NCBI RefSeq assembly: GCF_022227845.1
Contig: NZ_JAJNQN010000006.1
Coordinates: 62,001 to 126,000, forward strand
Origin: Ectothiorhodospira lacustris
Lineage (GTDB): Bacteria > Pseudomonadota > Gammaproteobacteria > Ectothiorhodospirales > Ectothiorhodospiraceae
Length of the DNA stretch: 64,000 nt
Direction: 5' to 3'
Shown: piece by piece, positions 1 through 64,000 of the stretch
How positions within the stretch are numbered: the stretch's first letter is position 1
Layout: each line of letters starts with the position of its first letter
Program-made: the position numbers and the translations under genes
Notes under the pieces: model-generated
Database searches by the model: none
Seen by the model: only the letters and a program-made list of their open reading frames with translations
What the model was told of the DNA's origin: nothing

Positions 1-41
1 CCTTTCACCCTCTCCGGTCTTTTCGGCAGTGAGGATCCGTG

Positions 42-449
42 ATGAACGTCGATCTGCCCGAAGGGTATCGTCCCGATGCGGATGAGCCCTACATGTGCCC
101 CAGACATCTGAGCTATTTTCGCCGTCAGCTGCTGCAATGGCGTGACGAACTGCTGGATGAGTCGGAGCAGACCATCCGCAATCTTCAGGAGGAGCAGTGG
201 CGGGAGCCGGACCCCAACGACCGGGCCAGCCGTGAAAGCGATGCCAGCCTGGAGCTGCGCACCCGGGATCGCTACCGCAAGCTGCTGGGCAAGATCGACG
301 CCGCCTTGCGGCGCATCGATGACGGCAGCTACGGTTATTGCGAGGAGACCGGCGAGCCCATCGGCCTACGCCGTCTGGAGGCCCGTCCCATCGCCACCCT
401 GTGCATCGAGGCACAGGAGCGGCATGAGCGCGACGAGCGCTTCTCCTGA
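42..449 (+). CDS. dksA: DksA-family RNA polymerase-binding transcription factor, two-cysteine type
   Basis: DksA inserts a coiled coil into the RNA polymerase secondary channel and works with ppGpp to tune initiation at stable-RNA and amino-acid promoters. The 135-residue product has the coiled-coil tip motif DPNDRA (Asp57, Asp60, Ala62) and a C-terminal zinc-finger-like region, YGYCEETGEPIG...LCIEA. Only Cys100 and Cys121 of the usual four zinc ligands remain; the partner positions are Thr103 and Ala124. This matches the zinc-independent DksA2-like and alphaproteobacterial variants. The ATG at 42 is preferred over the GTG at 39 because GAGG at 31-34 is then spaced 7 nt. It converges on argA with only 11 nt between the stop codons. 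Confidence 0.92.
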   Translation: MNVDLPEGYRPDADEPYMCPRHLSYFRRQLLQWRDELLDESEQTIRNLQEEQWREPDPNDRASRESDASLELRTRDRYRKLLGKIDAALRRIDDGSYGYCEETGEPIGLRRLEARPIATLCIEAQERHERDERFS

Positions 450-460
450 TCAGGCCGTGA

Positions 461-1804
461 TCAGCCCGGCTTGCGTCGGGCCTCCGGCAGGGGCTTGATG
501 AAGATCTTGGAATTGCGCTGATAGTTGTACATCTGCTGCCGGGTGATGGGCAGGGCCTTGAGTTCGCCCGGCTCGAACCCCCGTTCCCGGAACCAGTGGG
601 CGGTTCGCGTGGTGAGGACGAACAGCCGTGTGATGCCCATGGTCCGTGCCTGTGACTCCAGATATTCCGCCAGCATCTCGGCGCGACCGCCCCCCCGATA
701 GTCGGCGTGGACCGCCACGCAGGCCAGTTCTCCCACCTGCTCCTCCGGGAACGGATACAGGGCCGCGCAGGCCAGGATCATGCCGTCCCGTTCGATCACG
801 GAGAACCGTTCGATCTCCAGCTCAAGCTGCTCCCGGGAACGGCGCACCAGGATACCCTCCGCCTCCAGCGGCTGGATGAGTTCCAGAATGCCGCCCACAT
901 CCTCGATCTGCGCCTGGCGCAGACGTTCGAAGCGTTCGCCGGTGATCAGGGTGCCGGCCCCTTCGCGGGTATACAGCTCCATCAGCAGGGCGCCGTCCTG
1001 GCACCGATCGACGATATGTACCCGCTCCACCGCCTGACGACAGGCGGTGATGGCGCTGCGCAGGTGGGCGGCCAGTTCATCGGGGATGCTGCGTGGTCCC
1101 TGGAGCAGTTCCTCGGCCTGGTCCGCCGTGAGATGGGTGATGGGGACCTGATCCCCGTCCCGCAGGTCCTGGGTGTCGCTGAAGAAGATCAGCTTGTCCG
1201 CCTTGAGCGCGACGGCGGCAGCGATGGCCACGTCCTCGGCGCTGAGGTTGAAGATCTCGCCGGTGGGGGAGTAGCCCATGGGCGGCAGCAGGACCATCTC
1301 GCCGGACTGGAGGTGTCGCCGCAGTCCTTCCGTATCCACCCGGCGAACCTCGCCCGTGTGCAGGTAATCCACCCCGTCGCGCACCCCCAGAGGGCGGGCG
1401 GTGACGAAATTGCCGGAAGAGACCCGCACCCGCACCCCGGACATGGGGGTATTGGCCAGTCCCATGGACAGCAGGGCCTCGATCTCCACCCGCAGGGAAC
1501 CGGCGGCATCCTTGACCGCCCGCAGGGCCTGCTCGTCGGTGACCCGCAGGCCGTTGACATAGCGGATTTCAGCCCCTTGGGCGCGTAGCCGCGCCTCGAT
1601 CTGTGGGCGTGCCCCGTGCACCAGCACCAGACGGACCCCCAGGGTCTGCAGGATGGCGATGTCGTGGAGCAGGGCGGCAAATCCCGGCTGCAGGGCCGCC
1701 TCGCCGCCGAAGGCGATCACAAAGGTGCGATCCCGGTGGGTGTTGATATAAGGGGCGGCGTCGCGGAACCAGGCGACGTGGGGGGCGATGGGGGCGTGTT
1801 TCAA
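461..1804 (-). CDS. argA: N-acetylglutamate synthase (amino-acid N-acetyltransferase)
   Basis: ArgA transfers acetyl from acetyl-CoA to glutamate, the first step of arginine biosynthesis, in the cytoplasm. The 447-residue product has the expected length and order: an N-terminal amino-acid-kinase-like domain (about 1-290, with FVIAFGGEA near residue 30 and LVLVHGARPQIE) that binds the arginine feedback inhibitor, and a C-terminal GNAT domain (about 295-435, with VHADYRGGGRAEMLAEYL). The start at MKHAPIAPHVAWF fits the family. It is a single gene, convergent with dksA and followed upstream by a 268-bp gap. Confidence 0.93.
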   Translation of the reverse strand: MKHAPIAPHVAWFRDAAPYINTHRDRTFVIAFGGEAALQPGFAALLHDIAILQTLGVRLVLVHGARPQIEARLRAQGAEIRYVNGLRVTDEQALRAVKDAAGSLRVEIEALLSMGLANTPMSGVRVRVSSGNFVTARPLGVRDGVDYLHTGEVRRVDTEGLRRHLQSGEMVLLPPMGYSPTGEIFNLSAEDVAIAAAVALKADKLIFFSDTQDLRDGDQVPITHLTADQAEELLQGPRSIPDELAAHLRSAITACRQAVERVHIVDRCQDGALLMELYTREGAGTLITGERFERLRQAQIEDVGGILELIQPLEAEGILVRRSREQLELEIERFSVIERDGMILACAALYPFPEEQVGELACVAVHADYRGGGRAEMLAEYLESQARTMGITRLFVLTTRTAHWFRERGFEPGELKALPITRQQMYNYQRNSKIFIKPLPEARRKPG

Positions 1805-2072
1805 TACCTTGATGTCCTGAAAGCTCGGTGGAAAGGGTCATATCCTAATAGAATCGGACCCCAGGCCGACATCCCCCGGCCGGCGGGTTTTCCATCATGG
1901 CGACATCCGTCAGGTCCATCAGCCGGACGAGTTTTTGGGTCTGGATCAGACCAAACCCGCCCAGGACCTGATCAAGGGGCTGATACAGCGGTTTTGCTAT
2001 CGTTAAGTGGTGTAGACTTCTCGTCATCTTCCCGGCTCTACGGGCCCCCTTTCCGTCCCGGTCCTCCCTTTA
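1805..2072. other. intergenic region between divergent argA and GNAT/peptidase genes
   Basis: This 268-bp gap must carry the promoters of argA (reading left) and of the GNAT/peptidase operon (reading right). I see no convincing promoter pair and no RNA gene. A short open frame on the plus strand ends at about 2005 but has no usable start codon, so I do not call it. Confidence 0.4.
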
Positions 2073-3167
2073 GTGATCCGCCCCGCCCAGCTTTCCGATA
2101 TCCCCGCTCTGCTGGCAATCGAGCAGCGATGCTTTTCCAGTGATCGACTCTCCCGCCGCCAGTTTCGCTACCTGCTGACCAAGGGTAAGGCCCATACCCT
2201 GGTGTTTGACGAAGGGGAGGGGATTCTGGGGTATGTGCTGCTGCTGTTCAGTCGCGGCACGTCCATGGCCCGACTGTATTCCATTGCCGTGGATGGTGCC
2301 GCCCGCGGACGGCGTCTCGGCCTGCAACTGGTGGAGGCCGCTGAAACCGAGGCCCGGGAACAGGACTGTGCCTATCTGCGCCTGGAGATTCGCAAGGACA
2401 ATCAGGCCTCCATCCGCCTGTTCGAATCCCTGGGCTATCGCCGCTTCGGCGAGTACGGGGATTACTACGAAGACCACATGGATGCCTGGCGTTACGAAAA
2501 ATCCCTGGCGCCGCATCTGCAGCCGGACATGGTGCGGGTGCCTTTCTACGAACAGACCCTGGATTTCACCTGTGGACCTTCATCGGTGATGATGGCCATG
2601 AAGGCGCTGGACCCCGCCATGCACATGGATCGGCGTCTGGAGCTGCGTCTGTGGCGAGAGGCTACCACCATTTTCATGACCGCCGGACATGGGGGGTGCG
2701 GCCCTTTCGGTCTGGCGCTTTCCGCCGCCCATCGCGGCTTCGGGGTGGAACTCACCCTGAACGACGAGCGCATGCCCCTGCTGGATTCCGTGCGCAGTGA
2801 GGAGAAGAAGGAGGTCATGCGGCTGGTGCAGGAGGACATGCTGGATGAGCTGCGGGAGCGGTGCGTACCGGTCCATTACGGTACCCTGAGCGCGGCGGAT
2901 CTGCGCGCCCGTTTCGAGGCCGGGGGCATCCCGGTGGTGCTGATCAGCTCCTACCAGATCTACGGTGAGAAGTTTCCCCACTGGGTGGTAGTGACCGGTT
3001 TTGATGATCACTTCATCTACGTGCACGATCCCTTCGTGGATTATGACAACGGTGAAACCCCAATGGATTCCATCAATATGCCCATCCTGCAGCGGGATTT
3101 TGAGCGCATGGCCCGGTACGGCAAGGCCGGGCTCAAGGCCGTGCTGGTGGTCTATCCTCGTTCGTAG
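2073..3167 (+). CDS. GNAT acetyltransferase fused to a papain-like (C39-type) peptidase domain
   Basis: This 364-residue cytoplasmic protein has two halves. Residues 1-145 are a RimI-like GNAT domain, with the acetyl-CoA loop around VDGAARGRRLGLQLVEAA (73-90) and LFESLGYRRFGEYGDYY. Residues 155-360 are a C39-like papain fold with Cys167 (FTCGPSS), His303 (FPHWVVVTG) and Asp319 (HDPF) as a plausible triad. The start is a GTG. It lies 32 bp before a long RimK-type ATP-grasp gene, a pairing seen in many proteobacteria and predicted to make, cap or trim a short peptide or amide tag. The substrate is unknown. Domain calls are secure; the joint function is inference. Confidence 0.85.
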   Translation: MIRPAQLSDIPALLAIEQRCFSSDRLSRRQFRYLLTKGKAHTLVFDEGEGILGYVLLLFSRGTSMARLYSIAVDGAARGRRLGLQLVEAAETEAREQDCAYLRLEIRKDNQASIRLFESLGYRRFGEYGDYYEDHMDAWRYEKSLAPHLQPDMVRVPFYEQTLDFTCGPSSVMMAMKALDPAMHMDRRLELRLWREATTIFMTAGHGGCGPFGLALSAAHRGFGVELTLNDERMPLLDSVRSEEKKEVMRLVQEDMLDELRERCVPVHYGTLSAADLRARFEAGGIPVVLISSYQIYGEKFPHWVVVTGFDDHFIYVHDPFVDYDNGETPMDSINMPILQRDFERMARYGKAGLKAVLVVYPRS

Positions 3168-3199
3168 TCTTCCCCACCACAAAAAGGAGAACACTATCC

Positions 3200-4672
3200 A
3201 TGTCGGATCACGTCCTGCTCATCGAGCAGCCCGGGGACTGGAAGCCCCATTTCCCCGAATACCCCGTGGTGGTGGCTGAGGACTACCTCACCAATCCCAG
3301 GTATTCCAGTCATACCCGTCTGCGGGTCATCAACCTGTGCCGCAGTCACCGTTACCTGAGCGAAGGCTATTACTGCTCTCTGCTGGCGGAAGCCCGTCAG
3401 CACAAGGTGGTGCCCACGGTGCGTACCCTGCAGGACCTGTCCAGAAAATCCATCTACAGCCTGGATACCGAGGACATCGACCGCAAGGTGGCCCGGGTGC
3501 TGGGGCGCAAGCGTGCCGGCCTGCAGCCCACCGCCTTCGAGATCACGGTCTTCTTCGGCCAGTGCGCCCCCAAGGAAATGCACGAGATCGGCCAGCAGCT
3601 GTTCTCCATCTTTCGGGCGCCCATGTTCAAGGTGGAATTCAGGCTGGTCGGTCAGTGGCGCATCGAAGCCATCAAGCCCCTGGCCCTGAACAGCCTGACC
3701 CCGGAGCAGGAAACGGCCTTCTTCGAGGCTCTGGACCATTATCTCAAGCGTCCCTGGCGCAAGCCGCGGGGGCCGCGAAACTTCAAGTATGACCTGGCCA
3801 TCCTGCAGAACCCGGACGAGGATCTGCCGCCGTCCAATCGGGCGGCGCTGAACCAGTTCGTTCGCCAGGGCAAGGCCCTGGGGCTGGAGGTGGACCTGAT
3901 CGACCGCAAGGATTTCGGCCGTCTGGCCGAGTTCGATGCCCTGCTCATCCGCGAGACGACCCGGATCGACCATTACACCTACCGTTTTGCCCGCAAGGCG
4001 GACAGCGAGGGGATGGTGGTGATCGATGATCCGGATTCCATTCTCAAGTGCACCAACAAGGTCTATCTGGCGGAACTGCTGGCGGGACAGAAGGTGCCCA
4101 CGCCTAAGACGCTGATCCTGCGCAAGGAGAACATCCTGGCGGCCGAGGAGGTGATCGGCTATCCGGTGGTGCTGAAAATCCCCGATGGTTCCTTTTCCCG
4201 GGGGGTGTTCAAGGCGGAGGACCGGGCGGCGCTGGAAGAGATCAGCAAACGTCTGTTCAAGGAGTCGGATCTGATCCTGGCCCAGGAATTCGTCTACACG
4301 GAATTTGACTGGCGAGTGGGGATTCTGAACAAGCAGCCCCTGTACGTGTGCCAGTACCTGATGTCCAAGAAACACTGGCAGATCGTCAACCACCAGGCCA
4401 AGGGCAGCCTGCGCCAAGGTGGATTCCGCACCCTGCCGGTGGATCAGGCCCCCCCCTTGGTGGTGAAGACGGCCCTCAAGGCTGCCAACCTGATCGGTGA
4501 CGGCCTGTACGGCGTGGATCTCAAGCAGACCGAGCGCGGCGTCATGGTGATCGAGGTGAATGATAATCCCAATCTGGATGCGGGCGTGGAAGACGAGGTA
4601 CTCAAGGAGGGACTGTATCAGGCCATCATGAAGGACTTTGTACGGCGTCTGGATCTGATGCGCAGGCGTTGA
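3200..4672 (+). CDS. RimK-like ATP-grasp ligase with N-terminal RLAN domain
   Basis: This 490-residue protein is far longer than ordinary RimK (about 300 residues). The first roughly 190 residues form the RimK-like ATP-grasp N-terminal (RLAN) region. Residues about 200-485 are an ATP-grasp ligase, with KCTNKVYLAELL, the ATP-binding strand AQEFVYTEFDWRVGIL and the Mg-binding motif VIEVNDNPNLDAG. Such enzymes form an amide bond between a carboxylate and an amino acid via an acylphosphate. An AAAAGGAG box (3181-3188) precedes the ATG. It is cotranscribed with the GNAT/peptidase gene; the acceptor is unknown. It is distinct from the classical RimK encoded at 20.6 kb. Confidence 0.85.
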   Translation: MSDHVLLIEQPGDWKPHFPEYPVVVAEDYLTNPRYSSHTRLRVINLCRSHRYLSEGYYCSLLAEARQHKVVPTVRTLQDLSRKSIYSLDTEDIDRKVARVLGRKRAGLQPTAFEITVFFGQCAPKEMHEIGQQLFSIFRAPMFKVEFRLVGQWRIEAIKPLALNSLTPEQETAFFEALDHYLKRPWRKPRGPRNFKYDLAILQNPDEDLPPSNRAALNQFVRQGKALGLEVDLIDRKDFGRLAEFDALLIRETTRIDHYTYRFARKADSEGMVVIDDPDSILKCTNKVYLAELLAGQKVPTPKTLILRKENILAAEEVIGYPVVLKIPDGSFSRGVFKAEDRAALEEISKRLFKESDLILAQEFVYTEFDWRVGILNKQPLYVCQYLMSKKHWQIVNHQAKGSLRQGGFRTLPVDQAPPLVVKTALKAANLIGDGLYGVDLKQTERGVMVIEVNDNPNLDAGVEDEVLKEGLYQAIMKDFVRRLDLMRRR

Positions 4673-4681
4673 TGTATCACG

Positions 4682-4775
4682 GCTGTTACACCCGGCCCGA
4701 GGTTGCTGAAAGTCGCTTGGGTAAAGGTGCGTACTTGATCTTCACGGCACTGAAGGCGGGGCGGGGTGTAACAGC
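4682..4775. promoter_or_regulatory. 12-bp inverted repeat, candidate enhancer sites of the sigma-54 activator
   Basis: GCTGTTACACCC at 4682-4693 is matched exactly by its reverse complement GGGTGTAACAGC at 4764-4775, with 70 bp between. Each arm holds a TGT-N-ACA core. The arms lie about 95-190 bp upstream of the -24/-12 element at 4871, the usual distance for enhancer-binding proteins. A related CGTGTGACAG lies at 10721-10730 in front of the activator gene. The repeat is read directly; its role is inferred. Confidence 0.5.
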
Positions 4776-4870
4776 ATAGATACAGTTTTGGCGGGGTAAA
4801 TCGGCACTATCCCGCAAAAATATGGGCGGCCTATTCTTAAGTATCTATTAATACTGGTTTTTTCCTTTGC

Positions 4871-4886
4871 TGGCTCGGTCCTTGCT
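4871..4886 (+). promoter_or_regulatory. sigma-54 (-24/-12) promoter of the amyloid-like operon
   Basis: TGGCTCGGTCCTTGCT matches the RpoN consensus TGGCAC-N5-TTGCW at all but one core position, with exactly 10 nt between the invariant GG and GC. Transcription would start near 4898, giving a leader of about 60 nt before the ATG at 4962. A sigma-54 activator gene lies in the same locus (9300-10685). Confidence 0.75.
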
Positions 4887-4961
4887 CAATGAGCCCTCGG
4901 GTACGGCAGGTCGTATGCACCTGCATATCCGAACCTGGCCCATGTGAGGAGGAACGATTTC

Positions 4962-6473
4962 ATGATGACTTTCAAGAAGACTGCGATTTCAGCCGCTGTT
5001 GCCCTGGCATTCGGCCTTTCCGGCGCTGCATGGGCGGATGTTGGTAATCCCGGTGACGGTGATGGCGACAGAAGCGCACAGGGTGCTTATGATTCCTTCA
5101 ACGCCACTGCCGCGGATTCCTTCAACAATACGGCATCGGACTCCGGCAACAACAGCTGGACCGACTCTGCCAACGACAATTCCGATAACAGCCTGAACAC
5201 GAGCATTGCCGATTCCGGCAATACCCAGGCGGACAACAACTCCGATAACAGCCTGAACACGAACATCGCCGATTCCGGCAATACCCAGGCGGACAACAAC
5301 TCCGATAACAGCCTGAACACGAGCATTGCCGATTCCGGCAATACCCAGGCGGACAACAACTCCGATAACAGCCTGAACACGAGCATTGCCGATTCCGGCA
5401 ATACCCAGGCGGACAACAACTCCGACAACAGCCTGAACACGAACATCGCCGACTCCGGCAACAACATGTCGGACAATTCGAACAATTCGGATAATTCCAA
5501 TAACTCCGACAACAGCCTGAATACAAGCATTGCCGACTCGGGCAACAGCCAGGCGGACAACAACTCCGACAACAGCACCAACACCACTATTGCCGACTCG
5601 GGCAATAACCAGTCGGACAACAGCCTCAATACGAGCATTGCCGACTCCGGCAACAGCCAGGCCGACAACAGCACCAATACCAGCATTGCCGATTCCGGTA
5701 ATAACCAGTCGGATAACAGCATCAATACGAGCATTGCCGACTCGGGCAACAGCCAGGCGGACAACAACTCCGACAACAGCACCAACACCAGCATTGCCGA
5801 TTCTGGCAATAATCAGTCGGATAACAGTATCAACACCAGCATTGCCGACTCGGGCAACAGCCAGGCGGATAACAACTCCGACAACAGCACCAATACCAGC
5901 ATCGCTGATTCCGGCAATGACCAGTCGGACAACAGTATCAATACCAGCATCGCCGATTCCGGCAATGATCAGTCGGACAACAGCATCAATACCAGCATTG
6001 CCGATTCCGGTAATGATCAGTCGGATAACAGTGTGAACGGCTCATTCAATATCTCCGACTCCGGTAATGATCAATCGGATAATTCCGATAATTCCGATAA
6101 CAGCATCAATGACTCCTTCAATACGAACATTGCCGACTCGGGCAATAACTCGTCGGATAATTCCAATAACTCCGATAACAGTGTCGTGACTACGACGACC
6201 ATCGATAACAGCGTGGCTGACTCTTTCAATGTCAACATTGCTTCCATGGTGGTGTCTGAAAATGACCTGAGCGGTGCGGTGACGGATACCTATTTGTACA
6301 TTGAAGGGGAAGGCAGCTATAACTCTTCCAACATGATTGGGGACAGCGGATTCAGCAACTCCGCAGGTATCACCCAAGTGGCACAGAATGCCGGGACCAA
6401 CAGCTTGGTGCAGCAACAGGTGTCTGTCCAGGCTCACCTGGGTCTGCCGGGCGGGAATGGTGGCAGCAACTGA
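4962..6473 (+). CDS. secreted Asn/Asp/Ser-rich repeat protein, probable Fap-like amyloid subunit
   Basis: The 503-residue product starts with a signal peptide (MMTFKKTAISAAVALAFG..., cut after AWA). About 16 copies follow of a 15-20-residue unit centred on NTSIADSGN, separated by QADNNSDNS-type linkers (about 70-410). The C-terminal 90 residues are not repetitive and end in ITQVAQNAGTNSLVQQQVSV. Periodic Asn/Gln/Ser ladders of this kind occur in curlin and Fap subunits. A C39 peptidase and a FapF-like barrel are encoded alongside, so a FapB/FapC-type extracellular fibre subunit is the best reading. The units are shorter and more acidic than those of Pseudomonas FapC. ATG 4962 is chosen for the AGGAGGA box 8 nt upstream. 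An alternative is a non-amyloid beta-solenoid adhesin. Confidence 0.75.
   Translation: MMTFKKTAISAAVALAFGLSGAAWADVGNPGDGDGDRSAQGAYDSFNATAADSFNNTASDSGNNSWTDSANDNSDNSLNTSIADSGNTQADNNSDNSLNTNIADSGNTQADNNSDNSLNTSIADSGNTQADNNSDNSLNTSIADSGNTQADNNSDNSLNTNIADSGNNMSDNSNNSDNSNNSDNSLNTSIADSGNSQADNNSDNSTNTTIADSGNNQSDNSLNTSIADSGNSQADNSTNTSIADSGNNQSDNSINTSIADSGNSQADNNSDNSTNTSIADSGNNQSDNSINTSIADSGNSQADNNSDNSTNTSIADSGNDQSDNSINTSIADSGNDQSDNSINTSIADSGNDQSDNSVNGSFNISDSGNDQSDNSDNSDNSINDSFNTNIADSGNNSSDNSNNSDNSVVTTTTIDNSVADSFNVNIASMVVSENDLSGAVTDTYLYIEGEGSYNSSNMIGDSGFSNSAGITQVAQNAGTNSLVQQQVSVQAHLGLPGGNGGSN
5181..5460 (+). repeat. 60-bp tandem repeats inside the amyloid subunit gene
   Basis: Four contiguous 60-bp units (5181-5240, 5241-5300, 5301-5360, 5361-5420) plus a partial fifth. 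Units 1, 3 and 4 are identical; unit 2 differs at a few bases and changes NTS to NTN. Each encodes 20 residues, so copy-number change would keep the reading frame. More diverged 45-60-bp units continue to about 6180. Confidence 0.95.
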
Positions 6474-6508
6474 GAGATGGACCTGAGTTCGTGATGGCTC
6501 AGGTACTG

Positions 6509-6541
6509 CGCGAACGGCGGACTTCATGTCCGCCGTTCGCG
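6509..6541 (+). promoter_or_regulatory. perfect 14-bp hairpin behind the amyloid subunit gene
   Basis: CGCGAACGGCGGAC (6509-6522), a 5-nt loop and its exact reverse complement (6528-6541) form a GC-rich hairpin 36 nt after the subunit stop. A second weaker stem (ACCTGAG 6481-6487 with CTCAGGT 6498-6504) precedes it. There is no T tract, so it is more likely an mRNA-stabilising or attenuating element inside the operon than a full terminator. A weak sigma-54-like match (6495-6509, TGGCTC-N5-CTGC) overlaps it and is probably fortuitous. Confidence 0.6.
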
Positions 6542-6578
6542 GCTGAAACCAAATCCCAGACTGTGGAGGTATGCGAGG

Positions 6579-6938
6579 ATGTTCGGGTACGAAAAGTCAA
6601 GAGCAGTCCTTGCCGGCACCACCATGCTGCTGATGGTAGGAACGACCATGCTCCTACCTGTTCATGCAGATGATTTTGCTTTGCCCGTCGCGGTGGATGT
6701 GGACACTCTGGAGATGCAGAGGGCCAAACAAAATATATCGACCCTTCAGCTGAGTCATATGACTTCCAATGCGGGTCTTTCGAATACAACCATGGAGGGG
6801 GTATTTTCCAGCGGGGACAACGTCCTGAGTATGGGTGTATTGGAGCACGCTCAGGGTATCAATACGATCATTCAAAATACGGGACATAATGTCATCATCC
6901 AGGAGTCCCTGATACTGAATGTCAATGTTTCACCCTGA
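6579..6938 (+). CDS. small secreted protein of the Fap-like locus, minor subunit or chaperone candidate
   Basis: This 119-residue protein has a signal peptide (about 1-30, ending PVHADD). The mature part has no repeats but ends in GINTIIQNTGHNVIIQESLI, the same Gln-Asn pattern as the C-terminus of the large repeat subunit (VAQNAGTNSLVQQQ) and the protein at 7664-8158 (WATVIQNTLNEQMIV). That shared segment suggests it enters or caps the same fibre, like FapA, FapB or FapE, but I cannot assign it to one of these. TGGAGG lies 9 nt before the ATG. Its last 20 bp overlap the peptidase gene, which implies translational coupling. Confidence 0.65.
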   Translation: MFGYEKSRAVLAGTTMLLMVGTTMLLPVHADDFALPVAVDVDTLEMQRAKQNISTLQLSHMTSNAGLSNTTMEGVFSSGDNVLSMGVLEHAQGINTIIQNTGHNVIIQESLILNVNVSP

Positions 6939-7650
6939 TGCCGTGATGGCGAGGCTATTTGTCGTGGGCATGCTGGTCGGTGCTGTCATGCTGACCCTGC
7001 CCGCCGGTTTGCAGGCATCCGGGGTGGTGCATGTTCCGGGTCTTGTGGGCAGCCATGAGGTGGGCGTGACCAGCCTGCAGGCGATGCGCTTCAAGACGGT
7101 GATCCGTCAGCGCTATGACTTCAGTTGCGGATCCGCGGCACTGGCAACCTTGCTGACCTATCATTACGGACGGCCTGTTTCGGAACAGGATACCTTCAAT
7201 GCCATGTTCGAAATGGGAGACCAGGAACGGATCAGGATGCAGGGTTTTTCCATGCTGGACATGAAGCGCTATCTGCAGACACGACAGGGGCTGGGGTCGG
7301 ACGGGTTTCGTCTCCCCCTGGAAAAGCTGGATGAGTTGGGTGTGCCGGCCATCGCCCTGGTGGATATTGACGGGTATCGGCACTTTGTTGTGATAAAGGG
7401 GATTCGTGACGGCCGTGTATTGCTGGGGGACCCGGCCTTGGGTGTTCGGGATTACTCCGTGGCCGGATTCAAGGATATCTGGAGCAACGATATCCTGTTC
7501 CTGATCCGTGACGAGGTCAGCCGTGGTCGTGAGCATTTCAATGCGCCGGTGGCTTGGGATGCGCTGACGAAACCACCCTACGGGACGGCACTGGCACGCG
7601 ATGGGCTGTCCAATTTCATACTGTCCCTGCCCAGGGCTTCCGACTGGTAG
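6919..7650 (+). CDS. fapD: exported C39-family cysteine peptidase, FapD-like
   Basis: This 243-residue protein has an N-terminal signal or anchor segment (LFVVGMLVGAVMLTLPAG) and a papain-like C39 domain with Cys70 (DFSCGSAA), His155 (YRHFVVIKG) and Asp171 (LLGDPALG). Stand-alone periplasmic C39 peptidases of this size are typical of Fap loci, where FapD is needed for amyloid export or processing. Its place between two small secreted proteins and downstream of the repeat subunit supports that role. It overlaps the upstream gene by 20 bp; starts at 6925 and 6946 are also possible. It is unlike bacteriocin-export C39 domains because it lacks the ABC transporter part. Confidence 0.8.
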   Translation: MSMFHPDAVMARLFVVGMLVGAVMLTLPAGLQASGVVHVPGLVGSHEVGVTSLQAMRFKTVIRQRYDFSCGSAALATLLTYHYGRPVSEQDTFNAMFEMGDQERIRMQGFSMLDMKRYLQTRQGLGSDGFRLPLEKLDELGVPAIALVDIDGYRHFVVIKGIRDGRVLLGDPALGVRDYSVAGFKDIWSNDILFLIRDEVSRGREHFNAPVAWDALTKPPYGTALARDGLSNFILSLPRASDW

Positions 7651-7663
7651 TTGAGGAGGGCAT

Positions 7664-8158
7664 ATGGGTGACGTGCTGCATGGCATGGTTCGAAGGATGG
7701 CCGTCTTTCTGTGGGTGGCGGCAACACCGTTTGCCTCGTCCAAGGCGGACCCCTCCTTCCTGGAGTCCCTGGAATGGGCGCGGGTGCCGGATGCTGAACT
7801 GGCAGAGCAGCGCGGGGGGCTGGTGCGGCGAGGTGGTTTCGAGCTGACGCTGGGCCTGGAGCGCATCACCGCCATCAATGGTGAGGTGATGGCCCACACC
7901 GTCCTGCTTGACTCGGCCGGTACGCGCGTGGGCCTGGAGGCTTTGGGTGGCCTCCACGTCATGACCGGGTTGGACGGCATGCGGATCGAGCAGCTTTCCG
8001 GGGCCGGGTGGGCCACCGTCATTCAGAACACGCTGAATGAGCAGATGATCGTCAACCACACCATCATGAATATCGGTCTGGCCGGCCTGGACCTGTCCCG
8101 GATGGAACTACAGCGTGTCATGGATGCGGGCCTGATCCAGGGATTGCGCAGCTACTGA
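7664..8158 (+). CDS. secreted accessory protein of the Fap-like locus, FapE-like candidate
   Basis: The 164-residue product has an N-terminal hydrophobic segment (MAVFLWVAATPFASS) that reads as a signal peptide. I see no named domain. The centre (GFELTLGLERITAINGEV...) and the segment WATVIQNTLNEQMIVNHT recall the Gln/Asn strands of the other two secreted proteins of the locus. A strong GAGGAGGG box precedes the ATG, 13 bp after the peptidase stop, so it is the last gene of the plus-strand operon. It converges with fapF 21 bp later. A FapE-like minor component is an inference from position, length and the shared segment. Confidence 0.6.
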   Translation: MGDVLHGMVRRMAVFLWVAATPFASSKADPSFLESLEWARVPDAELAEQRGGLVRRGGFELTLGLERITAINGEVMAHTVLLDSAGTRVGLEALGGLHVMTGLDGMRIEQLSGAGWATVIQNTLNEQMIVNHTIMNIGLAGLDLSRMELQRVMDAGLIQGLRSY

Positions 8159-8179
8159 TCCTTGAGGGCTGAAAATGCC

Positions 8180-9241
8180 TCAGAATCTGATTGGAAAACG
8201 CAGGGACACCTGCGCATCCGGTGCTGCGGAGGTGGCACCGATACCGACGGAGAAGTTCATGCTGGTTCGGTCCGACAGGCGGTGGGACAGGCCCCATAGA
8301 AAGGTTCCCACCTGCACGCGGTCAAAGGTCGGATTGAGAGGGTCTCCTAATTCGCGCTTGGTTTTGAACACGATGCTGTGGTCATAGCCGAAACTCAAGG
8401 AAGTTCGATTGTTCAGGGCAAATCCGGTCCCCAGGCTGAAGCCCAGGGCATTACCCGGGTCGATCTTGCCTTGGTCATTGCCCACGTCCCTTTCCAGGTT
8501 CCACACATAGCTGATGTTGCCGTAGATCACGGCGGGGTCTGTGGAGTAAATGACCGTGAGGCTGGGCTGTACCGCCCAAAACCCTGAGCCGGTAGGCTGT
8601 TCAAGGAAGATATCAACGCCAGGGATTTCTTCTCCGGTACTGTCTTTTGCCGGCACCCGGTCCACCTCAAAAGGTGAGGTTCCCGTGGTGCTTTTGACGC
8701 GCAGATTGCCGATAAAGAAAGGCTTCCCGGTGACTGCGCGATTGAACTGATAATGTAAACCCAGTTCAATATCGCCAAGTCCCATGCCATCGGACCCTGT
8801 GACCTGGTCCGCGGGTGTCCCCACCAGAATCTCCCGGCGTCGCAAGGACTCATCCCGCCAGACGTAGGGAATCCGCAAGCCCACTTCCACCCGGTCGGTC
8901 AGGCCATACCGCAGGGCGATGGCCGCCGTGAGGGTGTCCCTTTGCACCTCGCTGACGTCGATGAGCCCGATGGCGATGGCCGGCAGGATGGTGAAGCCGT
9001 CGATGGCCACGGTGGTGGATGAACTGTGGATGTACTGTAATGAGGGTTCCACCACCCACTTGCCCTTTGGGGTGAGCAGTCCACGCTCTTCGAAGACCGC
9101 TGCCACATCGGCCTGCCGCTGATCCTCGGGGGGGCGTTCCCCCACGACTTCCGGGGTCTGCGCCCAGGCCGGGGATGAGGCCAGGTAGATGGAAAGGATG
9201 GAGCCGGTTGCGAAAAATACGAATTTCCCAGACTGTGACAT
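8180..9241 (-). CDS. fapF: outer-membrane beta-barrel, FapF-like amyloid secretion pore
   Basis: This 353-residue protein has a signal peptide (cut after SPAWA), a short polar stretch (PPEDQRQADVAAVFEERGLLTPKG) and about 290 residues of alternating amphipathic strands that end in Phe (LRFPIRF), the outer-membrane insertion signal. The segment WVVEPSLQYIHSS...FTILPAIAIGLIDV is the hallmark of the FapF family, whose trimeric barrels release amyloid subunits. It is the only gene of the locus on the minus strand and probably follows the activator gene, whose stop lies 58 bp upstream. A 14-bp palindrome, CTGAAACGTTTCAG (9290-9303), spans that stop. A generic phenol-degradation-type porin is the alternative. 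Confidence 0.8.
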   Translation of the reverse strand: MSQSGKFVFFATGSILSIYLASSPAWAQTPEVVGERPPEDQRQADVAAVFEERGLLTPKGKWVVEPSLQYIHSSSTTVAIDGFTILPAIAIGLIDVSEVQRDTLTAAIALRYGLTDRVEVGLRIPYVWRDESLRRREILVGTPADQVTGSDGMGLGDIELGLHYQFNRAVTGKPFFIGNLRVKSTTGTSPFEVDRVPAKDSTGEEIPGVDIFLEQPTGSGFWAVQPSLTVIYSTDPAVIYGNISYVWNLERDVGNDQGKIDPGNALGFSLGTGFALNNRTSLSFGYDHSIVFKTKRELGDPLNPTFDRVQVGTFLWGLSHRLSDRTSMNFSVGIGATSAAPDAQVSLRFPIRF

Positions 9242-9299
9242 GCAGTCATTCCTATGTGGGCAGGTCTATGTGGGGGTGATCCTGCATGGCTGAAACGTT

Positions 9300-10685
9300 T
9301 CAGGGATTGCTGGACACGGACTGCCGCGTGGGTTCTTGCCCCGATAACGGGATGTCATGGCGGCGGGCCAGTCGGTACAACGTGATGCGCGAGACGTCGA
9401 GCCGACGTGCGGCGGCGGAGACATTCCCTTCGCAGAGTTGCAGGGCATCCAGGATGGCCTGGCGTTCGGCATCCGCGCGGATGGTCTCCAGGCTGGCGTG
9501 TTTGCTCTCGGCGACCAGGACATCCTCCAGTCCCAGGTCCACCGGCTGGATGTAGCGATGTTCGCACAGTACCAGCGCTCGCCGTACCCGGTTGATCAGT
9601 TCGCGGACATTGCCCGGCCAGCGATGGTCACGAATGGCCTCCATGGCGGCCGGGCTGAACCCCTTGACCGGGGTGGTCCGATCAGTGGAAAACTTGCGGA
9701 AGAAATGCCTGGCCAGCAAGACCGAGTCGCAGCCCCGCTCCCGGAGTGGGGGCATCTCGAAGCGGAGGACATCCAGTCGGTAGTAGAGGTCTTCCCGAAA
9801 GCGTCCCGAATGGACCGCGGCTTCCAGGTCCACATGGGTGGCGGCGACCACCCGGACATCAACCTTTTCCTCATGATCGCTGCCCACCTTCTGGACCGTC
9901 TGGTTCTGCAGGAATCGCAGCAGGGCTGCCTGGACTTCCAGCGGTAGGTCGCCGATCTCATCAAGAAACAATGTGCCGCCGTTGGCCGCCTGAACCCGGC
10001 CTGCCCGGGCCTTGTGGGCCCCGGTGAAGGCCCCGCGCTCGTGGCCGAAGAGTTCGGACTGGATCAGGGAGGCGGGGACGGCGGCGCAGTTGATGGCCTC
10101 AAAGGGGCCGTCGGCCCGCGGGGACTGGTCATGGACCGCCTTGGCGGCCACTTCCTTGCCGGTGCCGCTTTCTCCGGTGATGAGTACCGGGGCGCTCACC
10201 CGGGCCACCTTTTCAATGGTACGCATCACCTGGATCATGGACGGGTTTTCCCCGATCAGGGGGCTGTCCCGAAGCTTCACGGGGAGAATGGGGGTCGTGT
10301 GGAGCAGTTGCGCCATCCCCGAGGCATGGCCGAGCACCACTTTCAGGCGATAGGGATCAATGGGCAGGGAGTGAAAGTCGTGGCAGCAATGGCGAAGCAA
10401 CTCTCTGATCCGGTTGTCCCACAGCAGAGAGGGTTCCACCAGGGCCACCCATTCGGTGTCGCGGTGCCGGCGCAAAAAGGCTTCCAGGTTCGGCAGGGTG
10501 TTCAGGGTGGGCGGCTGCAGCAGGAAGGCGCCGACCGGCACGGGGTTCTGGCGCAGGAACGCCTCGGCTTCGGCCAGGGTTGTAGCCGCAAGCACATGCC
10601 AGTTGCTGCCCAGCGGCGGTGGGCTGGGTGCCTGGGAAAAGTCGATCCAAAGTAGCCGGTGATGGGAATCTCGGCCTGGGTCCAT
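9300..10685 (-). CDS. sigma-54-dependent activator with degenerate receiver, VpsR-like
   Basis: This 461-residue protein has three domains. Residues 1-120 are receiver-like, but the phosphoacceptor Asp is missing (the expected strand reads VGAFLLQ). Residues about 140-375 are an AAA+ domain with Walker A GESGTGKE, the sigma-54 contact loop GAFTGA (near 215), Walker B LFLDEIGDL and an arginine finger in FREDLYYRLDVL. A Fis-type helix-turn-helix follows (NVSAAARRLDVSRITLYRLA, about 420-440). Unphosphorylated relatives such as VpsR and FleQ respond to c-di-GMP and drive biofilm matrix genes. The sigma-54 promoter at 4871 is the obvious target. c-di-GMP binding is inferred, not visible. Confidence 0.9.
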   Translation of the reverse strand: MDPGRDSHHRLLWIDFSQAPSPPPLGSNWHVLAATTLAEAEAFLRQNPVPVGAFLLQPPTLNTLPNLEAFLRRHRDTEWVALVEPSLLWDNRIRELLRHCCHDFHSLPIDPYRLKVVLGHASGMAQLLHTTPILPVKLRDSPLIGENPSMIQVMRTIEKVARVSAPVLITGESGTGKEVAAKAVHDQSPRADGPFEAINCAAVPASLIQSELFGHERGAFTGAHKARAGRVQAANGGTLFLDEIGDLPLEVQAALLRFLQNQTVQKVGSDHEEKVDVRVVAATHVDLEAAVHSGRFREDLYYRLDVLRFEMPPLRERGCDSVLLARHFFRKFSTDRTTPVKGFSPAAMEAIRDHRWPGNVRELINRVRRALVLCEHRYIQPVDLGLEDVLVAESKHASLETIRADAERQAILDALQLCEGNVSAAARRLDVSRITLYRLARRHDIPLSGQEPTRQSVSSNP

Positions 10686-10854
10686 GTGGTACTCCCCCGG
10701 TACGTCCCTTTCCTTGGCGGCGTGTGACAGATGACCGTGGATTTGAATGCATTAATCGCGCCGTTTTTTTTAAATTTATTAATTACAGAGACTTATCGTT
10801 ATTTCTTATGGGTGAAGGTTATTTTATGTAAATAATTTCGACGATTCGGGCGAA
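10686..10854. promoter_or_regulatory. AT-rich regulatory region of the sigma-54 activator gene
   Basis: About 110 bp here (10740-10850) are markedly AT-rich in an otherwise GC-rich window, with runs of T and repeated ATTAAT/AATTA words. The region holds the promoter of the activator gene and the 3' end of the DUF192 transcript. CGTGTGACAG (10721-10730) resembles the inverted-repeat arms upstream of the amyloid subunit gene, so autoregulation is possible. No gene is seen. Confidence 0.45.
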
Positions 10855-11325
10855 TCAGCGGGGCAGTCCTGTCACGGTTTGCCCGGACTGAACCCCGTGA
10901 TCCTGGAACCATCCTCGGCGCATCTCCAGGGCATAGCGGGCCGCTCCCGTGGAATGGTGCAGGGTGCGACTGTGGGGTTGCATCCGGGCGATGTTCAGGA
11001 TTTGCCCCTCCTCGTCGATGAATGCGACGGAGAGCGGCAGGGGCGTGTTGAGCATCCACATGGCCACCGGTTCGGGCTGCTCCCAGACGAAGAGCATGCC
11101 GTGGTCCGGGGGCAGGGATTCCCGGAACATGAGTCCCCGGGCACGCAGGTCGGCGGTGTCGGCCACTTCGGCGGTCAGATGATGGGTGCCGATCTGCAGG
11201 GGGATGATGGCCAGGGTGCCGGAGTCCGATGCCTCACCGCCTGCCTGCTCCTGGGTGGGCAGGCAGGCGGTGACCAGCAGTGCCGGCAGCAGCACCAGCA
11301 GCGGCAGGCCCATTCCCATCAGCAT
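10855..11325 (-). CDS. DUF192-family lipoprotein
   Basis: This 156-residue protein has a lipoprotein signal (LLPALLVTAC) and a DUF192 domain over about residues 45-150: LRARGLMFRESLPPDHGMLF, then MWMLNTPLPLSVAFID and a final ALEMRRGWFQDHGVQSGQTV. DUF192 proteins are small, mostly exported, and of unknown function. The gene overlaps the end of the heavy-metal-domain gene by 7 bp, so the two are probably translated together. This does not establish a metal role. Confidence 0.85.
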   Translation of the reverse strand: MLMGMGLPLLVLLPALLVTACLPTQEQAGGEASDSGTLAIIPLQIGTHHLTAEVADTADLRARGLMFRESLPPDHGMLFVWEQPEPVAMWMLNTPLPLSVAFIDEEGQILNIARMQPHSRTLHHSTGAARYALEMRRGWFQDHGVQSGQTVTGLPR

Positions 11326-11519
11326 CTTTCCGGAAAGCCCAGTTCGTCCAGGCGCTCGGCCAGGGTGTCCCGCAGGGTCGGGTCGGCATCCACGGTGACG
11401 GTGCCCGCGGCCACGTCCACCGCCACTTGGTGGACCCCGGGTATCTGTCCCAGGCCTTTCTTAATGCTGTTGGCGCAGGCGCCGCACTGGATGTTGCTGA
11501 CATTGAGGGTGATGCTCAT
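11319..11519 (-). CDS. heavy-metal-associated (HMA) domain protein, CopZ-like
   Basis: This 66-residue protein is a single ferredoxin-like HMA domain with the metal site NIQCGACANSIKKGL (Cys12 and Cys15) and the conserved GVHQVAVDVAAGTVTVDAD strand pair. Such proteins carry Cu(I), or more rarely other soft metals, to a P-type ATPase or a regulator. No copper ATPase is encoded nearby. An AAAGGAGG box lies just before the ATG. It is the first gene of a two-gene unit with the DUF192 lipoprotein. Confidence 0.88.
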   Translation of the reverse strand: MSITLNVSNIQCGACANSIKKGLGQIPGVHQVAVDVAAGTVTVDADPTLRDTLAERLDELGFPERC

Positions 11520-11637
11520 GGATCGGACCTCCTTTAATGACGGAATCTTCGGGGGCTGAACAAGTCATCCCCGTGTTTAACAGGACATGGCCCCGTTTGA
11601 AAAGGTCACCTCCTTAATAGGTTACCTCCTTCTTAGC

Positions 11638-11748
11638 ACGTCATTCCCGCGAACGCGGGAATCCAGTCGCAGGCCGGCCCCTGGGCTCCCGCTTTCGCGG
11701 GAGTGACCATGCATGAATGGAGGGGAGTGACCGTGCATGAATGGAAGG
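11638..11748. repeat. palindromic intergenic repeat, family A copy 1, with tandem tail
   Basis: The head CATTCCCGCGAACGCGGGAA and the second palindrome CTCCCGCTTTCGCGGGAG are separated by about 30 bp. The tail GAGTGACCATGCATGAATGG is duplicated at a 24-bp period (11701-11724 and 11725-11748). Confidence 0.9.
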
Positions 11749-11848
11749 GGGGGGCGGCGGTCGGTGTGGTGTAACCCGCCCGCTTTTTTTCTGTCCCGTG
11801 AGCCGACGGTGTAAACTGTGCGGTCTTGGCAGCATTTCGGAGTTCACC

Positions 11849-13705
11849 ATGCCCCAGTACAGATCCCGCACCTCCACCCATGGCCGTAACATGGCCGGCG
11901 CCCGCGCCCTGTGGCGTGCTACCGGCATGAAGGACGGCGATTTCGGCAAGCCCATTATCGCCATCGCCAACTCCTTCACCCAGTTCGTCCCCGGGCACGT
12001 ACACCTCAAGGACCTGGGCCAGCTGGTGGCCCGCGAGATCGAGAAGGCCGGCGGCGTGGCCAAGGAGTTCAACACCATCGCCGTGGACGACGGTATCGCC
12101 ATGGGCCACGGCGGCATGCTCTATTCCCTGCCGTCCCGGGAGCTGATCGCCGACGCAGTGGAGTACATGGTCAACGCCCATTGTGCCGATGCCCTGGTGT
12201 GCATCTCCAACTGTGACAAGATCACCCCCGGCATGCTCAATGCCGCCATGCGGCTGAACATCCCCGTGGTGTTCGTCTCCGGCGGCCCCATGGAGGCGGG
12301 CAAGGTGACCCGCGGCGAACAGGTCATCAGCCTGGACCTGGTGGATGCCATGGTGGCTGCTGCCGATCCCCATGAGAGCGATGAAACCGTGATGGAGTAC
12401 GAGCGCTCTGCTTGTCCCACCTGCGGTTCCTGTTCCGGCATGTTCACCGCCAACTCCATGAACTGCCTCACCGAGGCCCTGGGCCTGTCCCTGCCGGGCA
12501 ACGGTTCCCTGCTGGCGACCCATGCCGGGCGCCGGGAGCTGTTTCTGGAGGCGGGGCGCCTGGTGGTGAATCTGGCCAGGCGTTACTACGAGCAGGACGA
12601 CACCGCCGTGCTGCCCCGCGCCATCGCCAGCCGCGAGGCCTTCGAGAATGCCATGAGCCTGGACATCGCCATGGGGGGCTCCACCAATACCGTGCTGCAC
12701 CTGCTGGCGGCGGCCCGGGAGGGGGAGGTGGATTTCACCATGGCGGACATCGACCGCCTCTCCCGCAAGGTACCCAACATCTGCAAGGTGGCCCCGGCCA
12801 CCCAGAAGTATCACATGGAAGATGTGCACCGGGCCGGTGGTGTGCCGGCGATCCTGGGTGAGCTGGACCGTGCCGGACTGCTGCACCGGGGTGTGCCCAC
12901 GGTACACAGCCCCACCCTGGCCGATGCCCTGGCGCGTTGGGATGTGGCCGCAAGCGATGCCGCCGAGGCCCATGAACGCTTCCTGGCCGCCCCCGGCGGC
13001 GTGCCGACCCAGGAGGCCTTCTCCCAGTCCCGGCGTTGGGATGCTCTGGATCTGGACCGGGATCAGGGCTGCATCCGTGCGGTGGCACATGCCTATTCGA
13101 AGGATGGCGGACTGGCGGTGCTTTACGGCAACCTGGCTCCGGAAGGGTGCATCGTCAAGACCGCCGGGGTGGACGAGAGCATCCTGGTGTTTTCCGGCCC
13201 GGCCCGGGTGTTCGAAAGCCAGGACGCGGCGGTGGCGGCGATCCTGGGTGATCAGGTGAAGGCGGGGGATGTGGTGATCATCCGTTATGAAGGCCCTCGC
13301 GGTGGCCCGGGGATGCAGGAGATGCTCTACCCCACCAGTTACCTGAAGTCCAAGGGGCTGGGCAAGGCCTGCGCCCTGGTGACGGACGGACGTTTCTCCG
13401 GCGGCACCTCGGGCCTGTCCATCGGGCATGCGTCCCCGGAGGCCGCCGAAGGCGGCAACATCGGTCTGGTGGAAGAGGGTGACATCATCGAGATCGATAT
13501 CCCGGCGCGGGTGATCCGCATGGCCGTGGAGGACGCGGAGCTTGAGCGTCGGCGGGCGGCCATGGAGCAGCGGGGTGACAAGGCCTGGCAACCGCTGGAC
13601 CGTCAGCGGGTGGTGAGCCAGGCGCTCAAGGCCTATGCCCTGATGGCCACTTCCGCAGCGCGGGGTGCGGTGCGGGATATTTCCCAGCTGCAGGTGAAGC
13701 GGTAG
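11849..13705 (+). CDS. ilvD: dihydroxy-acid dehydratase
   Basis: IlvD dehydrates 2,3-dihydroxy-isovalerate and -methylvalerate to the 2-keto acids that precede valine, leucine and isoleucine. The 618-residue product has the cluster cysteines Cys122 ([10 protein letters not shown]) and Cys192 ([15 protein letters not shown]) plus [15 protein letters not shown] and GRFSGGTSG. The open frame extends upstream to 11741, but [19 protein letters not shown] is the family N-terminus, so ATG 11849 is used. It is a single gene between two repeats. Its partner ilvE lies 23 kb away. Confidence 0.96.
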
Positions 13706-13717
13706 GTTTTTCGGCGT

Positions 13718-13853
13718 TTCCCCTCACCCCAACCCCTCTCCCGCAAGGGGAGAGGGGCTTTTCCTGCATCCTTCCAAAGGGATTTGATTGCCTATGGCGA
13801 GGTTCTCCCTTCTCCCCCGGGGGGAGAAGGGCGGGGATGAGGGGGGAAGCATA
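13718..13853. repeat. palindromic intergenic repeat, family B copy 1
   Basis: CCCCTCTCCCGCAAGGGGAG and TTCTCCCCCGGGGGGAGAA are two nested palindromes, flanked by CCTCACCCCAACC on the left and its imperfect complement GGGATGAGG on the right. The whole can fold into one long cruciform. It lies between the convergent ilvD and nuclease genes and may serve as a bidirectional terminator. Confidence 0.85.
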
Positions 13854-13860
13854 ACCCCGG

Positions 13861-15261
13861 CTAAAGGGTGATCGTCTCCTCGTACGCCGGCACCCGGGCA
13901 TCGATGCCGTGTTCCTGCCGCAGCAGGTTCGCCAGCGCATCCCGGGCCCGGGGTTCGCCGTGCACCATGTAGAACACCGGCTTGTCCTTGAACCCCTTCG
14001 CCCAGGCCACCAGCTGACGCTGCCCCGCATGGGCGGAGAACCCGCCCAGGGTGTGTATTTGGGCCTTGACCGCCACTTCGCTGCCCAGCAGCTTGACCCG
14101 CTGCACCCCGTCCACCAGCATGCGTCCCAGGCTGCCCCGTGCCTGGAAGCCCACGATCACTACGTGGTTCTGTTTGCGCCACAGGTTGTACTTGAGATGG
14201 TGGCGGATGCGCCCGCCGGTACACATGCCGGCGCCGGCGATGATGATGGCCCCGGACTTGATCCGATTGATGGCCATGGACTCATCCATACGGCGGGTGA
14301 ACTGCAGGATGGGCAGTGATGCCTCCAGGCGCTCTCCGGAGGCCTGGCGGAGCTGCTTGAGATCCTTGCCGTTGAGGGCGCCGCGGCGCCTGGCATACAG
14401 TTCCGTGACCTGGATGCCCATGGGGCTGTCCAGGAAGACCTTCTGTTGGGGCAAGCGGCCCTCATGGTAGAGCATGCCCAGGTGATAGAGGATTTCCTGG
14501 GTCCGCCCCACGGCGAAGGCAGGGATCAGCACGTTACCGCCGTCCCGGTCCGCCTGGGTCAGGATCCGGGCCAGTTCTTCCAGAGTGTCCCCCAGGGGAC
14601 GATGATCCCGATCGCCGTAGGTGCTTTCCATGAGGACCACGTCGGCATGCTCAGGCTGGGTCGGTGCGTGCATCAGCGCGGAGTCGGGGTTGCCCAGGTC
14701 GCCGGAGAACACCAGGTGCCGCTTGCGCCCGCCGTCATCCACGATCAAATCCACAATGGCTGAGCCGAGTATGTGGCCCGCATCGCGAAAGGTCAGGTGA
14801 ATGTCCGGGGTCACGGATTCCGCCCGGCCATAGGGTAGGGGTCGGCAGAGTATCAGGGTGGCATCCACGTCTTCCTGGGTGTAAACGGGTTCGATCAGGG
14901 GTTTGTCTGCCCGTTCCCGCCACTTGTTCTCCCATTCAATGTCCTTGGACATGACATGGGCGGCGTCCCGCAGCATGATTCCCAGCAGTTCCAGGGTTGA
15001 ATCGGTGCAGTAGATGGGACCCTGGAAGCCGTCGCGCACCAGCTTGGGCAGCAGACCGGCATGATCCAGGTGGCCGTGGGAGATGACCACGGCGTCCACT
15101 GTTTTGGCCAGGTGGCCGAGGGAGCGGCGGTTGGCTTTGTCGGCCTCCGCACCGCCCTGCTGGATGCCGCATTCCAGCAACAGGCGGCTCTGTTGGGTTT
15201 CCAGCAGATAGCGCGAGCCGGTGACTTCGCCGGTGGCACCCAGGAAAGTAAGCTTGGACAT
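13861..15261 (-). CDS. MBL-fold beta-CASP RNA exonuclease family protein
   Basis: This 466-residue protein has the metallo-beta-lactamase motif SHGHLDHAG (His62, His64, Asp66, His67), then motifs TYGDRDH and LVFSGDLGNPD, a beta-CASP insertion, and the C-terminal RNA-binding segment with GFQARGSLGR and GGFSAHAGQRQL. These are the marks of CPSF73/Ysh1-like ribonucleases, found widely in bacteria and archaea. The bacterial role is thought to be RNA processing or decay, but the targets are not known. It is transcribed alone, with a family B repeat at its 3' end. Confidence 0.9.
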   Translation of the reverse strand: MSKLTFLGATGEVTGSRYLLETQQSRLLLECGIQQGGAEADKANRRSLGHLAKTVDAVVISHGHLDHAGLLPKLVRDGFQGPIYCTDSTLELLGIMLRDAAHVMSKDIEWENKWRERADKPLIEPVYTQEDVDATLILCRPLPYGRAESVTPDIHLTFRDAGHILGSAIVDLIVDDGGRKRHLVFSGDLGNPDSALMHAPTQPEHADVVLMESTYGDRDHRPLGDTLEELARILTQADRDGGNVLIPAFAVGRTQEILYHLGMLYHEGRLPQQKVFLDSPMGIQVTELYARRRGALNGKDLKQLRQASGERLEASLPILQFTRRMDESMAINRIKSGAIIIAGAGMCTGGRIRHHLKYNLWRKQNHVVIVGFQARGSLGRMLVDGVQRVKLLGSEVAVKAQIHTLGGFSAHAGQRQLVAWAKGFKDKPVFYMVHGEPRARDALANLLRQEHGIDARVPAYEETITL

Positions 15262-15313
15262 GTTCAGAGGATTCCCATGGTGTTGGTGAACTTGCCTGAA
15301 TGGGATGTTCGGA

Positions 15314-18300
15314 TCATCGCTCCCGGCGATAGATCAGGTCCATGCTCTGGGCGTCGGTACCGGATCTGGTTTCCAGGCTCAAGGTCCTTGTGAGCTGGTA
15401 ATTGAGCATCACCGTGGAGCTCTGTTGGAACAGCCCCATCGCGTAGCGCAGATACAGCCTGGGGGAGAGATAGCGTCCCATCATCAGGGCGGCATCGTCC
15501 AGGTCCGTGCCGGTGTCCACCGCGAATTCGTCCAGGCCCAACTGCTGCCCGATACGGTCGGTGATGAAGGCGCCCCGCTCAATGCCGTACATGGCAATGG
15601 CCGAGGCAATGGCGCCGGCATCCGTCTCGCTGCCACCGGATAGGGGGCGGCCGGTGACCAGAAAGGCGAGGGCCTCGCTGTCTTCCATCGCCGGATCGGA
15701 GAAGACCCGTGAACGGGGCTCCTCCAGGGTGCCGATGATTTCGATGCCCACCAGCACGTCATGGACCGGTATGCGTCGGGAGGCCCTCAGATTAAGGCCG
15801 GGGTTTTCCGGCGGCCCCTGGAACAGGAACACCCCGCGTTCCACGGTCAGATCCTGGCCATAGGATCTGTAGCGCCCTTCATCGACCCGCACTTCACCGA
15901 TCAGTCGTGTGGACATCCCCGGCGTCTCCTGAACCATCACGTTGCCGCTGAGCCGCGCCTCCAGGCCGAAGCCGCTGATGCGGACCTGCTCGCCCAGGAT
16001 CACCCTGACCCGGGCGATCACCTGTAGGGGCAGGGTCTCATCGGTGCCGGCATCGATGATGATTTCGTCCCGGGACACGGAGACCGCCTGCTGGGGCATC
16101 TCCAGCAAAGTGAGTGTGGCCTCGGGAATGGTCACGTCGCCCCTGACGATCACCCGTTCACCCTGCACGGTGATGCTGAGGTCCGGGCTGATCAGCAGTT
16201 CCACATCAGGGCGTCGGGCGGCCTGGAAGCGCTCGCCCTGAATGCTCAGGCTGACGGGGTATTGGTTACCCGGGTCCAGCAGGGCATGGCCGCTCAGAGA
16301 CAGCCGTCCGGGTCCGGAACGTACACCGCCATCAAACACCAGGCGCTCAGTCCCTTCGTTGCGGGCGGTCAGGGTCAGTTCATCAAGGCTGATCCCCAGA
16401 TCCGGGACCTGCATGCGGCCGTCGGTCAGGGTGATCTGCCCGTCGATCAATGGATCGGATAAGGTGCCGGCCAGGGTCAGGTCGGCACCGATCCGGCCTG
16501 CCGGTTCCCGGATCTGGGGTACCAGCATCTCCAGCCAGCGCAACTCGGTCAGGTCGGCTCGGGCAATGCCCTGCAGGGTCAGTTCACCGTCCGGCCGAGG
16601 CTGGGCGGTGACCCGGGCATTGACGGTGCCGCCCTCCAGAAACCCGAATTGCAGGGTTGTCTCGATGTCCCGGTTTTCAACCCGCAGGTCCACACGGGCC
16701 TGCTGGTAGGCGATGATCTGCTCATCGCCCTCCAGCCCCTGTACGCGCAGGTTGCCGTCACTGGGCAGGATCCGGGCCTCCAGGCTCAGGTGTTCATCCA
16801 GCCGCAGGTCGGCCCGGGCGTCCAGATAGCCGTCCAGTTGCAGATTCGGAGGCAGCAGGGGCGTCAGGCCCTCCAGGGCCAGATCCGACAGGCGTAGCCG
16901 GGCCTGGCCGCCGGCACCGTCGGACCAGGTGCCGTCCAGGCAGAGTCGGGCCTCATTCTGCAGCAGGCAGAGTTGTCCCAGTTCGGCGCTTTGGGCCGAC
17001 GCTCGTAGGGGGACGGGGGTTTCCAGTTGCCAAGTGCCCGCCAGGGGCTGGTCCAGGTTGAGACGGGTAAGGCGGCCGCTCCAGGCCGTGGGAACCGAGT
17101 CAGCCAGGCTGCCCGCCAGGCTCAGGCCCAGTCGCCCCTGGTCGGCGTCCAGATCCAGCCGGATCTGGTGATCGTCACCCCGCCCTTCTCCCGTCAGGGT
17201 CAGGCGTTCCAGGTTCAGGGCCTCGCCCAGGCGCAGTGCCTCGACGGTCAGGTTCAGTTGCAGCGGGCTCTGAGGTGAAAGGCCGGCCCGCAGGTCCAGA
17301 TTCAGACGACGCAGGTTCAGATCGCCGTAACCCATGCCCTGGCCCTGGGCCGTGGCGGTGATCTGCGGGCTGTCCAAGGGACCCTGAACCTGTCCGCGGG
17401 CCTGAAGCCGGCCTTCCAGGCCGGGCCACAGCCCCGGCAGGTCCGGGGCCTGCAGGTCAAAGGCCAGATCCAGACGTTCCGTAACCGTACCCCGGGCGTT
17501 GAGACGGTTGTCACCTACGGCAAGCTGCAGGCCGGGGGATTCCAGATGGGTGCCGGTCACGTCGATCCGGCCCTGTCCACGCACGGGGAACCCGCGCAGG
17601 TTGCCGGATAGCTCGCGCAGATCAATCCGGGTTATGACTCCCCGGGTGTCATCCAGGCGCCCTTCGCTGCGCAATCCCAGCTGCAGTCGGCCGGGCAGAT
17701 CGGCGACAAACCGGCCGGGCTCCAGATTCCGCCCCTGCAGGTCCAGTGCCCAGGCCAGGCCTTCGTGCCAGGTCACCCGGCCGCTCAGATCCAGGTCACC
17801 CGCCTCGCTGCGGATGGAGAGGGGAGTCGGGTGCAGGGATTCCATGTCGCCCTCGGCGGCCAGGCTCAGGGTGAGGGTAGGCCATTGATCCAGGGTAACG
17901 GCGGTGTCCAGGTTCAGGGTATAGGCATCAGGTCGGCCCCGGGTTACCAGCCTACCCTCTGCCAGGGTGAGGGACCCTGCTTCCGCCAGATCAAGGGTGA
18001 GGGCCTGCCAGTGGTGGGTCAGGTCCACGGACAGGGCGGTGATGGGGTTTTGTATCTCACCCTCACTGACGAGAGCCACGGGGGCAAACACCCGGTGATG
18101 GAGCGTCAGCCGGGTCAGATCACCCTGCATGGTGAGCTGTCCCCGGGCCTGCTCGGCGTTCGGCAGGAGGTCGCCGGCAGCCTCGGGCAGGGGCAGGTTC
18201 CAGTCCAGCCCCAAGTCCACCGGGTAGGGCTGCGCCAGTCCGGCGCGGCCCGCGGCCAGGACATGGGCGAGCGGGCTTTCCATCGCCAGGTGACGGATCA

Positions 18301-18802
18301 GTACGTGTTCCTGATCCAGATGCAGGGACAGGCGCAGGCTGTCCACTGCCAGGGGTTCGGCCTCGGGGCCGGTGCGAAAGCGGATTTGCCGGATCTGTCC
18401 CTCGGGCAGGTTCACCACCACCGGCATGGGGATCGACTCGGGGAGGCTGAAGGGCTCGTCGGCAGGCGGCGCGTCCGGGTCCGGGGTGAGGGTTAGATCC
18501 AGCTCCGCCGCCTGCAGGGTGAGTACCTCGATCCGCAGTCCGGTCAGCGGCAGCAGGGCTACCCGGACCTCCAGGTGGGCCAGTTCGGCGGTGACGGCGT
18601 CGTGGCGGTACCGGACATCCCGAGCGGTCAGGCCCTTGAGCAGATTGCCTTCCAGGCGCCCGATCTCCAGCTCTCCGGGGATGACGCCGCCCCCCACCTG
18701 TACCAGTAGCCGGGCACCGGACTGGGTGCCCACCAGGAAGGTGAACAGGGTGAACAGCAGCAGAACGATCAGCAACAGTGCAGCAAGAAGACGCCGGATC
18801 AC
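15314..18802 (-). CDS. tamB: TamB, inner-membrane-anchored bridge protein
   Basis: The 1162-residue product has one N-terminal membrane anchor (LLAALLLIVLLLFTLFTFLVG), a very long stretch of short beta strands (AsmA-like, DUF490) and the conserved C-terminal TamB domain (VDEGRYRSYGQDLTVERG..., LAFLVTGRPLS). TamB spans the periplasm as a hydrophobic groove. With TamA it helps assemble outer-membrane proteins and move phospholipids to the outer membrane. Its ATG overlaps the tamA stop by 4 bp (18799-18802), showing a coupled two-gene operon. The length is slightly below the 1259 residues of the E. coli protein. Confidence 0.95.
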   Translation of the reverse strand: MIRRLLAALLLIVLLLFTLFTFLVGTQSGARLLVQVGGGVIPGELEIGRLEGNLLKGLTARDVRYRHDAVTAELAHLEVRVALLPLTGLRIEVLTLQAAELDLTLTPDPDAPPADEPFSLPESIPMPVVVNLPEGQIRQIRFRTGPEAEPLAVDSLRLSLHLDQEHVLIRHLAMESPLAHVLAAGRAGLAQPYPVDLGLDWNLPLPEAAGDLLPNAEQARGQLTMQGDLTRLTLHHRVFAPVALVSEGEIQNPITALSVDLTHHWQALTLDLAEAGSLTLAEGRLVTRGRPDAYTLNLDTAVTLDQWPTLTLSLAAEGDMESLHPTPLSIRSEAGDLDLSGRVTWHEGLAWALDLQGRNLEPGRFVADLPGRLQLGLRSEGRLDDTRGVITRIDLRELSGNLRGFPVRGQGRIDVTGTHLESPGLQLAVGDNRLNARGTVTERLDLAFDLQAPDLPGLWPGLEGRLQARGQVQGPLDSPQITATAQGQGMGYGDLNLRRLNLDLRAGLSPQSPLQLNLTVEALRLGEALNLERLTLTGEGRGDDHQIRLDLDADQGRLGLSLAGSLADSVPTAWSGRLTRLNLDQPLAGTWQLETPVPLRASAQSAELGQLCLLQNEARLCLDGTWSDGAGGQARLRLSDLALEGLTPLLPPNLQLDGYLDARADLRLDEHLSLEARILPSDGNLRVQGLEGDEQIIAYQQARVDLRVENRDIETTLQFGFLEGGTVNARVTAQPRPDGELTLQGIARADLTELRWLEMLVPQIREPAGRIGADLTLAGTLSDPLIDGQITLTDGRMQVPDLGISLDELTLTARNEGTERLVFDGGVRSGPGRLSLSGHALLDPGNQYPVSLSIQGERFQAARRPDVELLISPDLSITVQGERVIVRGDVTIPEATLTLLEMPQQAVSVSRDEIIIDAGTDETLPLQVIARVRVILGEQVRISGFGLEARLSGNVMVQETPGMSTRLIGEVRVDEGRYRSYGQDLTVERGVFLFQGPPENPGLNLRASRRIPVHDVLVGIEIIGTLEEPRSRVFSDPAMEDSEALAFLVTGRPLSGGSETDAGAIASAIAMYGIERGAFITDRIGQQLGLDEFAVDTGTDLDDAALMMGRYLSPRLYLRYAMGLFQQSSTVMLNYQLTRTLSLETRSGTDAQSMDLIYRRER

Positions 18803-20562
18803 AGATCCATTCCCATGGTCAGGTGCAGACGGAAGTTGTCATCGCCGTCGATGGGATGGGCGATGTCCACCCGGATGGGGCCGATGGGTGAGCGCCAGCG
18901 TACCCCGGCACCGATCCCGTAGCGGGCATTCCATTCGTTGAGATCATTGAAGGCGTTGCCGCCGTCGGCAAACACGGCCACGCTCCATTGGTCTGCGAAC
19001 GGGTAGTCCATCTCGATGCTGCCGCTGGCCATGTGGCGGCCGCCGATGATGTCGCCGTCGTCGTTGGTGGGCCCCAGTTTCTGGTAGCCGTAACCACGTA
19101 CGCTGTTGTCACCGCCAGCGAAGAAACGGATGGAGGCGGGTAATTTGGCGAAGTCCTGCACGGAGGTGGTGCCGGCATCGGCCCGCAGCAGCAGGCGTCC
19201 TTCCCCCAGGGGCATGATGTACCTGGCGCGGCCGGTGGCCTGGGCGAAGCTGATCGAAGACAGCAGCTCCTCGGATGCCCCGCGCAGGCTGAAGTTCAGG
19301 CGCCAGCCCCGGCGCGGGAAGATGGGATGGTCCGCCTGTACGCGCGACATCTGGAATCCGGGCATGAGCAGCGTGGTGCTGTCACGGACATCGGCCACTT
19401 TGAAGTCTTCGCGCTCGAACACCAGTGAGCGGGTCTGGATCCATCCCGAGGGTAGTTGTCGCAGATGGGCGATGCCCAGGCCGTAGACGTCACTCTCGGA
19501 GGTGTCGGTGCTTTCGCTCTGGTAGCCGGCGGTGAGGTTGATGCGTTCCCGGGCCGGATCACCCAGGGGGATCTCATAGCCGATCCCCACCCGGGTATTT
19601 ACCGCTGAGACTTCCAGTTCGGCGTTATAGCGGTGGCCGGCCCGGTTGGCGCGGTGGTTTTCCACCCCCAGGCGCACGCGCGGTCCCTTGTCGGTACTGG
19701 CCCCGATCCCGGCCAGGTAAGACCACTTGTTGCGCGGGGTCAGGGTGATGTGAATGGGGACCTCCAGGTCCTCTGCCTCATCGGCGCGGGGGTCCACGCG
19801 CACGTCGCTGAAATAGCCGCTGTTCATGAAGGCCTGCTGCATGCTGATCAGGCGGCGACTGTCATAGACATCCCCCTGTTCGAACGGGATGAATTTACGC
19901 ACCAGCCTGTCATGGAAGGTGTCCTGCTCCAGCGTGACCGGACCCAGGAAATAGCGGGGACCGCTTTCCAGATGGACCACCAGGTCCGCTGCCTGTTCCT
20001 GTACGTCGACCCGCATCTGGCTGGTGGCGATGCGGGCATCCAGGTAGCCCCGTGCCGTTGCCTGGCGGTTGAGGCCGCTCTTGATCTGTTCGTAGCGATC
20101 GTGGCGGAGCCGATCACCGGGGCGGATGGGTGGGGACTGGAGCAGTTCATCGAAGGCGGGATCCTGTTCCGCCTCGCCGATGACCCGGAGGTCCAGGCTG
20201 CGGACCCGCACCGGGGGGCCGGGCTCCAGGTCCACCTGCAGGGACCAACAGGCTTCGTTGCGCTGGAAGTCCAGGGTGAACCGGGGTTCATAATGCCCCA
20301 GGGCACGCAGGGCACTGCGGATTTCCCGGTCGGCGGCACGCAGCAGGGGGCGTTCCCGCCACTCGGGCAGATCGCATCCCTCCCGGGACAGGCCCATATG
20401 GGCACGAATGTTGTCCGTGATTTCATCGCCCACATCGGAAATGCGGATGCTGGGCTCGCCCTGGGCCAGGCCGGGGAGCAGGCCCAGCAGCAGGATGAGC
20501 ACGGGCAGCGGGCGCCTGGCGGGGCCAAGGTGTCCGGCAGGCGGGTGAAAGGCGGTCATCAA
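18799..20562 (-). CDS. tamA: TamA, Omp85-family outer-membrane protein
   Basis: The 587-residue protein has a signal peptide (LPVLILLLGLLPGLAQG), three POTRA repeats (about 40-270) and a 16-strand Omp85 barrel with the signature FFAGGDNSVRGYGYQKLGP (lid-lock RGY) and the final strand GPIRVDIAHPID...RLHLTMGMDL. It forms the outer-membrane half of the translocation and assembly module with TamB, whose gene overlaps its stop codon. In the cell it helps fold a subset of autotransporters and other barrels. Confidence 0.95.
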   Translation of the reverse strand: MMTAFHPPAGHLGPARRPLPVLILLLGLLPGLAQGEPSIRISDVGDEITDNIRAHMGLSREGCDLPEWRERPLLRAADREIRSALRALGHYEPRFTLDFQRNEACWSLQVDLEPGPPVRVRSLDLRVIGEAEQDPAFDELLQSPPIRPGDRLRHDRYEQIKSGLNRQATARGYLDARIATSQMRVDVQEQAADLVVHLESGPRYFLGPVTLEQDTFHDRLVRKFIPFEQGDVYDSRRLISMQQAFMNSGYFSDVRVDPRADEAEDLEVPIHITLTPRNKWSYLAGIGASTDKGPRVRLGVENHRANRAGHRYNAELEVSAVNTRVGIGYEIPLGDPARERINLTAGYQSESTDTSESDVYGLGIAHLRQLPSGWIQTRSLVFEREDFKVADVRDSTTLLMPGFQMSRVQADHPIFPRRGWRLNFSLRGASEELLSSISFAQATGRARYIMPLGEGRLLLRADAGTTSVQDFAKLPASIRFFAGGDNSVRGYGYQKLGPTNDDGDIIGGRHMASGSIEMDYPFADQWSVAVFADGGNAFNDLNEWNARYGIGAGVRWRSPIGPIRVDIAHPIDGDDNFRLHLTMGMDL

Positions 20563-20632
20563 TGACGGCGTCCTGGTCTTGTTTCCCTATCAGGTTAGCC
20601 GCAAAGCTCACCGTTCGGGAAGGGCCTCGCCG

Positions 20633-21538
20633 TCAACCCTTGCCCCGGGTGCGGGTCTTGTGGGGTTTGCCGTTCTGTTCGATGAACTGGATGATGCGGC
20701 CGGCCACGTCGACGCCGGAGGCGGTTTCGATCCCTTCCAGGCCGGGGCTGGCGTTGATCTCGATGACCACCGGGCCATGGTCGGAGCGCAGGATGTCCAC
20801 ACCGCAGACGTTGAGGCCGACGATCTTCGCCGCCCGTACCGCCGTGGTCCGCTCCTGGGGGGTGAGTTTCACCGGCTCCGGGGTGCCGCCCCGGTGCAGG
20901 TTGGAGCGGAATTCCCCTTCCTTGGCCCGGCGCATCATGGCGGCGACCACTTTGCCGCCCACCACCAGACAGCGCAGATCCGTGCCACCGGCCTCCTTGA
21001 TGAACTCCTGCACCAGGATGTTCTGGCGCAGGCCCATGAAGGCCTGGATCACGCTTTCGGCGGCCTTGCGGGTTTCCGCCAGCACCACCCCCACCCCCTG
21101 GGTGCCTTCCAGCAGCTTGATCACCAGCGGTGCACCCTGCACCTCCCGCAGCAGGTCGTCGATGTCGTCCGGGGAGTGGGCGAAGCCGGTCACCGGCAGG
21201 CCGATCCCTTCCCGGGACAGCAGCTGCAGGCAGCGCAGCTTGTCGCGGGCGCGGCTGATGGCCACGGACTCGTTGACGGGGAACACCCCCATCATCTCGA
21301 ACTGGCGCAGTACGGCGGTGCCGTAGAAGGTGATGGAGGCGCCGATGCGGGGGATCACGGCGTCAAAACCGGTCAGCTCGCTGCCCTTGTAGTGGATGCT
21401 GGGCTTGTCGGAGGTGATGTTCATGTAGCAGCGCAGGGGGTCCAGGACCTGGACCTGATGTCCCTGGGCCTTGGCGGCCTCGACCAGCCGACGGGTGGAA
21501 TACAGGCGGGAATTTCGCGAGAGAATGGCAATTTTCAT
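20633..21538 (-). CDS. rimK: RimK, alpha-L-glutamate ligase of ribosomal protein S6
   Basis: RimK adds glutamate residues to the C-terminus of ribosomal protein S6, using ATP. The 301-residue product matches the family length. It has [18 protein letters not shown] at the start, [10 protein letters not shown], the ATP-grasp segments [19 protein letters not shown] and [20 protein letters not shown], and the Mg site [14 protein letters not shown]. An upstream in-frame ATG (21571) would add 11 residues that fit no relative. It is the last of three minus-strand genes with a RimB-type protease at the front, a recurring arrangement for control of S6 modification. Confidence 0.93.
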
Positions 21539-21646
21539 GCAAGGCTTCGGGGCTTGGAAAAGGCGGGCCAAGCTTGAGGCTTTGCGTGGGCTTGGGCAAG
21601 AGGAAAAGCCCTTCTTCCTCGCCGAGGAAGAAGGGCGGGGCAGCCA

Positions 21647-22024
21647 TCAGCCCATGGCCTGCTGCCGGGGGGAGCGGCGGCGGCGGTGGTTCAGGATGAC
21701 CACTACACCCTGCCGCTTGACCTCCGGCAGGGATTGCACGATGGCCCGGCCCAGCGGGCGGGGCAACTGCTCGAACAGACGGGCCACCGTATAGGTGGGC
21801 AGCCCTTCGGCCAGGCGTACTGCATCCTTCGGCGAAATATGCAGCAGTACCCGAATCTGGGACTGCTGCGCCAGTTTCAGAAACCGCAGGCGCGCAGCGC
21901 CGTATTCCCCCATCCGCACCGCCGTATCCACCGTCTCCAGCGCCATGTCCGTCCACGGCAGGGCGTGGATGGCGTCATTGGCCGCTTCGAAAGGGGTGGC
22001 TGCGTTGTTCATCAGATTGGTCAT
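21647..22024 (-). CDS. conserved-looking small protein between rimK and rimB, function unknown
   Basis: The 125-residue product starts at MTNLMNNAATPFEAAND, with AGGAAAAG upstream; a longer frame to 22111 is unlikely. It is predicted to be helical and soluble. The segment ISPKDAVRLAEGLPTYTVARLFEQLPRP resembles the helical repeats of the MgtE intracellular N-domain, but only loosely. The C-terminus is basic (NHRRRRSPRQQ). It sits 108 bp before rimK on the same strand. A helper or regulator of S6 modification is possible from context, but I cannot assign a function. Confidence 0.6.
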   Translation of the reverse strand: MTNLMNNAATPFEAANDAIHALPWTDMALETVDTAVRMGEYGAARLRFLKLAQQSQIRVLLHISPKDAVRLAEGLPTYTVARLFEQLPRPLGRAIVQSLPEVKRQGVVVILNHRRRRSPRQQAMG

Positions 22025-22482
22025 GTCTACTTTTCCTTCCTGCCCCCGGGGGCATGCTGCAAGGGTGTCCGGTTGGGTACGTCGACCGGTTTCGGGTGGA
22101 AGCCATGACACGACGGGAAGAAAAGCCGCATGAACCCATCACGAAAAACACCGCCCAGACGGCGGCGGAGGGATCATGCGTAAAGTGGGGGGCTCCCGTA
22201 CGTGCCCTGGATGGGATCGGCGCGTCGGGATCAGGAGCCCCGGACGGTCAGATGACCGTGGCGGGGAACTCGTCTCGACGGACGCTGCACCACACCCATG
22301 CCGGACCCGAAATGGTCGTCACGCGTGTGCAAGTTGTACAGCAACTGTCCATACGAACACGAAGTCCTCTGTGGCCTGACATGTGCCCCCGGACACGGCC
22401 GGGGACGGGCGCAAAGATACCCCGTCGGCCGCAATTTTGAAAGCCCTTTGATTCGCGTTTTTACAGTTTTTTTACAGCAGTG
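22025..22482. other. 458-bp gap without a recognised gene
   Basis: It lies between the RimB-type gene and the small unknown gene on the same strand. Short hairpins are present (for example CGGTCA-GA-TGACCG near 22240), and two T runs occur at 22458-22475. I see no open frame with family features, no tRNA and no known riboswitch pattern. A promoter or long leader for the unknown gene/rimK pair is likely here. Confidence 0.4.
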
Positions 22483-22953
22483 CTAAGCGGGCCTGCCGCG
22501 GGGTTCGCCGGCCAGCCAGGAAGCCGTGGAATCCACCAGATAAGTGGCGCATTGCAGGGCATTACGACCCAGCAGCATGCGAAAACTCATGGTGTCCCGG
22601 TTGGTGAGCGTGATCTCTACCAGGTGGACCCGTGTGCCGATGACGATGGGGGTGTGAATCACATGGCGTCGCTGACGGTGTCCACCCGAGTCGGTGACCA
22701 CCCGCCGGTCCGATACCGGGGCCTCGCAGTCCACCACCATGTCCCGCCGTCGCCGCAGGGGATGCACGCCGAAACGCACCCAGGCCTGTCCGTCCCGCGT
22801 AAAGGGTTCCACGTAAAAGGCGTGCAGGGCGCAGGTGCGGGCACCGGTGTCCACCTTGCAGGTGATGCTGTCCAGGCCCAGTTCGGGCAGGGCGATGCGT
22901 TCCCGCCAGCCCAGGCGGGGTTGCGTCGATGGGGAGTCGGTCTGGTTGCTCAT
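22483..22953 (-). CDS. rimB: RimB-type retropepsin-like protease (former 'ATP-dependent zinc protease' family)
   Basis: This 156-residue protein belongs to PF05618. It has the retropepsin active-site motif KVDTGARTCALHA, the flap-like region RRRRDMVVDCEAP, DRRVVTDSGGHRQRRHVI and the closing MLLGRNAL. RimB removes the glutamates that RimK adds to S6, so the pair sets the modification level. ATG 22953 (MSNQTDSP) fits the usual length; a longer frame to 23022 would overlap the divergent vgrG. The gene reads toward rimK with one unknown gene between. Confidence 0.85.
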   Translation of the reverse strand: MSNQTDSPSTQPRLGWRERIALPELGLDSITCKVDTGARTCALHAFYVEPFTRDGQAWVRFGVHPLRRRRDMVVDCEAPVSDRRVVTDSGGHRQRRHVIHTPIVIGTRVHLVEITLTNRDTMSFRMLLGRNALQCATYLVDSTASWLAGEPRGRPA

Positions 22954-23033
22954 GGGTGGGTGTTGATCCGTTGGGGCATTTGGAAGGATGATACAACGCA
23001 ATTCCCGTTCCCTTGTCGGCAAGGAGGCTGACC

Positions 23034-25070
23034 ATGTCCAGGGGCTTACCCTGTCTACCCGTTGAGGCCCATCTCACCCTGGCCGGGCGGCCGCTTCCGG
23101 TGCTGTCCCTGCGAGGCAGGGAGTGCCTTAGCGGGGTCTGGCGACTGCATCTGGAAGTCATGGGGGCCGGTAGCGCCTACCTGAGGCAATCGGGGGCGAT
23201 CGCCCGTCTGGAACTGCGGGACGAATACGGTGCCTGCAAGGTGTTCGACGGCATCCTCTGCAGTTGCGGTCCCGTCCCCGGGCTGGATGTCCCCTGGGTC
23301 GGCGTGCATCGGTTCCGTGTCCTGCTGCGTTCCCGCCTGTGTCGGCTTGCCCTGAGTCGGCGGACTCGCCTGTTTACCGGCCTGAGCCCACCTGATCTGG
23401 CGGGGTGCTTAGTGGCGCCGACGGGGCTCCGCTTGCTGACGAACCGGCTGATGCACGCCTACCCACCCCGCGCGGGCATCCTGCAGGCGGATGAGTCTGA
23501 CCTGAGTCTGCTGGCCCGGGTCCTGTCCAGGGCCGGTATCCATTGGCATGCCACGGTACACCAGGGTCTGGAAACCCTGGTGCTGGTGGATGACCCCGCC
23601 GGACTGATGTCGGCCGCGCCCTCGGAACTGACCTGGCTGGGTCCGGCCGGCGGCTGGAGCCGTCGACCGCCCGGGGTACTGTCCGTCCATGAGCGGGTTC
23701 GCCCGGTGCCGGGGCATTTCACGGTCACCGGGCGGCTGGCGGACGGCCGGGCCTACCGGGCCTCGGCGCTGACCGGATACGGGGCGGGTGTACAGGACTG
23801 GACCGGGTACGGGCTGCATACGGTGGAGGCACTGGACCGTCGGGCCCGGCTGCTGGCGGAACGGGCCCGATGTCGGTATCGCACCCTGTCTCTGGAGACC
23901 ACGGTCCTGGGACCCGGCGTGGGTGAATGGGTATGGCTCAAGGATGTCCCGGGCCGCCCCGGTCTTGCGGGTGCCTGGCTGGTGACGGCCATGCATCACC
24001 TGGCCATGGCCGGGGATGACGGGCGGCTCAACTATCTGGGCCGGATGGCGCTGGCGCCTCGGGATCTGCCTTGGCGGCCGCCGGAGCCCAGGCGCGCCCG
24101 GGCGCTGCCGGATTTGTTGCCGGTGGCGGTGGCGGGAGGCCCGGGGCAGGTCGCCGGACCCCGGCTGGATGGTGCCGGGTGTTACAGGGCCCGGCTGGAG
24201 GGGGAAACCGATCCGGCGTCCGTGACGCCGTGGCTGGATCGTATGACACCTTACGCGGCCCCGCCCGGGACCACGGGACGTGCCGGCGGCTGGCATGCCC
24301 CGTGGCATCCGGGGCAGCGGCTGATGTTGGTGTGTCTGGGGGGGGACCCCGATGGTTTTGCGGTCCTGGATGGGGCCTTCCCGGATGCCCGGCATCCCTC
24401 GCCCGTCAACCGGGAGCATCCGGCCGAGCATCGTTACCAGACCCCGGGCGGGCTGACCCTGCTCATGGATGATCGTCGGGATGCCCCGGTGATCCGCCTG
24501 CATACGGCGGGTGCTCAGCACTGGCTGTCGCTTGAAGCCGGCACGGATGGTCATCTGCTGTCCCTGGTCTGCCGCCAGGGTGCCCTGATCCTGCGTGCCG
24601 GCACCTGTCTGCACGTGCGCAGCGGTGGTTCCCTGACCGCCCGGATCGGGGGCGGGCAGCTGGAACAGGTCCATGGTTCGGTCCTGCGGCGCAGCGATGG
24701 GCACATGCAGGGCAGGGCCGCGACGAATCTGCGGGGGTCGGCCGGCGGGGACCTCTCGATGACGGCGGGCGGGGAACTGCGGGTCCGGGCGGGCAGGGAG
24801 ATGCATCTGCTGGCCGGGCATGATCTGGTGCTGTACGTGGCCCAGGGCGGGCTGCAATGGCGGGTGGCGGGAGACCTGCGGGTCATGGCGGACCGGGGAC
24901 TCCGGATCGAGCCCTTGGGAGCGGCGCCGATCCGCATTCAGACCGGTGGCGGCGGCATCACCATACTGCCGGCTGCGGGACAGGTGCTGATCCACGGCCG
25001 CGGGGTGTGTCTGAGCGGGCGCAAGGTGGATCTGTGGGGCGCCCTGGATACGCGGGTGCCCCGAAAATGA
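23034..25070 (+). CDS. vgrG: VgrG/TssI-type spike protein, divergent, not in a T6SS cluster
   Basis: VgrG trimers form the needle tip of type VI secretion systems. The 678-residue product has the gp27-like part (about 1-370: RHLEV-type LHLEVMGAGS, ILQADESDLSLLARVLSRAGI), a gp5-like OB region (about 375-470: GWHAPWHPGQRLMLVCLGGDPDGFAVLDGAF) and a C-terminal beta-helix (about 480-678) with repeating strand pairs. The OB core diverges from the usual PRVKVRF-type sequence, and the protein is unusually rich in Arg, Gly and Trp. AAGGAGG at 23021-23027 fixes the start. No other T6SS gene and no downstream effector is present; a contractile-phage-like spike is the alternative. Confidence 0.85.
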   Translation: MSRGLPCLPVEAHLTLAGRPLPVLSLRGRECLSGVWRLHLEVMGAGSAYLRQSGAIARLELRDEYGACKVFDGILCSCGPVPGLDVPWVGVHRFRVLLRSRLCRLALSRRTRLFTGLSPPDLAGCLVAPTGLRLLTNRLMHAYPPRAGILQADESDLSLLARVLSRAGIHWHATVHQGLETLVLVDDPAGLMSAAPSELTWLGPAGGWSRRPPGVLSVHERVRPVPGHFTVTGRLADGRAYRASALTGYGAGVQDWTGYGLHTVEALDRRARLLAERARCRYRTLSLETTVLGPGVGEWVWLKDVPGRPGLAGAWLVTAMHHLAMAGDDGRLNYLGRMALAPRDLPWRPPEPRRARALPDLLPVAVAGGPGQVAGPRLDGAGCYRARLEGETDPASVTPWLDRMTPYAAPPGTTGRAGGWHAPWHPGQRLMLVCLGGDPDGFAVLDGAFPDARHPSPVNREHPAEHRYQTPGGLTLLMDDRRDAPVIRLHTAGAQHWLSLEAGTDGHLLSLVCRQGALILRAGTCLHVRSGGSLTARIGGGQLEQVHGSVLRRSDGHMQGRAATNLRGSAGGDLSMTAGGELRVRAGREMHLLAGHDLVLYVAQGGLQWRVAGDLRVMADRGLRIEPLGAAPIRIQTGGGGITILPAAGQVLIHGRGVCLSGRKVDLWGALDTRVPRK

Positions 25071-25076
25071 CCCGAC

Positions 25077-26120
25077 TCAGCGAGGAAAGATCACCAGGTG
25101 ATTGAAGCCCAGCTTGAGGGGGATGCGTTCCCCCAGGGCGTAGTTTTCATGGGACGGGGCCAGGCACAGCACAGTGTTGCCGCTGCCCAGTCGCAGGGTG
25201 TAGAGGAAATTGGCCCCCCGGAAGGCCTTGTCGGTGACCTCGCCGAAAATCCTGCTGCCGTCGTCGGGCAGGATGTCATCGGGGCGTACCAGCACGTCCA
25301 CCGGGTCTCCGGGTCGACAGGCATCGGGGATCATGCCGGTGATGGCTCCCAGTTCGGTCTCCACTTCGTGCTCGTTGAGCACGGTGCCCATCAGCATTCT
25401 GCCCTGGCCGATGAAGTCCGCCACGAACCGGGCCGCCGGCTTGTGGTAGAGGTTATAGGCGGTATCCCATTGCAGCACCCGACCGGCGTTGATGACGGCG
25501 ATGCGGTCGGCAAAGGCAAAGGCCTCGTTCTGGTCATGGGTGACCAGCATGGCGGTGATGTCTTCTTGCTTGAGAATGGACCGGACTTCCCGGGCCAGGC
25601 CCTCGCGCAGTTCCACGTCCATGTTGGAAAAGGGCTCATCCAGCAGCAGCAGCCGCGGGCGCGGGGCCATGGCCCGGGCCACGGCAATGCGCTGCTGCTG
25701 CCCACCGGACAGTGCGTGGGGATAGACCGGACCGTAGTCCGGCAGGCCGATGAGCCGTAGCAATTCGGTAACCCGTTCCCGCCGGGCGCGGCTGGACTGG
25801 CGACGGATGCCGAAGGCGATGTTCTCCGCCACGGTCAGGTGCGGGAACAGGGCGAAGTCCTGGAACACCATGCCCACCTGTCGCCGCTCCGGGGGCAGGG
25901 TCCACCCGGCCTGGCTCACCACCTGGCTGTCCAGCAGCACCCGCCCCGCGCCTGCCGGCTCAAAGCCGGCGATGGTGCGCAACAGGGTGGTCTTGCCGCA
26001 GCCGCTGGGGCCCAGCAGGCAGCCGATGACGCCCTTGTTCAGGGCGAGGCTGACGTCGTGGACGACGGTGGTGCCGTCGTAGCCCACGCTGACGTGGTCG
26101 ATTTCAAGCAGGCGTGTCAT
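25077..26120 (-). CDS. fbpC: ferric-iron ABC transporter ATP-binding protein, FbpC type
   Basis: This 347-residue ATPase has Walker A GPSGCGKTTLL, signature LSGGQQQRIAVARA, Walker B LLLLDEPFSNMD and an H-loop (LVTHDQNEA). A C-terminal TOBE-type regulatory domain follows (VDVLVRPDDILPDD...). It powers the import of an ion, most likely Fe(III), with the adjacent fused permease. It overlaps the permease gene by 17 bp. Closest families are FbpC, SfuC and FutC; sulfate or spermidine ATPases are the alternatives, but the permease and binding protein favour iron. Confidence 0.88.
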   Translation of the reverse strand: MTRLLEIDHVSVGYDGTTVVHDVSLALNKGVIGCLLGPSGCGKTTLLRTIAGFEPAGAGRVLLDSQVVSQAGWTLPPERRQVGMVFQDFALFPHLTVAENIAFGIRRQSSRARRERVTELLRLIGLPDYGPVYPHALSGGQQQRIAVARAMAPRPRLLLLDEPFSNMDVELREGLAREVRSILKQEDITAMLVTHDQNEAFAFADRIAVINAGRVLQWDTAYNLYHKPAARFVADFIGQGRMLMGTVLNEHEVETELGAITGMIPDACRPGDPVDVLVRPDDILPDDGSRIFGEVTDKAFRGANFLYTLRLGSGNTVLCLAPSHENYALGERIPLKLGFNHLVIFPR

Positions 26121-27795
26121 GTCCGGGTCTGGAACGGCTGATGGTGCGGCTGATGAGGATCACCGGGATGATCCCCGCCAGGACGATGGCCAGGGCCGCG
26201 CTGGCGGAGTCCGCCAGCCTCTCGTCCGAGGCCAGCTCAAAGGCGCGCACCGCCAGGGTGTTGAAGTTGAAGGGGCGCAGTATCAGCGTTGCCGGCAGCT
26301 CTTTCAAGACATCCACGAACACCAGCAGCAGGGCGGTGAGCAGGCTGCCGCGCATGATGGGCATGTGGATCTTGCCCAGGACCTGCCGCGGCGGTGTGCC
26401 CAGGGAGCGGGCGGCATCATCCATGGACGGCTTGATCTTGGCCAGACCTGCTTCCACCGTCTGCAGCGAGACGGCCAGGAAGCGCACGCAGTAGGAGAAC
26501 ACCAGGGCCACCAGGGTGCCGGAGAGGATCAGGCCGGTGGAGATGCCGAAGGCGTCGCGCATCCAGCCGTCGATGGTGTTGTCGATCCAGGCAAAGGGCA
26601 GCATCACGCCCACGGCGATGACGGTGCCGGGGATGGCATAGCCCATGCCGGCCACCCGCACCGCGCCATTGACCGGCAGGGAGGGGCGCAGGCGCTTGCC
26701 GTAGGCCAGGATCAAGGCCAGGGCCACTGCCAGCACGGCGGCGATGGCGGCCAGAGAGACGCTGTTCCAGACCAGGCCCAGGAACTCCGGCTGCATCCAC
26801 ATGTGCGGGGTGCGCAGGGCCCACAGCAGCAGCTGTGCGGAAGGGATCATAAAACCCAGGACGATGGGCAGGGTGCAGACCACGAGGGCGGCGGCTAGGT
26901 GCCTGCCCCGAAGCCGGTAGCGGGGCAGACGGGAATAGCGGGCACTGGTGTGGTGAAAGCGGGCGCGGCGTCGGGAGTAGCGCTCCAGCACGATCAGCAC
27001 GAGGACGAAGGTCATCATGATCCCCGCCAACTGGGCGGCGGCACCCGGGTCGCCCAGGCCGAACCAGGTGCGGAAGATGCCGGTGGTGAAGGTGGGAATG
27101 CCGAAATACTGCACCGTGCCGTAGTCCGCCAGGGTTTCCATCAGGGCCAGGGAGAGGCCGGTAATGATGGCGGGCCGGGCCAGGGGCAGGGCCACGCGAC
27201 GAAAGCCCGCCCAGGGTCCGGCGCCCAGGGTCCGGGAGACCTCCAGCACGCAGACGGACTGCTCCAGGAAGGCGGCGCGGCTGAGCAGGTAGACATAGGG
27301 GTAGAGCACCAGGGACAGCATGACGATGGCCCCGGGCAGGGAACGGACCTGAGGGAACCAGTAGTCACCCCAGCCCCAGCCGGTCCACTCCCGCAATTGG
27401 GTCTGCACCGGACCCGCGAAGTCGAGCATGCCGGTATAGGTGTAGGCGATGATGTAGGCCGGCATGGCCAGGGGCAGCAGCAGCGCCCATTCGAACAGGC
27501 GTCGCCCGGGGAAGTCGCACATGCTCACCAGCCAGGCGGTGGGGATGCCGATGAGCAGGACCCCCACGCCCACGCCCCCCATCAGGATCAGGGAATTGGT
27601 GACATAGTCCTGCAGCACGGTTTGTCGCAGATGCAGCCAGACGTCCGAGGCCGGGATGAAGACATGGGCAAAAATCACCAGTACCGGCAGGGCCAGGATG
27701 GCGGCGATCAGGGGGATGCCCAGACTCCAGGCATCGGGGCGTTTGAGACGGCCCGGCGAGAACAGCCCTTGCAGGGATACCGGGGCAGTCCTCAT
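26104..27795 (-). CDS. fbpB: ferric-iron ABC transporter permease, fused FbpB type
   Basis: The 563-residue protein has about 12 membrane helices in two homologous halves. Each half has an EAA loop: one near LEVSRTLGAGPWAGFRRVAL, the other DDAARSLGTPPRQVLGKIHM. Such fused permeases belong to the FbpB/SfuB family that pairs with one ATPase and a periplasmic iron-binding protein. ATG 27795 (MRTAPVSLQGLF) is chosen; the frame runs to 27930, but the extra residues look non-coding. It overlaps the ATPase gene, and the binding-protein gene lies upstream past two repeats. Confidence 0.88.
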   Translation of the reverse strand: MRTAPVSLQGLFSPGRLKRPDAWSLGIPLIAAILALPVLVIFAHVFIPASDVWLHLRQTVLQDYVTNSLILMGGVGVGVLLIGIPTAWLVSMCDFPGRRLFEWALLLPLAMPAYIIAYTYTGMLDFAGPVQTQLREWTGWGWGDYWFPQVRSLPGAIVMLSLVLYPYVYLLSRAAFLEQSVCVLEVSRTLGAGPWAGFRRVALPLARPAIITGLSLALMETLADYGTVQYFGIPTFTTGIFRTWFGLGDPGAAAQLAGIMMTFVLVLIVLERYSRRRARFHHTSARYSRLPRYRLRGRHLAAALVVCTLPIVLGFMIPSAQLLLWALRTPHMWMQPEFLGLVWNSVSLAAIAAVLAVALALILAYGKRLRPSLPVNGAVRVAGMGYAIPGTVIAVGVMLPFAWIDNTIDGWMRDAFGISTGLILSGTLVALVFSYCVRFLAVSLQTVEAGLAKIKPSMDDAARSLGTPPRQVLGKIHMPIMRGSLLTALLLVFVDVLKELPATLILRPFNFNTLAVRAFELASDERLADSASAALAIVLAGIIPVILISRTISRSRPGHDTPA

Positions 27796-27948
27796 GGGGT
27801 CGTCGGGTGGCTGGTCATGGGGAGGTGTCTGGGGATCGGGTCTTTGGGAAGGGGCATAGTCTACTGCGTATCGAGCAGATGACAAATGATCCGGAGATTG
27901 ATTCTCCTTAATAATGTTCCGGGTCATCACATTCCCGCGTCCGGGTCA

Positions 27949-28088
27949 GTCATTCCTGTGTCTGAGTCCGTCATTCCCGCGCCAGCGGGAATCCGGTCAT
28001 GGCCTCAAAACCGTTCAAGCCTTGGGCTCCCGCTTTCGCGGGAAGGCACGGGAGTGATGGAAAGGGGGTACGGGAGTGACGGAAGGGC
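27949..28088. repeat. palindromic intergenic repeat, family A copy 2
   Basis: The head TCATTCCCGCGCCAGCGGGA (near 27970) and second palindrome CTCCCGCTTTCGCGGGAA (near 28030) are about 45 bp apart. The tail motif CGGGAGTGA occurs twice at a 22-bp spacing. A degenerate extra head (GTCATTCCTGTGTCTGAG) precedes it. Confidence 0.85.
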
Positions 28089-28150
28089 ATTCTTTCATGG
28101 GATGACGGAATGGGTGGTGCCGGTCTTTCCGCATGGGGGCTATCGGTCAT

Positions 28151-28196
28151 TCCTCACCCGTCCTTCTCCCCGCCAGGGGAGAAGGACGGGTGAGGA
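28151..28196. terminator. perfect 21-bp hairpin at the 3' end of the iron-binding-protein gene
   Basis: TCCTCACCCGTCCTTCTCCCC (one base over the core arm shown) at 28151-28171 pairs without mismatch with 28176-28196 across a GCCA loop. It starts 14 bp after the stop of the minus-strand gene. There is no T tract, so it may terminate poorly but would protect a 3' end. The sequence resembles one half of the family B repeat. Confidence 0.6.
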
Positions 28197-28209
28197 AGAA
28201 GGTAACAAC

Positions 28210-29247
28210 TCAGCGCCAGCCGGCCCGGTCCATCAGTCGCACGGCGGCGGCGTTGAAGTCGCCCAGCAGGCCCAGGTTGACGGCATCGGCCTGGAATTCA
28301 CCCAGTTCAGCCAGGGTGCCGCTCCATTCCACGCCGGGCTTGACCGGGTACTCCTGGTTGGCTTCCGCATACCAGCGCTGGGCACTGTCACCGGCCATGA
28401 ACTCGATCAGTTTGACGGCATTGTCCGCGTTGCGGGAATGGGTCACCACGCCGGCGCCGCTCACGTTCACATGGACGCCCCGGTCATCCTGGTTCGGCCA
28501 GAAGACGCCGATGGACTGCGCGGCGGTACGCTCTGCGTTATCATCGGAATTCAGCATCTGACCAAGGTAGTAGGTATTGGCGATGGCCAGGTCGCACTGT
28601 CCCGCCGCCGCGGCCCGGATCTGGTCCCGGTCGCCCCCCATGGGTGGGCGCGCCATGTTGGCCACCAGGCCCCGCGCCCAGGTTTCCGTCTCGGCCTCGC
28701 CGTTGGCGATGATCATGGAGGCGGTCATGGACTGGTTGTACACGTTGCTGGAAGAGCGGATGCAGATGCGGCGCTGCCACTTGGCGTCCGTGAGGGCCTC
28801 GTAGGTGGACAGGTCCGCCGGATCCACCTTGCCCTTCACGTACATGATGGGGCGGGCGCGCATGGACAGACCGTACCAGTAGCCTTCCGGGTCGCGGTAG
28901 CTCTCGGGGATGGACTCTTCAAGCACGGTTGATGTCACCGGTCGCAGGACGCCGGCGGCCTTGGCGCTGTGCAGATTGCCCGCGTCCACGGTGATGAGCA
29001 CATCCGCCGGGGTATTGCGGCCTTCGCTGCGCAGGCGCTGCAGCAGGGCGTCGGCCTGGGCGCTGACGATGTTCACGCGAATGCCGGTCTGTTCGGTAAA
29101 TTCGTCCATCAGGGGCTTGATAAGGGCCTCTTGGCGGGCGGAATAGACGTTGACCTCACCCTGGGCCAGGGCCGACACGGGCAGGGTGAATGCCAGTGCA
29201 CAGGCCACGAGCAGGGCGGCCGGCTTTTGGAACGTTGCTTTGACCAT
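28210..29247 (-). CDS. fbpA: periplasmic ferric-iron-binding protein, FbpA/FutA type
   Basis: The 345-residue protein has a signal peptide (MVKATFQKPAALLVACALAF..., cut near ALAQG) and the extracellular solute-binding family 1 fold: VNVYSARQEALIKPLMDEF at the N-terminus and two adjacent tyrosines (IANTYYLGQML) that bind Fe(III) in this family. It delivers iron to the FbpB/FbpC importer encoded downstream. ATG 29247 is preferred over the upstream frame (29331) because the signal peptide then starts correctly. I looked for a Fur box upstream and saw only weak AT-rich matches. Confidence 0.88.
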   Translation of the reverse strand: MVKATFQKPAALLVACALAFTLPVSALAQGEVNVYSARQEALIKPLMDEFTEQTGIRVNIVSAQADALLQRLRSEGRNTPADVLITVDAGNLHSAKAAGVLRPVTSTVLEESIPESYRDPEGYWYGLSMRARPIMYVKGKVDPADLSTYEALTDAKWQRRICIRSSSNVYNQSMTASMIIANGEAETETWARGLVANMARPPMGGDRDQIRAAAAGQCDLAIANTYYLGQMLNSDDNAERTAAQSIGVFWPNQDDRGVHVNVSGAGVVTHSRNADNAVKLIEFMAGDSAQRWYAEANQEYPVKPGVEWSGTLAELGEFQADAVNLGLLGDFNAAAVRLMDRAGWR

Positions 29248-29562
29248 GGGGTGAATCACTCCTTCAGGTGCTGATGATCGAGGGATGCCGGACCGGTGCT
29301 GGGATGAATCCGGTAAACGGACTGCAAACAAGAACGAGTGTCATTTGTTTCTCGAGTGCTGTCAAGATGCTCCTGAAAGAGGCGCCATTGAGGCAGCGTC
29401 ATTGAGACCGTGTTAACAGACGTGGGATTACGGGCGGCCGGCGGTGAAAAAAAGATCGGGGATTGCTGCATACTGACGAATGACCTCGGCGGTGTCGGTA
29501 GTGAGACGTTGCCGTCGCCAAGGGATATCGAGCTCGGGGACGTCAGCGTTGCGGACTGAAAT

Positions 29563-29760
29563 CCCTGGGCTCCCGCTTTCGCGGGAGTGACGTAAGCAAG
29601 GTGGCGGGAGTGACGCAGGGAATGGTGCCGTGGTGGTGCAGGGAATGGTGCCGTGGTGGTGCAGGGAACGGTGCCGTGGTGGTGCAGGGAACGTGTCGGA
29701 GTGACACAAGGAACGGTGTGGGAGTGACACAAGAGGCCTTCGCGGGAGCGACGGCGAGGA
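29563..29760. repeat. family A half-repeat (copy 3) with a 23-bp minisatellite tail
   Basis: GGGCTCCCGCTTTCGCGGGA (from 29568) is the right half of a family A element. It is followed by several GGGAGTGAC-type tails. Three 23-bp units follow (29618-29640, 29641-29663, 29664-29686; core GTGCCGTGGTGGTGCAGGGA), the first two identical, plus a partial fourth. The surrounding 29248-29793 gap holds no gene that I can support. Confidence 0.9.
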
Positions 29761-29793
29761 GCTTTTTCAGAACTTCCCAAAGATCCTGGAGAA

Positions 29794-30294
29794 ATGATGG
29801 ATAGCGATTCCCTGAAAATCCCGAAAAAACTGATTCCGGTGAAGGTCTGGGTGCATCCGGATGGCCTGGTTGTGGGGGAGATCTTCGTCCACTTTCAAAG
29901 TAATCAGCACGATGGGGAGGAGGAGCCGGCGGAGGTCCTGAACGGTAACGATGACTTCTTTGCGATGCGCAGCCGGTCGGGTGAACTGCGGTTTTACAAC
30001 AAGCATGCGGTGGTCCGTGTGGAGTACTCGGCACAGGCAGCCCGTCTTGAGGCCGACTATGCCTCCTGTCTGCTGGCCCGACTCTATCTCATGGATGGCT
30101 CTCGCCTGGAGGGCAAGATCCGGGAAGTACTGCCTCCCGGCAATGCCCGTCTGTATGACTACATCAATATCTTTGACCAGCGCTTTGTGCGGCTTTTCCT
30201 GTCCGACCAGACCGTAACCCTGGTCAGCAAGGCCTATATCGTACGAGTGGAAGAGCGGCCGGTGGATGACGTGTCCCATGAGTTTTCTGGCTGA
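29794..30294 (+). CDS. small protein of unknown function, first gene of the HEAT-kinase/PilT operon
   Basis: This 166-residue soluble protein has no signal peptide or membrane segment. It is mostly beta strand by eye: IPVKVWVHPDGLVVGEIFVHF, RFYNKHAVVRVEYSAQAARL, YINIFDQRFVRLFLSDQTV. The DGSRLEGKIREVLPPGNARLYDYIN stretch recalls a PilZ- or DUF6812-like barrel, but no PilZ RxxxR motif is visible. Its 3' end overlaps the kinase gene by 29 bp, so the two are translationally linked. A sensor or adaptor for the kinase is plausible from context only. Confidence 0.75.
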   Translation: MMDSDSLKIPKKLIPVKVWVHPDGLVVGEIFVHFQSNQHDGEEEPAEVLNGNDDFFAMRSRSGELRFYNKHAVVRVEYSAQAARLEADYASCLLARLYLMDGSRLEGKIREVLPPGNARLYDYINIFDQRFVRLFLSDQTVTLVSKAYIVRVEERPVDDVSHEFSG

Positions 30295-32686
30295 TTTTCG
30301 CGCAGAGCGGATGATTGCCCGATTGCTGCGGGCAAAGGACCTGGACAGCGCCGAGTCATTGCGTCTGCGGAACAAGCTCAAGGCGCTGGGACAGCCTGCG
30401 GTGGAGCGGTTGTTGCGCCTGTTGCCGGAGGCGGATGAATCCAGGTTGAAGTCCGTTGAGTGGATGCTGGAAGGCCTGCTGGATCAGTCAACCTTGCCTT
30501 TGATTCTGTCCCGTCTGGGGGATGCGGGACAACGTGGGACGGCGCGAATCATGCGTTTGCTCAGCCATGGCCGGGGCTATGACCCTCATCGCCTGGCCGA
30601 GGCGTTCAGCGTCCCGGAACTGCCCAAGGCACCGCTGATCCAGATCCTCACCGCCCAGAAGGATCGCCTGGACGGCAGCACCTTGTTACGGATCGCCCAC
30701 CAGTTGCAGCCGGCGGATCGTAACGCCCTGTTCCAGGTCATCGAGCTGGTGGCCGACTCTGCCATGATCCCCGAACTGATCAACCGCGCTTCGGGTAAGG
30801 ACCCGGGGGTACGGCAGCAGGTGGTCAGGGTCCTGGGTCGTTTCGATACGCCGGAGGCGCGCAAGACCCTGGAGGCCTGTCTGAAAGATGCCGACAAGGG
30901 CGTGCGTCAGGCAGCGATGGCCGCTTTGGTGGGACGGGGTGTCGCCGTGGACCTGGCGTCCCTGTGCGATCTGCTGCGAGACCCTGACATGAACATACAG
31001 GAGCAGGCCGTGGACGCCGTCATCCGCCGTCATGACCCTGCCACCATGACCCATCTGCTGCCGATTCTTCGGGATGAGTCCGAATATGTACGTCGGGCCG
31101 GAGTGGAGGTGCTCAACAGTATCGGCACGGCCCACGACGTGAAACAGCTGCTGACCTCGGTGAAGGACGAGGATTGGTGGGTCAGGGCCCGGGCCGCCGA
31201 TGCCCTGGCCCGGATCGGTGGGCCGCGGGTGGTCAAGGCAGTGGTGGAACTGCTGCGGGATGACGATGAGTTCATTCGCCGCTCCGCCGTGGAGATCCTG
31301 AATGCGACCCGTGACGAAGGGGCGCTGGAACATCTCATGGTCGCTCTGGATGACTCGGACTGGTGGGTCAGGGAGCGGGCCGTGGATGCCTTGGGTGACC
31401 TGGGTCATCAGGCGGCGGTACCGGTATTGATCGATCTGATGGAGCGGGATACCAAAGCGGCGCCCGCTGTCATCCGGGCCCTGGCCAAGCTGAAGGATGA
31501 CCGCGCCGTGGAGCCGTTGCTGAAGCAGCTGGCCGGGGCCAGTGACGCGGTCCGCGTGGATGCGGTGCAGGCCCTGGGTCAACTGGCGGATTCATCCAAT
31601 GTGCAGCGCATCCTGCAGGCGATAGAACGGCACGCCTCGGGTACGGAGGGAGAGCTGGAAATCACGGGGCGGGACGTCTCGGCCCGTCTGGGTGCCCGGT
31701 TTGCCCTGACCGGGGGCGGGGCTGCGGTGATGGAGCGGACATTGCTCACGGATGATGTCACCTCCATGCTGGGGGATGATACCGGAGGTGGTGTCACCGG
31801 GACGGTGCGCAAGATGCCCGGTACGCCAAGGGCGCCGACGCAGGCCGCCCTGGATCTGAACGCCCTGGAGCCCGGTGATATGCTGGGGGATCGGTATCGC
31901 TTTGTTCGTCGTGTCGGCAAGGGGGCGTTCGGGACGGTCCTGCTCATGGACGACACCATGATTTCGGAAACCATCATTCTCAAGGTGATGAATCCTCAGC
32001 TGGCCGCCGACGAGGAAATGATCAAACGCTTCATCCAGGAACTGCGCCTGTCCCGCAAGATTACCCACGAGAACGTCATTCGCATCCATGATTTTCTGGT
32101 GGTCCAAGGGGCGCTGGCCATCTCCATGGAGTATTTTCCTTCCGCCACTCTGGGGGCCATCCTGCAGAAGACAAACCCGCTGCCGGTGGTGCGTGCCCTG
32201 CGGTATGCGGAAGATATCGCGGCCGGCATGTCCGCCGCCCATGACGTGGGGGTCATTCATCGGGACCTCAAACCGGGGAATGTGCTCATCAATAGCCGGG
32301 ACGTCCTCAAGATCGTGGACTTCGGCGTGGCCGCAGTCACCGGGGCGGGGGATACCCGCCTGACTCGGACGGGCATCCTCATCGGCACCCCCAAGTACAT
32401 GGCACCCGAGCAGGTCCTGGGCAAGCCCGTCTCGGTGCGTTCGGATATCTATGCCCTGGGGGTGTTGCTCTACGAGATGCTGGCGGGGCGTCCGCCTTTC
32501 CTGGGGGAAGATCAGGTCTCCATCATGTATCAGCATGTGCAGGGTCAGGCGGTTCCATTGCCCGAGCTGAACCCGGCCATCGATCCGGCCCTGGCCGAGG
32601 TGGTGGCCCGGATGATGGCGGTGGACCCGGAGGCCCGTTACCAGAGCATGGCCCAGGTGCGCGAGGTGCTGCATGCCCAGAATTGA
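30266..32686 (+). CDS. HEAT-repeat protein fused to a Hanks-type Ser/Thr protein kinase
   Basis: The 806-residue protein starts with some 12-14 HEAT-type helical repeats (about 20-450; for example DEDWWVRARAADALARIGG and DSDWWVRERAVDALGDLGH). A low-complexity linker follows (about 460-535), then a complete kinase (about 540-800): glycine loop VGKGAFGTVLL (near 548), Lys in IILKVMNP, HRDLKPGN (near 665), DFG in KIVDFGVAAV and APE in YMAPEQVL (near 711). All catalytic residues are present, so it should be active. No membrane segment is seen. It overlaps both neighbours. A second ATG at 30278 (MSFLADFRAERM) is equally possible. The HEAT region probably docks a partner in pilus control. Confidence 0.9.
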   Translation: MTCPMSFLADFRAERMIARLLRAKDLDSAESLRLRNKLKALGQPAVERLLRLLPEADESRLKSVEWMLEGLLDQSTLPLILSRLGDAGQRGTARIMRLLSHGRGYDPHRLAEAFSVPELPKAPLIQILTAQKDRLDGSTLLRIAHQLQPADRNALFQVIELVADSAMIPELINRASGKDPGVRQQVVRVLGRFDTPEARKTLEACLKDADKGVRQAAMAALVGRGVAVDLASLCDLLRDPDMNIQEQAVDAVIRRHDPATMTHLLPILRDESEYVRRAGVEVLNSIGTAHDVKQLLTSVKDEDWWVRARAADALARIGGPRVVKAVVELLRDDDEFIRRSAVEILNATRDEGALEHLMVALDDSDWWVRERAVDALGDLGHQAAVPVLIDLMERDTKAAPAVIRALAKLKDDRAVEPLLKQLAGASDAVRVDAVQALGQLADSSNVQRILQAIERHASGTEGELEITGRDVSARLGARFALTGGGAAVMERTLLTDDVTSMLGDDTGGGVTGTVRKMPGTPRAPTQAALDLNALEPGDMLGDRYRFVRRVGKGAFGTVLLMDDTMISETIILKVMNPQLAADEEMIKRFIQELRLSRKITHENVIRIHDFLVVQGALAISMEYFPSATLGAILQKTNPLPVVRALRYAEDIAAGMSAAHDVGVIHRDLKPGNVLINSRDVLKIVDFGVAAVTGAGDTRLTRTGILIGTPKYMAPEQVLGKPVSVRSDIYALGVLLYEMLAGRPPFLGEDQVSIMYQHVQGQAVPLPELNPAIDPALAEVVARMMAVDPEARYQSMAQVREVLHAQN

Positions 32687-33734
32687 CGCCTTTCTGAAGC
32701 TGGCCCGCGAGCAGGGCTGCTCGGATCTCCATCTGGCCGTGGGCCTGCCCCCGCTGCTGCGCATGAACGGCGACATCATGCCCATCCGTTTCCGGGATTT
32801 GGCGGCCCGGGAGCTGGAGGCCTACGTCATGGAGATCCTGACTCCGGCGCAGAAACAGCGTTTCGGCGAGGGGGATGATCTGGATTTCTCCTACGTGACC
32901 GATGAGGTGGGGCGTTTTCGCGCCAACCTCTACCGCAAGGCGACGGGCATCGGCGCCACCTTTCGCCATATCCCCGCACAGGCCCCGAATCTGGACAGCC
33001 TGGGTCTGCCGCCGGTGGTCAAGACACTGATCGAACATCATCAGGGCATGGTCCTGGTCACGGGATCCACCGGCACCGGCAAGTCCACTACTCTGGCGGC
33101 CATCATCGACTACATCAACACACACCGGGCGGTGAACATCATCAGTCTGGAAGATCCGGTGGAGTTCGTGCACCAAAGCAAGCGCGCCCAGGTGATCCAG
33201 CGCGAGGTGGGCAATCACGTCCCCAGTTATGCCCATGGACTGCGCAATGCCCTGCGCGAGGACCCGGATGTGATCCTGGTGGGTGAACTGCGGGACGTGG
33301 ATTCCATGATCATGGCCATGATCGCGGCGGAGACGGGGATCCTGGTGCTGGGGACCTTGCACACCAACGGCGCTGCCGCCACCGTGGATCGTATTATCAA
33401 CGCCTTCCCCGCCATGAAGCAGGCCCAGATCCGGGCCATGCTGTCCACTTCGCTGCGCGGTGTGATTTCCCAGCAGCTGGTGCGCCGTCAGGATGGTCAG
33501 GGGCGCATGGCAGCGGTGGAGATCCTGGTCAATACCCCGGCGGTGGCCAATCTGCTGCGGGAGGGCAAGACCGAACAGCTGGTCGGCACCATGCAGTCCG
33601 GTGCCCTGGTGGGCATGCAGACCCTGGATTCTGCCCTGCGCCGTCTGCTGGATGCCGGCCGGATCACAGGTCGGGAGGCCTATCGGCAGGCCATCAGCAA
33701 GGCCGAGTTCGAGACCGTGCGAGAACAGGGCTGA
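32673..33734 (+). CDS. PilT/PilU-type retraction ATPase
   Basis: This 353-residue hexameric ATPase has Walker A GSTGTGKST, the Asp box ISLEDPVEF, Walker B DPDVILVGELRD and the His box GTLHTNGAAATVDR. The N-terminal PAS-like part begins CSDLHLAVGLPPLLRMNG. PilT-family enzymes depolymerise type IV pili and drive twitching and DNA uptake. The start overlaps the kinase gene by 14 bp. No other pilus gene lies in the window, so this may be a second, specialised PilT or PilU rather than the main one; the family call is firm, the paralogue is not. Confidence 0.9.
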   Translation: MPRIDAFLKLAREQGCSDLHLAVGLPPLLRMNGDIMPIRFRDLAARELEAYVMEILTPAQKQRFGEGDDLDFSYVTDEVGRFRANLYRKATGIGATFRHIPAQAPNLDSLGLPPVVKTLIEHHQGMVLVTGSTGTGKSTTLAAIIDYINTHRAVNIISLEDPVEFVHQSKRAQVIQREVGNHVPSYAHGLRNALREDPDVILVGELRDVDSMIMAMIAAETGILVLGTLHTNGAAATVDRIINAFPAMKQAQIRAMLSTSLRGVISQQLVRRQDGQGRMAAVEILVNTPAVANLLREGKTEQLVGTMQSGALVGMQTLDSALRRLLDAGRITGREAYRQAISKAEFETVREQG

Positions 33735-33790
33735 GGTCAGGCCGCGTCACTGAAATTGAACCCTTGCCTCCCATCTCGTAAGCTGGTCCG

Positions 33791-36697
33791 ATGACCACGC
33801 CCACTCCCCAAGACCTGTGCCTGGACGGCATCCCCCAGGCGGCCCGGCCGGGCCTGCTCAACCTGGCCGAAGACTACCTGTCCGCCTGTCGCGGCCAGGG
33901 CTTGAGTCCCGGTCCCTGGCCCGAGGCCCTGGCCGGGGTCTGGTACTACAGCGACTTCGTCGCCCGCACGGCCATCCGCCACCCGGATCGGTTCCTGGCC
34001 CTGCTGGATTCCGGTGATCTGGAGCGGGCCTATGCCGATGGGGACATGCGCCGTCGGGTCCGGGACGCCCTGGAAACGGCCGAGGACGAGGCCGGCCTGA
34101 TGCGTCTTTTACGTCAGGCGCGCAACCGGGAGATGGTGCGCATCGCCTGGCGGGATCTGACCGGGACGGCGACGCTGGACGAAACCCTGCGTGACCTCTC
34201 CACCCTGGCGGACCACCTCATCGACGGAGCCCTCGACTGGCTGCACGCGGACATGGTGCGTCGTCATGGCGAGCCCGGGGATGCCGACGGGCAACCCCAG
34301 CGCCTGGTGGTGCTGGGCATGGGCAAGCTGGGGGGGCATGAACTCAATTTCTCCTCCGACATCGACCTCATCTTTGCCTATCCTCGGACCGGCGAAACCG
34401 ACGGCGAACGTTGCCTGGACAACTCGCAGTTCTTCATCCGTCTGGGGCAGCGGCTCATCAAGGTGCTCAACGAAAAGACCCCCGACGGTTTCGTCTACCG
34501 GGTGGACATGCGGCTGCGCCCCTTCGGCGACACCGGCCCCCTGGTGATGAGCTTCGATGCCCTGGAGGATTACTACGAGAGCCACGGCCGGGAATGGGAG
34601 CGCTATGCCCTGATCAAGGCCCGCGCCGTGGCCGGGGACCGGGACAGCGCGCAACAGCTGTATGCACTGCTGCGTCCCTTCATCTACCGTCGTTATCTGG
34701 ATTTCGGCGCCTTCGGCTCTTTGCGGGACATGAAGGCCCTGATCAACCGGGAAGCGGCGCGCAAGGGCAAGGATCAGGACATTAAACTGGGGGAGGGCGG
34801 TATTCGGGAAGTGGAGTTCGTCGGCCAGGCCTTCCAGCTCATTCGTGCCGGCCGTGATCCCTCCCTGCAGCTGCGAGGCATCCGTCCCGTGCTGGAGCGG
34901 CTGGCGGCGCAGGATCTGATGCCGGCCTATGCGGTGCGTCATCTGCTGGAGGCCTACGACTTCCTGCGTCGCACTGAAAACCGTCTGCAGATGGTGGCGG
35001 ACCAGCAGACCCATCGCCTGCCTCGCGAAGACGGGGACCGCCTGCGCCTGGCCCTGTCCATGGGTTTTGACGACTGGAACAGCTTTGAAAACACCCTGAG
35101 TCGCCACATGCGCCGGGTGCACGGGCAGTTTGAACAGGTTTTCGCCGCCCCCCAGCGGGCCGATGAGGACGGCGAGCAGGCCGCCCAGCCCGAGGCCCAG
35201 CGGGATCTGGCGGCTCTCTGGCTGGGTTCCCTGGACCGGGATCGGAGCCTGGCCATTCTGGGGGAGCTGGGCCTGTCCGATCCCGAACGGGCCTTGGCCG
35301 GCTTGGAGCATCTGCGCGACAGCAGTGCTTGCCGCAGCCTCACCGCCACCGGGCGCGAGCGGCTGGATCGGCTGATGCCCCTGATGGTGGGGTTGCTCAC
35401 CGGCCTGGGTGCCTCTGATGTGACGTTGGAGCGCTTGCTGCGGTTGGTGCAGACCATCGCCCGGCGCTCCGTGTATCTCTCCCTGCTGGTGGAAAACCCC
35501 CTGGCCCTGTCTCAGCTGGCGCGCCTGTGCGAGGCCAGCCCGTGGATCGCCGACCACCTGACCCGCTACCCTTTGCTGCTGGATGAGCTGCTGGATCCCC
35601 GCAGCCTCTATGCGCCGCCCGGCCGCCAGGGCCTGATGGACGCCCTCAACGACGAACTGGTTCAGGTTCCCCAGGATGATCTGGAACAGGTCATGGACCG
35701 GCTGCGCATGTTCAAGCAGGTACAGGTCCTCAAGGTGGCCGCTGCCGACATCATGGACGTGTTGCCGGTGATGAAGGTCAGCGACCACCTGACCTGGATC
35801 GCCGAAGTGGTGCTGGAACGGGTATTGAGTCTGGTGCTGGAACAACTGGTTGCCAGGCACGGCCGTCCCCGTTGCCTCATCGACGGCGCCCCCTACGAGC
35901 CGGGCTTTGCCGTGGTGGGCTACGGCAAGCTGGGCGGACTGGAACTGGGTTACGGTTCGGACCTGGACATCGTGTTCCTGCACGACAGCCGGGGCGAGCG
36001 GGCCATGACCGACGGTGAGCGCCCCCTGGACAACAGTGAATTCTTTGCCCGGGTCGGGCAGCGGATACTGCACTTCCTGGGGGTCTTCACCGGGGCGGGG
36101 CGGCTTTACGAGGTGGATACCCGGTTGCGGCCCAGCGGTGCATCGGGGCTGCTAGTGACCAGCGTGGCGGCCTTCGAGGACTATCAGCGCCACTCCGCCT
36201 GGACCTGGGAGCATCAGGCCCTGGTGCGTGCCCGTCCGGTGGCCGGGGATGCCCGCATCGCCGAGGCCTTCCAGGCCATGCGTGCCCGCGTGTTGCAGCA
36301 GCCCCGGGACGAAGCCGCCCTTTGCCGGGAGGTGCGGGAAATGCGGGAGAAGATGTGGAAGGAACATGCCACCCGCGATCCCGCGTGGTTTGACCTCAAG
36401 AGAGACCCCGGCGGTATCGCGGACATTGAATTTATGGTGCAATATCTGGTTCTGGCCCATGCTGGCCGGCACCCCCAGCTCACGACCTGGCCCGACAACA
36501 TCCGCATCCTGGAGTCTCTGATCGAGACCGGTCTGATGTCCAGGGATGACGCCCTGTTCCTGATGGACACCTACCGGAGCTTCAGGGACCGGATCCACGA
36601 GCTGACCCTGCAGGAACTGCCCGCCAGGGTGCCGGCCTCGGACTGGGCACGGGAACGTGAGCAGGTGCGCGCCTTCTGGCGGCGCCTGATGACATAA
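33791..36697 (+). CDS. glnE: bifunctional glutamine synthetase adenylyltransferase/deadenylylase
   Basis: GlnE adds AMP to glutamine synthetase, turning it down when nitrogen is plentiful, and removes it when nitrogen is scarce, under PII control. The 968-residue product has both nucleotidyltransferase halves: an N-terminal deadenylylase with GHELNFSSDIDLIFAY (near 185) and a C-terminal adenylylase with GGLELGYGSDLDIVFLHD (near 715). Each is followed by its helical domain (RRTENRLQM..., DPGGIADIEFMVQYL). It is a full-length gene, 57 bp after the pilT-like gene and 92 bp before ilvE. Confidence 0.96.
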   Translation: MTTPTPQDLCLDGIPQAARPGLLNLAEDYLSACRGQGLSPGPWPEALAGVWYYSDFVARTAIRHPDRFLALLDSGDLERAYADGDMRRRVRDALETAEDEAGLMRLLRQARNREMVRIAWRDLTGTATLDETLRDLSTLADHLIDGALDWLHADMVRRHGEPGDADGQPQRLVVLGMGKLGGHELNFSSDIDLIFAYPRTGETDGERCLDNSQFFIRLGQRLIKVLNEKTPDGFVYRVDMRLRPFGDTGPLVMSFDALEDYYESHGREWERYALIKARAVAGDRDSAQQLYALLRPFIYRRYLDFGAFGSLRDMKALINREAARKGKDQDIKLGEGGIREVEFVGQAFQLIRAGRDPSLQLRGIRPVLERLAAQDLMPAYAVRHLLEAYDFLRRTENRLQMVADQQTHRLPREDGDRLRLALSMGFDDWNSFENTLSRHMRRVHGQFEQVFAAPQRADEDGEQAAQPEAQRDLAALWLGSLDRDRSLAILGELGLSDPERALAGLEHLRDSSACRSLTATGRERLDRLMPLMVGLLTGLGASDVTLERLLRLVQTIARRSVYLSLLVENPLALSQLARLCEASPWIADHLTRYPLLLDELLDPRSLYAPPGRQGLMDALNDELVQVPQDDLEQVMDRLRMFKQVQVLKVAAADIMDVLPVMKVSDHLTWIAEVVLERVLSLVLEQLVARHGRPRCLIDGAPYEPGFAVVGYGKLGGLELGYGSDLDIVFLHDSRGERAMTDGERPLDNSEFFARVGQRILHFLGVFTGAGRLYEVDTRLRPSGASGLLVTSVAAFEDYQRHSAWTWEHQALVRARPVAGDARIAEAFQAMRARVLQQPRDEAALCREVREMREKMWKEHATRDPAWFDLKRDPGGIADIEFMVQYLVLAHAGRHPQLTTWPDNIRILESLIETGLMSRDDALFLMDTYRSFRDRIHELTLQELPARVPASDWAREREQVRAFWRRLMT

Positions 36698-36788
36698 CAG
36701 CGATCATGAAGGGGCGTGTGCGCCGGGTTCCGCGCCGTCCCATGCCTGACCCGGGAACCCCATATCGAAATTCGAGAGGAAACGTTTC

Positions 36789-37712
36789 ATGCCCACCATG
36801 GCCGAACGCGATGGTCTGATCTGGTACGACGGCGAGATGGTGCCCTGGCGCGAGGCCAAGACCCATGTACTCACCCATACCCTTCACTACGGCATGGGGG
36901 TATTCGAAGGGGTACGCGCCTACCAGACGGAGCGTGGCACGGCCATCTTCCGGTTGGAAGAGCACACCCGCCGTCTGTTCCGCTCCGCCCACATCCTGGG
37001 CATGTCCATCCCCTACACGCCTGCCGAACTCAACGCCGCCCAGGTGGCTGCGGTGCGTGACAACGGTCTCAAGAGCGCCTACCTGCGGCCCATGTGCTTC
37101 TTCGGTGCCGAGGGCATGGGACTGCGCGCCGATAACCTCAAGGTTCACGTTATCGTGGCCGCGTGGGAATGGGGCGCCTACCTGGGTGCGGAAAACATGG
37201 AGCGGGGCATCCGGGTCAAGACCTCGTCCTACAACCGCCACCATGTCAACGTGACCATGTGCAAGGCCAAGGCCAACGGCAACTACATGAACTCCATGCT
37301 GGCTCTGCAGGAAGCCCTGGCCTGCGGCTGTGACGAGGCCCTGTTGTTGGATACCGAAGGCTATGTGGCCGAGGGTAGCGGCGAGAACTTCTTTTTGGTT
37401 ACCGACGGCGTGATCTATACGCCGGAGCTCACTTCCGCCCTGGACGGCATCACCCGTCGAACCATCATGACCCTGGCCGAGGAATGCGGTATTCCGGTGC
37501 GGGAAAAGCGCATCACCCGTGACGAGGTCTATGCAGCCGACGAGGCCTTTTTCACCGGCACGGCGGCGGAAGTCACGCCCATCCGTCAGCTGGATGGCCG
37601 CAGTATCGGCCATGGCGGTCGCGGCCCCATCACCGAGAAGCTGCAGACCCTGTACTTCGACGTGGTCAAGGGCCGTCATCCCAAGCATGAGGGCTGGCTG
37701 ACCTACGTCTAG
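36789..37712 (+). CDS. ilvE: branched-chain amino-acid aminotransferase
   Basis: IlvE moves the amino group of glutamate to the 2-keto acids, giving valine, leucine and isoleucine. The 307-residue, class IV PLP enzyme has HTLHYGMGVFEGVRAY, RLFRSAHIL, the cofactor lysine Lys161 in KAKANGNYMNS and EGSGENFFLV. GAGAGGAAA lies about 10 nt before the ATG. Lengths and motifs agree with proteobacterial IlvE. It is followed by a repeat region. Confidence 0.95.
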   Translation: MPTMAERDGLIWYDGEMVPWREAKTHVLTHTLHYGMGVFEGVRAYQTERGTAIFRLEEHTRRLFRSAHILGMSIPYTPAELNAAQVAAVRDNGLKSAYLRPMCFFGAEGMGLRADNLKVHVIVAAWEWGAYLGAENMERGIRVKTSSYNRHHVNVTMCKAKANGNYMNSMLALQEALACGCDEALLLDTEGYVAEGSGENFFLVTDGVIYTPELTSALDGITRRTIMTLAEECGIPVREKRITRDEVYAADEAFFTGTAAEVTPIRQLDGRSIGHGGRGPITEKLQTLYFDVVKGRHPKHEGWLTYV

Positions 37713-37741
37713 GGATGTTTCGAATCAGTCATTTCCGCGAA

Positions 37742-37930
37742 TTTTGGATCTGTTATTGAGTTTTGGATCTGTCGTTGAGCTTTGGATCCGTCATTCCCGC
37801 AAAAGCGGGAATCCAGCAACGGACTGACAACCCTGGGCTCCCGCTTTCGCGGGAGTGACGGCAAGGGGGCGCGGGAGTGACGGCAGGGGGGGCGGGAGTG
37901 ACGGCAGGGGCGCGGGAGTGACGGCAGGGG
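37742..37930. repeat. palindromic intergenic repeat, family A copy 4, both flanks amplified
   Basis: The core carries CATTCCCGCAAAAGCGGGAA and CTCCCGCTTTCGCGGGAG. Its left flank is a 19-bp unit (TTTTGGATCTGTTATTGAG) repeated three times (37742-37760, 37761-37779, 37780-37798, diverging into the head). Its right flank is CGGGAGTGACGGCA repeated four times at 20-22-bp spacing. No gene lies in 37713-38019. Confidence 0.93.
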
Positions 37931-38019
37931 GCGCAAATATGAAATTAATAAATCAATAACAAAAGGTTCCTTCCGCACCGGCAATTCAGCCTTCATGCTT
38001 ATCCTCATAAGGAGCCCTT

Positions 38020-38238
38020 ATGCCGAATCCACAGACCGCACTGAACCAGGACGCCTATCAGACGGCCAACACCCAGGTCGCCGTCAGCGTTAGCCACCGT
38101 GACCTGCCCCTGCACTGTCCCGCGCCGGGCACCGCCCTGTGGGCGTCCCATCCCCGGGTCTACCTGCCGATCCAGGATGCCCAGGACGGGCGCATCGTGT
38201 GCCCCTACTGCAGCACGGTCTATACCCTGGAAGACTGA
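38020..38238 (+). CDS. zinc-finger domain protein (zf-CHCC family)
   Basis: The 72-residue protein has LHCPAPGTALWASHPRVYLP and RIVCPYCSTVYTLED, i.e. the Cys-His-Cys-Cys pattern of the family that includes the NDUFS6 zinc subunit of complex I. Bacterial members are small, cytoplasmic and of unknown role. AAGGAG lies just upstream of the ATG. The gene is monocistronic between two repeat families. Confidence 0.9.
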   Translation: MPNPQTALNQDAYQTANTQVAVSVSHRDLPLHCPAPGTALWASHPRVYLPIQDAQDGRIVCPYCSTVYTLED

Positions 38239-38297
38239 TCGGGTGCGCGGCCGGGGATGAGGAGGGAAAGCCGGACTAAGCCTCCGTGCCAAGGTCT

Positions 38298-38395
38298 TCC
38301 CCTTACCCCAACCCCTCTCCCACAAGGGGAGAGGGGCTTGTTTTATCTCCCTTTTCCACTCGGGGGAGAAGGGTTGGGGATGAGGGGGAAAGCCG
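38298..38395. repeat. palindromic intergenic repeat, family B copy 2
   Basis: Same layout as the copy at 13.7 kb: CCCCTCTCCCACAAGGGGAG on the left, then a CT-rich centre and GGGGGAGAAGGGTTGGGGAT on the right. It lies between the zinc-finger gene and cysD. Confidence 0.85.
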
Positions 38396-38489
38396 GCCGT
38401 GACTCAATGCCGGGGCCTTCCATTCCCGAAGAGAAAGAAGCACCCTGTTTACAATCCGTTCAACCAAGGCCAGAGATCCACACCAGCCC

Positions 38490-39389
38490 ATGACCCTTAC
38501 CCACCTGCAACGCCTGGAAGCGGAAAGCATCCACATCATGCGGGAAGTGGCCGCCGAGGCCGATAACCCGGTGATGCTCTATTCCGTCGGCAAGGACAGC
38601 GCCGTGATGCTGCACCTGGCCATGAAGGCTTTTCATCCGTCCGTGCCGCCGTTCCCCCTGTTGCACGTGGACACCCGCTGGAAGTTCCGCGAGATGTACG
38701 CCTTCCGCGACCGCATGGTCCGGGAACTGGGGCTGGATCTGCTGGTGCATATCAACCCCGATGGCGTGGAGAAGGACATTAACCCCTTCACCCACGGTTC
38801 CGCTATCCACACCGACATCATGAAGACCGAGGCCCTCAAACAGGCCCTGAATCACTACGGTTTCGACGTGGCCTTCGGCGGCGCTCGGCGCGATGAGGAA
38901 AAATCCCGGGCCAAGGAGCGGGTGTTCTCCTTCCGTACCGCCCAGCATCGCTGGGACCCGAAGAACCAGCGCCCGGAGTTGTGGAAGCTCTTCAACACCC
39001 GCAAACTCCCCGGTGAGTCCATCCGCGTCTTCCCCCTGTCCAACTGGACCGAACTGGATATCTGGCAGTACATCCACCTGGAGAACATCCCCATCGTGCC
39101 CCTCTACTATGCGGCCATGCGCCCGGTGGTGGAACGCAACGGCACCCTGATCATGGTGGATGACGACCGCATGCCCCTGAACCCGGGCGAGACCCCCATG
39201 CTGCGCAGCGTGCGCTTCCGTACCCTGGGCTGCTATCCCCTCACCGGGGCCGTGGAATCCACCGCCGACACCCTGCCGGCCATCATCCAGGAGATGTTGC
39301 TCACCCGCACCTCTGAGCGCCAGGGCCGGGTCATCGACCACGACAGCGCCGCCTCCATGGAAAAAAAGAAGCAGGAGGGTTACTTCTGA
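38490..39389 (+). CDS. cysD: sulfate adenylyltransferase subunit 2
   Basis: CysD is the catalytic subunit that joins sulfate and ATP to make adenosine 5'-phosphosulfate (APS). The 299-residue product has the PP-loop [17 protein letters not shown], the [19 protein letters not shown] segment, [15 protein letters not shown] and [10 protein letters not shown]. It overlaps the next gene, cysNC, by 1 bp (TGATG), as in many gammaproteobacteria. The pair supplies APS/PAPS for assimilation or for sulfotransferases such as the one at 44.7 kb. Confidence 0.96.
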
Positions 39390-41296
39390 TGGCTCACGTC
39401 TCCGATCTGATTGCCAGCGACATCGAGCAATACCTGCACGTCCACCAGCACAAGGGCCTGCTGCGTTTCATCACCTGCGGCAGCGTGGACGACGGCAAGA
39501 GCACCCTCATCGGGCGCCTGCTGTATGAATCCCATATGCTGTTCGAGGACCACATGACCGCCCTGCAGGCCGACTCCCGCCGCTGGGGCACCCAGGGAGA
39601 AGAGATTGACTTCGCCTTGCTGGTGGATGGGCTGGCGGCCGAGCGGGAGCAGGGCATCACCATCGACGTGGCCTACCGTTTCTTCTCCACCGAGCGGCGC
39701 AAGTTCATCGTTGCCGACACCCCGGGGCACGAACAGTACACCCGCAACATGGTCACCGGTGCCTCCACCGCCGATGCCGCCATCCTGATGGTGGACGCCC
39801 GCAAGGGCATTCTCACCCAGACCCGGCGCCACAGCTATCTGGTGTCCCTGCTGGGGATCCGCGCCATCGTGGTGGCCGTCAACAAGATGGACCTGGTGGA
39901 CTATTCCGAGCAGGTCTATCGCCGCATCCGCGATGATTACGAGGCCTTCGCCCGACAGATCGGCGTGGAGGCAGTGACCTTCATCCCGGTCTCCGCCTTC
40001 AAGGGCGACAACATCGTCAGCCCCAGCCCTCACATGGACTGGTATCGTGGCCCCACCCTCATGGGCTATCTGGAGACGGTGGAGATCGACGAGGACCGCA
40101 TGCAGGCGGCGCCTTTTCGCCTGCCGGTACAGTGGGTCAACCGTCCCAACCTGGATTTTCGCGGCTATGCCGGCACCCTGGCCGGCGGTGTGGTGCGTCC
40201 CGGTGACCGCATCCGGGTCCAGCCCTCGGGGAAGGAGAGCACCGTGGCCCGCATCGTCACCCGGGACGGCGACCTGGAGCAGGCGGTGGCCGGTCAGTCC
40301 GTGACCCTCACCCTTGCCGACGAGATCGACATTTCCCGGGGTGACATGATCTCCGCCGCCCGGGAACCGGCGGGCACGGCCGACCAGTTCGAGACCACCC
40401 TGATCTGGATGCACGACGAGCCCCTGCTGCCGGGCCGCCAGTACCTGCTCAAACTGGGCGCCCGCACCGTGACCGCCTCCGTCACCGCCATCAAGTATCA
40501 GGTGAACGTGAACACCCTGGAACACACGGCGGCGAAGAAACTGGAACTCAACGCCATCGGGGTCTGCAACATCAGCCTGGACCGGCCGGTGGCCTTCGAC
40601 CCGTACACGGACAACCGGGACACCGGCGGCTTCATCCTGATCGATCGTCTGAGCAACAACACCGTGGCGGCGGGCCTGATCCACTTTGCCCTGCGCCGTT
40701 CCCAGAACATCCATCTGCAGCCGGTGGATATCAATCAGGAGGCCCATGCCCGGCTCAAGGGCCAGCGGCCCTGCGTGCTCTGGTTCACCGGCCTGTCGGG
40801 GGCGGGCAAGTCCACCATCGCCAACCTGGTGGAAAAGAAGCTGCACGCGGAAGGGCGCCACACCTATCTGCTGGACGGGGACAACGTGCGCCACGGCCTG
40901 AACAAGGACCTGGGCTTTACCGATGCGGACCGGGTGGAGAACATCCGCCGGGTGGGCGAGGTGGCCCGTCTGATGGTGGACGCGGGCCTGATCGTACTCA
41001 CCGCCTTCATCTCGCCCTTCCGGTCCGAACGGCAGATGGCGAGGGAACTGCTCAATGAGGGTGAGTTCCTGGAAATCTTCGTGGATACTCCCCTGGAAGC
41101 GGCGGAGGCCCGGGACCCCAAGGGGCTTTATCGCAAGGCCCGGCGGGGTGAACTGAAGAATTTCACCGGCATCGATTCGCCCTACGAGGCCCCCGAAGCA
41201 CCGGAGGTCCATGTGGATACCACCCGCATGACCCCGGAAGACGCGGCGGAACTGATCGTGGAGCATATTCGCAACGCGGGCTATCTGGCGCCGTGA
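39389..41296 (+). CDS. cysNC: fused sulfate adenylyltransferase subunit 1 / APS kinase
   Basis: The 635-residue bifunctional enzyme has an EF-Tu-like GTPase (CysN, about 1-440): [24 protein letters not shown] and NKMDL; GTP hydrolysis drives CysD. It continues into an APS kinase domain (CysC, about 455-635): [15 protein letters not shown] (near 469), [15 protein letters not shown] and [13 protein letters not shown]. The kinase makes PAPS, the sulfate donor. Both parts have intact motifs. It is cotranscribed with cysD. Confidence 0.96.
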
Positions 41297-41371
41297 AGTC
41301 CGGTTTCCCTCCTGCTTTCCCGTGGAGAAGCGGTCTGTTTCACCCTTCTCCCACGGCGAGGCGGAGGGCTG

Positions 41372-42472
41372 TTGAGCCGTCTGGATACCACCATGTCCGC
41401 GTCACCCGTAGACCGCCTTTCCCATCTCTTTGAAAAACGGCGCCTGTGGGTCTTTACCGCCCTGTTCGCCCTCTTCACCTTGGCCGGGGCCGGGCTGGTC
41501 TACCTCCACTTCGACGACACACCCGTACAGTTGGATCCCCGGCTGTTTTCCCCGCGGACCCTGGCCTTTTGCGCACTTCTGCTGTTGCTCTACTTTGTGG
41601 CCGATGGCCTGCGGCTCTATTTCACCGTCCGCGCCCTGGGCTACCGGCCGGGGCTGGGGTGCATGACCCGCCTGGTGTTCGTGAACCTCTTTGTCTCCAA
41701 CATCACGCCTCTGGCCACGGGCGGGGGCTTTGTCCAGGTGTTGTACCTGCAGCAGGCGGGCATGCCCCTGGGCACCGCCACCGCCGCCACCACCATCCGC
41801 ACCACCCTGGCCATGGTGATGATCTTTGCAGCGGTTCCTCTGGTCCTGATGGCCGTCCCCGCGGTGGCCGACAAGGTGGCCTGGAGTGCTTCGCTGGCCC
41901 TCTCTCTGGGAGTGTTCATCGCCCTCTACCTGGGTTTCCTGTGGGTTTGCATTTTCCATACCGGACTGCTGGTTCGTCCCCTGGATGCCCTGCTGGGTCT
42001 GCTGGCGGCCAATGGTCTCATCCAACCGGCCAGGCAACGGCGCCGGCACTACCGGATGCGCCGTGAACTGATCCGTCTGCGTCATGGTTTCCGGGGTTTC
42101 CTGGCGGGGGGGCACCGTTTCCCGATGCTGGCGGTGCTCAGCACCCTGGCCTTCCTGGTGGTGCTGTTTTCTTTTCCCGCCATCCTGCTCCATGGTCTGG
42201 GCTACGAAGTGGGCTATCTGCAAGTGCTGGCCATCCAGGTGGTGACCACGTTCATCAGCTACTTCGCCCCCACGCCGGGGGCGTCGGGGATCGCCGAAGG
42301 CAGTTTCGGGCACTTCTTCTCCGGACTGGTGACGGGGGGGCACCTGCTGCTGGTGGTCCTGGCCTGGCGCTTTCTCACCATCTATCTGGGCATGGTCGTC
42401 GGGTTGATCATCCTTCACCGGGATCTGTTGCATTTGTTTCGCAAGGACTTCCAGCCCCGTGCACCCACGTAA
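41372..42472 (+). CDS. LPG-synthase/UPF0104-type integral membrane protein, flippase-like
   Basis: The 366-residue protein has about 8 membrane helices (for example LWVFTALFALFTLAGAGLVY and TLAFCALLLLLYFVADGLRL) and the family motif NLFVSNITPLATGGGFVQVLYLQ. Members of this family include MprF flippase domains and AglD-like proteins. Next to a GT4 fusion and a sulfotransferase, transport or modification of a lipid-linked sugar is the reasonable guess. The start is either TTG 41372 (GGAGG 4 nt upstream) or ATG 41393. It overlaps the next gene by 14 bp. Confidence 0.85.
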   Translation: MSRLDTTMSASPVDRLSHLFEKRRLWVFTALFALFTLAGAGLVYLHFDDTPVQLDPRLFSPRTLAFCALLLLLYFVADGLRLYFTVRALGYRPGLGCMTRLVFVNLFVSNITPLATGGGFVQVLYLQQAGMPLGTATAATTIRTTLAMVMIFAAVPLVLMAVPAVADKVAWSASLALSLGVFIALYLGFLWVCIFHTGLLVRPLDALLGLLAANGLIQPARQRRRHYRMRRELIRLRHGFRGFLAGGHRFPMLAVLSTLAFLVVLFSFPAILLHGLGYEVGYLQVLAIQVVTTFISYFAPTPGASGIAEGSFGHFFSGLVTGGHLLLVVLAWRFLTIYLGMVVGLIILHRDLLHLFRKDFQPRAPT

Positions 42473-44690
42473 GCGCAGCCTTCGCATCGTCTTTTTCATC
42501 GTCCTGTGCCTGCTCATCTTGCTGGTGGGCTACAAGCTCTACCTGAGCTTTTTCAAGGCCGGTTTCGAGGCCCTGCACGTGGAGCAACTGGAACGTATCG
42601 AAACCACCTTGGCAGGTCGGGAGTCCTTCAGCTTCGCTGTGGTGGGGAACATCAACAACTCCATCGGCCTGTTCGAGCGCCGCATGATCCCCGTGCTCAA
42701 CCGTTCCGATCTGCAGTTCATGATCTCGGCGGGCAATGCGGTCAGCGGCGGCGGGGAAGATAACTACCAGGCCATTTACGGCACCCTGGGACGGCTGCAG
42801 ATCCCCTATCTGCTCACCTTCGGTGAGACCGAACACAGCGAGTTCGGCAGTTTCCGCTTCTACGACTACTTCGGCCCCTACTTCTTCTCTTTTTCCGTGG
42901 GCGAGGCCGGTTTCATCTTCCTGGACGTGACCGGCAAGACTCCCCATGCCTGGCAGCGGCGCTGGCTGGAAGGGGAACTGGAGAGCCTGTCACGGAATGC
43001 CCGGCACCTGTTCGTCTTCCTGGGTGAGCCCATTTTGCCCGAGCAGATCATGCACGACCCCGACGCCTTCCGTCTCTCCGAACAGCCGGCGTTCAGGGCG
43101 GACCTGTTGCGCCTGTTCGAGCACTACGGGGTGGATGCGGTGTTTTCGGCTTCGCTGCCCATCTATGACCGCCGGTTCCGTGATGGCTCCCAGTTCGTGG
43201 TGACCGGGGGCGGCGGCGGCCTGCTGTCCGGCGACGAAGGCAGCTATCACCACTTCGTGCGGGTGGATGTGGGTCCCGAAGGGGTGGGCATCAGGGTGGT
43301 CCCGGTGGACCCGGTGCAGAACCGGGTCCTGCGCCTGCTGGAAAACCTCTGGTTCATCGTCTATTCCCTCTTCTACGTAGGCTATGTCAATTTCCTGCTG
43401 CTGGTGTGCGTGGTGATCCTGGTGGCGATCCGGCTCTACCGGGCCATCTTCGTGGAGAAGAACTACTACCGGGATTTCGAGTTGGACGACGTGCCGCCGT
43501 CCAGCCGTCCCCTGCGGGTGATGATGTTCACCAACAACTATCTGCCCTTCATCGGCGGGGTGCCCATCTCCATTCAGCGACTGGTGGACGGCCTGACCCG
43601 GGGCGGTGCCCAGGTGCGTGTGGTGGCTCCCTGCTACGGGGAGGGGCGAGAGACGGACCCTCGCGTGCTGCGGGTGTCGACGTGGCTGGCCTGGGGGGAG
43701 GGCGGGTCGTTCCGGCTGGCCAATCCCCTGTCTCTCCGCTTGTTCCGTGAGGCGAGGGCCTTCAGGCCGGACATCATCCATGTTCATCATCCCTTCTGGC
43801 TGGGATCCCTGGGCCTGTGGCTGGGACGCAGGCTGAAGGTGCCCGTGGTCTACACCTACCATACCCGTCTGGAGCATTTCGCCCACTATGTGCCGGTGCC
43901 GGGGTTGCTGTTCAGGAACCTCATTTCCCACTATCTGGTGGAACGGTTCGGCAGCAAGTGCGACGGCGTGATCGTGCCCACCCTGTCCACGGAAGAATAT
44001 CTGCACGTGATCGGGGTGCGTTCACAGATTCTGGTGAAGCCCACCGGCGTGGACGTGAAGGCCTTGCAGACGGTGGACAAAGACCGGGTGGACCGGCTGC
44101 GCCGCCGCCATGCCCCGGCGGATGAATTGTTGCTGGTGACCGTGTCCCGCCTGAGCAAGGAGAAGAACATCGATTTCCTGCTCCAGGGGGTGGCCTGGGT
44201 GCGCCGCCATACGGCGGTGGCCTTTAGCCTCCTGATCATCGGTGAAGGACCCGAGCGGGGCCATCTGGAGCAGCGCTGCCGGGAACTGGCCCTGTCGGGC
44301 ACCGTGACCTTGGTGGGGGCCGTGCCCCCCGACGCGGTGACCGATTACTACCATCTGGCCGACGTCTTCGTCTTTGCCTCCCAGGCGGAGACCCAGGGCA
44401 TGGTGATCCTGGAGGCCATGGCCGCCGGTCTGCCGGTGGTGGCGGTGCGCTCCAGCGGGATCGACGACGTGGTGCAGAACGACATCAACGGCTATAAGAC
44501 CGGAGAGCATCCCGCCGAGTGGGGCGAGCGACTGCAGACGGTGTTGGAGGATGCGGTGCTGCGGGCCCGGCTATCGGCCCAGGCCCGTCGGTTTGCCCGC
44601 CAGTACGACATGGGCCGCGTCAGTGAGGACGTTGCCCTGTTCTATCGGCGCCTGATCATGCTGGCGGAGCGCCGGCGCAATGCGGCCTGA
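42459..44690 (+). CDS. membrane-anchored degenerate metallophosphoesterase fused to a GT4 glycosyltransferase
   Basis: The 743-residue protein starts with a membrane helix (IVFFIVLCLLILLVGY). A calcineurin-like phosphoesterase fold follows (about 40-280), then a second hydrophobic segment (about 290-325: FIVYSLFYVGYVNFLLLVCVV) and a GT4 GT-B domain (about 350-740: FTNNYLPFIGGVPISIQRL, SRLSKEKNIDFLLQG, GEGPERGHL, SQAETQGMVILEAMAAGLPVV). In the first domain every metal-site motif is altered: GNINN for GDxxx, AGNAV for TGDLV, FGETEHS for PGNHD and SASLP for SGHxH. It is therefore probably a binding rather than a catalytic domain; the GT4 motifs are intact. The start is a GTG inside the upstream gene. 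Confidence 0.85.
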   Translation: MHPRKRSLRIVFFIVLCLLILLVGYKLYLSFFKAGFEALHVEQLERIETTLAGRESFSFAVVGNINNSIGLFERRMIPVLNRSDLQFMISAGNAVSGGGEDNYQAIYGTLGRLQIPYLLTFGETEHSEFGSFRFYDYFGPYFFSFSVGEAGFIFLDVTGKTPHAWQRRWLEGELESLSRNARHLFVFLGEPILPEQIMHDPDAFRLSEQPAFRADLLRLFEHYGVDAVFSASLPIYDRRFRDGSQFVVTGGGGGLLSGDEGSYHHFVRVDVGPEGVGIRVVPVDPVQNRVLRLLENLWFIVYSLFYVGYVNFLLLVCVVILVAIRLYRAIFVEKNYYRDFELDDVPPSSRPLRVMMFTNNYLPFIGGVPISIQRLVDGLTRGGAQVRVVAPCYGEGRETDPRVLRVSTWLAWGEGGSFRLANPLSLRLFREARAFRPDIIHVHHPFWLGSLGLWLGRRLKVPVVYTYHTRLEHFAHYVPVPGLLFRNLISHYLVERFGSKCDGVIVPTLSTEEYLHVIGVRSQILVKPTGVDVKALQTVDKDRVDRLRRRHAPADELLLVTVSRLSKEKNIDFLLQGVAWVRRHTAVAFSLLIIGEGPERGHLEQRCRELALSGTVTLVGAVPPDAVTDYYHLADVFVFASQAETQGMVILEAMAAGLPVVAVRSSGIDDVVQNDINGYKTGEHPAEWGERLQTVLEDAVLRARLSAQARRFARQYDMGRVSEDVALFYRRLIMLAERRRNAA

Positions 44691-44712
44691 GGGGGAGGAG
44701 GGAATGCTTTAT

Positions 44713-45369
44713 TCAGCCATCGAACCGGTAGCCGAACATCTCGATATCCTCCCGGTAGTGCTCGGCCACCATCCGGGCCGTCTCGTCGGTGTAGTAGCGA
44801 CGGAAGTCGTCCCGCCCCTCCGCCTTGCGTCGGTGGGGCAGGGCGACCCGGGGGATGCCGATGCGGTCGCAGATGGTGTCGAAATCCTCCTGCAGGGACT
44901 CGTAATGGCCGATGAAGTCCACGATCCGGTTACCCCGCAGATCCACCACATAATCCCGCTGCAGTTCCCGTGACGTATCCAGCAGGTAGTTCCAGGGTCG
45001 TTCCGGGTCGAACTTCAGCCTGACGAACTGCTCGAAGGTCTCCACCCCTTCCAGGACATGGGGCCGTTCCTTGCGGATATGAAAGAACGAGCTTACCTGC
45101 AGGTCCCAGGGATTGCGCACGAACACGAACTTGAACAGCCCGTCATAGAGTTCCGCCGGCAGCATCTCCCGGGCGGCGATGGCCTTGGCATGGCGGGGAA
45201 ACTTGGTGCCGATGCGATGCCCGGACACCTGGTCCAGCTTGTTGGCGAGGAACATGGGCACGCCCCAGGGACCCTGGTAGCGGTATTTCGACAGGGCCGC
45301 CCGCACGCTGGTGCCGCCCGTCTTGGCGATGTGGACGAACAGGAAGTTGTGTTTCAGGGACAGGAGCAT
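44713..45369 (-). CDS. PAPS-dependent sulfotransferase family protein
   Basis: The 218-residue cytoplasmic protein has the 5'-phosphosulfate loop FVHIAKTGGTSVRAAL near the N-terminus and the 3'-phosphate site KFVFVRNPWDLQVSSFFH. The later segment FIGHYESLQEDFDTICDRIG is typical of sulfotransferase family 2 enzymes that act on glycans. It should move sulfate from PAPS to a sugar. It is divergent from nothing and convergent on the GT4 fusion gene (22 bp between stops). PAPS is made by the nearby cysD-cysNC. The acceptor is unknown. Confidence 0.85.
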   Translation of the reverse strand: MLLSLKHNFLFVHIAKTGGTSVRAALSKYRYQGPWGVPMFLANKLDQVSGHRIGTKFPRHAKAIAAREMLPAELYDGLFKFVFVRNPWDLQVSSFFHIRKERPHVLEGVETFEQFVRLKFDPERPWNYLLDTSRELQRDYVVDLRGNRIVDFIGHYESLQEDFDTICDRIGIPRVALPHRRKAEGRDDFRRYYTDETARMVAEHYREDIEMFGYRFDG

Positions 45370-45412
45370 GGGGAATGAAAGTCCTGGATTGGATCTGAAA
45401 TTGTGAAAAGGT

Positions 45413-45507
<95 letters not shown>

Positions 45508-45552
45508 GCTGTTACTGCCGCTTCCCTTGCCGTCACTCCTGCTTCTTCCTCT

Positions 45553-45641
45553 GCCGTCACTCCCGCGAACGCGGGAGCCCAGAATTCAAAATCGTCAGTC
45601 TCTCACTGGATTCCCGCTTTCGCGGGAATGACGGGTAATCC
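45553..45641. repeat. family A repeat copy 5, left direct repeat of the rhombosortase region
   Basis: This 89-bp element (GTCACTCCCGCGAACGCGGG ... ATTCCCGCTTTCGCGGGAAT) is in inverted orientation relative to copies 1-4. It matches the copy at 48070-48158 with only 3 differences. A short duplicated tail (CGGGAATGATGGGTAATCC) follows. Confidence 0.93.
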
Positions 45642-45961
45642 GGGAATGATGGGTAATCCGGTTCAGGACATTCCCGGTTCACCCCGGGACTGCAACGGAT
45701 AAACCTTCTGAGCGAACAGGATATTCTATGCCCAAAGGGATGAAGAAGTAACCAACAGGGTCCATCAGAAGGCACCTGCCACGACATTGACCCGTTTGCG
45801 CGACGCCCCCATCATGGACCTCGGGGTGCGGACAGATGCTCCGGGCCAAGGATACCTCCCATGGCCCTGGCCCAAGGCGATCTTGAGTAGCTTGAACCGT
45901 TATCCTGCCTCTATTTTGAGGCCTGATGATGCAAACCATCGTGGTGCGCTAACCCATCCTG
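45642..45961. other. 320-bp gap before the rhombosortase gene
   Basis: The first 25 bp are the repeat tail. The rest shows no supported open frame, no RNA gene and no clear promoter elements. It presumably holds the rhombosortase promoter. A minus-strand frame at 45679-45939 has no family features. Confidence 0.4.
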
Positions 45962-46582
45962 ATGTCCATGCCAGCCTCTGCAGCCCCATGGGGAAAACTC
46001 ACCGGCGTATGCCTGCCTGTGGGCATGATAGCCATTTCCCTGCTGTTGGCCGCCTTTGGCAGCCTGGAGGCGCTGAGCTATGAGAGGGGATTGCTCCTCC
46101 ATGAGCCGTGGCGACTGGCCACCGCTCACCTGACCCATCTTGGCATGGCGCATCTGGCGATGAATGCAGTCGGGCTGATGCTGATCTGGATGCTGTTGGG
46201 AGATGCGATGCCGGTGGGCCGCTGGTTGCTGACTGTTGTCCTCAGCGCCGCGGGGATCAACCTGGGGCTCTGGCTGCTATCCCCTGACATCACATGGTAT
46301 GTGGGGCTCTCCGGTGTCCTGCACGGCATGTGGGCGGCAGCGGCGTGGACCCGGGCGCGAGCACGGCCCTGGTCCGGTTATGTCCTGCTGTCAGTGCTGA
46401 TTCTCAAGCTGGCTGTAGAACAGTGTTCCCCGGGCGCCGGCGCGACGGCCATGCCGATGGGTGGGGAAGTGGTGATCGAGGCCCACCTTTACGGCGCCTT
46501 GGCGGGCCTGTTAGCGGGCCTTTTCCCGTCAAAGGGAAAAGGCCCGAGATGGCCGGATCCGCCCGGTGTTATCGGGCGCTGA
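45962..46582 (+). CDS. rrtA: rhombosortase (rhomboid-family intramembrane protease)
   Basis: Rhombosortases cut proteins that carry a C-terminal GlyGly-CTERM anchor, releasing or re-anchoring them at the surface. The 206-residue product has about six membrane helices and the rhomboid features: HLTHLGMAHLAMNAVGL, the serine in GLSGVLHG (Ser118) and His175 in EAHLYGALAGLLAG. The size suits the RrtA subfamily. The trypsin-like protease at 47015-48055 carries the matching C-terminal signal, so enzyme and substrate are neighbours. It converges with the META-domain gene, overlapping by 14 bp. Confidence 0.88.
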   Translation: MSMPASAAPWGKLTGVCLPVGMIAISLLLAAFGSLEALSYERGLLLHEPWRLATAHLTHLGMAHLAMNAVGLMLIWMLLGDAMPVGRWLLTVVLSAAGINLGLWLLSPDITWYVGLSGVLHGMWAAAAWTRARARPWSGYVLLSVLILKLAVEQCSPGAGATAMPMGGEVVIEAHLYGALAGLLAGLFPSKGKGPRWPDPPGVIGR

Positions 46583-47027
46583 ACACCCAGCGATCCCCAT
46601 TTTCCCATTCCAGTACCAGACGGTCTGCTTCCACATGGTATCGGGACACCCGTTGCAGGGCGGCCAGATAGCGCGGCTCCAGGTTGCGATGGGCTGGATC
46701 ATCGATGACACAGCGGGCACGGGTGCTGCGAGACGGTCCGATGCTGAGCTGCTGCCCGTCGATCCTGACCGCCCCGTGCCATCGGTTGCAGGCTACCTGT
46801 CCGTGGGCGGTCTCGTCCTCTGCGGTCAGGATCAGGGTGAAGGGAGCGATCCGTGCATCGGGCTGCCAGCGCAGGGCCTGCTCTTCCACCATGCTCAATT
46901 GCCACTGGTTGAACAGGGGATTTGTCTGCATGGACCCGGATTCCTTCTGGTGGGCGGCACAGCCGCTCACCAGAAGGAGGGCCATGACCATGGTCGGGAA
47001 TATTGATGCGCGCATCATGACATCCAT
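46569..47027 (-). CDS. META-domain lipoprotein
   Basis: The 152-residue protein has a lipoprotein signal (MALLLVSGCAAH) and a META/HslJ-like domain: NQWQLSMVEEQALRW, FTLILTAEDETAHGQVACNRWHGAV and LVLEWENGDRWVF. META proteins are envelope-associated and of unclear role; E. coli HslJ is linked to heat and novobiocin tolerance. The ATG lies within the last codons of the upstream protease gene (13-bp overlap), so it is probably cotranslated. Internal starts at 47018 and 47015 are possible. Confidence 0.8.
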   Translation of the reverse strand: MDVMMRASIFPTMVMALLLVSGCAAHQKESGSMQTNPLFNQWQLSMVEEQALRWQPDARIAPFTLILTAEDETAHGQVACNRWHGAVRIDGQQLSIGPSRSTRARCVIDDPAHRNLEPRYLAALQRVSRYHVEADRLVLEWENGDRWVFSAR

Positions 47028-48055
47028 GATCTCCTTCTGCCGCCGGAGGCCCCTGCCGACAGCAGGGCCTTGCCCAGTACCAGCAGCACCAGCAGACCGA
47101 TCACAACCGGTGACATGGCCCCGCCACCGCCCCGGGATGATCCCTCATCTTCCTGGGTGTAGAAGGTGATCCAGTCGCTGAAACGGGAGACACGGGTATA
47201 GACACCGGGATAGTACGGCTTGGCGCAGCCTTCTCCCCAACTGGTCACCCCTGCCAGCAGGTAACTGGTGCCATCGCTTGAACGGACCGCCAGAGGGCCG
47301 CCGCTGTCACCCTGACAGGTATCCCTGCCGCCGCCCTGGTAACCGGCACAGAACATGTTGTCGGTGATGTCCCCATCCATGTACTGCATGTCCGTCATGC
47401 AACTGGCATTGTCCAGAATGGGTACCAGTGCCTTTTGCAGGAGGGTGGGAAAGATGCGGATGAATTCCGAGCCTTCCTGCCGTTCCCCCGTGGAGCCCCA
47501 ACCACTGATCAGACCCAGAGTGGCGGGCGCCGCCACAATCCTTTCGTTGGCGGGGGTCACCAGGTCAATGGGCAGGCAGGCGGGGCATGTCACCGGCTCT
47601 TCGACAAAAAGGAGGGCAATATCGTTATCGTTGCCGGCTGGATCATAATCCGGGTGAATGATCAGGCGCGCCACATTCCTGATGATGGCGGCATCGGCGT
47701 GAAGGAGGTCATTGATTCCCGCCACGATAGAAAGGTCTTGCGGAAACGGGATATCGAAAAGGGTGCCTTCGTCGGTGTAGTTATCGAAACAATGGGCGGC
47801 AGAGACGATCCACTGGGGTGTGATCAGGGTGCCGCCACATTGGGTCTGGGCGAAGAGATCCCTGGCCTCCTCGGGGCCCCTGACCACCCCGATCTGCCAG
47901 GGAATCTCGCCGCTTCTGACTGCCTCGCCACCGATGATTCTGGAACCGGGCTGCCCCGCCGAAACCGAAGCCACCCAGCCCGTCAATGCGACGGCCAAGA
48001 GCATTGGTAGCCACCATCCTGCATTGCCGCATTGCCTGAATATGAGGTTTTTCAA
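47015..48055 (-). CDS. trypsin-like serine protease with GlyGly-CTERM sorting signal
   Basis: The 346-residue protein has a signal peptide (about 1-34, cut near VSAG), the activation site IIGGEAV and a complete S1 triad: His88 (SAAHCF), Asp145 (DNDIALL), Ser251 (CQGDSGGP). Asp245 at the base of the pocket predicts cleavage after Arg/Lys. Six cysteines or more suggest disulfides. The C-terminus (about 308-344) has a Gly-rich motif GGGGAMS, a hydrophobic helix (PVVIGLLVLLVLGKALL) and a basic tail GGRRRS, which is a GlyGly-CTERM signal. The rhombosortase next door should process it. Type II secretion is the usual export route. Confidence 0.9.
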   Translation of the reverse strand: MKNLIFRQCGNAGWWLPMLLAVALTGWVASVSAGQPGSRIIGGEAVRSGEIPWQIGVVRGPEEARDLFAQTQCGGTLITPQWIVSAAHCFDNYTDEGTLFDIPFPQDLSIVAGINDLLHADAAIIRNVARLIIHPDYDPAGNDNDIALLFVEEPVTCPACLPIDLVTPANERIVAAPATLGLISGWGSTGERQEGSEFIRIFPTLLQKALVPILDNASCMTDMQYMDGDITDNMFCAGYQGGGRDTCQGDSGGPLAVRSSDGTSYLLAGVTSWGEGCAKPYYPGVYTRVSRFSDWITFYTQEDEGSSRGGGGAMSPVVIGLLVLLVLGKALLSAGASGGRRRSWMS

Positions 48056-48069
48056 CTGTCGTTTTCTCC

Positions 48070-48158
48070 GCCGTCACTCCCGCGAAAGCGGGAGCCCAGA
48101 ATTCAAAATTGTCAGTCTATCACTGGATTCCCGCTTTCGCGGGAATGACGGGTAATCC
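48070..48158. repeat. family A repeat copy 6, right direct repeat of the rhombosortase region
   Basis: It is 89 bp, in the same orientation as copy 5, with 3 mismatches between them. It overlaps the 3' end of the glycosyltransferase gene that ends at 48112, so part of the element is translated there. Confidence 0.93.
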
Positions 48159-49305
48159 CGCGGCTCAGGACATGCTCAGGCCCCGTCCCAGGACCCACCC
48201 CCATGACCGCCAGATAGCGCTCGGCACTTACCCGTGCCCGATATTCCGCCACCGCCGCCCGGATCTCATCGGCCGGCAACGGCGCCTCCAGCGTCCTGAC
48301 CATGGCATCCTCCAGGGCGGCCACATCCCCCACCGGCACCAGCGGCCCGTATCGCCCGTCCCGCAGGATCTCCCGTGGTCCGCTGCGACAGTCCGTGGAC
48401 ACCACCGGCAGCCCCAGTGCCATGGCCTCGGTGAGGGCATTGGGAGAACCTTCCCAGGCCGACGACAGCACGAACAGGCGCGCCCGGCTCAGCCAGGCAT
48501 AGGGGTTGGGGGCAAAACCGGGCATCAGCACCCGGTCTGCCACACCCAGTGAGCGGGCCAGGGCCGTCAGGGCTTCCCGATCCCCGCCTTCCCCCAGGAT
48601 GATCAACCGCGCTGGCCGCCGCCCCCGCACCCCGGCAAAGGCCCGCAGCAGGGTGGGAAAGTCTTTTTGCCGGGTGAGTCGCCCCATGCCGATGATCACC
48701 GGATCACCTCCATCCTCTAGCCAGGGATGAGGGGCGGGCTCGGCGGCCAGGGTTTCCAGGTCGGGGGTGATCACCGGGTTGCGCACCACATGCACCTTCT
48801 CTTCGGGCAGGCCGGTGATCCCGCGCACATCATCGGCCACCCCCCGGGACACCGCGATGATGCCGTCCGCCAGGGGATAGAGCCGACGCATGGGGCGGTA
48901 ACGCATCCACTTTCGCAATCCCGAACGCGCCTCCAGTGCCTCCGACAGGGTGGTACCCAGGCGGATAAAGACGCGAGTGTCCACGCCGGCCAGCCGTCGG
49001 GCCTTGAGCGCCGCCCGACCGGCCCGATCCTTGGCGGCCAACAGCAGGACCGGGCGGTGTTCCCGTAAGTAGCGGGCCAGGGGTGCGATGCTCAGGGCGC
49101 TGTGGCGGGTGCCCAGGCGGATGATGTTGACGGTCTCCGGCAGCGCCTGCAGATGCCGGCTTTCCTCGCGGATCAGTACCAGATCAATGGACAGGCCCAT
49201 GCCCGTCAGTTCCCGGACCAGGTTCAGCACCATGCGTTCGACGCCGCCCTCGCCGGAGAGGGAGATGAGAATGGCCAGATGAGGTGAGGAGAGATCGCGT
49301 TTCAC
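48112..49305 (-). CDS. GT4 glycosyltransferase, last gene of the polysaccharide operon
   Basis: The 397-residue GT-B enzyme has a Rossmann N-half (LSGEGGVERMVLNLVREL) and a nucleotide-sugar-binding C-half (GMGRLTRQKDFPTLLRAF, ILGEGGDREAL, SSAWEGSPNALTEAMALGLPVVSTD). It is clearly paralogous to the genes at 49302 and 52759. The final 14 residues (ITRHSRESGNPVID) are encoded by a family A repeat, so the natural C-terminus has probably been replaced or extended. Its ATG overlaps the upstream stop by 4 bp. Sugar and acceptor are unknown. Confidence 0.88.
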   Translation of the reverse strand: MKRDLSSPHLAILISLSGEGGVERMVLNLVRELTGMGLSIDLVLIREESRHLQALPETVNIIRLGTRHSALSIAPLARYLREHRPVLLLAAKDRAGRAALKARRLAGVDTRVFIRLGTTLSEALEARSGLRKWMRYRPMRRLYPLADGIIAVSRGVADDVRGITGLPEEKVHVVRNPVITPDLETLAAEPAPHPWLEDGGDPVIIGMGRLTRQKDFPTLLRAFAGVRGRRPARLIILGEGGDREALTALARSLGVADRVLMPGFAPNPYAWLSRARLFVLSSAWEGSPNALTEAMALGLPVVSTDCRSGPREILRDGRYGPLVPVGDVAALEDAMVRTLEAPLPADEIRAAVAEYRARVSAERYLAVMGVGPGTGPEHVLSRGITRHSRESGNPVID

Positions 49306-50414
49306 AGTCCCATGGCCTCCCGGTACGCCCTGGCGCTATCGGCGACCCGATATCGGGTCACCGCACTTTTCAGGGTCCGCGGGTCTGCGGGATGATCCAG
49401 GCAATGACCAATGCTCGTTGCCATGGCCTGTGCATCCCCCACGTCCACCAGTCTGCCGAGGCGTCCTCCGTCCAACACCTCCCGGGGACCGCTGGGGCAA
49501 TCGGTGGATACCACCGGGATGCCCAGGGCCATGGCCTCGATCAGTGCCACCGGCATGCCTTCCCAGCGGGAGGCATGGGCAAAGACCCTCGCCCGGCTTA
49601 GGCAGGCATACGGATTGCCCACGAACCCGGGCAGACTCACCCGGTCGGCGATGCCCAGATCTCGGCCCAGAGCTTCCAGAGTAGGCCTTTCCCGGCCCTC
49701 GCCCAGAATCATCAGCCGGGCCGGGCGCTGTTTCAGCACCAGGGCAAAGGCCCGCAGCAGGGTGGCGTAATCCTTGCGTCGGGACAACTCTCCGATGGCC
49801 ACCACCCAGGGATCGTCACCGTCCATGTCCACGGGCAGGGCGGTCGGATCGGCGGCCAGCGATTCCAGATCGTCACGGATGATGGGGCTGGGCACCACCT
49901 GCAGGCGGGTGATTCGCTGACCTGAAATCTGTCGCAGATCCTCTGCGCAACCGTGAGAGGGGACCAGCACCCCGTCGGCCCGGGGATACAGATGACGGAT
50001 AGAGAGCCGTTGCCGCCATCGTTCCAGTGGCTTGCGATCCGCCAGATTGACGGAGACGGTCGTGCCCACCCGCACATATACCCGGGTATCCACGCCCGCC
50101 AGGGCACGGGCCAGGATGGCGGTACGATTGACCCGGTCCTTGTCGGTGAGCAGCACCAAAGGCTGGTGCCGCCGCAGATAGCCCACCAGGGCCGGCAGGG
50201 ACGTGCTCACATGGGCGCGGCCCAGGGGCACGATCCGCAGGCCCAGCGGGGGATCAGGCAGGTGGGGACCATGACCCTCAAGGGTGAGCAGATCCACCGA
50301 CAGCCCCTGATCCACCAGGGCCGGCAGCAGGTTGCCCATGATGCGGTCAACCCCACTGTGGCCGGAGGTGGCGAGGAATACCGCCAATTTTCGGGATGGG
50401 GAGCCCGGGATCAT
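49302..50414 (-). CDS. GT4 glycosyltransferase
   Basis: The 370-residue GT-B enzyme starts at MIPGSPSRKLAVFLATSG; the longer frame to 50516 would lie inside the upstream GT2 gene. Conserved segments are GHSGVDRIMGNLLPAL, AIGELSRRKDYATLLRAFA, ILGEGRERPTLEAL and ASRWEGMPVALIEAMALGIPVV. It is a paralogue of the downstream gene. ATGA overlaps link it to both neighbours (50411-50414 and 49302-49305). It probably adds one sugar of a surface glycan. Confidence 0.88.
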   Translation of the reverse strand: MIPGSPSRKLAVFLATSGHSGVDRIMGNLLPALVDQGLSVDLLTLEGHGPHLPDPPLGLRIVPLGRAHVSTSLPALVGYLRRHQPLVLLTDKDRVNRTAILARALAGVDTRVYVRVGTTVSVNLADRKPLERWRQRLSIRHLYPRADGVLVPSHGCAEDLRQISGQRITRLQVVPSPIIRDDLESLAADPTALPVDMDGDDPWVVAIGELSRRKDYATLLRAFALVLKQRPARLMILGEGRERPTLEALGRDLGIADRVSLPGFVGNPYACLSRARVFAHASRWEGMPVALIEAMALGIPVVSTDCPSGPREVLDGGRLGRLVDVGDAQAMATSIGHCLDHPADPRTLKSAVTRYRVADSARAYREAMGL

Positions 50415-51346
50415 CGTCTGATTCCCCGCAGTTTGGCCTTGAGTATGTCCAGAATGTATAAGCTGGTGGCTTTGGGTAGTGCCATGTACCACCAGTGTCG
50501 TTTCCAGCAATGGCATTTTTGTTCGTCAATTGGGATACGGGCGTGAAGGGCAAAGCGAAGGTACTGAATATGGAGACGGAACAGTTGCTTTGGTAAATGA
50601 TGCTCTTTGTGTAAAGTGATTTCTTCCTGGTAATACAGCGTGAATCCTTGGGGATTGCGAAAACGATAATTGAATCTGTTTGCGCTGATGCCATCCGGCG
50701 CATGGCGGTTGATCTGTACTGGAGTGTTACTGAAGCGAATCATGTATTCATGAGCCATACGGCGCAATATAAGAGTCGGGCGCATATGACGCTCGCCGGG
50801 AAATCTGGGATAGGGATATTTTCTGAGCACCTCAATCCTCAGTGCTTCCCTGCGCTCACCATTCATGCGGCAATGACGGAATATATCCAGATAATTTGAA
50901 TCCATGAAATCTTTCGGATAGGGGTCCCCGGATAATCTGCCCTCTTCATTCAGGCAGATTCCCGCGACACCCGCAAATTTTTCCCGAATGTCCTGTGGGA
51001 TATTTTTCCAGTATTTCCAGAGCTGCTTCAGGGCATCAGGTAATAGGGAATCGTCGGAATCGAGAGTGATGAAAAGCTTTCCACGCGCCAGCTTTAGAGC
51101 ATGGTTATGAGCGGCATGCTTGCCCTGGTTTTCTTGCCATGCGTAGGTGATGGGGAAGGGGGCAGTTACCTGCCAGGTTTTCACCAAGTCCATGGTGTTA
51201 TCTTGGGATCCGTCATCAATGATGATGACTTCAAGATTATTGTAGGTTGAGTCCTGAATGCTTTTTAAAGTCCTTGCCAAAGTGTGGGCGCGATTATAGG
51301 TTGGTATGAATATGCTGAAGTCGGGTTGAGTTTTTATTGAGGCCAT
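50411..51346 (-). CDS. GT2 glycosyltransferase
   Basis: This 311-residue GT-A enzyme has FSIFIPTYNRAHTLARTLKSI, VIIIDDGSQDNT and the DSD metal motif in FITLDSDDSLL. The rest is less conserved and has no membrane helix. Its codon and base use is noticeably more AT-rich than the genes around it, which points to recent transfer. It starts the ATGA-coupled three-gene run toward 48112. Donor and acceptor cannot be told. Confidence 0.88.
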   Translation of the reverse strand: MASIKTQPDFSIFIPTYNRAHTLARTLKSIQDSTYNNLEVIIIDDGSQDNTMDLVKTWQVTAPFPITYAWQENQGKHAAHNHALKLARGKLFITLDSDDSLLPDALKQLWKYWKNIPQDIREKFAGVAGICLNEEGRLSGDPYPKDFMDSNYLDIFRHCRMNGERREALRIEVLRKYPYPRFPGERHMRPTLILRRMAHEYMIRFSNTPVQINRHAPDGISANRFNYRFRNPQGFTLYYQEEITLHKEHHLPKQLFRLHIQYLRFALHARIPIDEQKCHCWKRHWWYMALPKATSLYILDILKAKLRGIRR

Positions 51347-51689
51347 ATTATAGGTCTTTGGCAGATGCGGCTCTAGGCATTATCTGAAAAGTAAGATCGG
51401 AAGCAACGGGTAATGCAGACGAGACAGATTGCGGTGCTGAGACTCCTGGTGAGCTTGGGGCATCGGGTCTCACACACCGAATCTCTTTCAAGCAGGCGAT
51501 GGCTCTTGTCGTACACCGACTTACCATTGTGGACTCCTGTGATCACATCCACATGCTGGATCGGGTCCAGGTGGTTGCCCATAGCCACTGGGATCAATTG
51601 TCCCGGTCGTGTCAGAATTCCCAGAAGCTGGGCCAGTGGCGCAGGAACTTGGAAACCCGGCATCACATGCGCTAGCGAAACACCTTCGC
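51347..51689. other. 343-bp gap without a supported gene, possible remnant
   Basis: A minus-strand frame (51373-51774) and a plus-strand frame (51413-51784) cross this gap, and both run into the Stealth gene. Neither has a start with a ribosome-binding site or any family motif. The base composition is lower in GC than the flanks. A decayed gene is possible but not shown. Confidence 0.35.
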
Positions 51690-52631
51690 TCAGCTCTCTT
51701 GCAGGCATTCGCGCAAGAGTGTTTCGATCTGTTTCTGGAGGTGAACTGGCATCATATCCAGTGACTGAACACAAAGCGATGTGACCCTCTCATTCCTACG
51801 ACAGCGTTCGATGCGTTGTAGGATTTCATCCTCGTCGTGGTGAGCATGGATGTACTCCCAGTCATTCGGCCCCTTTGTGGCCCGGTCTTGCAAAAACCCG
51901 GCATTGGCCAGCAAAGCCGCCGGGAAGAACACCTCCCTGCAGCGAAATCGATGGACGATGTTCCTCTCCATACGACCGTCATGCTCGATCACGTCCCGAG
52001 TAAAACCCAGAACGAACGGGTAGGGTGCATGTGCGAGCATGAACATGCGCTTCCTACCAAGGATGGACTGTTCTCCACGCACACCCACATAGCCATCACG
52101 CTTTGGTGTATTGGTGATCCAGCGTAGAAGTTGGAGCAGTTTCTTGACCGTGTAGCGTTCCTGAAACCGCCCCCGCCATCGCACACCGTTGTCGTCGAAA
52201 TAGTCTTGCTCCCGGGTTGGTCGCAACAGGAATATATCGTCGTTAAAATAGAGATAACGCTCGGACAATTCGGGTATGCGATGGAGCATCGTCTCGATGG
52301 TCGTTGAATTGAATGTGGGCAGAACCTGTTCATGCCCGGCAAAGATGGTCTTGTGATCGACCAGTACCACGTTGTAGTGCCGGGCCTCATCTTCCGTGAG
52401 CCATTTGGGGCGCTGATCATCCGTGACAAGGAAGATCCGCCGGATCCACGGGGCATTTCGACGGATCAGGCGGATGCAGTAATACAGCTCGAACCGGGAG
52501 TCCCACCGGGTATTCGCCGTGCCGGGGTGGGGTTGCGCTTCGTGCCCCTCCATCTCCGTCAGCCACCACTCCCGTTTTGCGCGATGCGCCGGGTCCGCCC
52601 CATCCACCCAGGTGATGACCGCGTCCACCAT
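51690..52631 (-). CDS. Stealth-family phosphotransferase
   Basis: The 313-residue protein has Stealth region CR1 (MVDAVITWVDGADPAHRAKR), CR2 (RFELYYCIRLIRRNAPWIRRIFLVTDDQRP, LPTFNSTTIETMLHRIPELSERYLYFNDDIFL) and later parts of the family (NRFRC-like VHRFRCREVF). Stealth enzymes move hexose-1-phosphate to a sugar, as in capsules of Neisseria and in the human GlcNAc-1-phosphotransferase. Here it probably makes a phosphodiester-linked surface polymer. The 3' end shows no repeat. It is transcribed with the polysaccharide genes, although a gap follows. Confidence 0.9.
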   Translation of the reverse strand: MVDAVITWVDGADPAHRAKREWWLTEMEGHEAQPHPGTANTRWDSRFELYYCIRLIRRNAPWIRRIFLVTDDQRPKWLTEDEARHYNVVLVDHKTIFAGHEQVLPTFNSTTIETMLHRIPELSERYLYFNDDIFLLRPTREQDYFDDNGVRWRGRFQERYTVKKLLQLLRWITNTPKRDGYVGVRGEQSILGRKRMFMLAHAPYPFVLGFTRDVIEHDGRMERNIVHRFRCREVFFPAALLANAGFLQDRATKGPNDWEYIHAHHDEDEILQRIERCRRNERVTSLCVQSLDMMPVHLQKQIETLLRECLQES

Positions 52632-52758
52632 CAGACGGCACCCTCATGGCCTGGCCACTCCGATCGGGTCTTCGGATAGGGGATACTTCGGGGCGGAAGC
52701 TTCAGCCTGAGGCCGCGTCTTGCCTGCAGGCCCGCGGGAAGTCGGGAGAGCCACTGTG

Positions 52759-53907
52759 TCATTCCGGTTCCTTGCCGGTCGATGTGATGATGCCTCGGTA
52801 TTCATGGGGCAGCAATTGTTCCAGATAGGCCTTGGCGATCCTGTCGCTGCGGTAGGCCTTGGCTGCCGCTTGCAGGACGTCGGTAGCGGTCGGTGTGTCC
52901 AGGGCGTGGACCATGGCCGTTGCCAGGGCGGTCGGATCGTTCACGGGGACCAGAGGGCCCAGGCGGCCTTCCTCAAGGATTTCGCGTGGACCGTGAGGGC
53001 AGTCGGTGGCCACCACCGGGGTGCCGCAGGCCATGGCTTCCACCAGTACGTTGCCGAAGCCTTCCCAATTGGAGCTGAGCACCAACAGTTTTGCCCTGGC
53101 CATGTAGGCATAAGGGTTGTGGGTATTGCCCGGGAGCTTGATGTCGGCCCGTGCGGGCGAGGCCTGGATGCGCCGAGTCAGGGCGTCACGTTCACTGCCC
53201 TCGCCCATTATCAGCAGGCGACAGGGGCGTTGCCGGCAGACCTGTTCGAAGGCTTCGATCAGGGTGATGAACCCTTTCTGGGGTTCCAGACGTCCCACCG
53301 CAAGTATGACCATCGGCCCGCCGTCGTCGAGCCAAGGTTCCGGGGCGTCGGCGTGTGCCATGTTCGCCAGGGACGGAGTGACGACTGGGTTGTAGATGAC
53401 CTGGATGCTGGACCGCGCCAGCCCGGTGAGTTCGGCAAGGTCATCGGCGACCCCGCGCGAGACGGCGATGATGGCATCGGTCCGGACGTAGTGGGTGGCG
53501 ATGCGCCGTATGCGCCGATCTCGTTTGTGAGTGGGCAAGTGGTTGAAGGTGCGGGAATAGGTGTTGTGGACGTTGACGGCAATCCGGCAGGGGTGGCCGG
53601 AGAGGCGTCTGGCCCGCAGGCTCAGTACCGTGAGCCGGGTATTGGGGGTGAGGATGGCGTCGGGACGGTGCCGCCCGAGGTATCGGGCCAGCGCGGGAAC
53701 TCCCAGCAAGGCATGGGTGGTGGGCAGGGTGTCGATACTGGCGTATTGCCCGATTTGCTTCAGATAGGGGCCTTCCGACCTTTCCAGCAGGATCCGGCAG
53801 TGGATGCCCATGTCGTTGAAGGCGCTGGCCAGATTCAACAGGTTGCGCCCGATGCCGCCGTTCAGGTCGGTGGAGAACAAGGTAACTGTAGATGTCTGGG
53901 GATGCAT
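52759..53907 (-). CDS. GT4 glycosyltransferase
   Basis: The 382-residue GT-B enzyme has LNGGIGRNLLNLASAF, AVGRLEPQKGFITLIEAFE, IMGEGSERDAL and SSNWEGFGNVLVEAMACGTPVVATDCPHGPREILEEGRLGPLVPV. It is the third paralogue of the GT4 set in this cluster. It is the first gene of the minus-strand group, 127 bp before the Stealth gene. Substrate unknown. Confidence 0.88.
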   Translation of the reverse strand: MHPQTSTVTLFSTDLNGGIGRNLLNLASAFNDMGIHCRILLERSEGPYLKQIGQYASIDTLPTTHALLGVPALARYLGRHRPDAILTPNTRLTVLSLRARRLSGHPCRIAVNVHNTYSRTFNHLPTHKRDRRIRRIATHYVRTDAIIAVSRGVADDLAELTGLARSSIQVIYNPVVTPSLANMAHADAPEPWLDDGGPMVILAVGRLEPQKGFITLIEAFEQVCRQRPCRLLIMGEGSERDALTRRIQASPARADIKLPGNTHNPYAYMARAKLLVLSSNWEGFGNVLVEAMACGTPVVATDCPHGPREILEEGRLGPLVPVNDPTALATAMVHALDTPTATDVLQAAAKAYRSDRIAKAYLEQLLPHEYRGIITSTGKEPE

Positions 53908-54043
53908 GCAAGGAGGGGGTTGCGAAGCCGGTGGCCATTATAGTCCGTGTCCGCTGACAGGGGGCAAGGTGGGAAATCCTGATGCGTTATCTTTACCGTG
54001 CCTGCAACTTGTGCATTCATGTCCGAAACCGGACCCGATATTT

Positions 54044-54304
54044 TTACCCGATTTGTGACTGCACTCCATGAGTGAGGCATTCCTCCCCTCGAATATCCAC
54101 CACTTGCCTTCGCTCCCTGGAAAACTCAAACCCCCACCAAGTGAATGAGTTTGCCCTGGCCCCGGTACTTATCCCCGTAGCCCCGGTCCCTGAGTTGTTA
54201 CAGGGCCTTGCCCTCAGGCCCTGTTCTACCACCTTGAACTCGAACAGCCAGATGTAGCCGTTGAAGTCCACGCTCATCTCCATTTGCCTGAGTCTGTTTG
54301 CCAT
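54044..54304 (-). pseudogene. decayed C-terminal fragment of an AAA-ATPase-like/PD-(D/E)XK (PDDEXK_9) protein
   Basis: The frame starts with MEMSVDFNGYIWLFEFKVVE, the nuclease-fold strand of the PDDEXK_9 domain found at the end of AAA-ATPase-like proteins. The reading then shifts: the other frame gives PEGKAL, a stop, then QLRDRGYGDKYRGQGKLIHLVGV, and the first frame resumes with FEFSRERRQVVDI. Two frame changes and a stop show that it is dead, and the ATPase part is missing. The rest of the 53908-54609 gap holds no gene besides a repeat. Confidence 0.75.
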
Positions 54305-54352
54305 GGGACATGTTCAAAAAGCGTGGGTGGTTGGCCTTGGGGCGGGTTTTTT

Positions 54353-54467
54353 CCGTCACTTTCGCGTATGCGGAAGCCGGGGGAATGGTCCGGTGACTGG
54401 ATTCCCGCTTTCGCGGGAATGACGAGACGTCATTCAAACGGTGGGACGTCATTCAAATGACGCGACG
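54353..54467. repeat. palindromic intergenic repeat, family A copy 7
   Basis: A diverged head (CCGTCACTTTCGCGTATGCG) precedes a well-kept palindrome ATTCCCGCTTTCGCGGGAAT (54401-54420). A tail with GACGTCATTCAAA occurs twice, about 19 bp apart. Confidence 0.85.
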
Positions 54468-54609
54468 TAATCCACTGGAATAGTGTGTTCAGAGTGCCTG
54501 TGAGGATCGTAGCACAACCCCCGTCCCCCCTTGTCCGGCACGCCGCTCTGGGAAAACACGGTCCTTGCGGCTGGGGTAAAATGCCGTCGCTCCCATTTCG
54601 GAATCTTCG

Positions 54610-55662
54610 ATGCAGTCCCTGCTGATCATTCGTCTCTCCGCCATCGGCGACGTGGTAATGGCTTCGCCGTTGCCGGCCGTGTTCCGCGCCGCCTGGCCCG
54701 ATGTGCGCATCACCTGGCTGGTGGAGCCCCAGGTGGCGGGATTGGTGTCCCGGCATCCCCAGGTGGATCGGGTGGTGGTCTGGCCCAAGGCTCAGTGGCG
54801 CTCCCTGTTCCGCCGCTTGCGGTGGATCCGTCTGGGGCGGGAGGTGATCCGGTTTGTCCGGGAACTGCGGGCCGAGCCTTACGATATGGCGGTGGATCTG
54901 CAGGGGCTTTTGAAAAGCGGTCTGCTCACCCGCCTGTCGGGGGCGCGGGAGCGGGTGGGACTGGGGTCCCGGGAGGGCAGCGGGGTGTTCATGACCCGGG
55001 TGGTGCCCCGAGGCGGCGACCCCCGCCGTATCGGTTCGGAATACCGGTATCTGGCCCAGGCGCTGGGGCTTGAGCCGGGTGCCTTCTTCATGCAGGTGGG
55101 GCTGCGCCCGGAGGATGAGGCCGTGGGCCGCCGGGTGGCCGAGGCCCAGGGCACTCGGGGTTATGTGGTGGGCTGTCCGTTCACCACCCGGCCTCAGAAA
55201 CACTGGGTGGAGGCCGCCTGGGCACGGTTGGCCCTGCGCATTCACGGGGAACGGGGACAGCCCATGGTGTTGTTGGGTGGTCCCGATGACCGGGAGGCCG
55301 CCGACCGGATTCAGGCCCTGGCCGGCGCGGCGGTGGACAACCGGGTGGGGCAGACCTCCCTGACCCAGGCAGCGGCCGTGATCCGCAGGGCCGGGCTGCT
55401 GGTGGGGGTGGACACGGGGCTGACCCACATGGGACCGGCCTTCGACGTCCCCACGGTGGCCCTGTTCGGATCCACCTGTCCCTACCTGGACACCGGGCGG
55501 GACAACACCGTGGTGATCTACCACGACCTGCCCTGCGCCCCCTGCCGACGCAATCCCACTTGCGACGGGCGTTTTGATTGCCTGAAGGGCATCTCGGTGG
55601 ACGAGGTCATGGCTCAGGTGGAGCGGTTGCTGCCCGCAATGCCGATCAAGGAGCCGTCCTGA
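54610..55662 (+). CDS. GT9 glycosyltransferase, heptosyltransferase I-like
   Basis: The 350-residue enzyme has the ADP-heptosyltransferase (GT9) features: LLIIRLSAIGDVVMASPLPAVFRAAWP at the start (given in two parts in the family: RLSAIGDVV and ALPA-like), AVDLQGLLKSGL, and GVDTGLTHMGPAFDVPTVALFG. The C-terminus has a Cys motif (CAPCRRNPTCDGRFDC) seen in several heptosyltransferases. It should add heptose to the LPS core. The ADP-heptose is made in part by HldE (59.3 kb). The stop overlaps the next start (TGATG). Confidence 0.9.
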   Translation: MQSLLIIRLSAIGDVVMASPLPAVFRAAWPDVRITWLVEPQVAGLVSRHPQVDRVVVWPKAQWRSLFRRLRWIRLGREVIRFVRELRAEPYDMAVDLQGLLKSGLLTRLSGARERVGLGSREGSGVFMTRVVPRGGDPRRIGSEYRYLAQALGLEPGAFFMQVGLRPEDEAVGRRVAEAQGTRGYVVGCPFTTRPQKHWVEAAWARLALRIHGERGQPMVLLGGPDDREAADRIQALAGAAVDNRVGQTSLTQAAAVIRRAGLLVGVDTGLTHMGPAFDVPTVALFGSTCPYLDTGRDNTVVIYHDLPCAPCRRNPTCDGRFDCLKGISVDEVMAQVERLLPAMPIKEPS

Positions 55663-56747
55663 TGCGTATTCTGCATGTGGAGACCGGTCGTCATCTGTAT
55701 GGCGGCGCGCTGCAGGTCCGTTACCTGCTGGAAGGGCTGTCGGCCCGGGGCGTCGCCAACGTGCTGGTGTGCCCTTCGGGGGCGGCCATTGCCGAGGCCT
55801 CGGCGGTGTTTTGCGAGGCGGTCCATGAGGTGCCCATGGGGGGGGATCTGGATCTGGGCTTTGTGGGTCGCTTGAAGCGCGTGATCCGGGAGACCCGGCC
55901 GGATCTGGTGCATCTGCACAGTCGTCGCGGCGCGGACGTGCTGGGGGGGATCGCGGCCCGGCGGGTCGGGGTGCCGGTGGTGCTGTCCCGGCGGGTGGAT
56001 AACCCGGAGCCGGCCCTGTGGGCGCGATTGAAGTACCGTCTGTTCGACCGGGTCATCACCATCTCGGAAGCGATCCGGCAAGTGCTGCTGGCGGAAGGCG
56101 TGCCCCCTGAACGGGTAGTTTGCGTGCCCAGCGCGGTGGATATGAATGCCTGGCAGGGGACGTGCGATCGGGAAGGGTTTCAGGCTGCCTGCGGCCTTGC
56201 GCCCGGTGAGCGGGCGGTGGGGGTGATTGCCCAGTTGATTACCCGCAAGGGGCATCGTCATCTGTTGACGGCGGCGCCGGCGATCCTGGCGGCCCATCCC
56301 GAGGTGCGGCTGCTGTTCTTCGGTCAGGGGCCGCTGGAAGCGCAGCTCAGGGCGCGGATTGAGGACATGGGACTGACGGGACGGGTGCGTCTGATGGGGT
56401 TCCGGGATGACCTGGAGCGGATCCTGCCCTGCCTGGATCTGGTGGTGCATCCGGCGGACATGGAGGGGCTGGGGGTTTCCCTGCTGCAGGCCGCCGCCGC
56501 GGGGGTGCCCCTGGTGGGGACCCGGGTGGGCGGCGTGCCCGAGATCATCGGCGATGACGAGGCCGGTGTGCTGGTGCCGCCGGGGGATGCCCCGGCCCTG
56601 TCGCGGGCGGTGATTGATCTGCTGGGTGATCGGTCGGCCCTGCGGCGTCTGGGGGAGGCCGGTCGCCGTCGGGTGGCGGCGCGGTTCTCCGTGGAGGCCA
56701 TGGTGGCCGGGAATCTGGCGGTCTATCAGGGACTGGTGCATGGATAA
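55662..56747 (+). CDS. GT4 glycosyltransferase of the LPS-core group
   Basis: The 361-residue GT-B enzyme begins MRILHVETGRHLYGGALQVRY; an upstream in-frame start at 55578 lies inside the GT9 gene and is not used. Conserved segments are VIAQLITRKGHRHLLTAAP, FFGQGPLEAQL and VHPADMEGLGVSLLQAAAAGVPLV. It is coupled to the GT9 gene upstream and to the GT39 gene downstream (8-bp overlap). It probably extends the LPS core or O-chain. Confidence 0.9.
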   Translation: MRILHVETGRHLYGGALQVRYLLEGLSARGVANVLVCPSGAAIAEASAVFCEAVHEVPMGGDLDLGFVGRLKRVIRETRPDLVHLHSRRGADVLGGIAARRVGVPVVLSRRVDNPEPALWARLKYRLFDRVITISEAIRQVLLAEGVPPERVVCVPSAVDMNAWQGTCDREGFQAACGLAPGERAVGVIAQLITRKGHRHLLTAAPAILAAHPEVRLLFFGQGPLEAQLRARIEDMGLTGRVRLMGFRDDLERILPCLDLVVHPADMEGLGVSLLQAAAAGVPLVGTRVGGVPEIIGDDEAGVLVPPGDAPALSRAVIDLLGDRSALRRLGEAGRRRVAARFSVEAMVAGNLAVYQGLVHG

Positions 56748-58236
56748 AGGCGCAATGGGAGAACCACACCGGCACTGGGGTCTCTGGCTGCTGCTGGGGT
56801 TGGGGGTCTATTTCACCCTCCATGTGATCATCCGTGCCACCGGGTCCGCGGTGCTGGAACTGGACGAGGCCGAGCAGGTCATCGTGACCCAGTGGTGGCT
56901 GGCCGGGTATTCCGGGCAGCCACCCCTCTATGCCTGGCTGCAGGCCGCGGCGTTCCGGGTGTTGGGCATGGACCTGTGGGCCCTGAGCCTGGTCAAAAAC
57001 ACCCTACTTTTCCTCACCTGGCTGTTCGTGTTCCTCTCCGCCCGGCGTCTGTTGGGCGATGTCCGACTGGCGGTGCTGGCCACCTTGTCCTTGTTCCTGG
57101 TTCCCCAGGTGGCCTGGGAATCCCAGCGGGATCTGACCCATTCGGTGATGGTGACCACGGTGGCGGCCGCGTCCTTTTACGCGATGCTGCGCTGGCTGGA
57201 CCGGCCCCATGTGGGGCATTACCTGCTGATCGGCCTGCTGTTCGGGCTGGGGGTGCTGTCTAAGTACAATTTTCTGGTGTTCGCCGCCGCCGCCGGACTG
57301 ACCCTGCTGAGCTGTGCCCGAGGACGGTCCCTGTTGCTGCATCCGCGCATCCTGTGGAGTGCCCTGGTGGCGTTGCTGGTGGTCCTGCCCCACGCCCTGT
57401 GGGTATGGCACAGCCGGGATCTGGGCACTCAGTCCCTGGATAAGCTGGATTTCGGGGGGGGACTCTGGCCCTGGTCCGGGCTGGGTTCCCTGGTGCCGGC
57501 GGTGCTGGGCTTCCTGGCATTGCTGCTGCTGGTCATGGGCGCGGTATTCCGGCGGGATTTTTTCCGTGCCCTGTTCAAACGCCGGGGCGGTCCGGCGGCT
57601 TTTCCCATCCACCGCTACCTCTGGATCCTGTTGGGCCTGCTGGTGCTGATGGCCCTGCTGGGGGTGTCCCACTTCAAGGACCGCTGGATGCTGCCCCTGC
57701 TGCTGGTCTTTCCCCTGTTCGTGTTCGCCATGATGGGCACGGCGGCGCTGACGCCCGCCCGGGTGCGGGCGTATCTGTCGGTCTGTCTGCTGGTGCCCGT
57801 GCTGGTGCTGGTGGTGATGGCTTGGCGGGTGCAGACCTGGCCGGTGCTGGAGTCCCAGCATCGGCATGTCTACCCCTTTGACGAGCGGGTGAGCGAGATC
57901 CGGGATCTGGGCTTCAGCCAGGGTCTGATCGTGGGAGATCGGGCCTTTGTGGCGGGCAATCTGCGTTTTCGCCTGCCCCGGAGTCAGGCCGTGATCCCGG
58001 GGGTGAATCCCGGCGGGCTGCGGTGCCGACCCGGTGATGATCTGCTGGTGGCCTGGGACGCGGACCGACAGCGACAGATCCCCGGTCGGCTTGGGGACTG
58101 GCTCACGGCGGAACTGGGCCTGTCCACCGGGGGCCTGATGCCCCGGTGGCTGGAATCCGGTGCGGGGGCAGGCCCGGTGATGGGCGTGGTGGTGCTGCCG
58201 GGGGCGCTGAAGGGGGATTGCCGGGTGAATCAATAG
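56740..58236 (+). CDS. GT39/ArnT-like membrane glycosyltransferase
   Basis: This 498-residue protein has about 10-12 membrane helices. Its first periplasmic loop contains LELDEAEQVIVTQWW, the DE motif of dolichyl-phosphate-mannose-type (PMT_2) transferases, then SGQPPLYAWLQAAAFRVLGM. Such enzymes use a polyprenyl-linked sugar to decorate lipid A, core or proteins on the periplasmic side. Start ATG 56740 lies within the end of the GT4 gene. It overlaps convergently with the acyltransferase gene by 7 bp. Confidence 0.87.
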   Translation: MDKGAMGEPHRHWGLWLLLGLGVYFTLHVIIRATGSAVLELDEAEQVIVTQWWLAGYSGQPPLYAWLQAAAFRVLGMDLWALSLVKNTLLFLTWLFVFLSARRLLGDVRLAVLATLSLFLVPQVAWESQRDLTHSVMVTTVAAASFYAMLRWLDRPHVGHYLLIGLLFGLGVLSKYNFLVFAAAAGLTLLSCARGRSLLLHPRILWSALVALLVVLPHALWVWHSRDLGTQSLDKLDFGGGLWPWSGLGSLVPAVLGFLALLLLVMGAVFRRDFFRALFKRRGGPAAFPIHRYLWILLGLLVLMALLGVSHFKDRWMLPLLLVFPLFVFAMMGTAALTPARVRAYLSVCLLVPVLVLVVMAWRVQTWPVLESQHRHVYPFDERVSEIRDLGFSQGLIVGDRAFVAGNLRFRLPRSQAVIPGVNPGGLRCRPGDDLLVAWDADRQRQIPGRLGDWLTAELGLSTGGLMPRWLESGAGAGPVMGVVVLPGALKGDCRVNQ

Positions 58237-59150
58237 TATTTCGGTAATCCCCAGCCGCGCTTGTACTTGAAGCGTCGGTGGGTCCAGAAATACTGTTCCG
58301 GCGCTACCCGGATGGCCGCCTCGATGACGGCGTTGATGCGTCGGGCGTCCTGGGCCGGATCCTCTCCGGGGAAGTCTTCAAGGGGCGCGCCGATCACCAG
58401 CCGATAACCTTGACGGCCGGGCAGGCGATAGCCGAAGAAGGGGATGACCGGGGCGCCGCTGATCTTCGCCAGGCGGGCGGTGGCCGGATTGGTGGCGGCG
58501 GGGACACCGAAGAAGGGGACAATCACCGCGTTGCCGTTCTTGAAGGCCTGGTCCGGGGCGTACCACAGGGCCTGGCCCTGCTTCAGGGCGCGGATGGCGT
58601 CCCGGACCTGGTCGCGGCGGATGGCCCGCAGATAATGGGTCTGCCGGTTCTGCCGGAAGCAGTGTTCCATCACCGGATTTTCGTGGGGGCGGTACATGAC
58701 GGCAAAGTCCTGATGGGCGCAGAGCAGGCGTCCCGCCAGTTCCAGGGTGGTGAAGTGGGCCGACAGCAGCAGTGCCCCCTTGCCTTTTGCCAGTGTCCGT
58801 TGCAGGTGTTCCAGTCCCTCGATCCGGGCCAGCCCCTCAAGCGCCCGGTCGCTGCCCCACCAGCTCAGGGGCGTCTCGAAGATGCCCGCGCCCATGGCAC
58901 GAAAATGGGCCTTGACCAGGGCCTTTTGCGTCGCCGGGTCCAGGTCGGGAAAACATAGCCCGACATTGACCTCGGCGATCCGCCGCCGACGCCGGGCCAG
59001 CGGGTAGAGCAGGGCGCCCAGGGCCTCGCCGGTCCGGATCTGCCAGCGCCAGGGCAGCACCCGGACCAAGGTGCGGAACAGGGCCACGCCCAGCCACATG
59101 GGCCAGTGGACAGGGTGGTACAGGCGAGAGGGGGACTGTTTTCGGGCCAT
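58230..59150 (-). CDS. lpxL: lipid A acyltransferase, LpxL/HtrB family
   Basis: The 306-residue inner-membrane enzyme adds a secondary acyl chain to Kdo2-lipid IVA. It has the catalytic H-X4-E motif in SAHFTTLELAG, LWYAPDQAFKNGNAVIVPFFG and the final FWTHRRFKYKRGWGLPKYY, typical of the family (usual length about 300-310). Which acyl chain it moves cannot be told from sequence. It converges on the GT39 gene and diverges from hldE. Confidence 0.9.
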   Translation of the reverse strand: MARKQSPSRLYHPVHWPMWLGVALFRTLVRVLPWRWQIRTGEALGALLYPLARRRRRIAEVNVGLCFPDLDPATQKALVKAHFRAMGAGIFETPLSWWGSDRALEGLARIEGLEHLQRTLAKGKGALLLSAHFTTLELAGRLLCAHQDFAVMYRPHENPVMEHCFRQNRQTHYLRAIRRDQVRDAIRALKQGQALWYAPDQAFKNGNAVIVPFFGVPAATNPATARLAKISGAPVIPFFGYRLPGRQGYRLVIGAPLEDFPGEDPAQDARRINAVIEAAIRVAPEQYFWTHRRFKYKRGWGLPKYY

Positions 59151-59265
59151 GGGGATGTTTGCGGAGAGCGGGCTGCGGATTGTAGCAAATGGCTCCGCGT
59201 CCGCAGGGCAATGGGCTGCCCCATGGTAAGATCCTCCCCGGTTTCCTCTGCAAGGTAGTCAGGCC

Positions 59266-60690
59266 GTGAATCTGCACATGCCCGCCTTTGAACAGGCCCG
59301 GATTATGGTGGTGGGCGATCTCATGCTGGATCGCTACTGGTCCGGGGCCACCGCCCGCATCTCCCCCGAGGCCCCGGTGCCCGTGGTTCACGTGAACGAG
59401 GTCGAGGAACGTCCCGGCGGGGCGGCCAACGTGGCCGTCAACCTGGCCCGGCTGGGGGTGCAGACCCGGCTGCTGGGCATCGTGGGCGAGGACGAGGCCG
59501 GCCATGCCCTGGAAGGGCTCCTGGTCCAGGCCCGGGTGAGCTGTGATTTCGCCCGCTCGTCCCGGGCGACCACCATCACCAAGCTGCGGGTCCTGAGCCG
59601 CCATCAGCAGTTGTTGCGCCTGGATTTCGAACAGCCCCTGGAGGCCGCGGATACCGCGTCCCTGCCGGATCGTCTGGCCGGGCATCTGGACGGGCAGGCG
59701 GTGGTGGTGCTGTCCGATTACGGCAAGGGGACCCTGGCCGAGGTGGCGCGGATGATCCGCATGGCCCGGGAGGCCCGGGTGCCGGTGCTGGTGGACCCCA
59801 AGGGGCGTGATTTCGAGCGTTACCGGGGCGCCACCCTGCTCACCCCCAATCTGGCCGAGTTCGAGGCCGTGGTGGGTCCCTGTCCCCATGACGATCTGCT
59901 CATAAGCCGAGGTGAACGGCTACGGACGGACCTGGAGCTGGAGGCCCTGCTCATCACCCTGAGCGAGCGGGGCATGCTGCTGCTGCGGGCGGGCCAGGAT
60001 CCCCTGCACCTGCCCACCCGCGCCCGGGAGGTCTATGACGTGACCGGGGCGGGGGATACGGTGATCGCCGTCACGGCGGCGGCCCTGGGGGCCGGGCAGG
60101 ATCTGGCCCAGGCGGCGGCCTTGGCCAATCTGGCGGCGGGTATCGTGGTGGGCAAGTTGGGGACCGGCTGCGTGACCCCGGCGGAGCTGCGGGCGGCGGT
60201 GCGGGGTCACCAGGGCGGCTGGAGCAGCCTGCTGTCGGAGCCGGACCTGTTGCTGGCGGTGCAGGAGGCTCGGGCCCAGGGCGAGCGAGTGGTGATGACC
60301 AATGGTTGCTTCGATATCCTCCATGCGGGGCATGTGGCCTATCTGGAGCAGGCCCGGCGCCTGGGGGACCGTCTCATCGTGGCGGTGAATGATGACGCCT
60401 CTGTGTGCCGTCTCAAGGGCCATGGGCGACCGGTGAATGGCCTGGAGCGACGCATGGCGGTGCTGGCGGGCCTGGCCTCGGTGGACTGGGTGGTGCCCTT
60501 CGGGGAAGACACGCCGGAGCGGTTGATCCATGCGGTGTCGCCGGACGTGCTGGTGAAGGGCGGGGATTACCGGCCCGAGGCGATCGTGGGTGGTGACCAT
60601 GTCCGTGCCCAGGGTGGGCGGGTGGAAGTGTTGCCTTTCCTGGATGGGGTGTCCACCACCCGGGTCATCGACCGGATCCGGGGCACCTGA
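59266..60690 (+). CDS. hldE: bifunctional heptose-7-phosphate kinase / heptose-1-phosphate adenylyltransferase
   Basis: HldE makes ADP-D-glycero-D-manno-heptose for the LPS inner core. The 474-residue protein has a PfkB-like kinase (about 1-315: [44 protein letters not shown]) and a cytidylyltransferase-like domain (about 340-474: [32 protein letters not shown]-like [10 protein letters not shown]). Length and order match E. coli HldE. Start GTG 59266 or ATG 59278. waaA follows 16 bp downstream. Confidence 0.96.
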
Positions 60691-60706
60691 CGACCATCTG
60701 ACCGGC

Positions 60707-61963
60707 ATGCGCGTACTCTATTCCCTGATCCTCTATGTCATCACGCCGCTGGTGCTGGCGCGGCTGCTCCAGCGCAGCCGCGCCAATCCGGATTATCGTC
60801 ACCGCTGGAGGGAGCGCCTGGGCTGGTCGCCCCACCTGCCGGCGCGGCCCCGGCTGTGGGTGCATGCGGTCTCGGTGGGGGAGGTGGCGGCCGCCGCGGC
60901 GCTGGTGGCAGGGCTGCGGCGGCGGTTCCCCGGGCATGCCATCCTGATGACCACCACCACCCCTACCGGTTCCGCCGAGGTGATCCGGCGTTTCGGGAAT
61001 TCGGTGGAACACTGTTATCTGCCCTATGATCTGCCCGATGGGGTGGCCCGCTTTCTGGCACGGGCGCGTCCCGAGCGGCTGCTGGTGATGGAGACCGAAC
61101 TGTGGCCCAATCTGTATCGGGCCTGTGCCCGCCGGGGCATCCCGGTGATGGTGGTCAATGCCCGCCTGTCGGCCCGTTCTGCCCGTGGCTATGCCCGCAT
61201 CCGGCCCCTGGTTCGGCAGACCCTGGCTCAGGTGTCCGGGATCGCGGCCCGGGGGGAGGAGGATGCCTGCCGTTTTCTGGCCTTGGGTGCCCGGCCGGAT
61301 CAGGTGCGGGTGAGCGGCAACATCAAGTATGACCTGGCCTTGTCCGATGATCTGATCCGGGCCGCGGCCGAGTGGCGTGCACAGGTGGGGGAGCGACCGG
61401 TGTGGATCGCCGCCAGTACCCATCCGGGGGAGGACGAGCCGGTGCTGGCGGCGCACCGCTCCCTGCTGTCCCGTTGGCCCGGAGCCCTGCTGATCCTGGT
61501 GCCTCGCCATCCGGAGCGTTTCGACGCCGTGGCGGCCCTGTGCCGGGCGCAGGGGTTTGCCGTGGCGCGCCGCAGTGCCGGGCTGCCGCCCGAGGCTGGG
61601 GATACGGTATGGCTGGGGGATACCATGGGAGAGCTGATGCGGCTCTACGGGGTGGCCTCGGTGGCCTTCGTGGGGGGCAGTCTGGTACCCACCGGCGGGC
61701 ATAACCCGCTGGAGCCGGCCGCCCATGGGGTGGCGGTGGTGACCGGTCCGCAGGTATTCAATTTCACTGAGGTTTACGAGGCCCTGGACCGGGCTGGGGG
61801 TGTGCGTCGGGTGGCGGATGCCGATGGGCTGGCCGCTGCGGTATCGACCCTGTGGTCGGACCTGGAGGCCCACCGGGCCATCACGGTGGCGGCCCGGCGG
61901 GTCCTGGATGAAAACCGGGGGGCGGTGGACCGGGTACTGGACTGGGTGGATCAGGCCTCTTGA
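60707..61963 (+). CDS. waaA: Kdo transferase
   Basis: WaaA joins Kdo residues to lipid IVA, the first step of the LPS core, at the inner membrane. The 418-residue GT30 enzyme starts MRVLYSLILYVITPLVLARLL (hydrophobic anchor) and has LWVHAVSVGEVAA, TTTTPTGSAEV, MEFE-type METELWPNLYRAC, SGNIKYDL, AASTHPGEDEPVL and GGHNPLEPAAHGVAVVTGP. The frame runs upstream into hldE, but ATG 60707 fits the family. It is cotranscribed with hldE. Confidence 0.96.
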   Translation: MRVLYSLILYVITPLVLARLLQRSRANPDYRHRWRERLGWSPHLPARPRLWVHAVSVGEVAAAAALVAGLRRRFPGHAILMTTTTPTGSAEVIRRFGNSVEHCYLPYDLPDGVARFLARARPERLLVMETELWPNLYRACARRGIPVMVVNARLSARSARGYARIRPLVRQTLAQVSGIAARGEEDACRFLALGARPDQVRVSGNIKYDLALSDDLIRAAAEWRAQVGERPVWIAASTHPGEDEPVLAAHRSLLSRWPGALLILVPRHPERFDAVAALCRAQGFAVARRSAGLPPEAGDTVWLGDTMGELMRLYGVASVAFVGGSLVPTGGHNPLEPAAHGVAVVTGPQVFNFTEVYEALDRAGGVRRVADADGLAAAVSTLWSDLEAHRAITVAARRVLDENRGAVDRVLDWVDQAS

Positions 61964-61981
61964 AGGCCGGTTCGGGCGGGC

Positions 61982-62230
61982 GTCATCCCCGCATAGGTGG
62001 GAGCCGTCACTCCCGCGCAGACGGGAATCCGGGAGAGGCCGTCATTCCCGCGCAGGCGGGAATCCGGGAGAGGCCGTCATTCCCGCGCAGGCGGGAATCC
62101 AGGAGAGGCCGTCATTCCCGCGTAGGCGGGAATCCAGTTATGAACTGAAAGTTCTGGGCTCCCGCTTTCGCGGGAGTGACGGGAAGTGAAACGGGAGTGA
62201 CGGGAAGTGAAACGGGAGTGATTGAAAAGG
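61982..62230. repeat. palindromic intergenic repeat, family A copy 8, most amplified
   Basis: The head unit GTCATTCCCGCGCAGGCGGG plus AATCCGGGAGAGGCC (35 bp) is repeated in tandem at 62006, 62041, 62076 and 62111, with a diverged unit at 61982. The usual second palindrome CTCCCGCTTTCGCGGGAG follows. The tail unit CGGGAGTGACGGGAAGTGAA (21-bp period) occurs at 62171, 62192 and, in part, 62213. No gene lies between waaA and the hydrolase gene. Confidence 0.95.
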
Positions 62231-62323
62231 AACCGGGGGAATGGAAAGGACTCTGGGGTGAAGAACGGCCCGCGCGATGATGGAAAGGCCCCCTGGACGG
62301 ACAGGGGCCTGATCAGGGATTCC

Positions 62324-62896
62324 CTAACGGATCAGGTTCAGGATTTCCTTGAATTTCGGGTGCCGGGAATCTTCCAGCCATTCAAACAGCACCGACTCGA
62401 AATTAGTGATGATCACCCCGGCTCGGGCCATGCGGTCCAGGGCATTGGCCTTGTTGCGCGGATCTCTTGAGCAGACGGCGTCTTCCACCACGAAGACCTG
62501 GAATCCGGCCTCTACCAGCAGCAGGGCGGTCTGCAGGACGCAGACATGGGATTCCATGCCGCAGATCACCACCTGAGGGCGCCCGGCACGCTTCACGGCA
62601 CCCATGATGCCCTCGTCGCGGTAGCAGGAAAATGCGGTCTTCTCCAGCACTTGGACTGCTTCCGGCAGCATGCCCTGGATTTCACCGGCCGTGTGCCCGA
62701 TACCCCCGGGGTATTGTTCGGTCACCGTGACCGGGACGCCCAGCACACCGGCACCCTGGGCCAGACTGCCCGCCCGTCGGTAGACTTCATTGCGGACATC
62801 GGACTCCATGGCCACGGCCAGCTTTGCCTGGATATCCACCACCAGGAGCTGGCTGTGCCTTGCACTGCAAAGGGGGGAGGGATGGGTATGATTCAT
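62324..62896 (-). CDS. isochorismatase-family cysteine hydrolase
   Basis: The 190-residue protein has the family triad: Asp21 (LLVVDIQAKL), Lys86 (VLEKTAFSC) and Cys119 (CGMESHVCVLQT), with the non-proline cis-peptide region before the cysteine. The YcaC-like subgroup fits best; the substrate is unknown. Its ATG overlaps the TolC-family stop by 1 bp (TGATG), so they form one operon. A periplasmic role is unlikely since there is no signal peptide. Confidence 0.9.
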   Translation of the reverse strand: MNHTHPSPLCSARHSQLLVVDIQAKLAVAMESDVRNEVYRRAGSLAQGAGVLGVPVTVTEQYPGGIGHTAGEIQGMLPEAVQVLEKTAFSCYRDEGIMGAVKRAGRPQVVICGMESHVCVLQTALLLVEAGFQVFVVEDAVCSRDPRNKANALDRMARAGVIITNFESVLFEWLEDSRHPKFKEILNLIR

Positions 62897-64000
62897 CAGT
62901 CCAGCCAGGTGTTGATGGTGAGCAGGTCATTCTCGGTCAGGGTCCCTGCGGCCTGTTTCAGGCGCAGGGTATCCAGCAGGTAGTTATAGCGCACCTCGGC
63001 ATAATCCCGTTCGGCCCGGAACACCTGGCGCAGTTCCAGCAGCACGTCCACGGCGGTGCGGGTGCCCACCTCGAATCCGGCCTCGGCGGCTTCGAAGGAG
63101 GCGCGGGTGGATTCCAGGGCCTGCTCCAGGGCATTGACCCGGGAAATGCCGGCGTTCACCGACAGGAAGGCACTGCGGGCCTGGCGTACGGTCTGACGCT
63201 CGGTCAGTTCCAGCTCCTCGCGGGCGGCGTCAAAGTTTTCCCGGGCCTCGCGGGTCAGGGAGCTGGTACGGCCGCCGGTGTAGAGGGGGACCCGCAACTG
63301 GATGCCGATCTGGGTGTCGCGACCGTCGAGAAGGTTACCGGCCGTCTCTCCGCCGGGGGCATTGTGAATATCCCGGTCGGTATAGCCGGCAGAGAGGCCC
63401 AGGGTGGGGTAGTGCCCGGCCCGCTGGCGCTTGATCTCCTCGGCGGCCACCTCGGTGCCGAAGCGGCGGGCGATCAGGCTCAGGTTGGCCTCCAGGGCGG
63501 TTTGCACCCATTGGTCCATATTTGCCGGTTCCGGCGAGACCAGGGGCATGCGTTCCGAGAGCAGGGCCAGTTGCTCGTGGAACTGGCCGGTGATGACCAT
63601 GAGTTCCTCGCCGGCCAGATCCAGGCGGTTCAGGGCGGCGATCTCTTCGGCCACGGCCAGGTCGTACTGGGCCTGGGCTTCCTTGACGTCGGTGATGGCG
63701 ATCAGGCCCACCTCGAAGCGGCGGTCCGCCTGTTCCAGTTGCCGGCCGATGGCCTCCTTTTCCGCGCGGGCGAAGGAGAGGTTGTCCTGGGCCGCCAGTA
63801 CGTTGAAATAGGCCTCTGCCACCCGCAGGATCAGCTCCTGCCGGCTGGCGTCGCGTATCGCGGTGGCTTGGGCGATGCCCAGGTCCGCCTGGCGCAGGAC
63901 CACATAGTTGCGGTGGTCATAGAGGGTCTGGTTCAGGGACAGCTCAAAACTGCTGGTCTGGTAGTCAAACGAGTTTCCGCCCCGCTCGGTATCCGTGTAG
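62896..64000 (-). CDS. TolC-family outer-membrane channel, 5' end outside the window
   Basis: At least 368 residues of the protein are present and the frame is open to the window edge, so the start and signal peptide are missing. It has the repeated coiled-coil pattern of TolC: SFELSLNQTLYDHRNYVVLRQAD near the edge, LEQADRRFEVGLIAITDVKEAQAQYDLA, and the second copy LESTRASFEAAEAGFEVGTRTAVDVLLELR. TolC trimers are the outer-membrane duct of type I secretion and efflux pumps. The isochorismatase-type gene follows with a 1-bp overlap. Confidence 0.92.
   Translation of the reverse strand, partial: YTDTERGGNSFDYQTSSFELSLNQTLYDHRNYVVLRQADLGIAQATAIRDASRQELILRVAEAYFNVLAAQDNLSFARAEKEAIGRQLEQADRRFEVGLIAITDVKEAQAQYDLAVAEEIAALNRLDLAGEELMVITGQFHEQLALLSERMPLVSPEPANMDQWVQTALEANLSLIARRFGTEVAAEEIKRQRAGHYPTLGLSAGYTDRDIHNAPGGETAGNLLDGRDTQIGIQLRVPLYTGGRTSSLTREARENFDAAREELELTERQTVRQARSAFLSVNAGISRVNALEQALESTRASFEAAEAGFEVGTRTAVDVLLELRQVFRAERDYAEVRYNYLLDTLRLKQAAGTLTENDLLTINTWLD

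Follow-up and report, generated by a model that had tools for sequence, protein, structure and literature searches.

In the literature that we found, Pseudomonas fluorescens PF07 is the one strain for which it has been worked out how a dedicated RpoN activator turns on fap-type amyloid genes. The fapA gene of this strain has an RpoN promoter, as located by 5' RACE, and deletion of either rpoN or brfA lowers fap expression; brfA is a reverse-strand gene that adjoins the fap cluster (PMC9207406). BrfA is reported to be a c-di-GMP sensor in another paper, which cites Guo et al. 2024 for this (PMC13101488). VpsR and BerB also bind c-di-GMP (PMC5552954).

Here we analyze a locus within a 64-kb stretch of DNA from the purple sulfur bacterium Ectothiorhodospira lacustris; the whole stretch is referred to as the window. 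We propose, with a probability of roughly 0.86, that a Fap-like amyloid operon is under RpoN-dependent control from positions 4673-4886, driven by a BrfA-like activator through two boxes. As read from the DNA, this proposal draws on the promoter and the two boxes, their conservation and near-constant spacing, their phasing in distant loci, and their link to the activator gene. A BrfA-like activator gene adjoins the fap genes at this locus. Since RpoN/BrfA control of fap has already been shown in P. fluorescens, the window is most fittingly regarded as a distant representative of that known circuit.

Gene content of the locus

The following genes are found downstream of the control region:

4962-6473, forward strand: putative major amyloid subunit with a signal peptide and DNS/SGN tandem repeats, FapC-like by position and composition
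6579-6938, forward strand: orfB, small secreted protein and putative second subunit, kept in orthologous loci
6919-7650, forward strand: FapD-like C39 peptidase (NF058616 FapD, E = 1.8e-41; FilB, E = 4.4e-40; Peptidase_C39)
7664-8158, forward strand: small protein in the FapE position
8180-9241, reverse strand: FapF-like outer-membrane channel (NF058560, E = 2.7e-47; solved FapF 5o67, E = 3e-34)
9300-10685, reverse strand: BrfA-like sigma-54 activator with a VpsR-type N-terminal domain, an AAA+ domain with GAFTGA, and a Fis-type helix-turn-helix (HTH)

By gene content, the locus encodes a putative Fap-like functional amyloid. The product of 4962-6473 is a secreted repeat protein rich in asparagine, serine, and aspartate that has no match in Pfam or NCBIfam; its start codon is most likely the ATG at 4962. 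The FapF-like gene lies 3' of the activator gene on the same strand. The FapD and FilB matches of the C39 peptidase both fall under the curated NCBIfam cut-offs, with 141.9 bits against the 330 required for the FapD equivalog, and the channel likewise reaches 161.5 of the 700 bits required for FapF. Judged by these scores, the FapD- and FapF-like proteins are clear but distant homologues. Because the family scores are so far under the curated cut-offs, we describe the locus as Fap-like rather than as canonical Fap.

The proteins ending at 6473, 6938, and 8158 share a C-terminal QN-containing motif (e.g. QNAGTNSLVQQ, QNTGHNVIIQE, and QNTLNEQMIVN). Its presence in the subunit, the second protein, and the FapE-position protein suggests related secretion or assembly signals.

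Promoter and palindromic boxes upstream of the subunit gene

The control region contains the following elements:

4673-4690, no strand: box 1, distal putative activator site, TGTATC-ACGGCT-GTTACA (TGT-N12-ACA), identified by alignment of orthologous loci
4682-4693, forward strand: arm 1 (inner half of box 1 plus CCC), identified by sequence and genome count
4764-4775, reverse strand: arm 2 (GGG plus inner half of box 2), identified by sequence and genome count
4767-4784, no strand: box 2, proximal putative activator site, TGTAAC-AGCATA-GATACA, recognisable in 16 of 16 loci
4871-4886, forward strand: sigma-54 promoter TGGCTCGGTCCTTGCT, in the same place in 16 of 16 loci, with a start predicted near 4897

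A preliminary description of this DNA had claimed a sigma-54 promoter with correct GG/GC spacing, and this was borne out. The -24/-12 site TGGCTCGGTCCTTGCT keeps the GG-N10-GC spacing and has one mismatch to the consensus TGGCACG-N4-TTGCW. Dinucleotide shuffling of the 295-bp region produced an equally good site once in 2000 trials. With scoring of both sigma-54 sites and boxes by simple hand-made consensus, the 64-kb window has no second sigma-54 site that scores at least 19. The subunit operon is expected to be transcribed from near 4897. Neither a sigma-70 promoter nor a terminator pattern was found in 4600-5000. The genome has a single copy of rpoN (PF04552 match, E = 5.8e-69), and the pattern of sigma-54 site plus boxes, as tested, occurs at one place in it, namely this region.

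Two exact 12-bp inverted arms had also been described upstream of the promoter, and they are indeed present as GCTGTTACACCC (4682-4693) and GGGTGTAACAGC (4764-4775). By chance, a 12-bp inverted repeat came up four times in 2000 dinucleotide-shuffled versions of the 295-bp region, and the arm sequence occurs twice in the 3.28-Mb genome, both times here. Alignment of orthologous loci places a different boundary on these elements: each arm is the inner half of one 18-bp palindrome. Box 1, which begins directly 3' of the stop codon of a RimK-like gene, holds most of arm 1; box 2 holds most of arm 2 and stands 94 bp from box 1 in the window. Complementarity between the arms is kept in a single relative (L025, 11 bp) and lost in 14 of the 16 loci. 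Given that arm identity survives in only that relative, the conserved unit, as judged from the alignment, is the pair of boxes and not the 12-bp inverted repeat. The earlier view of the repeat as the operator is corrected accordingly: what is conserved is two 18-bp palindromes. Two other assignments of the arms were rejected, namely as a conserved inverted repeat, which is absent from 14 of 16 loci, and as a terminator or sigma-70 promoter, neither pattern being present in 4600-5000.

A stricter palindrome, TGTWTC-N6-GAWACA with at most one mismatch, occurs at 10 places in the genome, including the two boxes; only one of these places matches it perfectly, and that one falls within a coding frame. 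A limited literature search found no report of the box sequence, which is no proof of its novelty. The operator may have been published already in the 2024 paper on BrfA (Guo et al. 2024, Microbiol Res 287:127864).

Conservation in orthologous loci

The orthologous set comprised the window and 15 fetched loci, eight of the 16 being from Ectothiorhodospira and eight from Thioalkalivibrio. Every one of the 16 has the sigma-54 site, roughly 90-110 bp 5' of the subunit start. The distance from this site to box 2 is 103-104 bp in each of the eight Ectothiorhodospira loci and 82-83 bp in each of the eight from Thioalkalivibrio, where it is thus two helical turns shorter. Box 1 is clear in 15 loci and weak in the remaining one (L036), and the boxes are 89-94 bp apart across the set. 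In 15 of the 16 loci, the score of the box pair was matched by between none and at most two of 200 shuffles. The RimK-like upstream gene is missing from five Ectothiorhodospira loci that retain the boxes, and the boxes are therefore not coding relics. The retention of promoter and box pair throughout the 16 loci supports the earlier suggestion of an RpoN promoter with upstream activator sites.

The activator

The preliminary description had also placed a sigma-54 activator with a GAFTGA loop in the same locus, 4.4 kb away, and we confirmed one at 9300-10685 on the reverse strand, with its gene at that distance from the promoter. It has the features of an enhancer-binding protein of the NtrC family, namely an AAA+ sigma-54 interaction domain, the GAFTGA motif, and a Fis-type HTH. 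Its N-terminal domain scores above the gathering threshold for the VpsR N-terminal family (PF20161, E = 8.2e-13) and matched the VpsR structure by sequence; the same type of domain occurs in 25 of the 30 fap-linked activators. Fap-linked activators share the conserved recognition helix NVSxAARxLxVSRVTLYRL, and in a tree most of them are set apart from the other sigma-54 activators of the genome with weak-to-moderate support (SH-aLRT 87).

Upstream of the activator gene itself, weak sigma-54-like matches occur in six of eight Ectothiorhodospira loci (at about 10763-10748 on the reverse strand in the window), with a conserved AATCGTCRAAATTNTTTACA-like element nearby. These elements could possibly control the activator. 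No conserved box was found upstream of the activator gene in the eight Ectothiorhodospira loci. In three Thioalkalivibrio loci (L034, L035, L037), TGTCTC-N6-GAGACG-like sites lie 5' of the activator gene, near 2130-2420.

Survey of amyloid loci

Gammaproteobacteria were sampled for Fap and Fap-like loci, which were present in 35 of 369 genomes. A second sampling, by FapD, covered named genomes, among them those of Alpha- and Betaproteobacteria and of relatives of Geobacter. In each locus, the 300-bp stretch that precedes the best sigma-54 site was scanned for TGT-Nk-ACA at every k from 4 through 20; the site taken was the best-scoring one and not always proved to be the promoter of the operon. 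The 60 loci with an activator gene hold 51 TGT-N12-ACA sites, spread over 38 of these loci, and every other k gives 0-11 sites. When the family of the window was left out, the remaining 48 loci had 40 such sites, spread over 29 loci, and other spacers gave 0-10; the other 19 of these distant loci have no exact TGT-N12-ACA upstream of the top sigma-54 site. Over whole surveyed loci, k = 12 is just mildly above other spacers (370 vs 137-286), and its excess is therefore local to promoters. The pooled consensus of the boxes is TGTWWCR-N4-YGWWACA. In 11 of 14 further canonical fap loci with a nearby activator gene, a box is located 153-166 bp from the sigma-54 site; the activator gene in these 14 is mostly convergent to fapF, like brfA.

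Distances from box to promoter are phased at about 10.5 bp among 36 clades that were collapsed by hand and are not fully independent, as is also true of distances in related lineages (Rayleigh p about 2e-4). The best-scoring promoter-box pair was taken for each locus, a choice blind to phase, and 18 of 5000 runs of a jitter null matched the phasing. Such a periodicity is as expected for an activator that has to approach the polymerase from a fixed face of the DNA helix. Enrichment of the box core in distant activator-carrying amyloid loci supports the tie of the system to RpoN that had been suggested at the outset, and RpoN/BrfA control of fap in P. fluorescens gives it further backing (PMC9207406).

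Some other loci are also of note. Fap-like FapD loci were found in Alphaproteobacteria (L128, L129, L133, L137, L140, L159, L161, L168, L170), with hosts such as Telmatospirillum, Kiloniellaceae, Pelagibius, and Brevundimonas; this class is not listed in the 2013 survey of Fap (PMC3792158). Two Ectothiorhodospira genomes carry a second, more distant FapD/FapF pair of 34-38% identity without a nearby activator gene (L040 in G001, L041 in G009). A further locus (L044; G000 contig C12, around 184912) encodes a protein of 624 aa whose N-terminus is P-loop-like and whose C-terminus is like that of cytidine/dCMP deaminases; by eye, its sequence resembles those of the anti-phage dCTP deaminases.

Regulatory model and alternatives

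In the proposed mechanism, the BrfA-like activator (9300-10685) would bind and assemble on the two TGT-N12-ACA palindromic enhancer sites, 94 bp apart, and would contact RNA polymerase-sigma-54 at 4871-4886 through DNA looping. By spending ATP via its GAFTGA loop, it would open the promoter near 4897 and switch on the subunit and FapD/FapE-like genes for matrix formation. Binding to the boxes, looping, and the direction of regulation are predicted here from the arrangement of sites and genes.

It is highly improbable that the 12-bp arms are themselves the functional unit, be it as one long operator, as a cruciform, or as an RNA hairpin or terminator between the RimK-like and subunit genes. Their exactness and rarity speak for the arms, as does the folding of the single strand, which is better than that of its shuffles (z -5.1), but a repeat of 11-12 bp is confined to the window and L025, the other 14 loci keep two TGT-N12-ACA-type sites, and 4600-5000 has no terminator pattern. 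Another explanation would retain the RpoN-dependent promoter and have the boxes bound by a different enhancer-binding protein, for example a PrsR-like paralogue. TGT/ACA dyads are common targets of Fis-type HTH proteins, which often bind them (e.g. NifA, TyrR), and the genome holds 15 matches to the activator, itself included. However, box enrichment tracks loci that carry this particular activator gene, the recognition helix of the activator is conserved together with the boxes, and the neighbouring BrfA is the one required in P. fluorescens (PMC9207406). We thus consider a different binder very unlikely and retain the BrfA-like activator.

As for the signal, control of the locus by c-di-GMP, which the preliminary description had raised as a possibility, is plausible by analogy with BrfA, VpsR, and BerB, and these analogies give c-di-GMP slightly better than even odds of being what activates the system. 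Alternatively, and with rather less than even odds, the sites might work as described and respond to something else, either a different cue sensed by the VpsR-type domain or the expression level of the activator itself. The residues that bind c-di-GMP in FleQ (R144, R185, N186, E330, R334) align with S141, K182, A183, H327, and K331, the first pairing lying just beyond the printed alignment with no gap assumed, and this replacement favors a different signal. A FleQ-type c-di-GMP site in the activator was rejected, none of the five residues being conserved. Against a different signal stand the reported sensing of c-di-GMP by BrfA (PMC13101488) and the binding of c-di-GMP by VpsR, whose type of domain most fap-linked activators carry, and by the RpoN activator BerB (PMC5552954). 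The genome also contains about 60 GGDEF matches; the cell therefore probably uses c-di-GMP, and the count says no more than that.

Comparison with known systems

We think it fairly probable that amyloid operons share an ancient cis-regulatory code, made up of TGT-N12-ACA boxes that are helically phased with a sigma-54 promoter and read by BrfA-like activators dedicated to these operons in Gamma-, Beta-, and Alphaproteobacteria and in Geobacter/delta-type bacteria. If so, amyloid matrix loci and their regulation would be predictable from sequence alone. The analysis adds a concrete candidate operator for the activator, its recurrence at distant amyloid loci, and a face-of-the-helix rule for its distance to the promoter; the operator and the rule make the mechanism directly testable. 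The same promoter-box arrangement before amyloid operons across Proteobacteria would extend the Pseudomonas biofilm switch. It also provides a signature for finding regulated amyloid operons, including the Alphaproteobacterial ones absent from the 2013 survey (PMC3792158).

The activator resembles several regulators of biofilm formation. Like FleQ of Pseudomonas aeruginosa, it is an AAA+ activator of the NtrC family tied to biofilm genes, although it does not keep the c-di-GMP residues of FleQ. BerB of Burkholderia cenocepacia is likewise an RpoN-dependent enhancer-binding protein with GAFTGA that acts on biofilm matrix, and it binds c-di-GMP. It differs in that its targets are berA and exopolysaccharide and its N-terminal sensory domain is reported absent; no binding motif is found in the available text of its paper (PMC5552954). 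With VpsR of Vibrio cholerae (7v2b, 7y19), which controls biofilm matrix, the activator shares the N-terminal VpsR domain (PF20161). VpsR acts without RpoN, according to the same source (PMC5552954), whereas the activator here contains GAFTGA and its presumed target is preceded by a conserved sigma-54 promoter; these two features argue against its acting independently of RpoN.

The closest counterpart is the BrfA circuit, from which the window differs in four respects: no fapA is recognised in the subunit operon, the equivalog cut-offs are not reached by the FapD- and FapF-like proteins, the activator gene is directly 5' of the fapF-like gene and shares its strand, and there are two boxes 94 bp apart. 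The TGT-N12-ACA box is also found in canonical fap loci of similar arrangement, P. fluorescens not being among the genomes examined by name. Both systems have a sigma-54 promoter before the amyloid operon and a dedicated Fis-family enhancer-binding protein encoded beside the fap genes.
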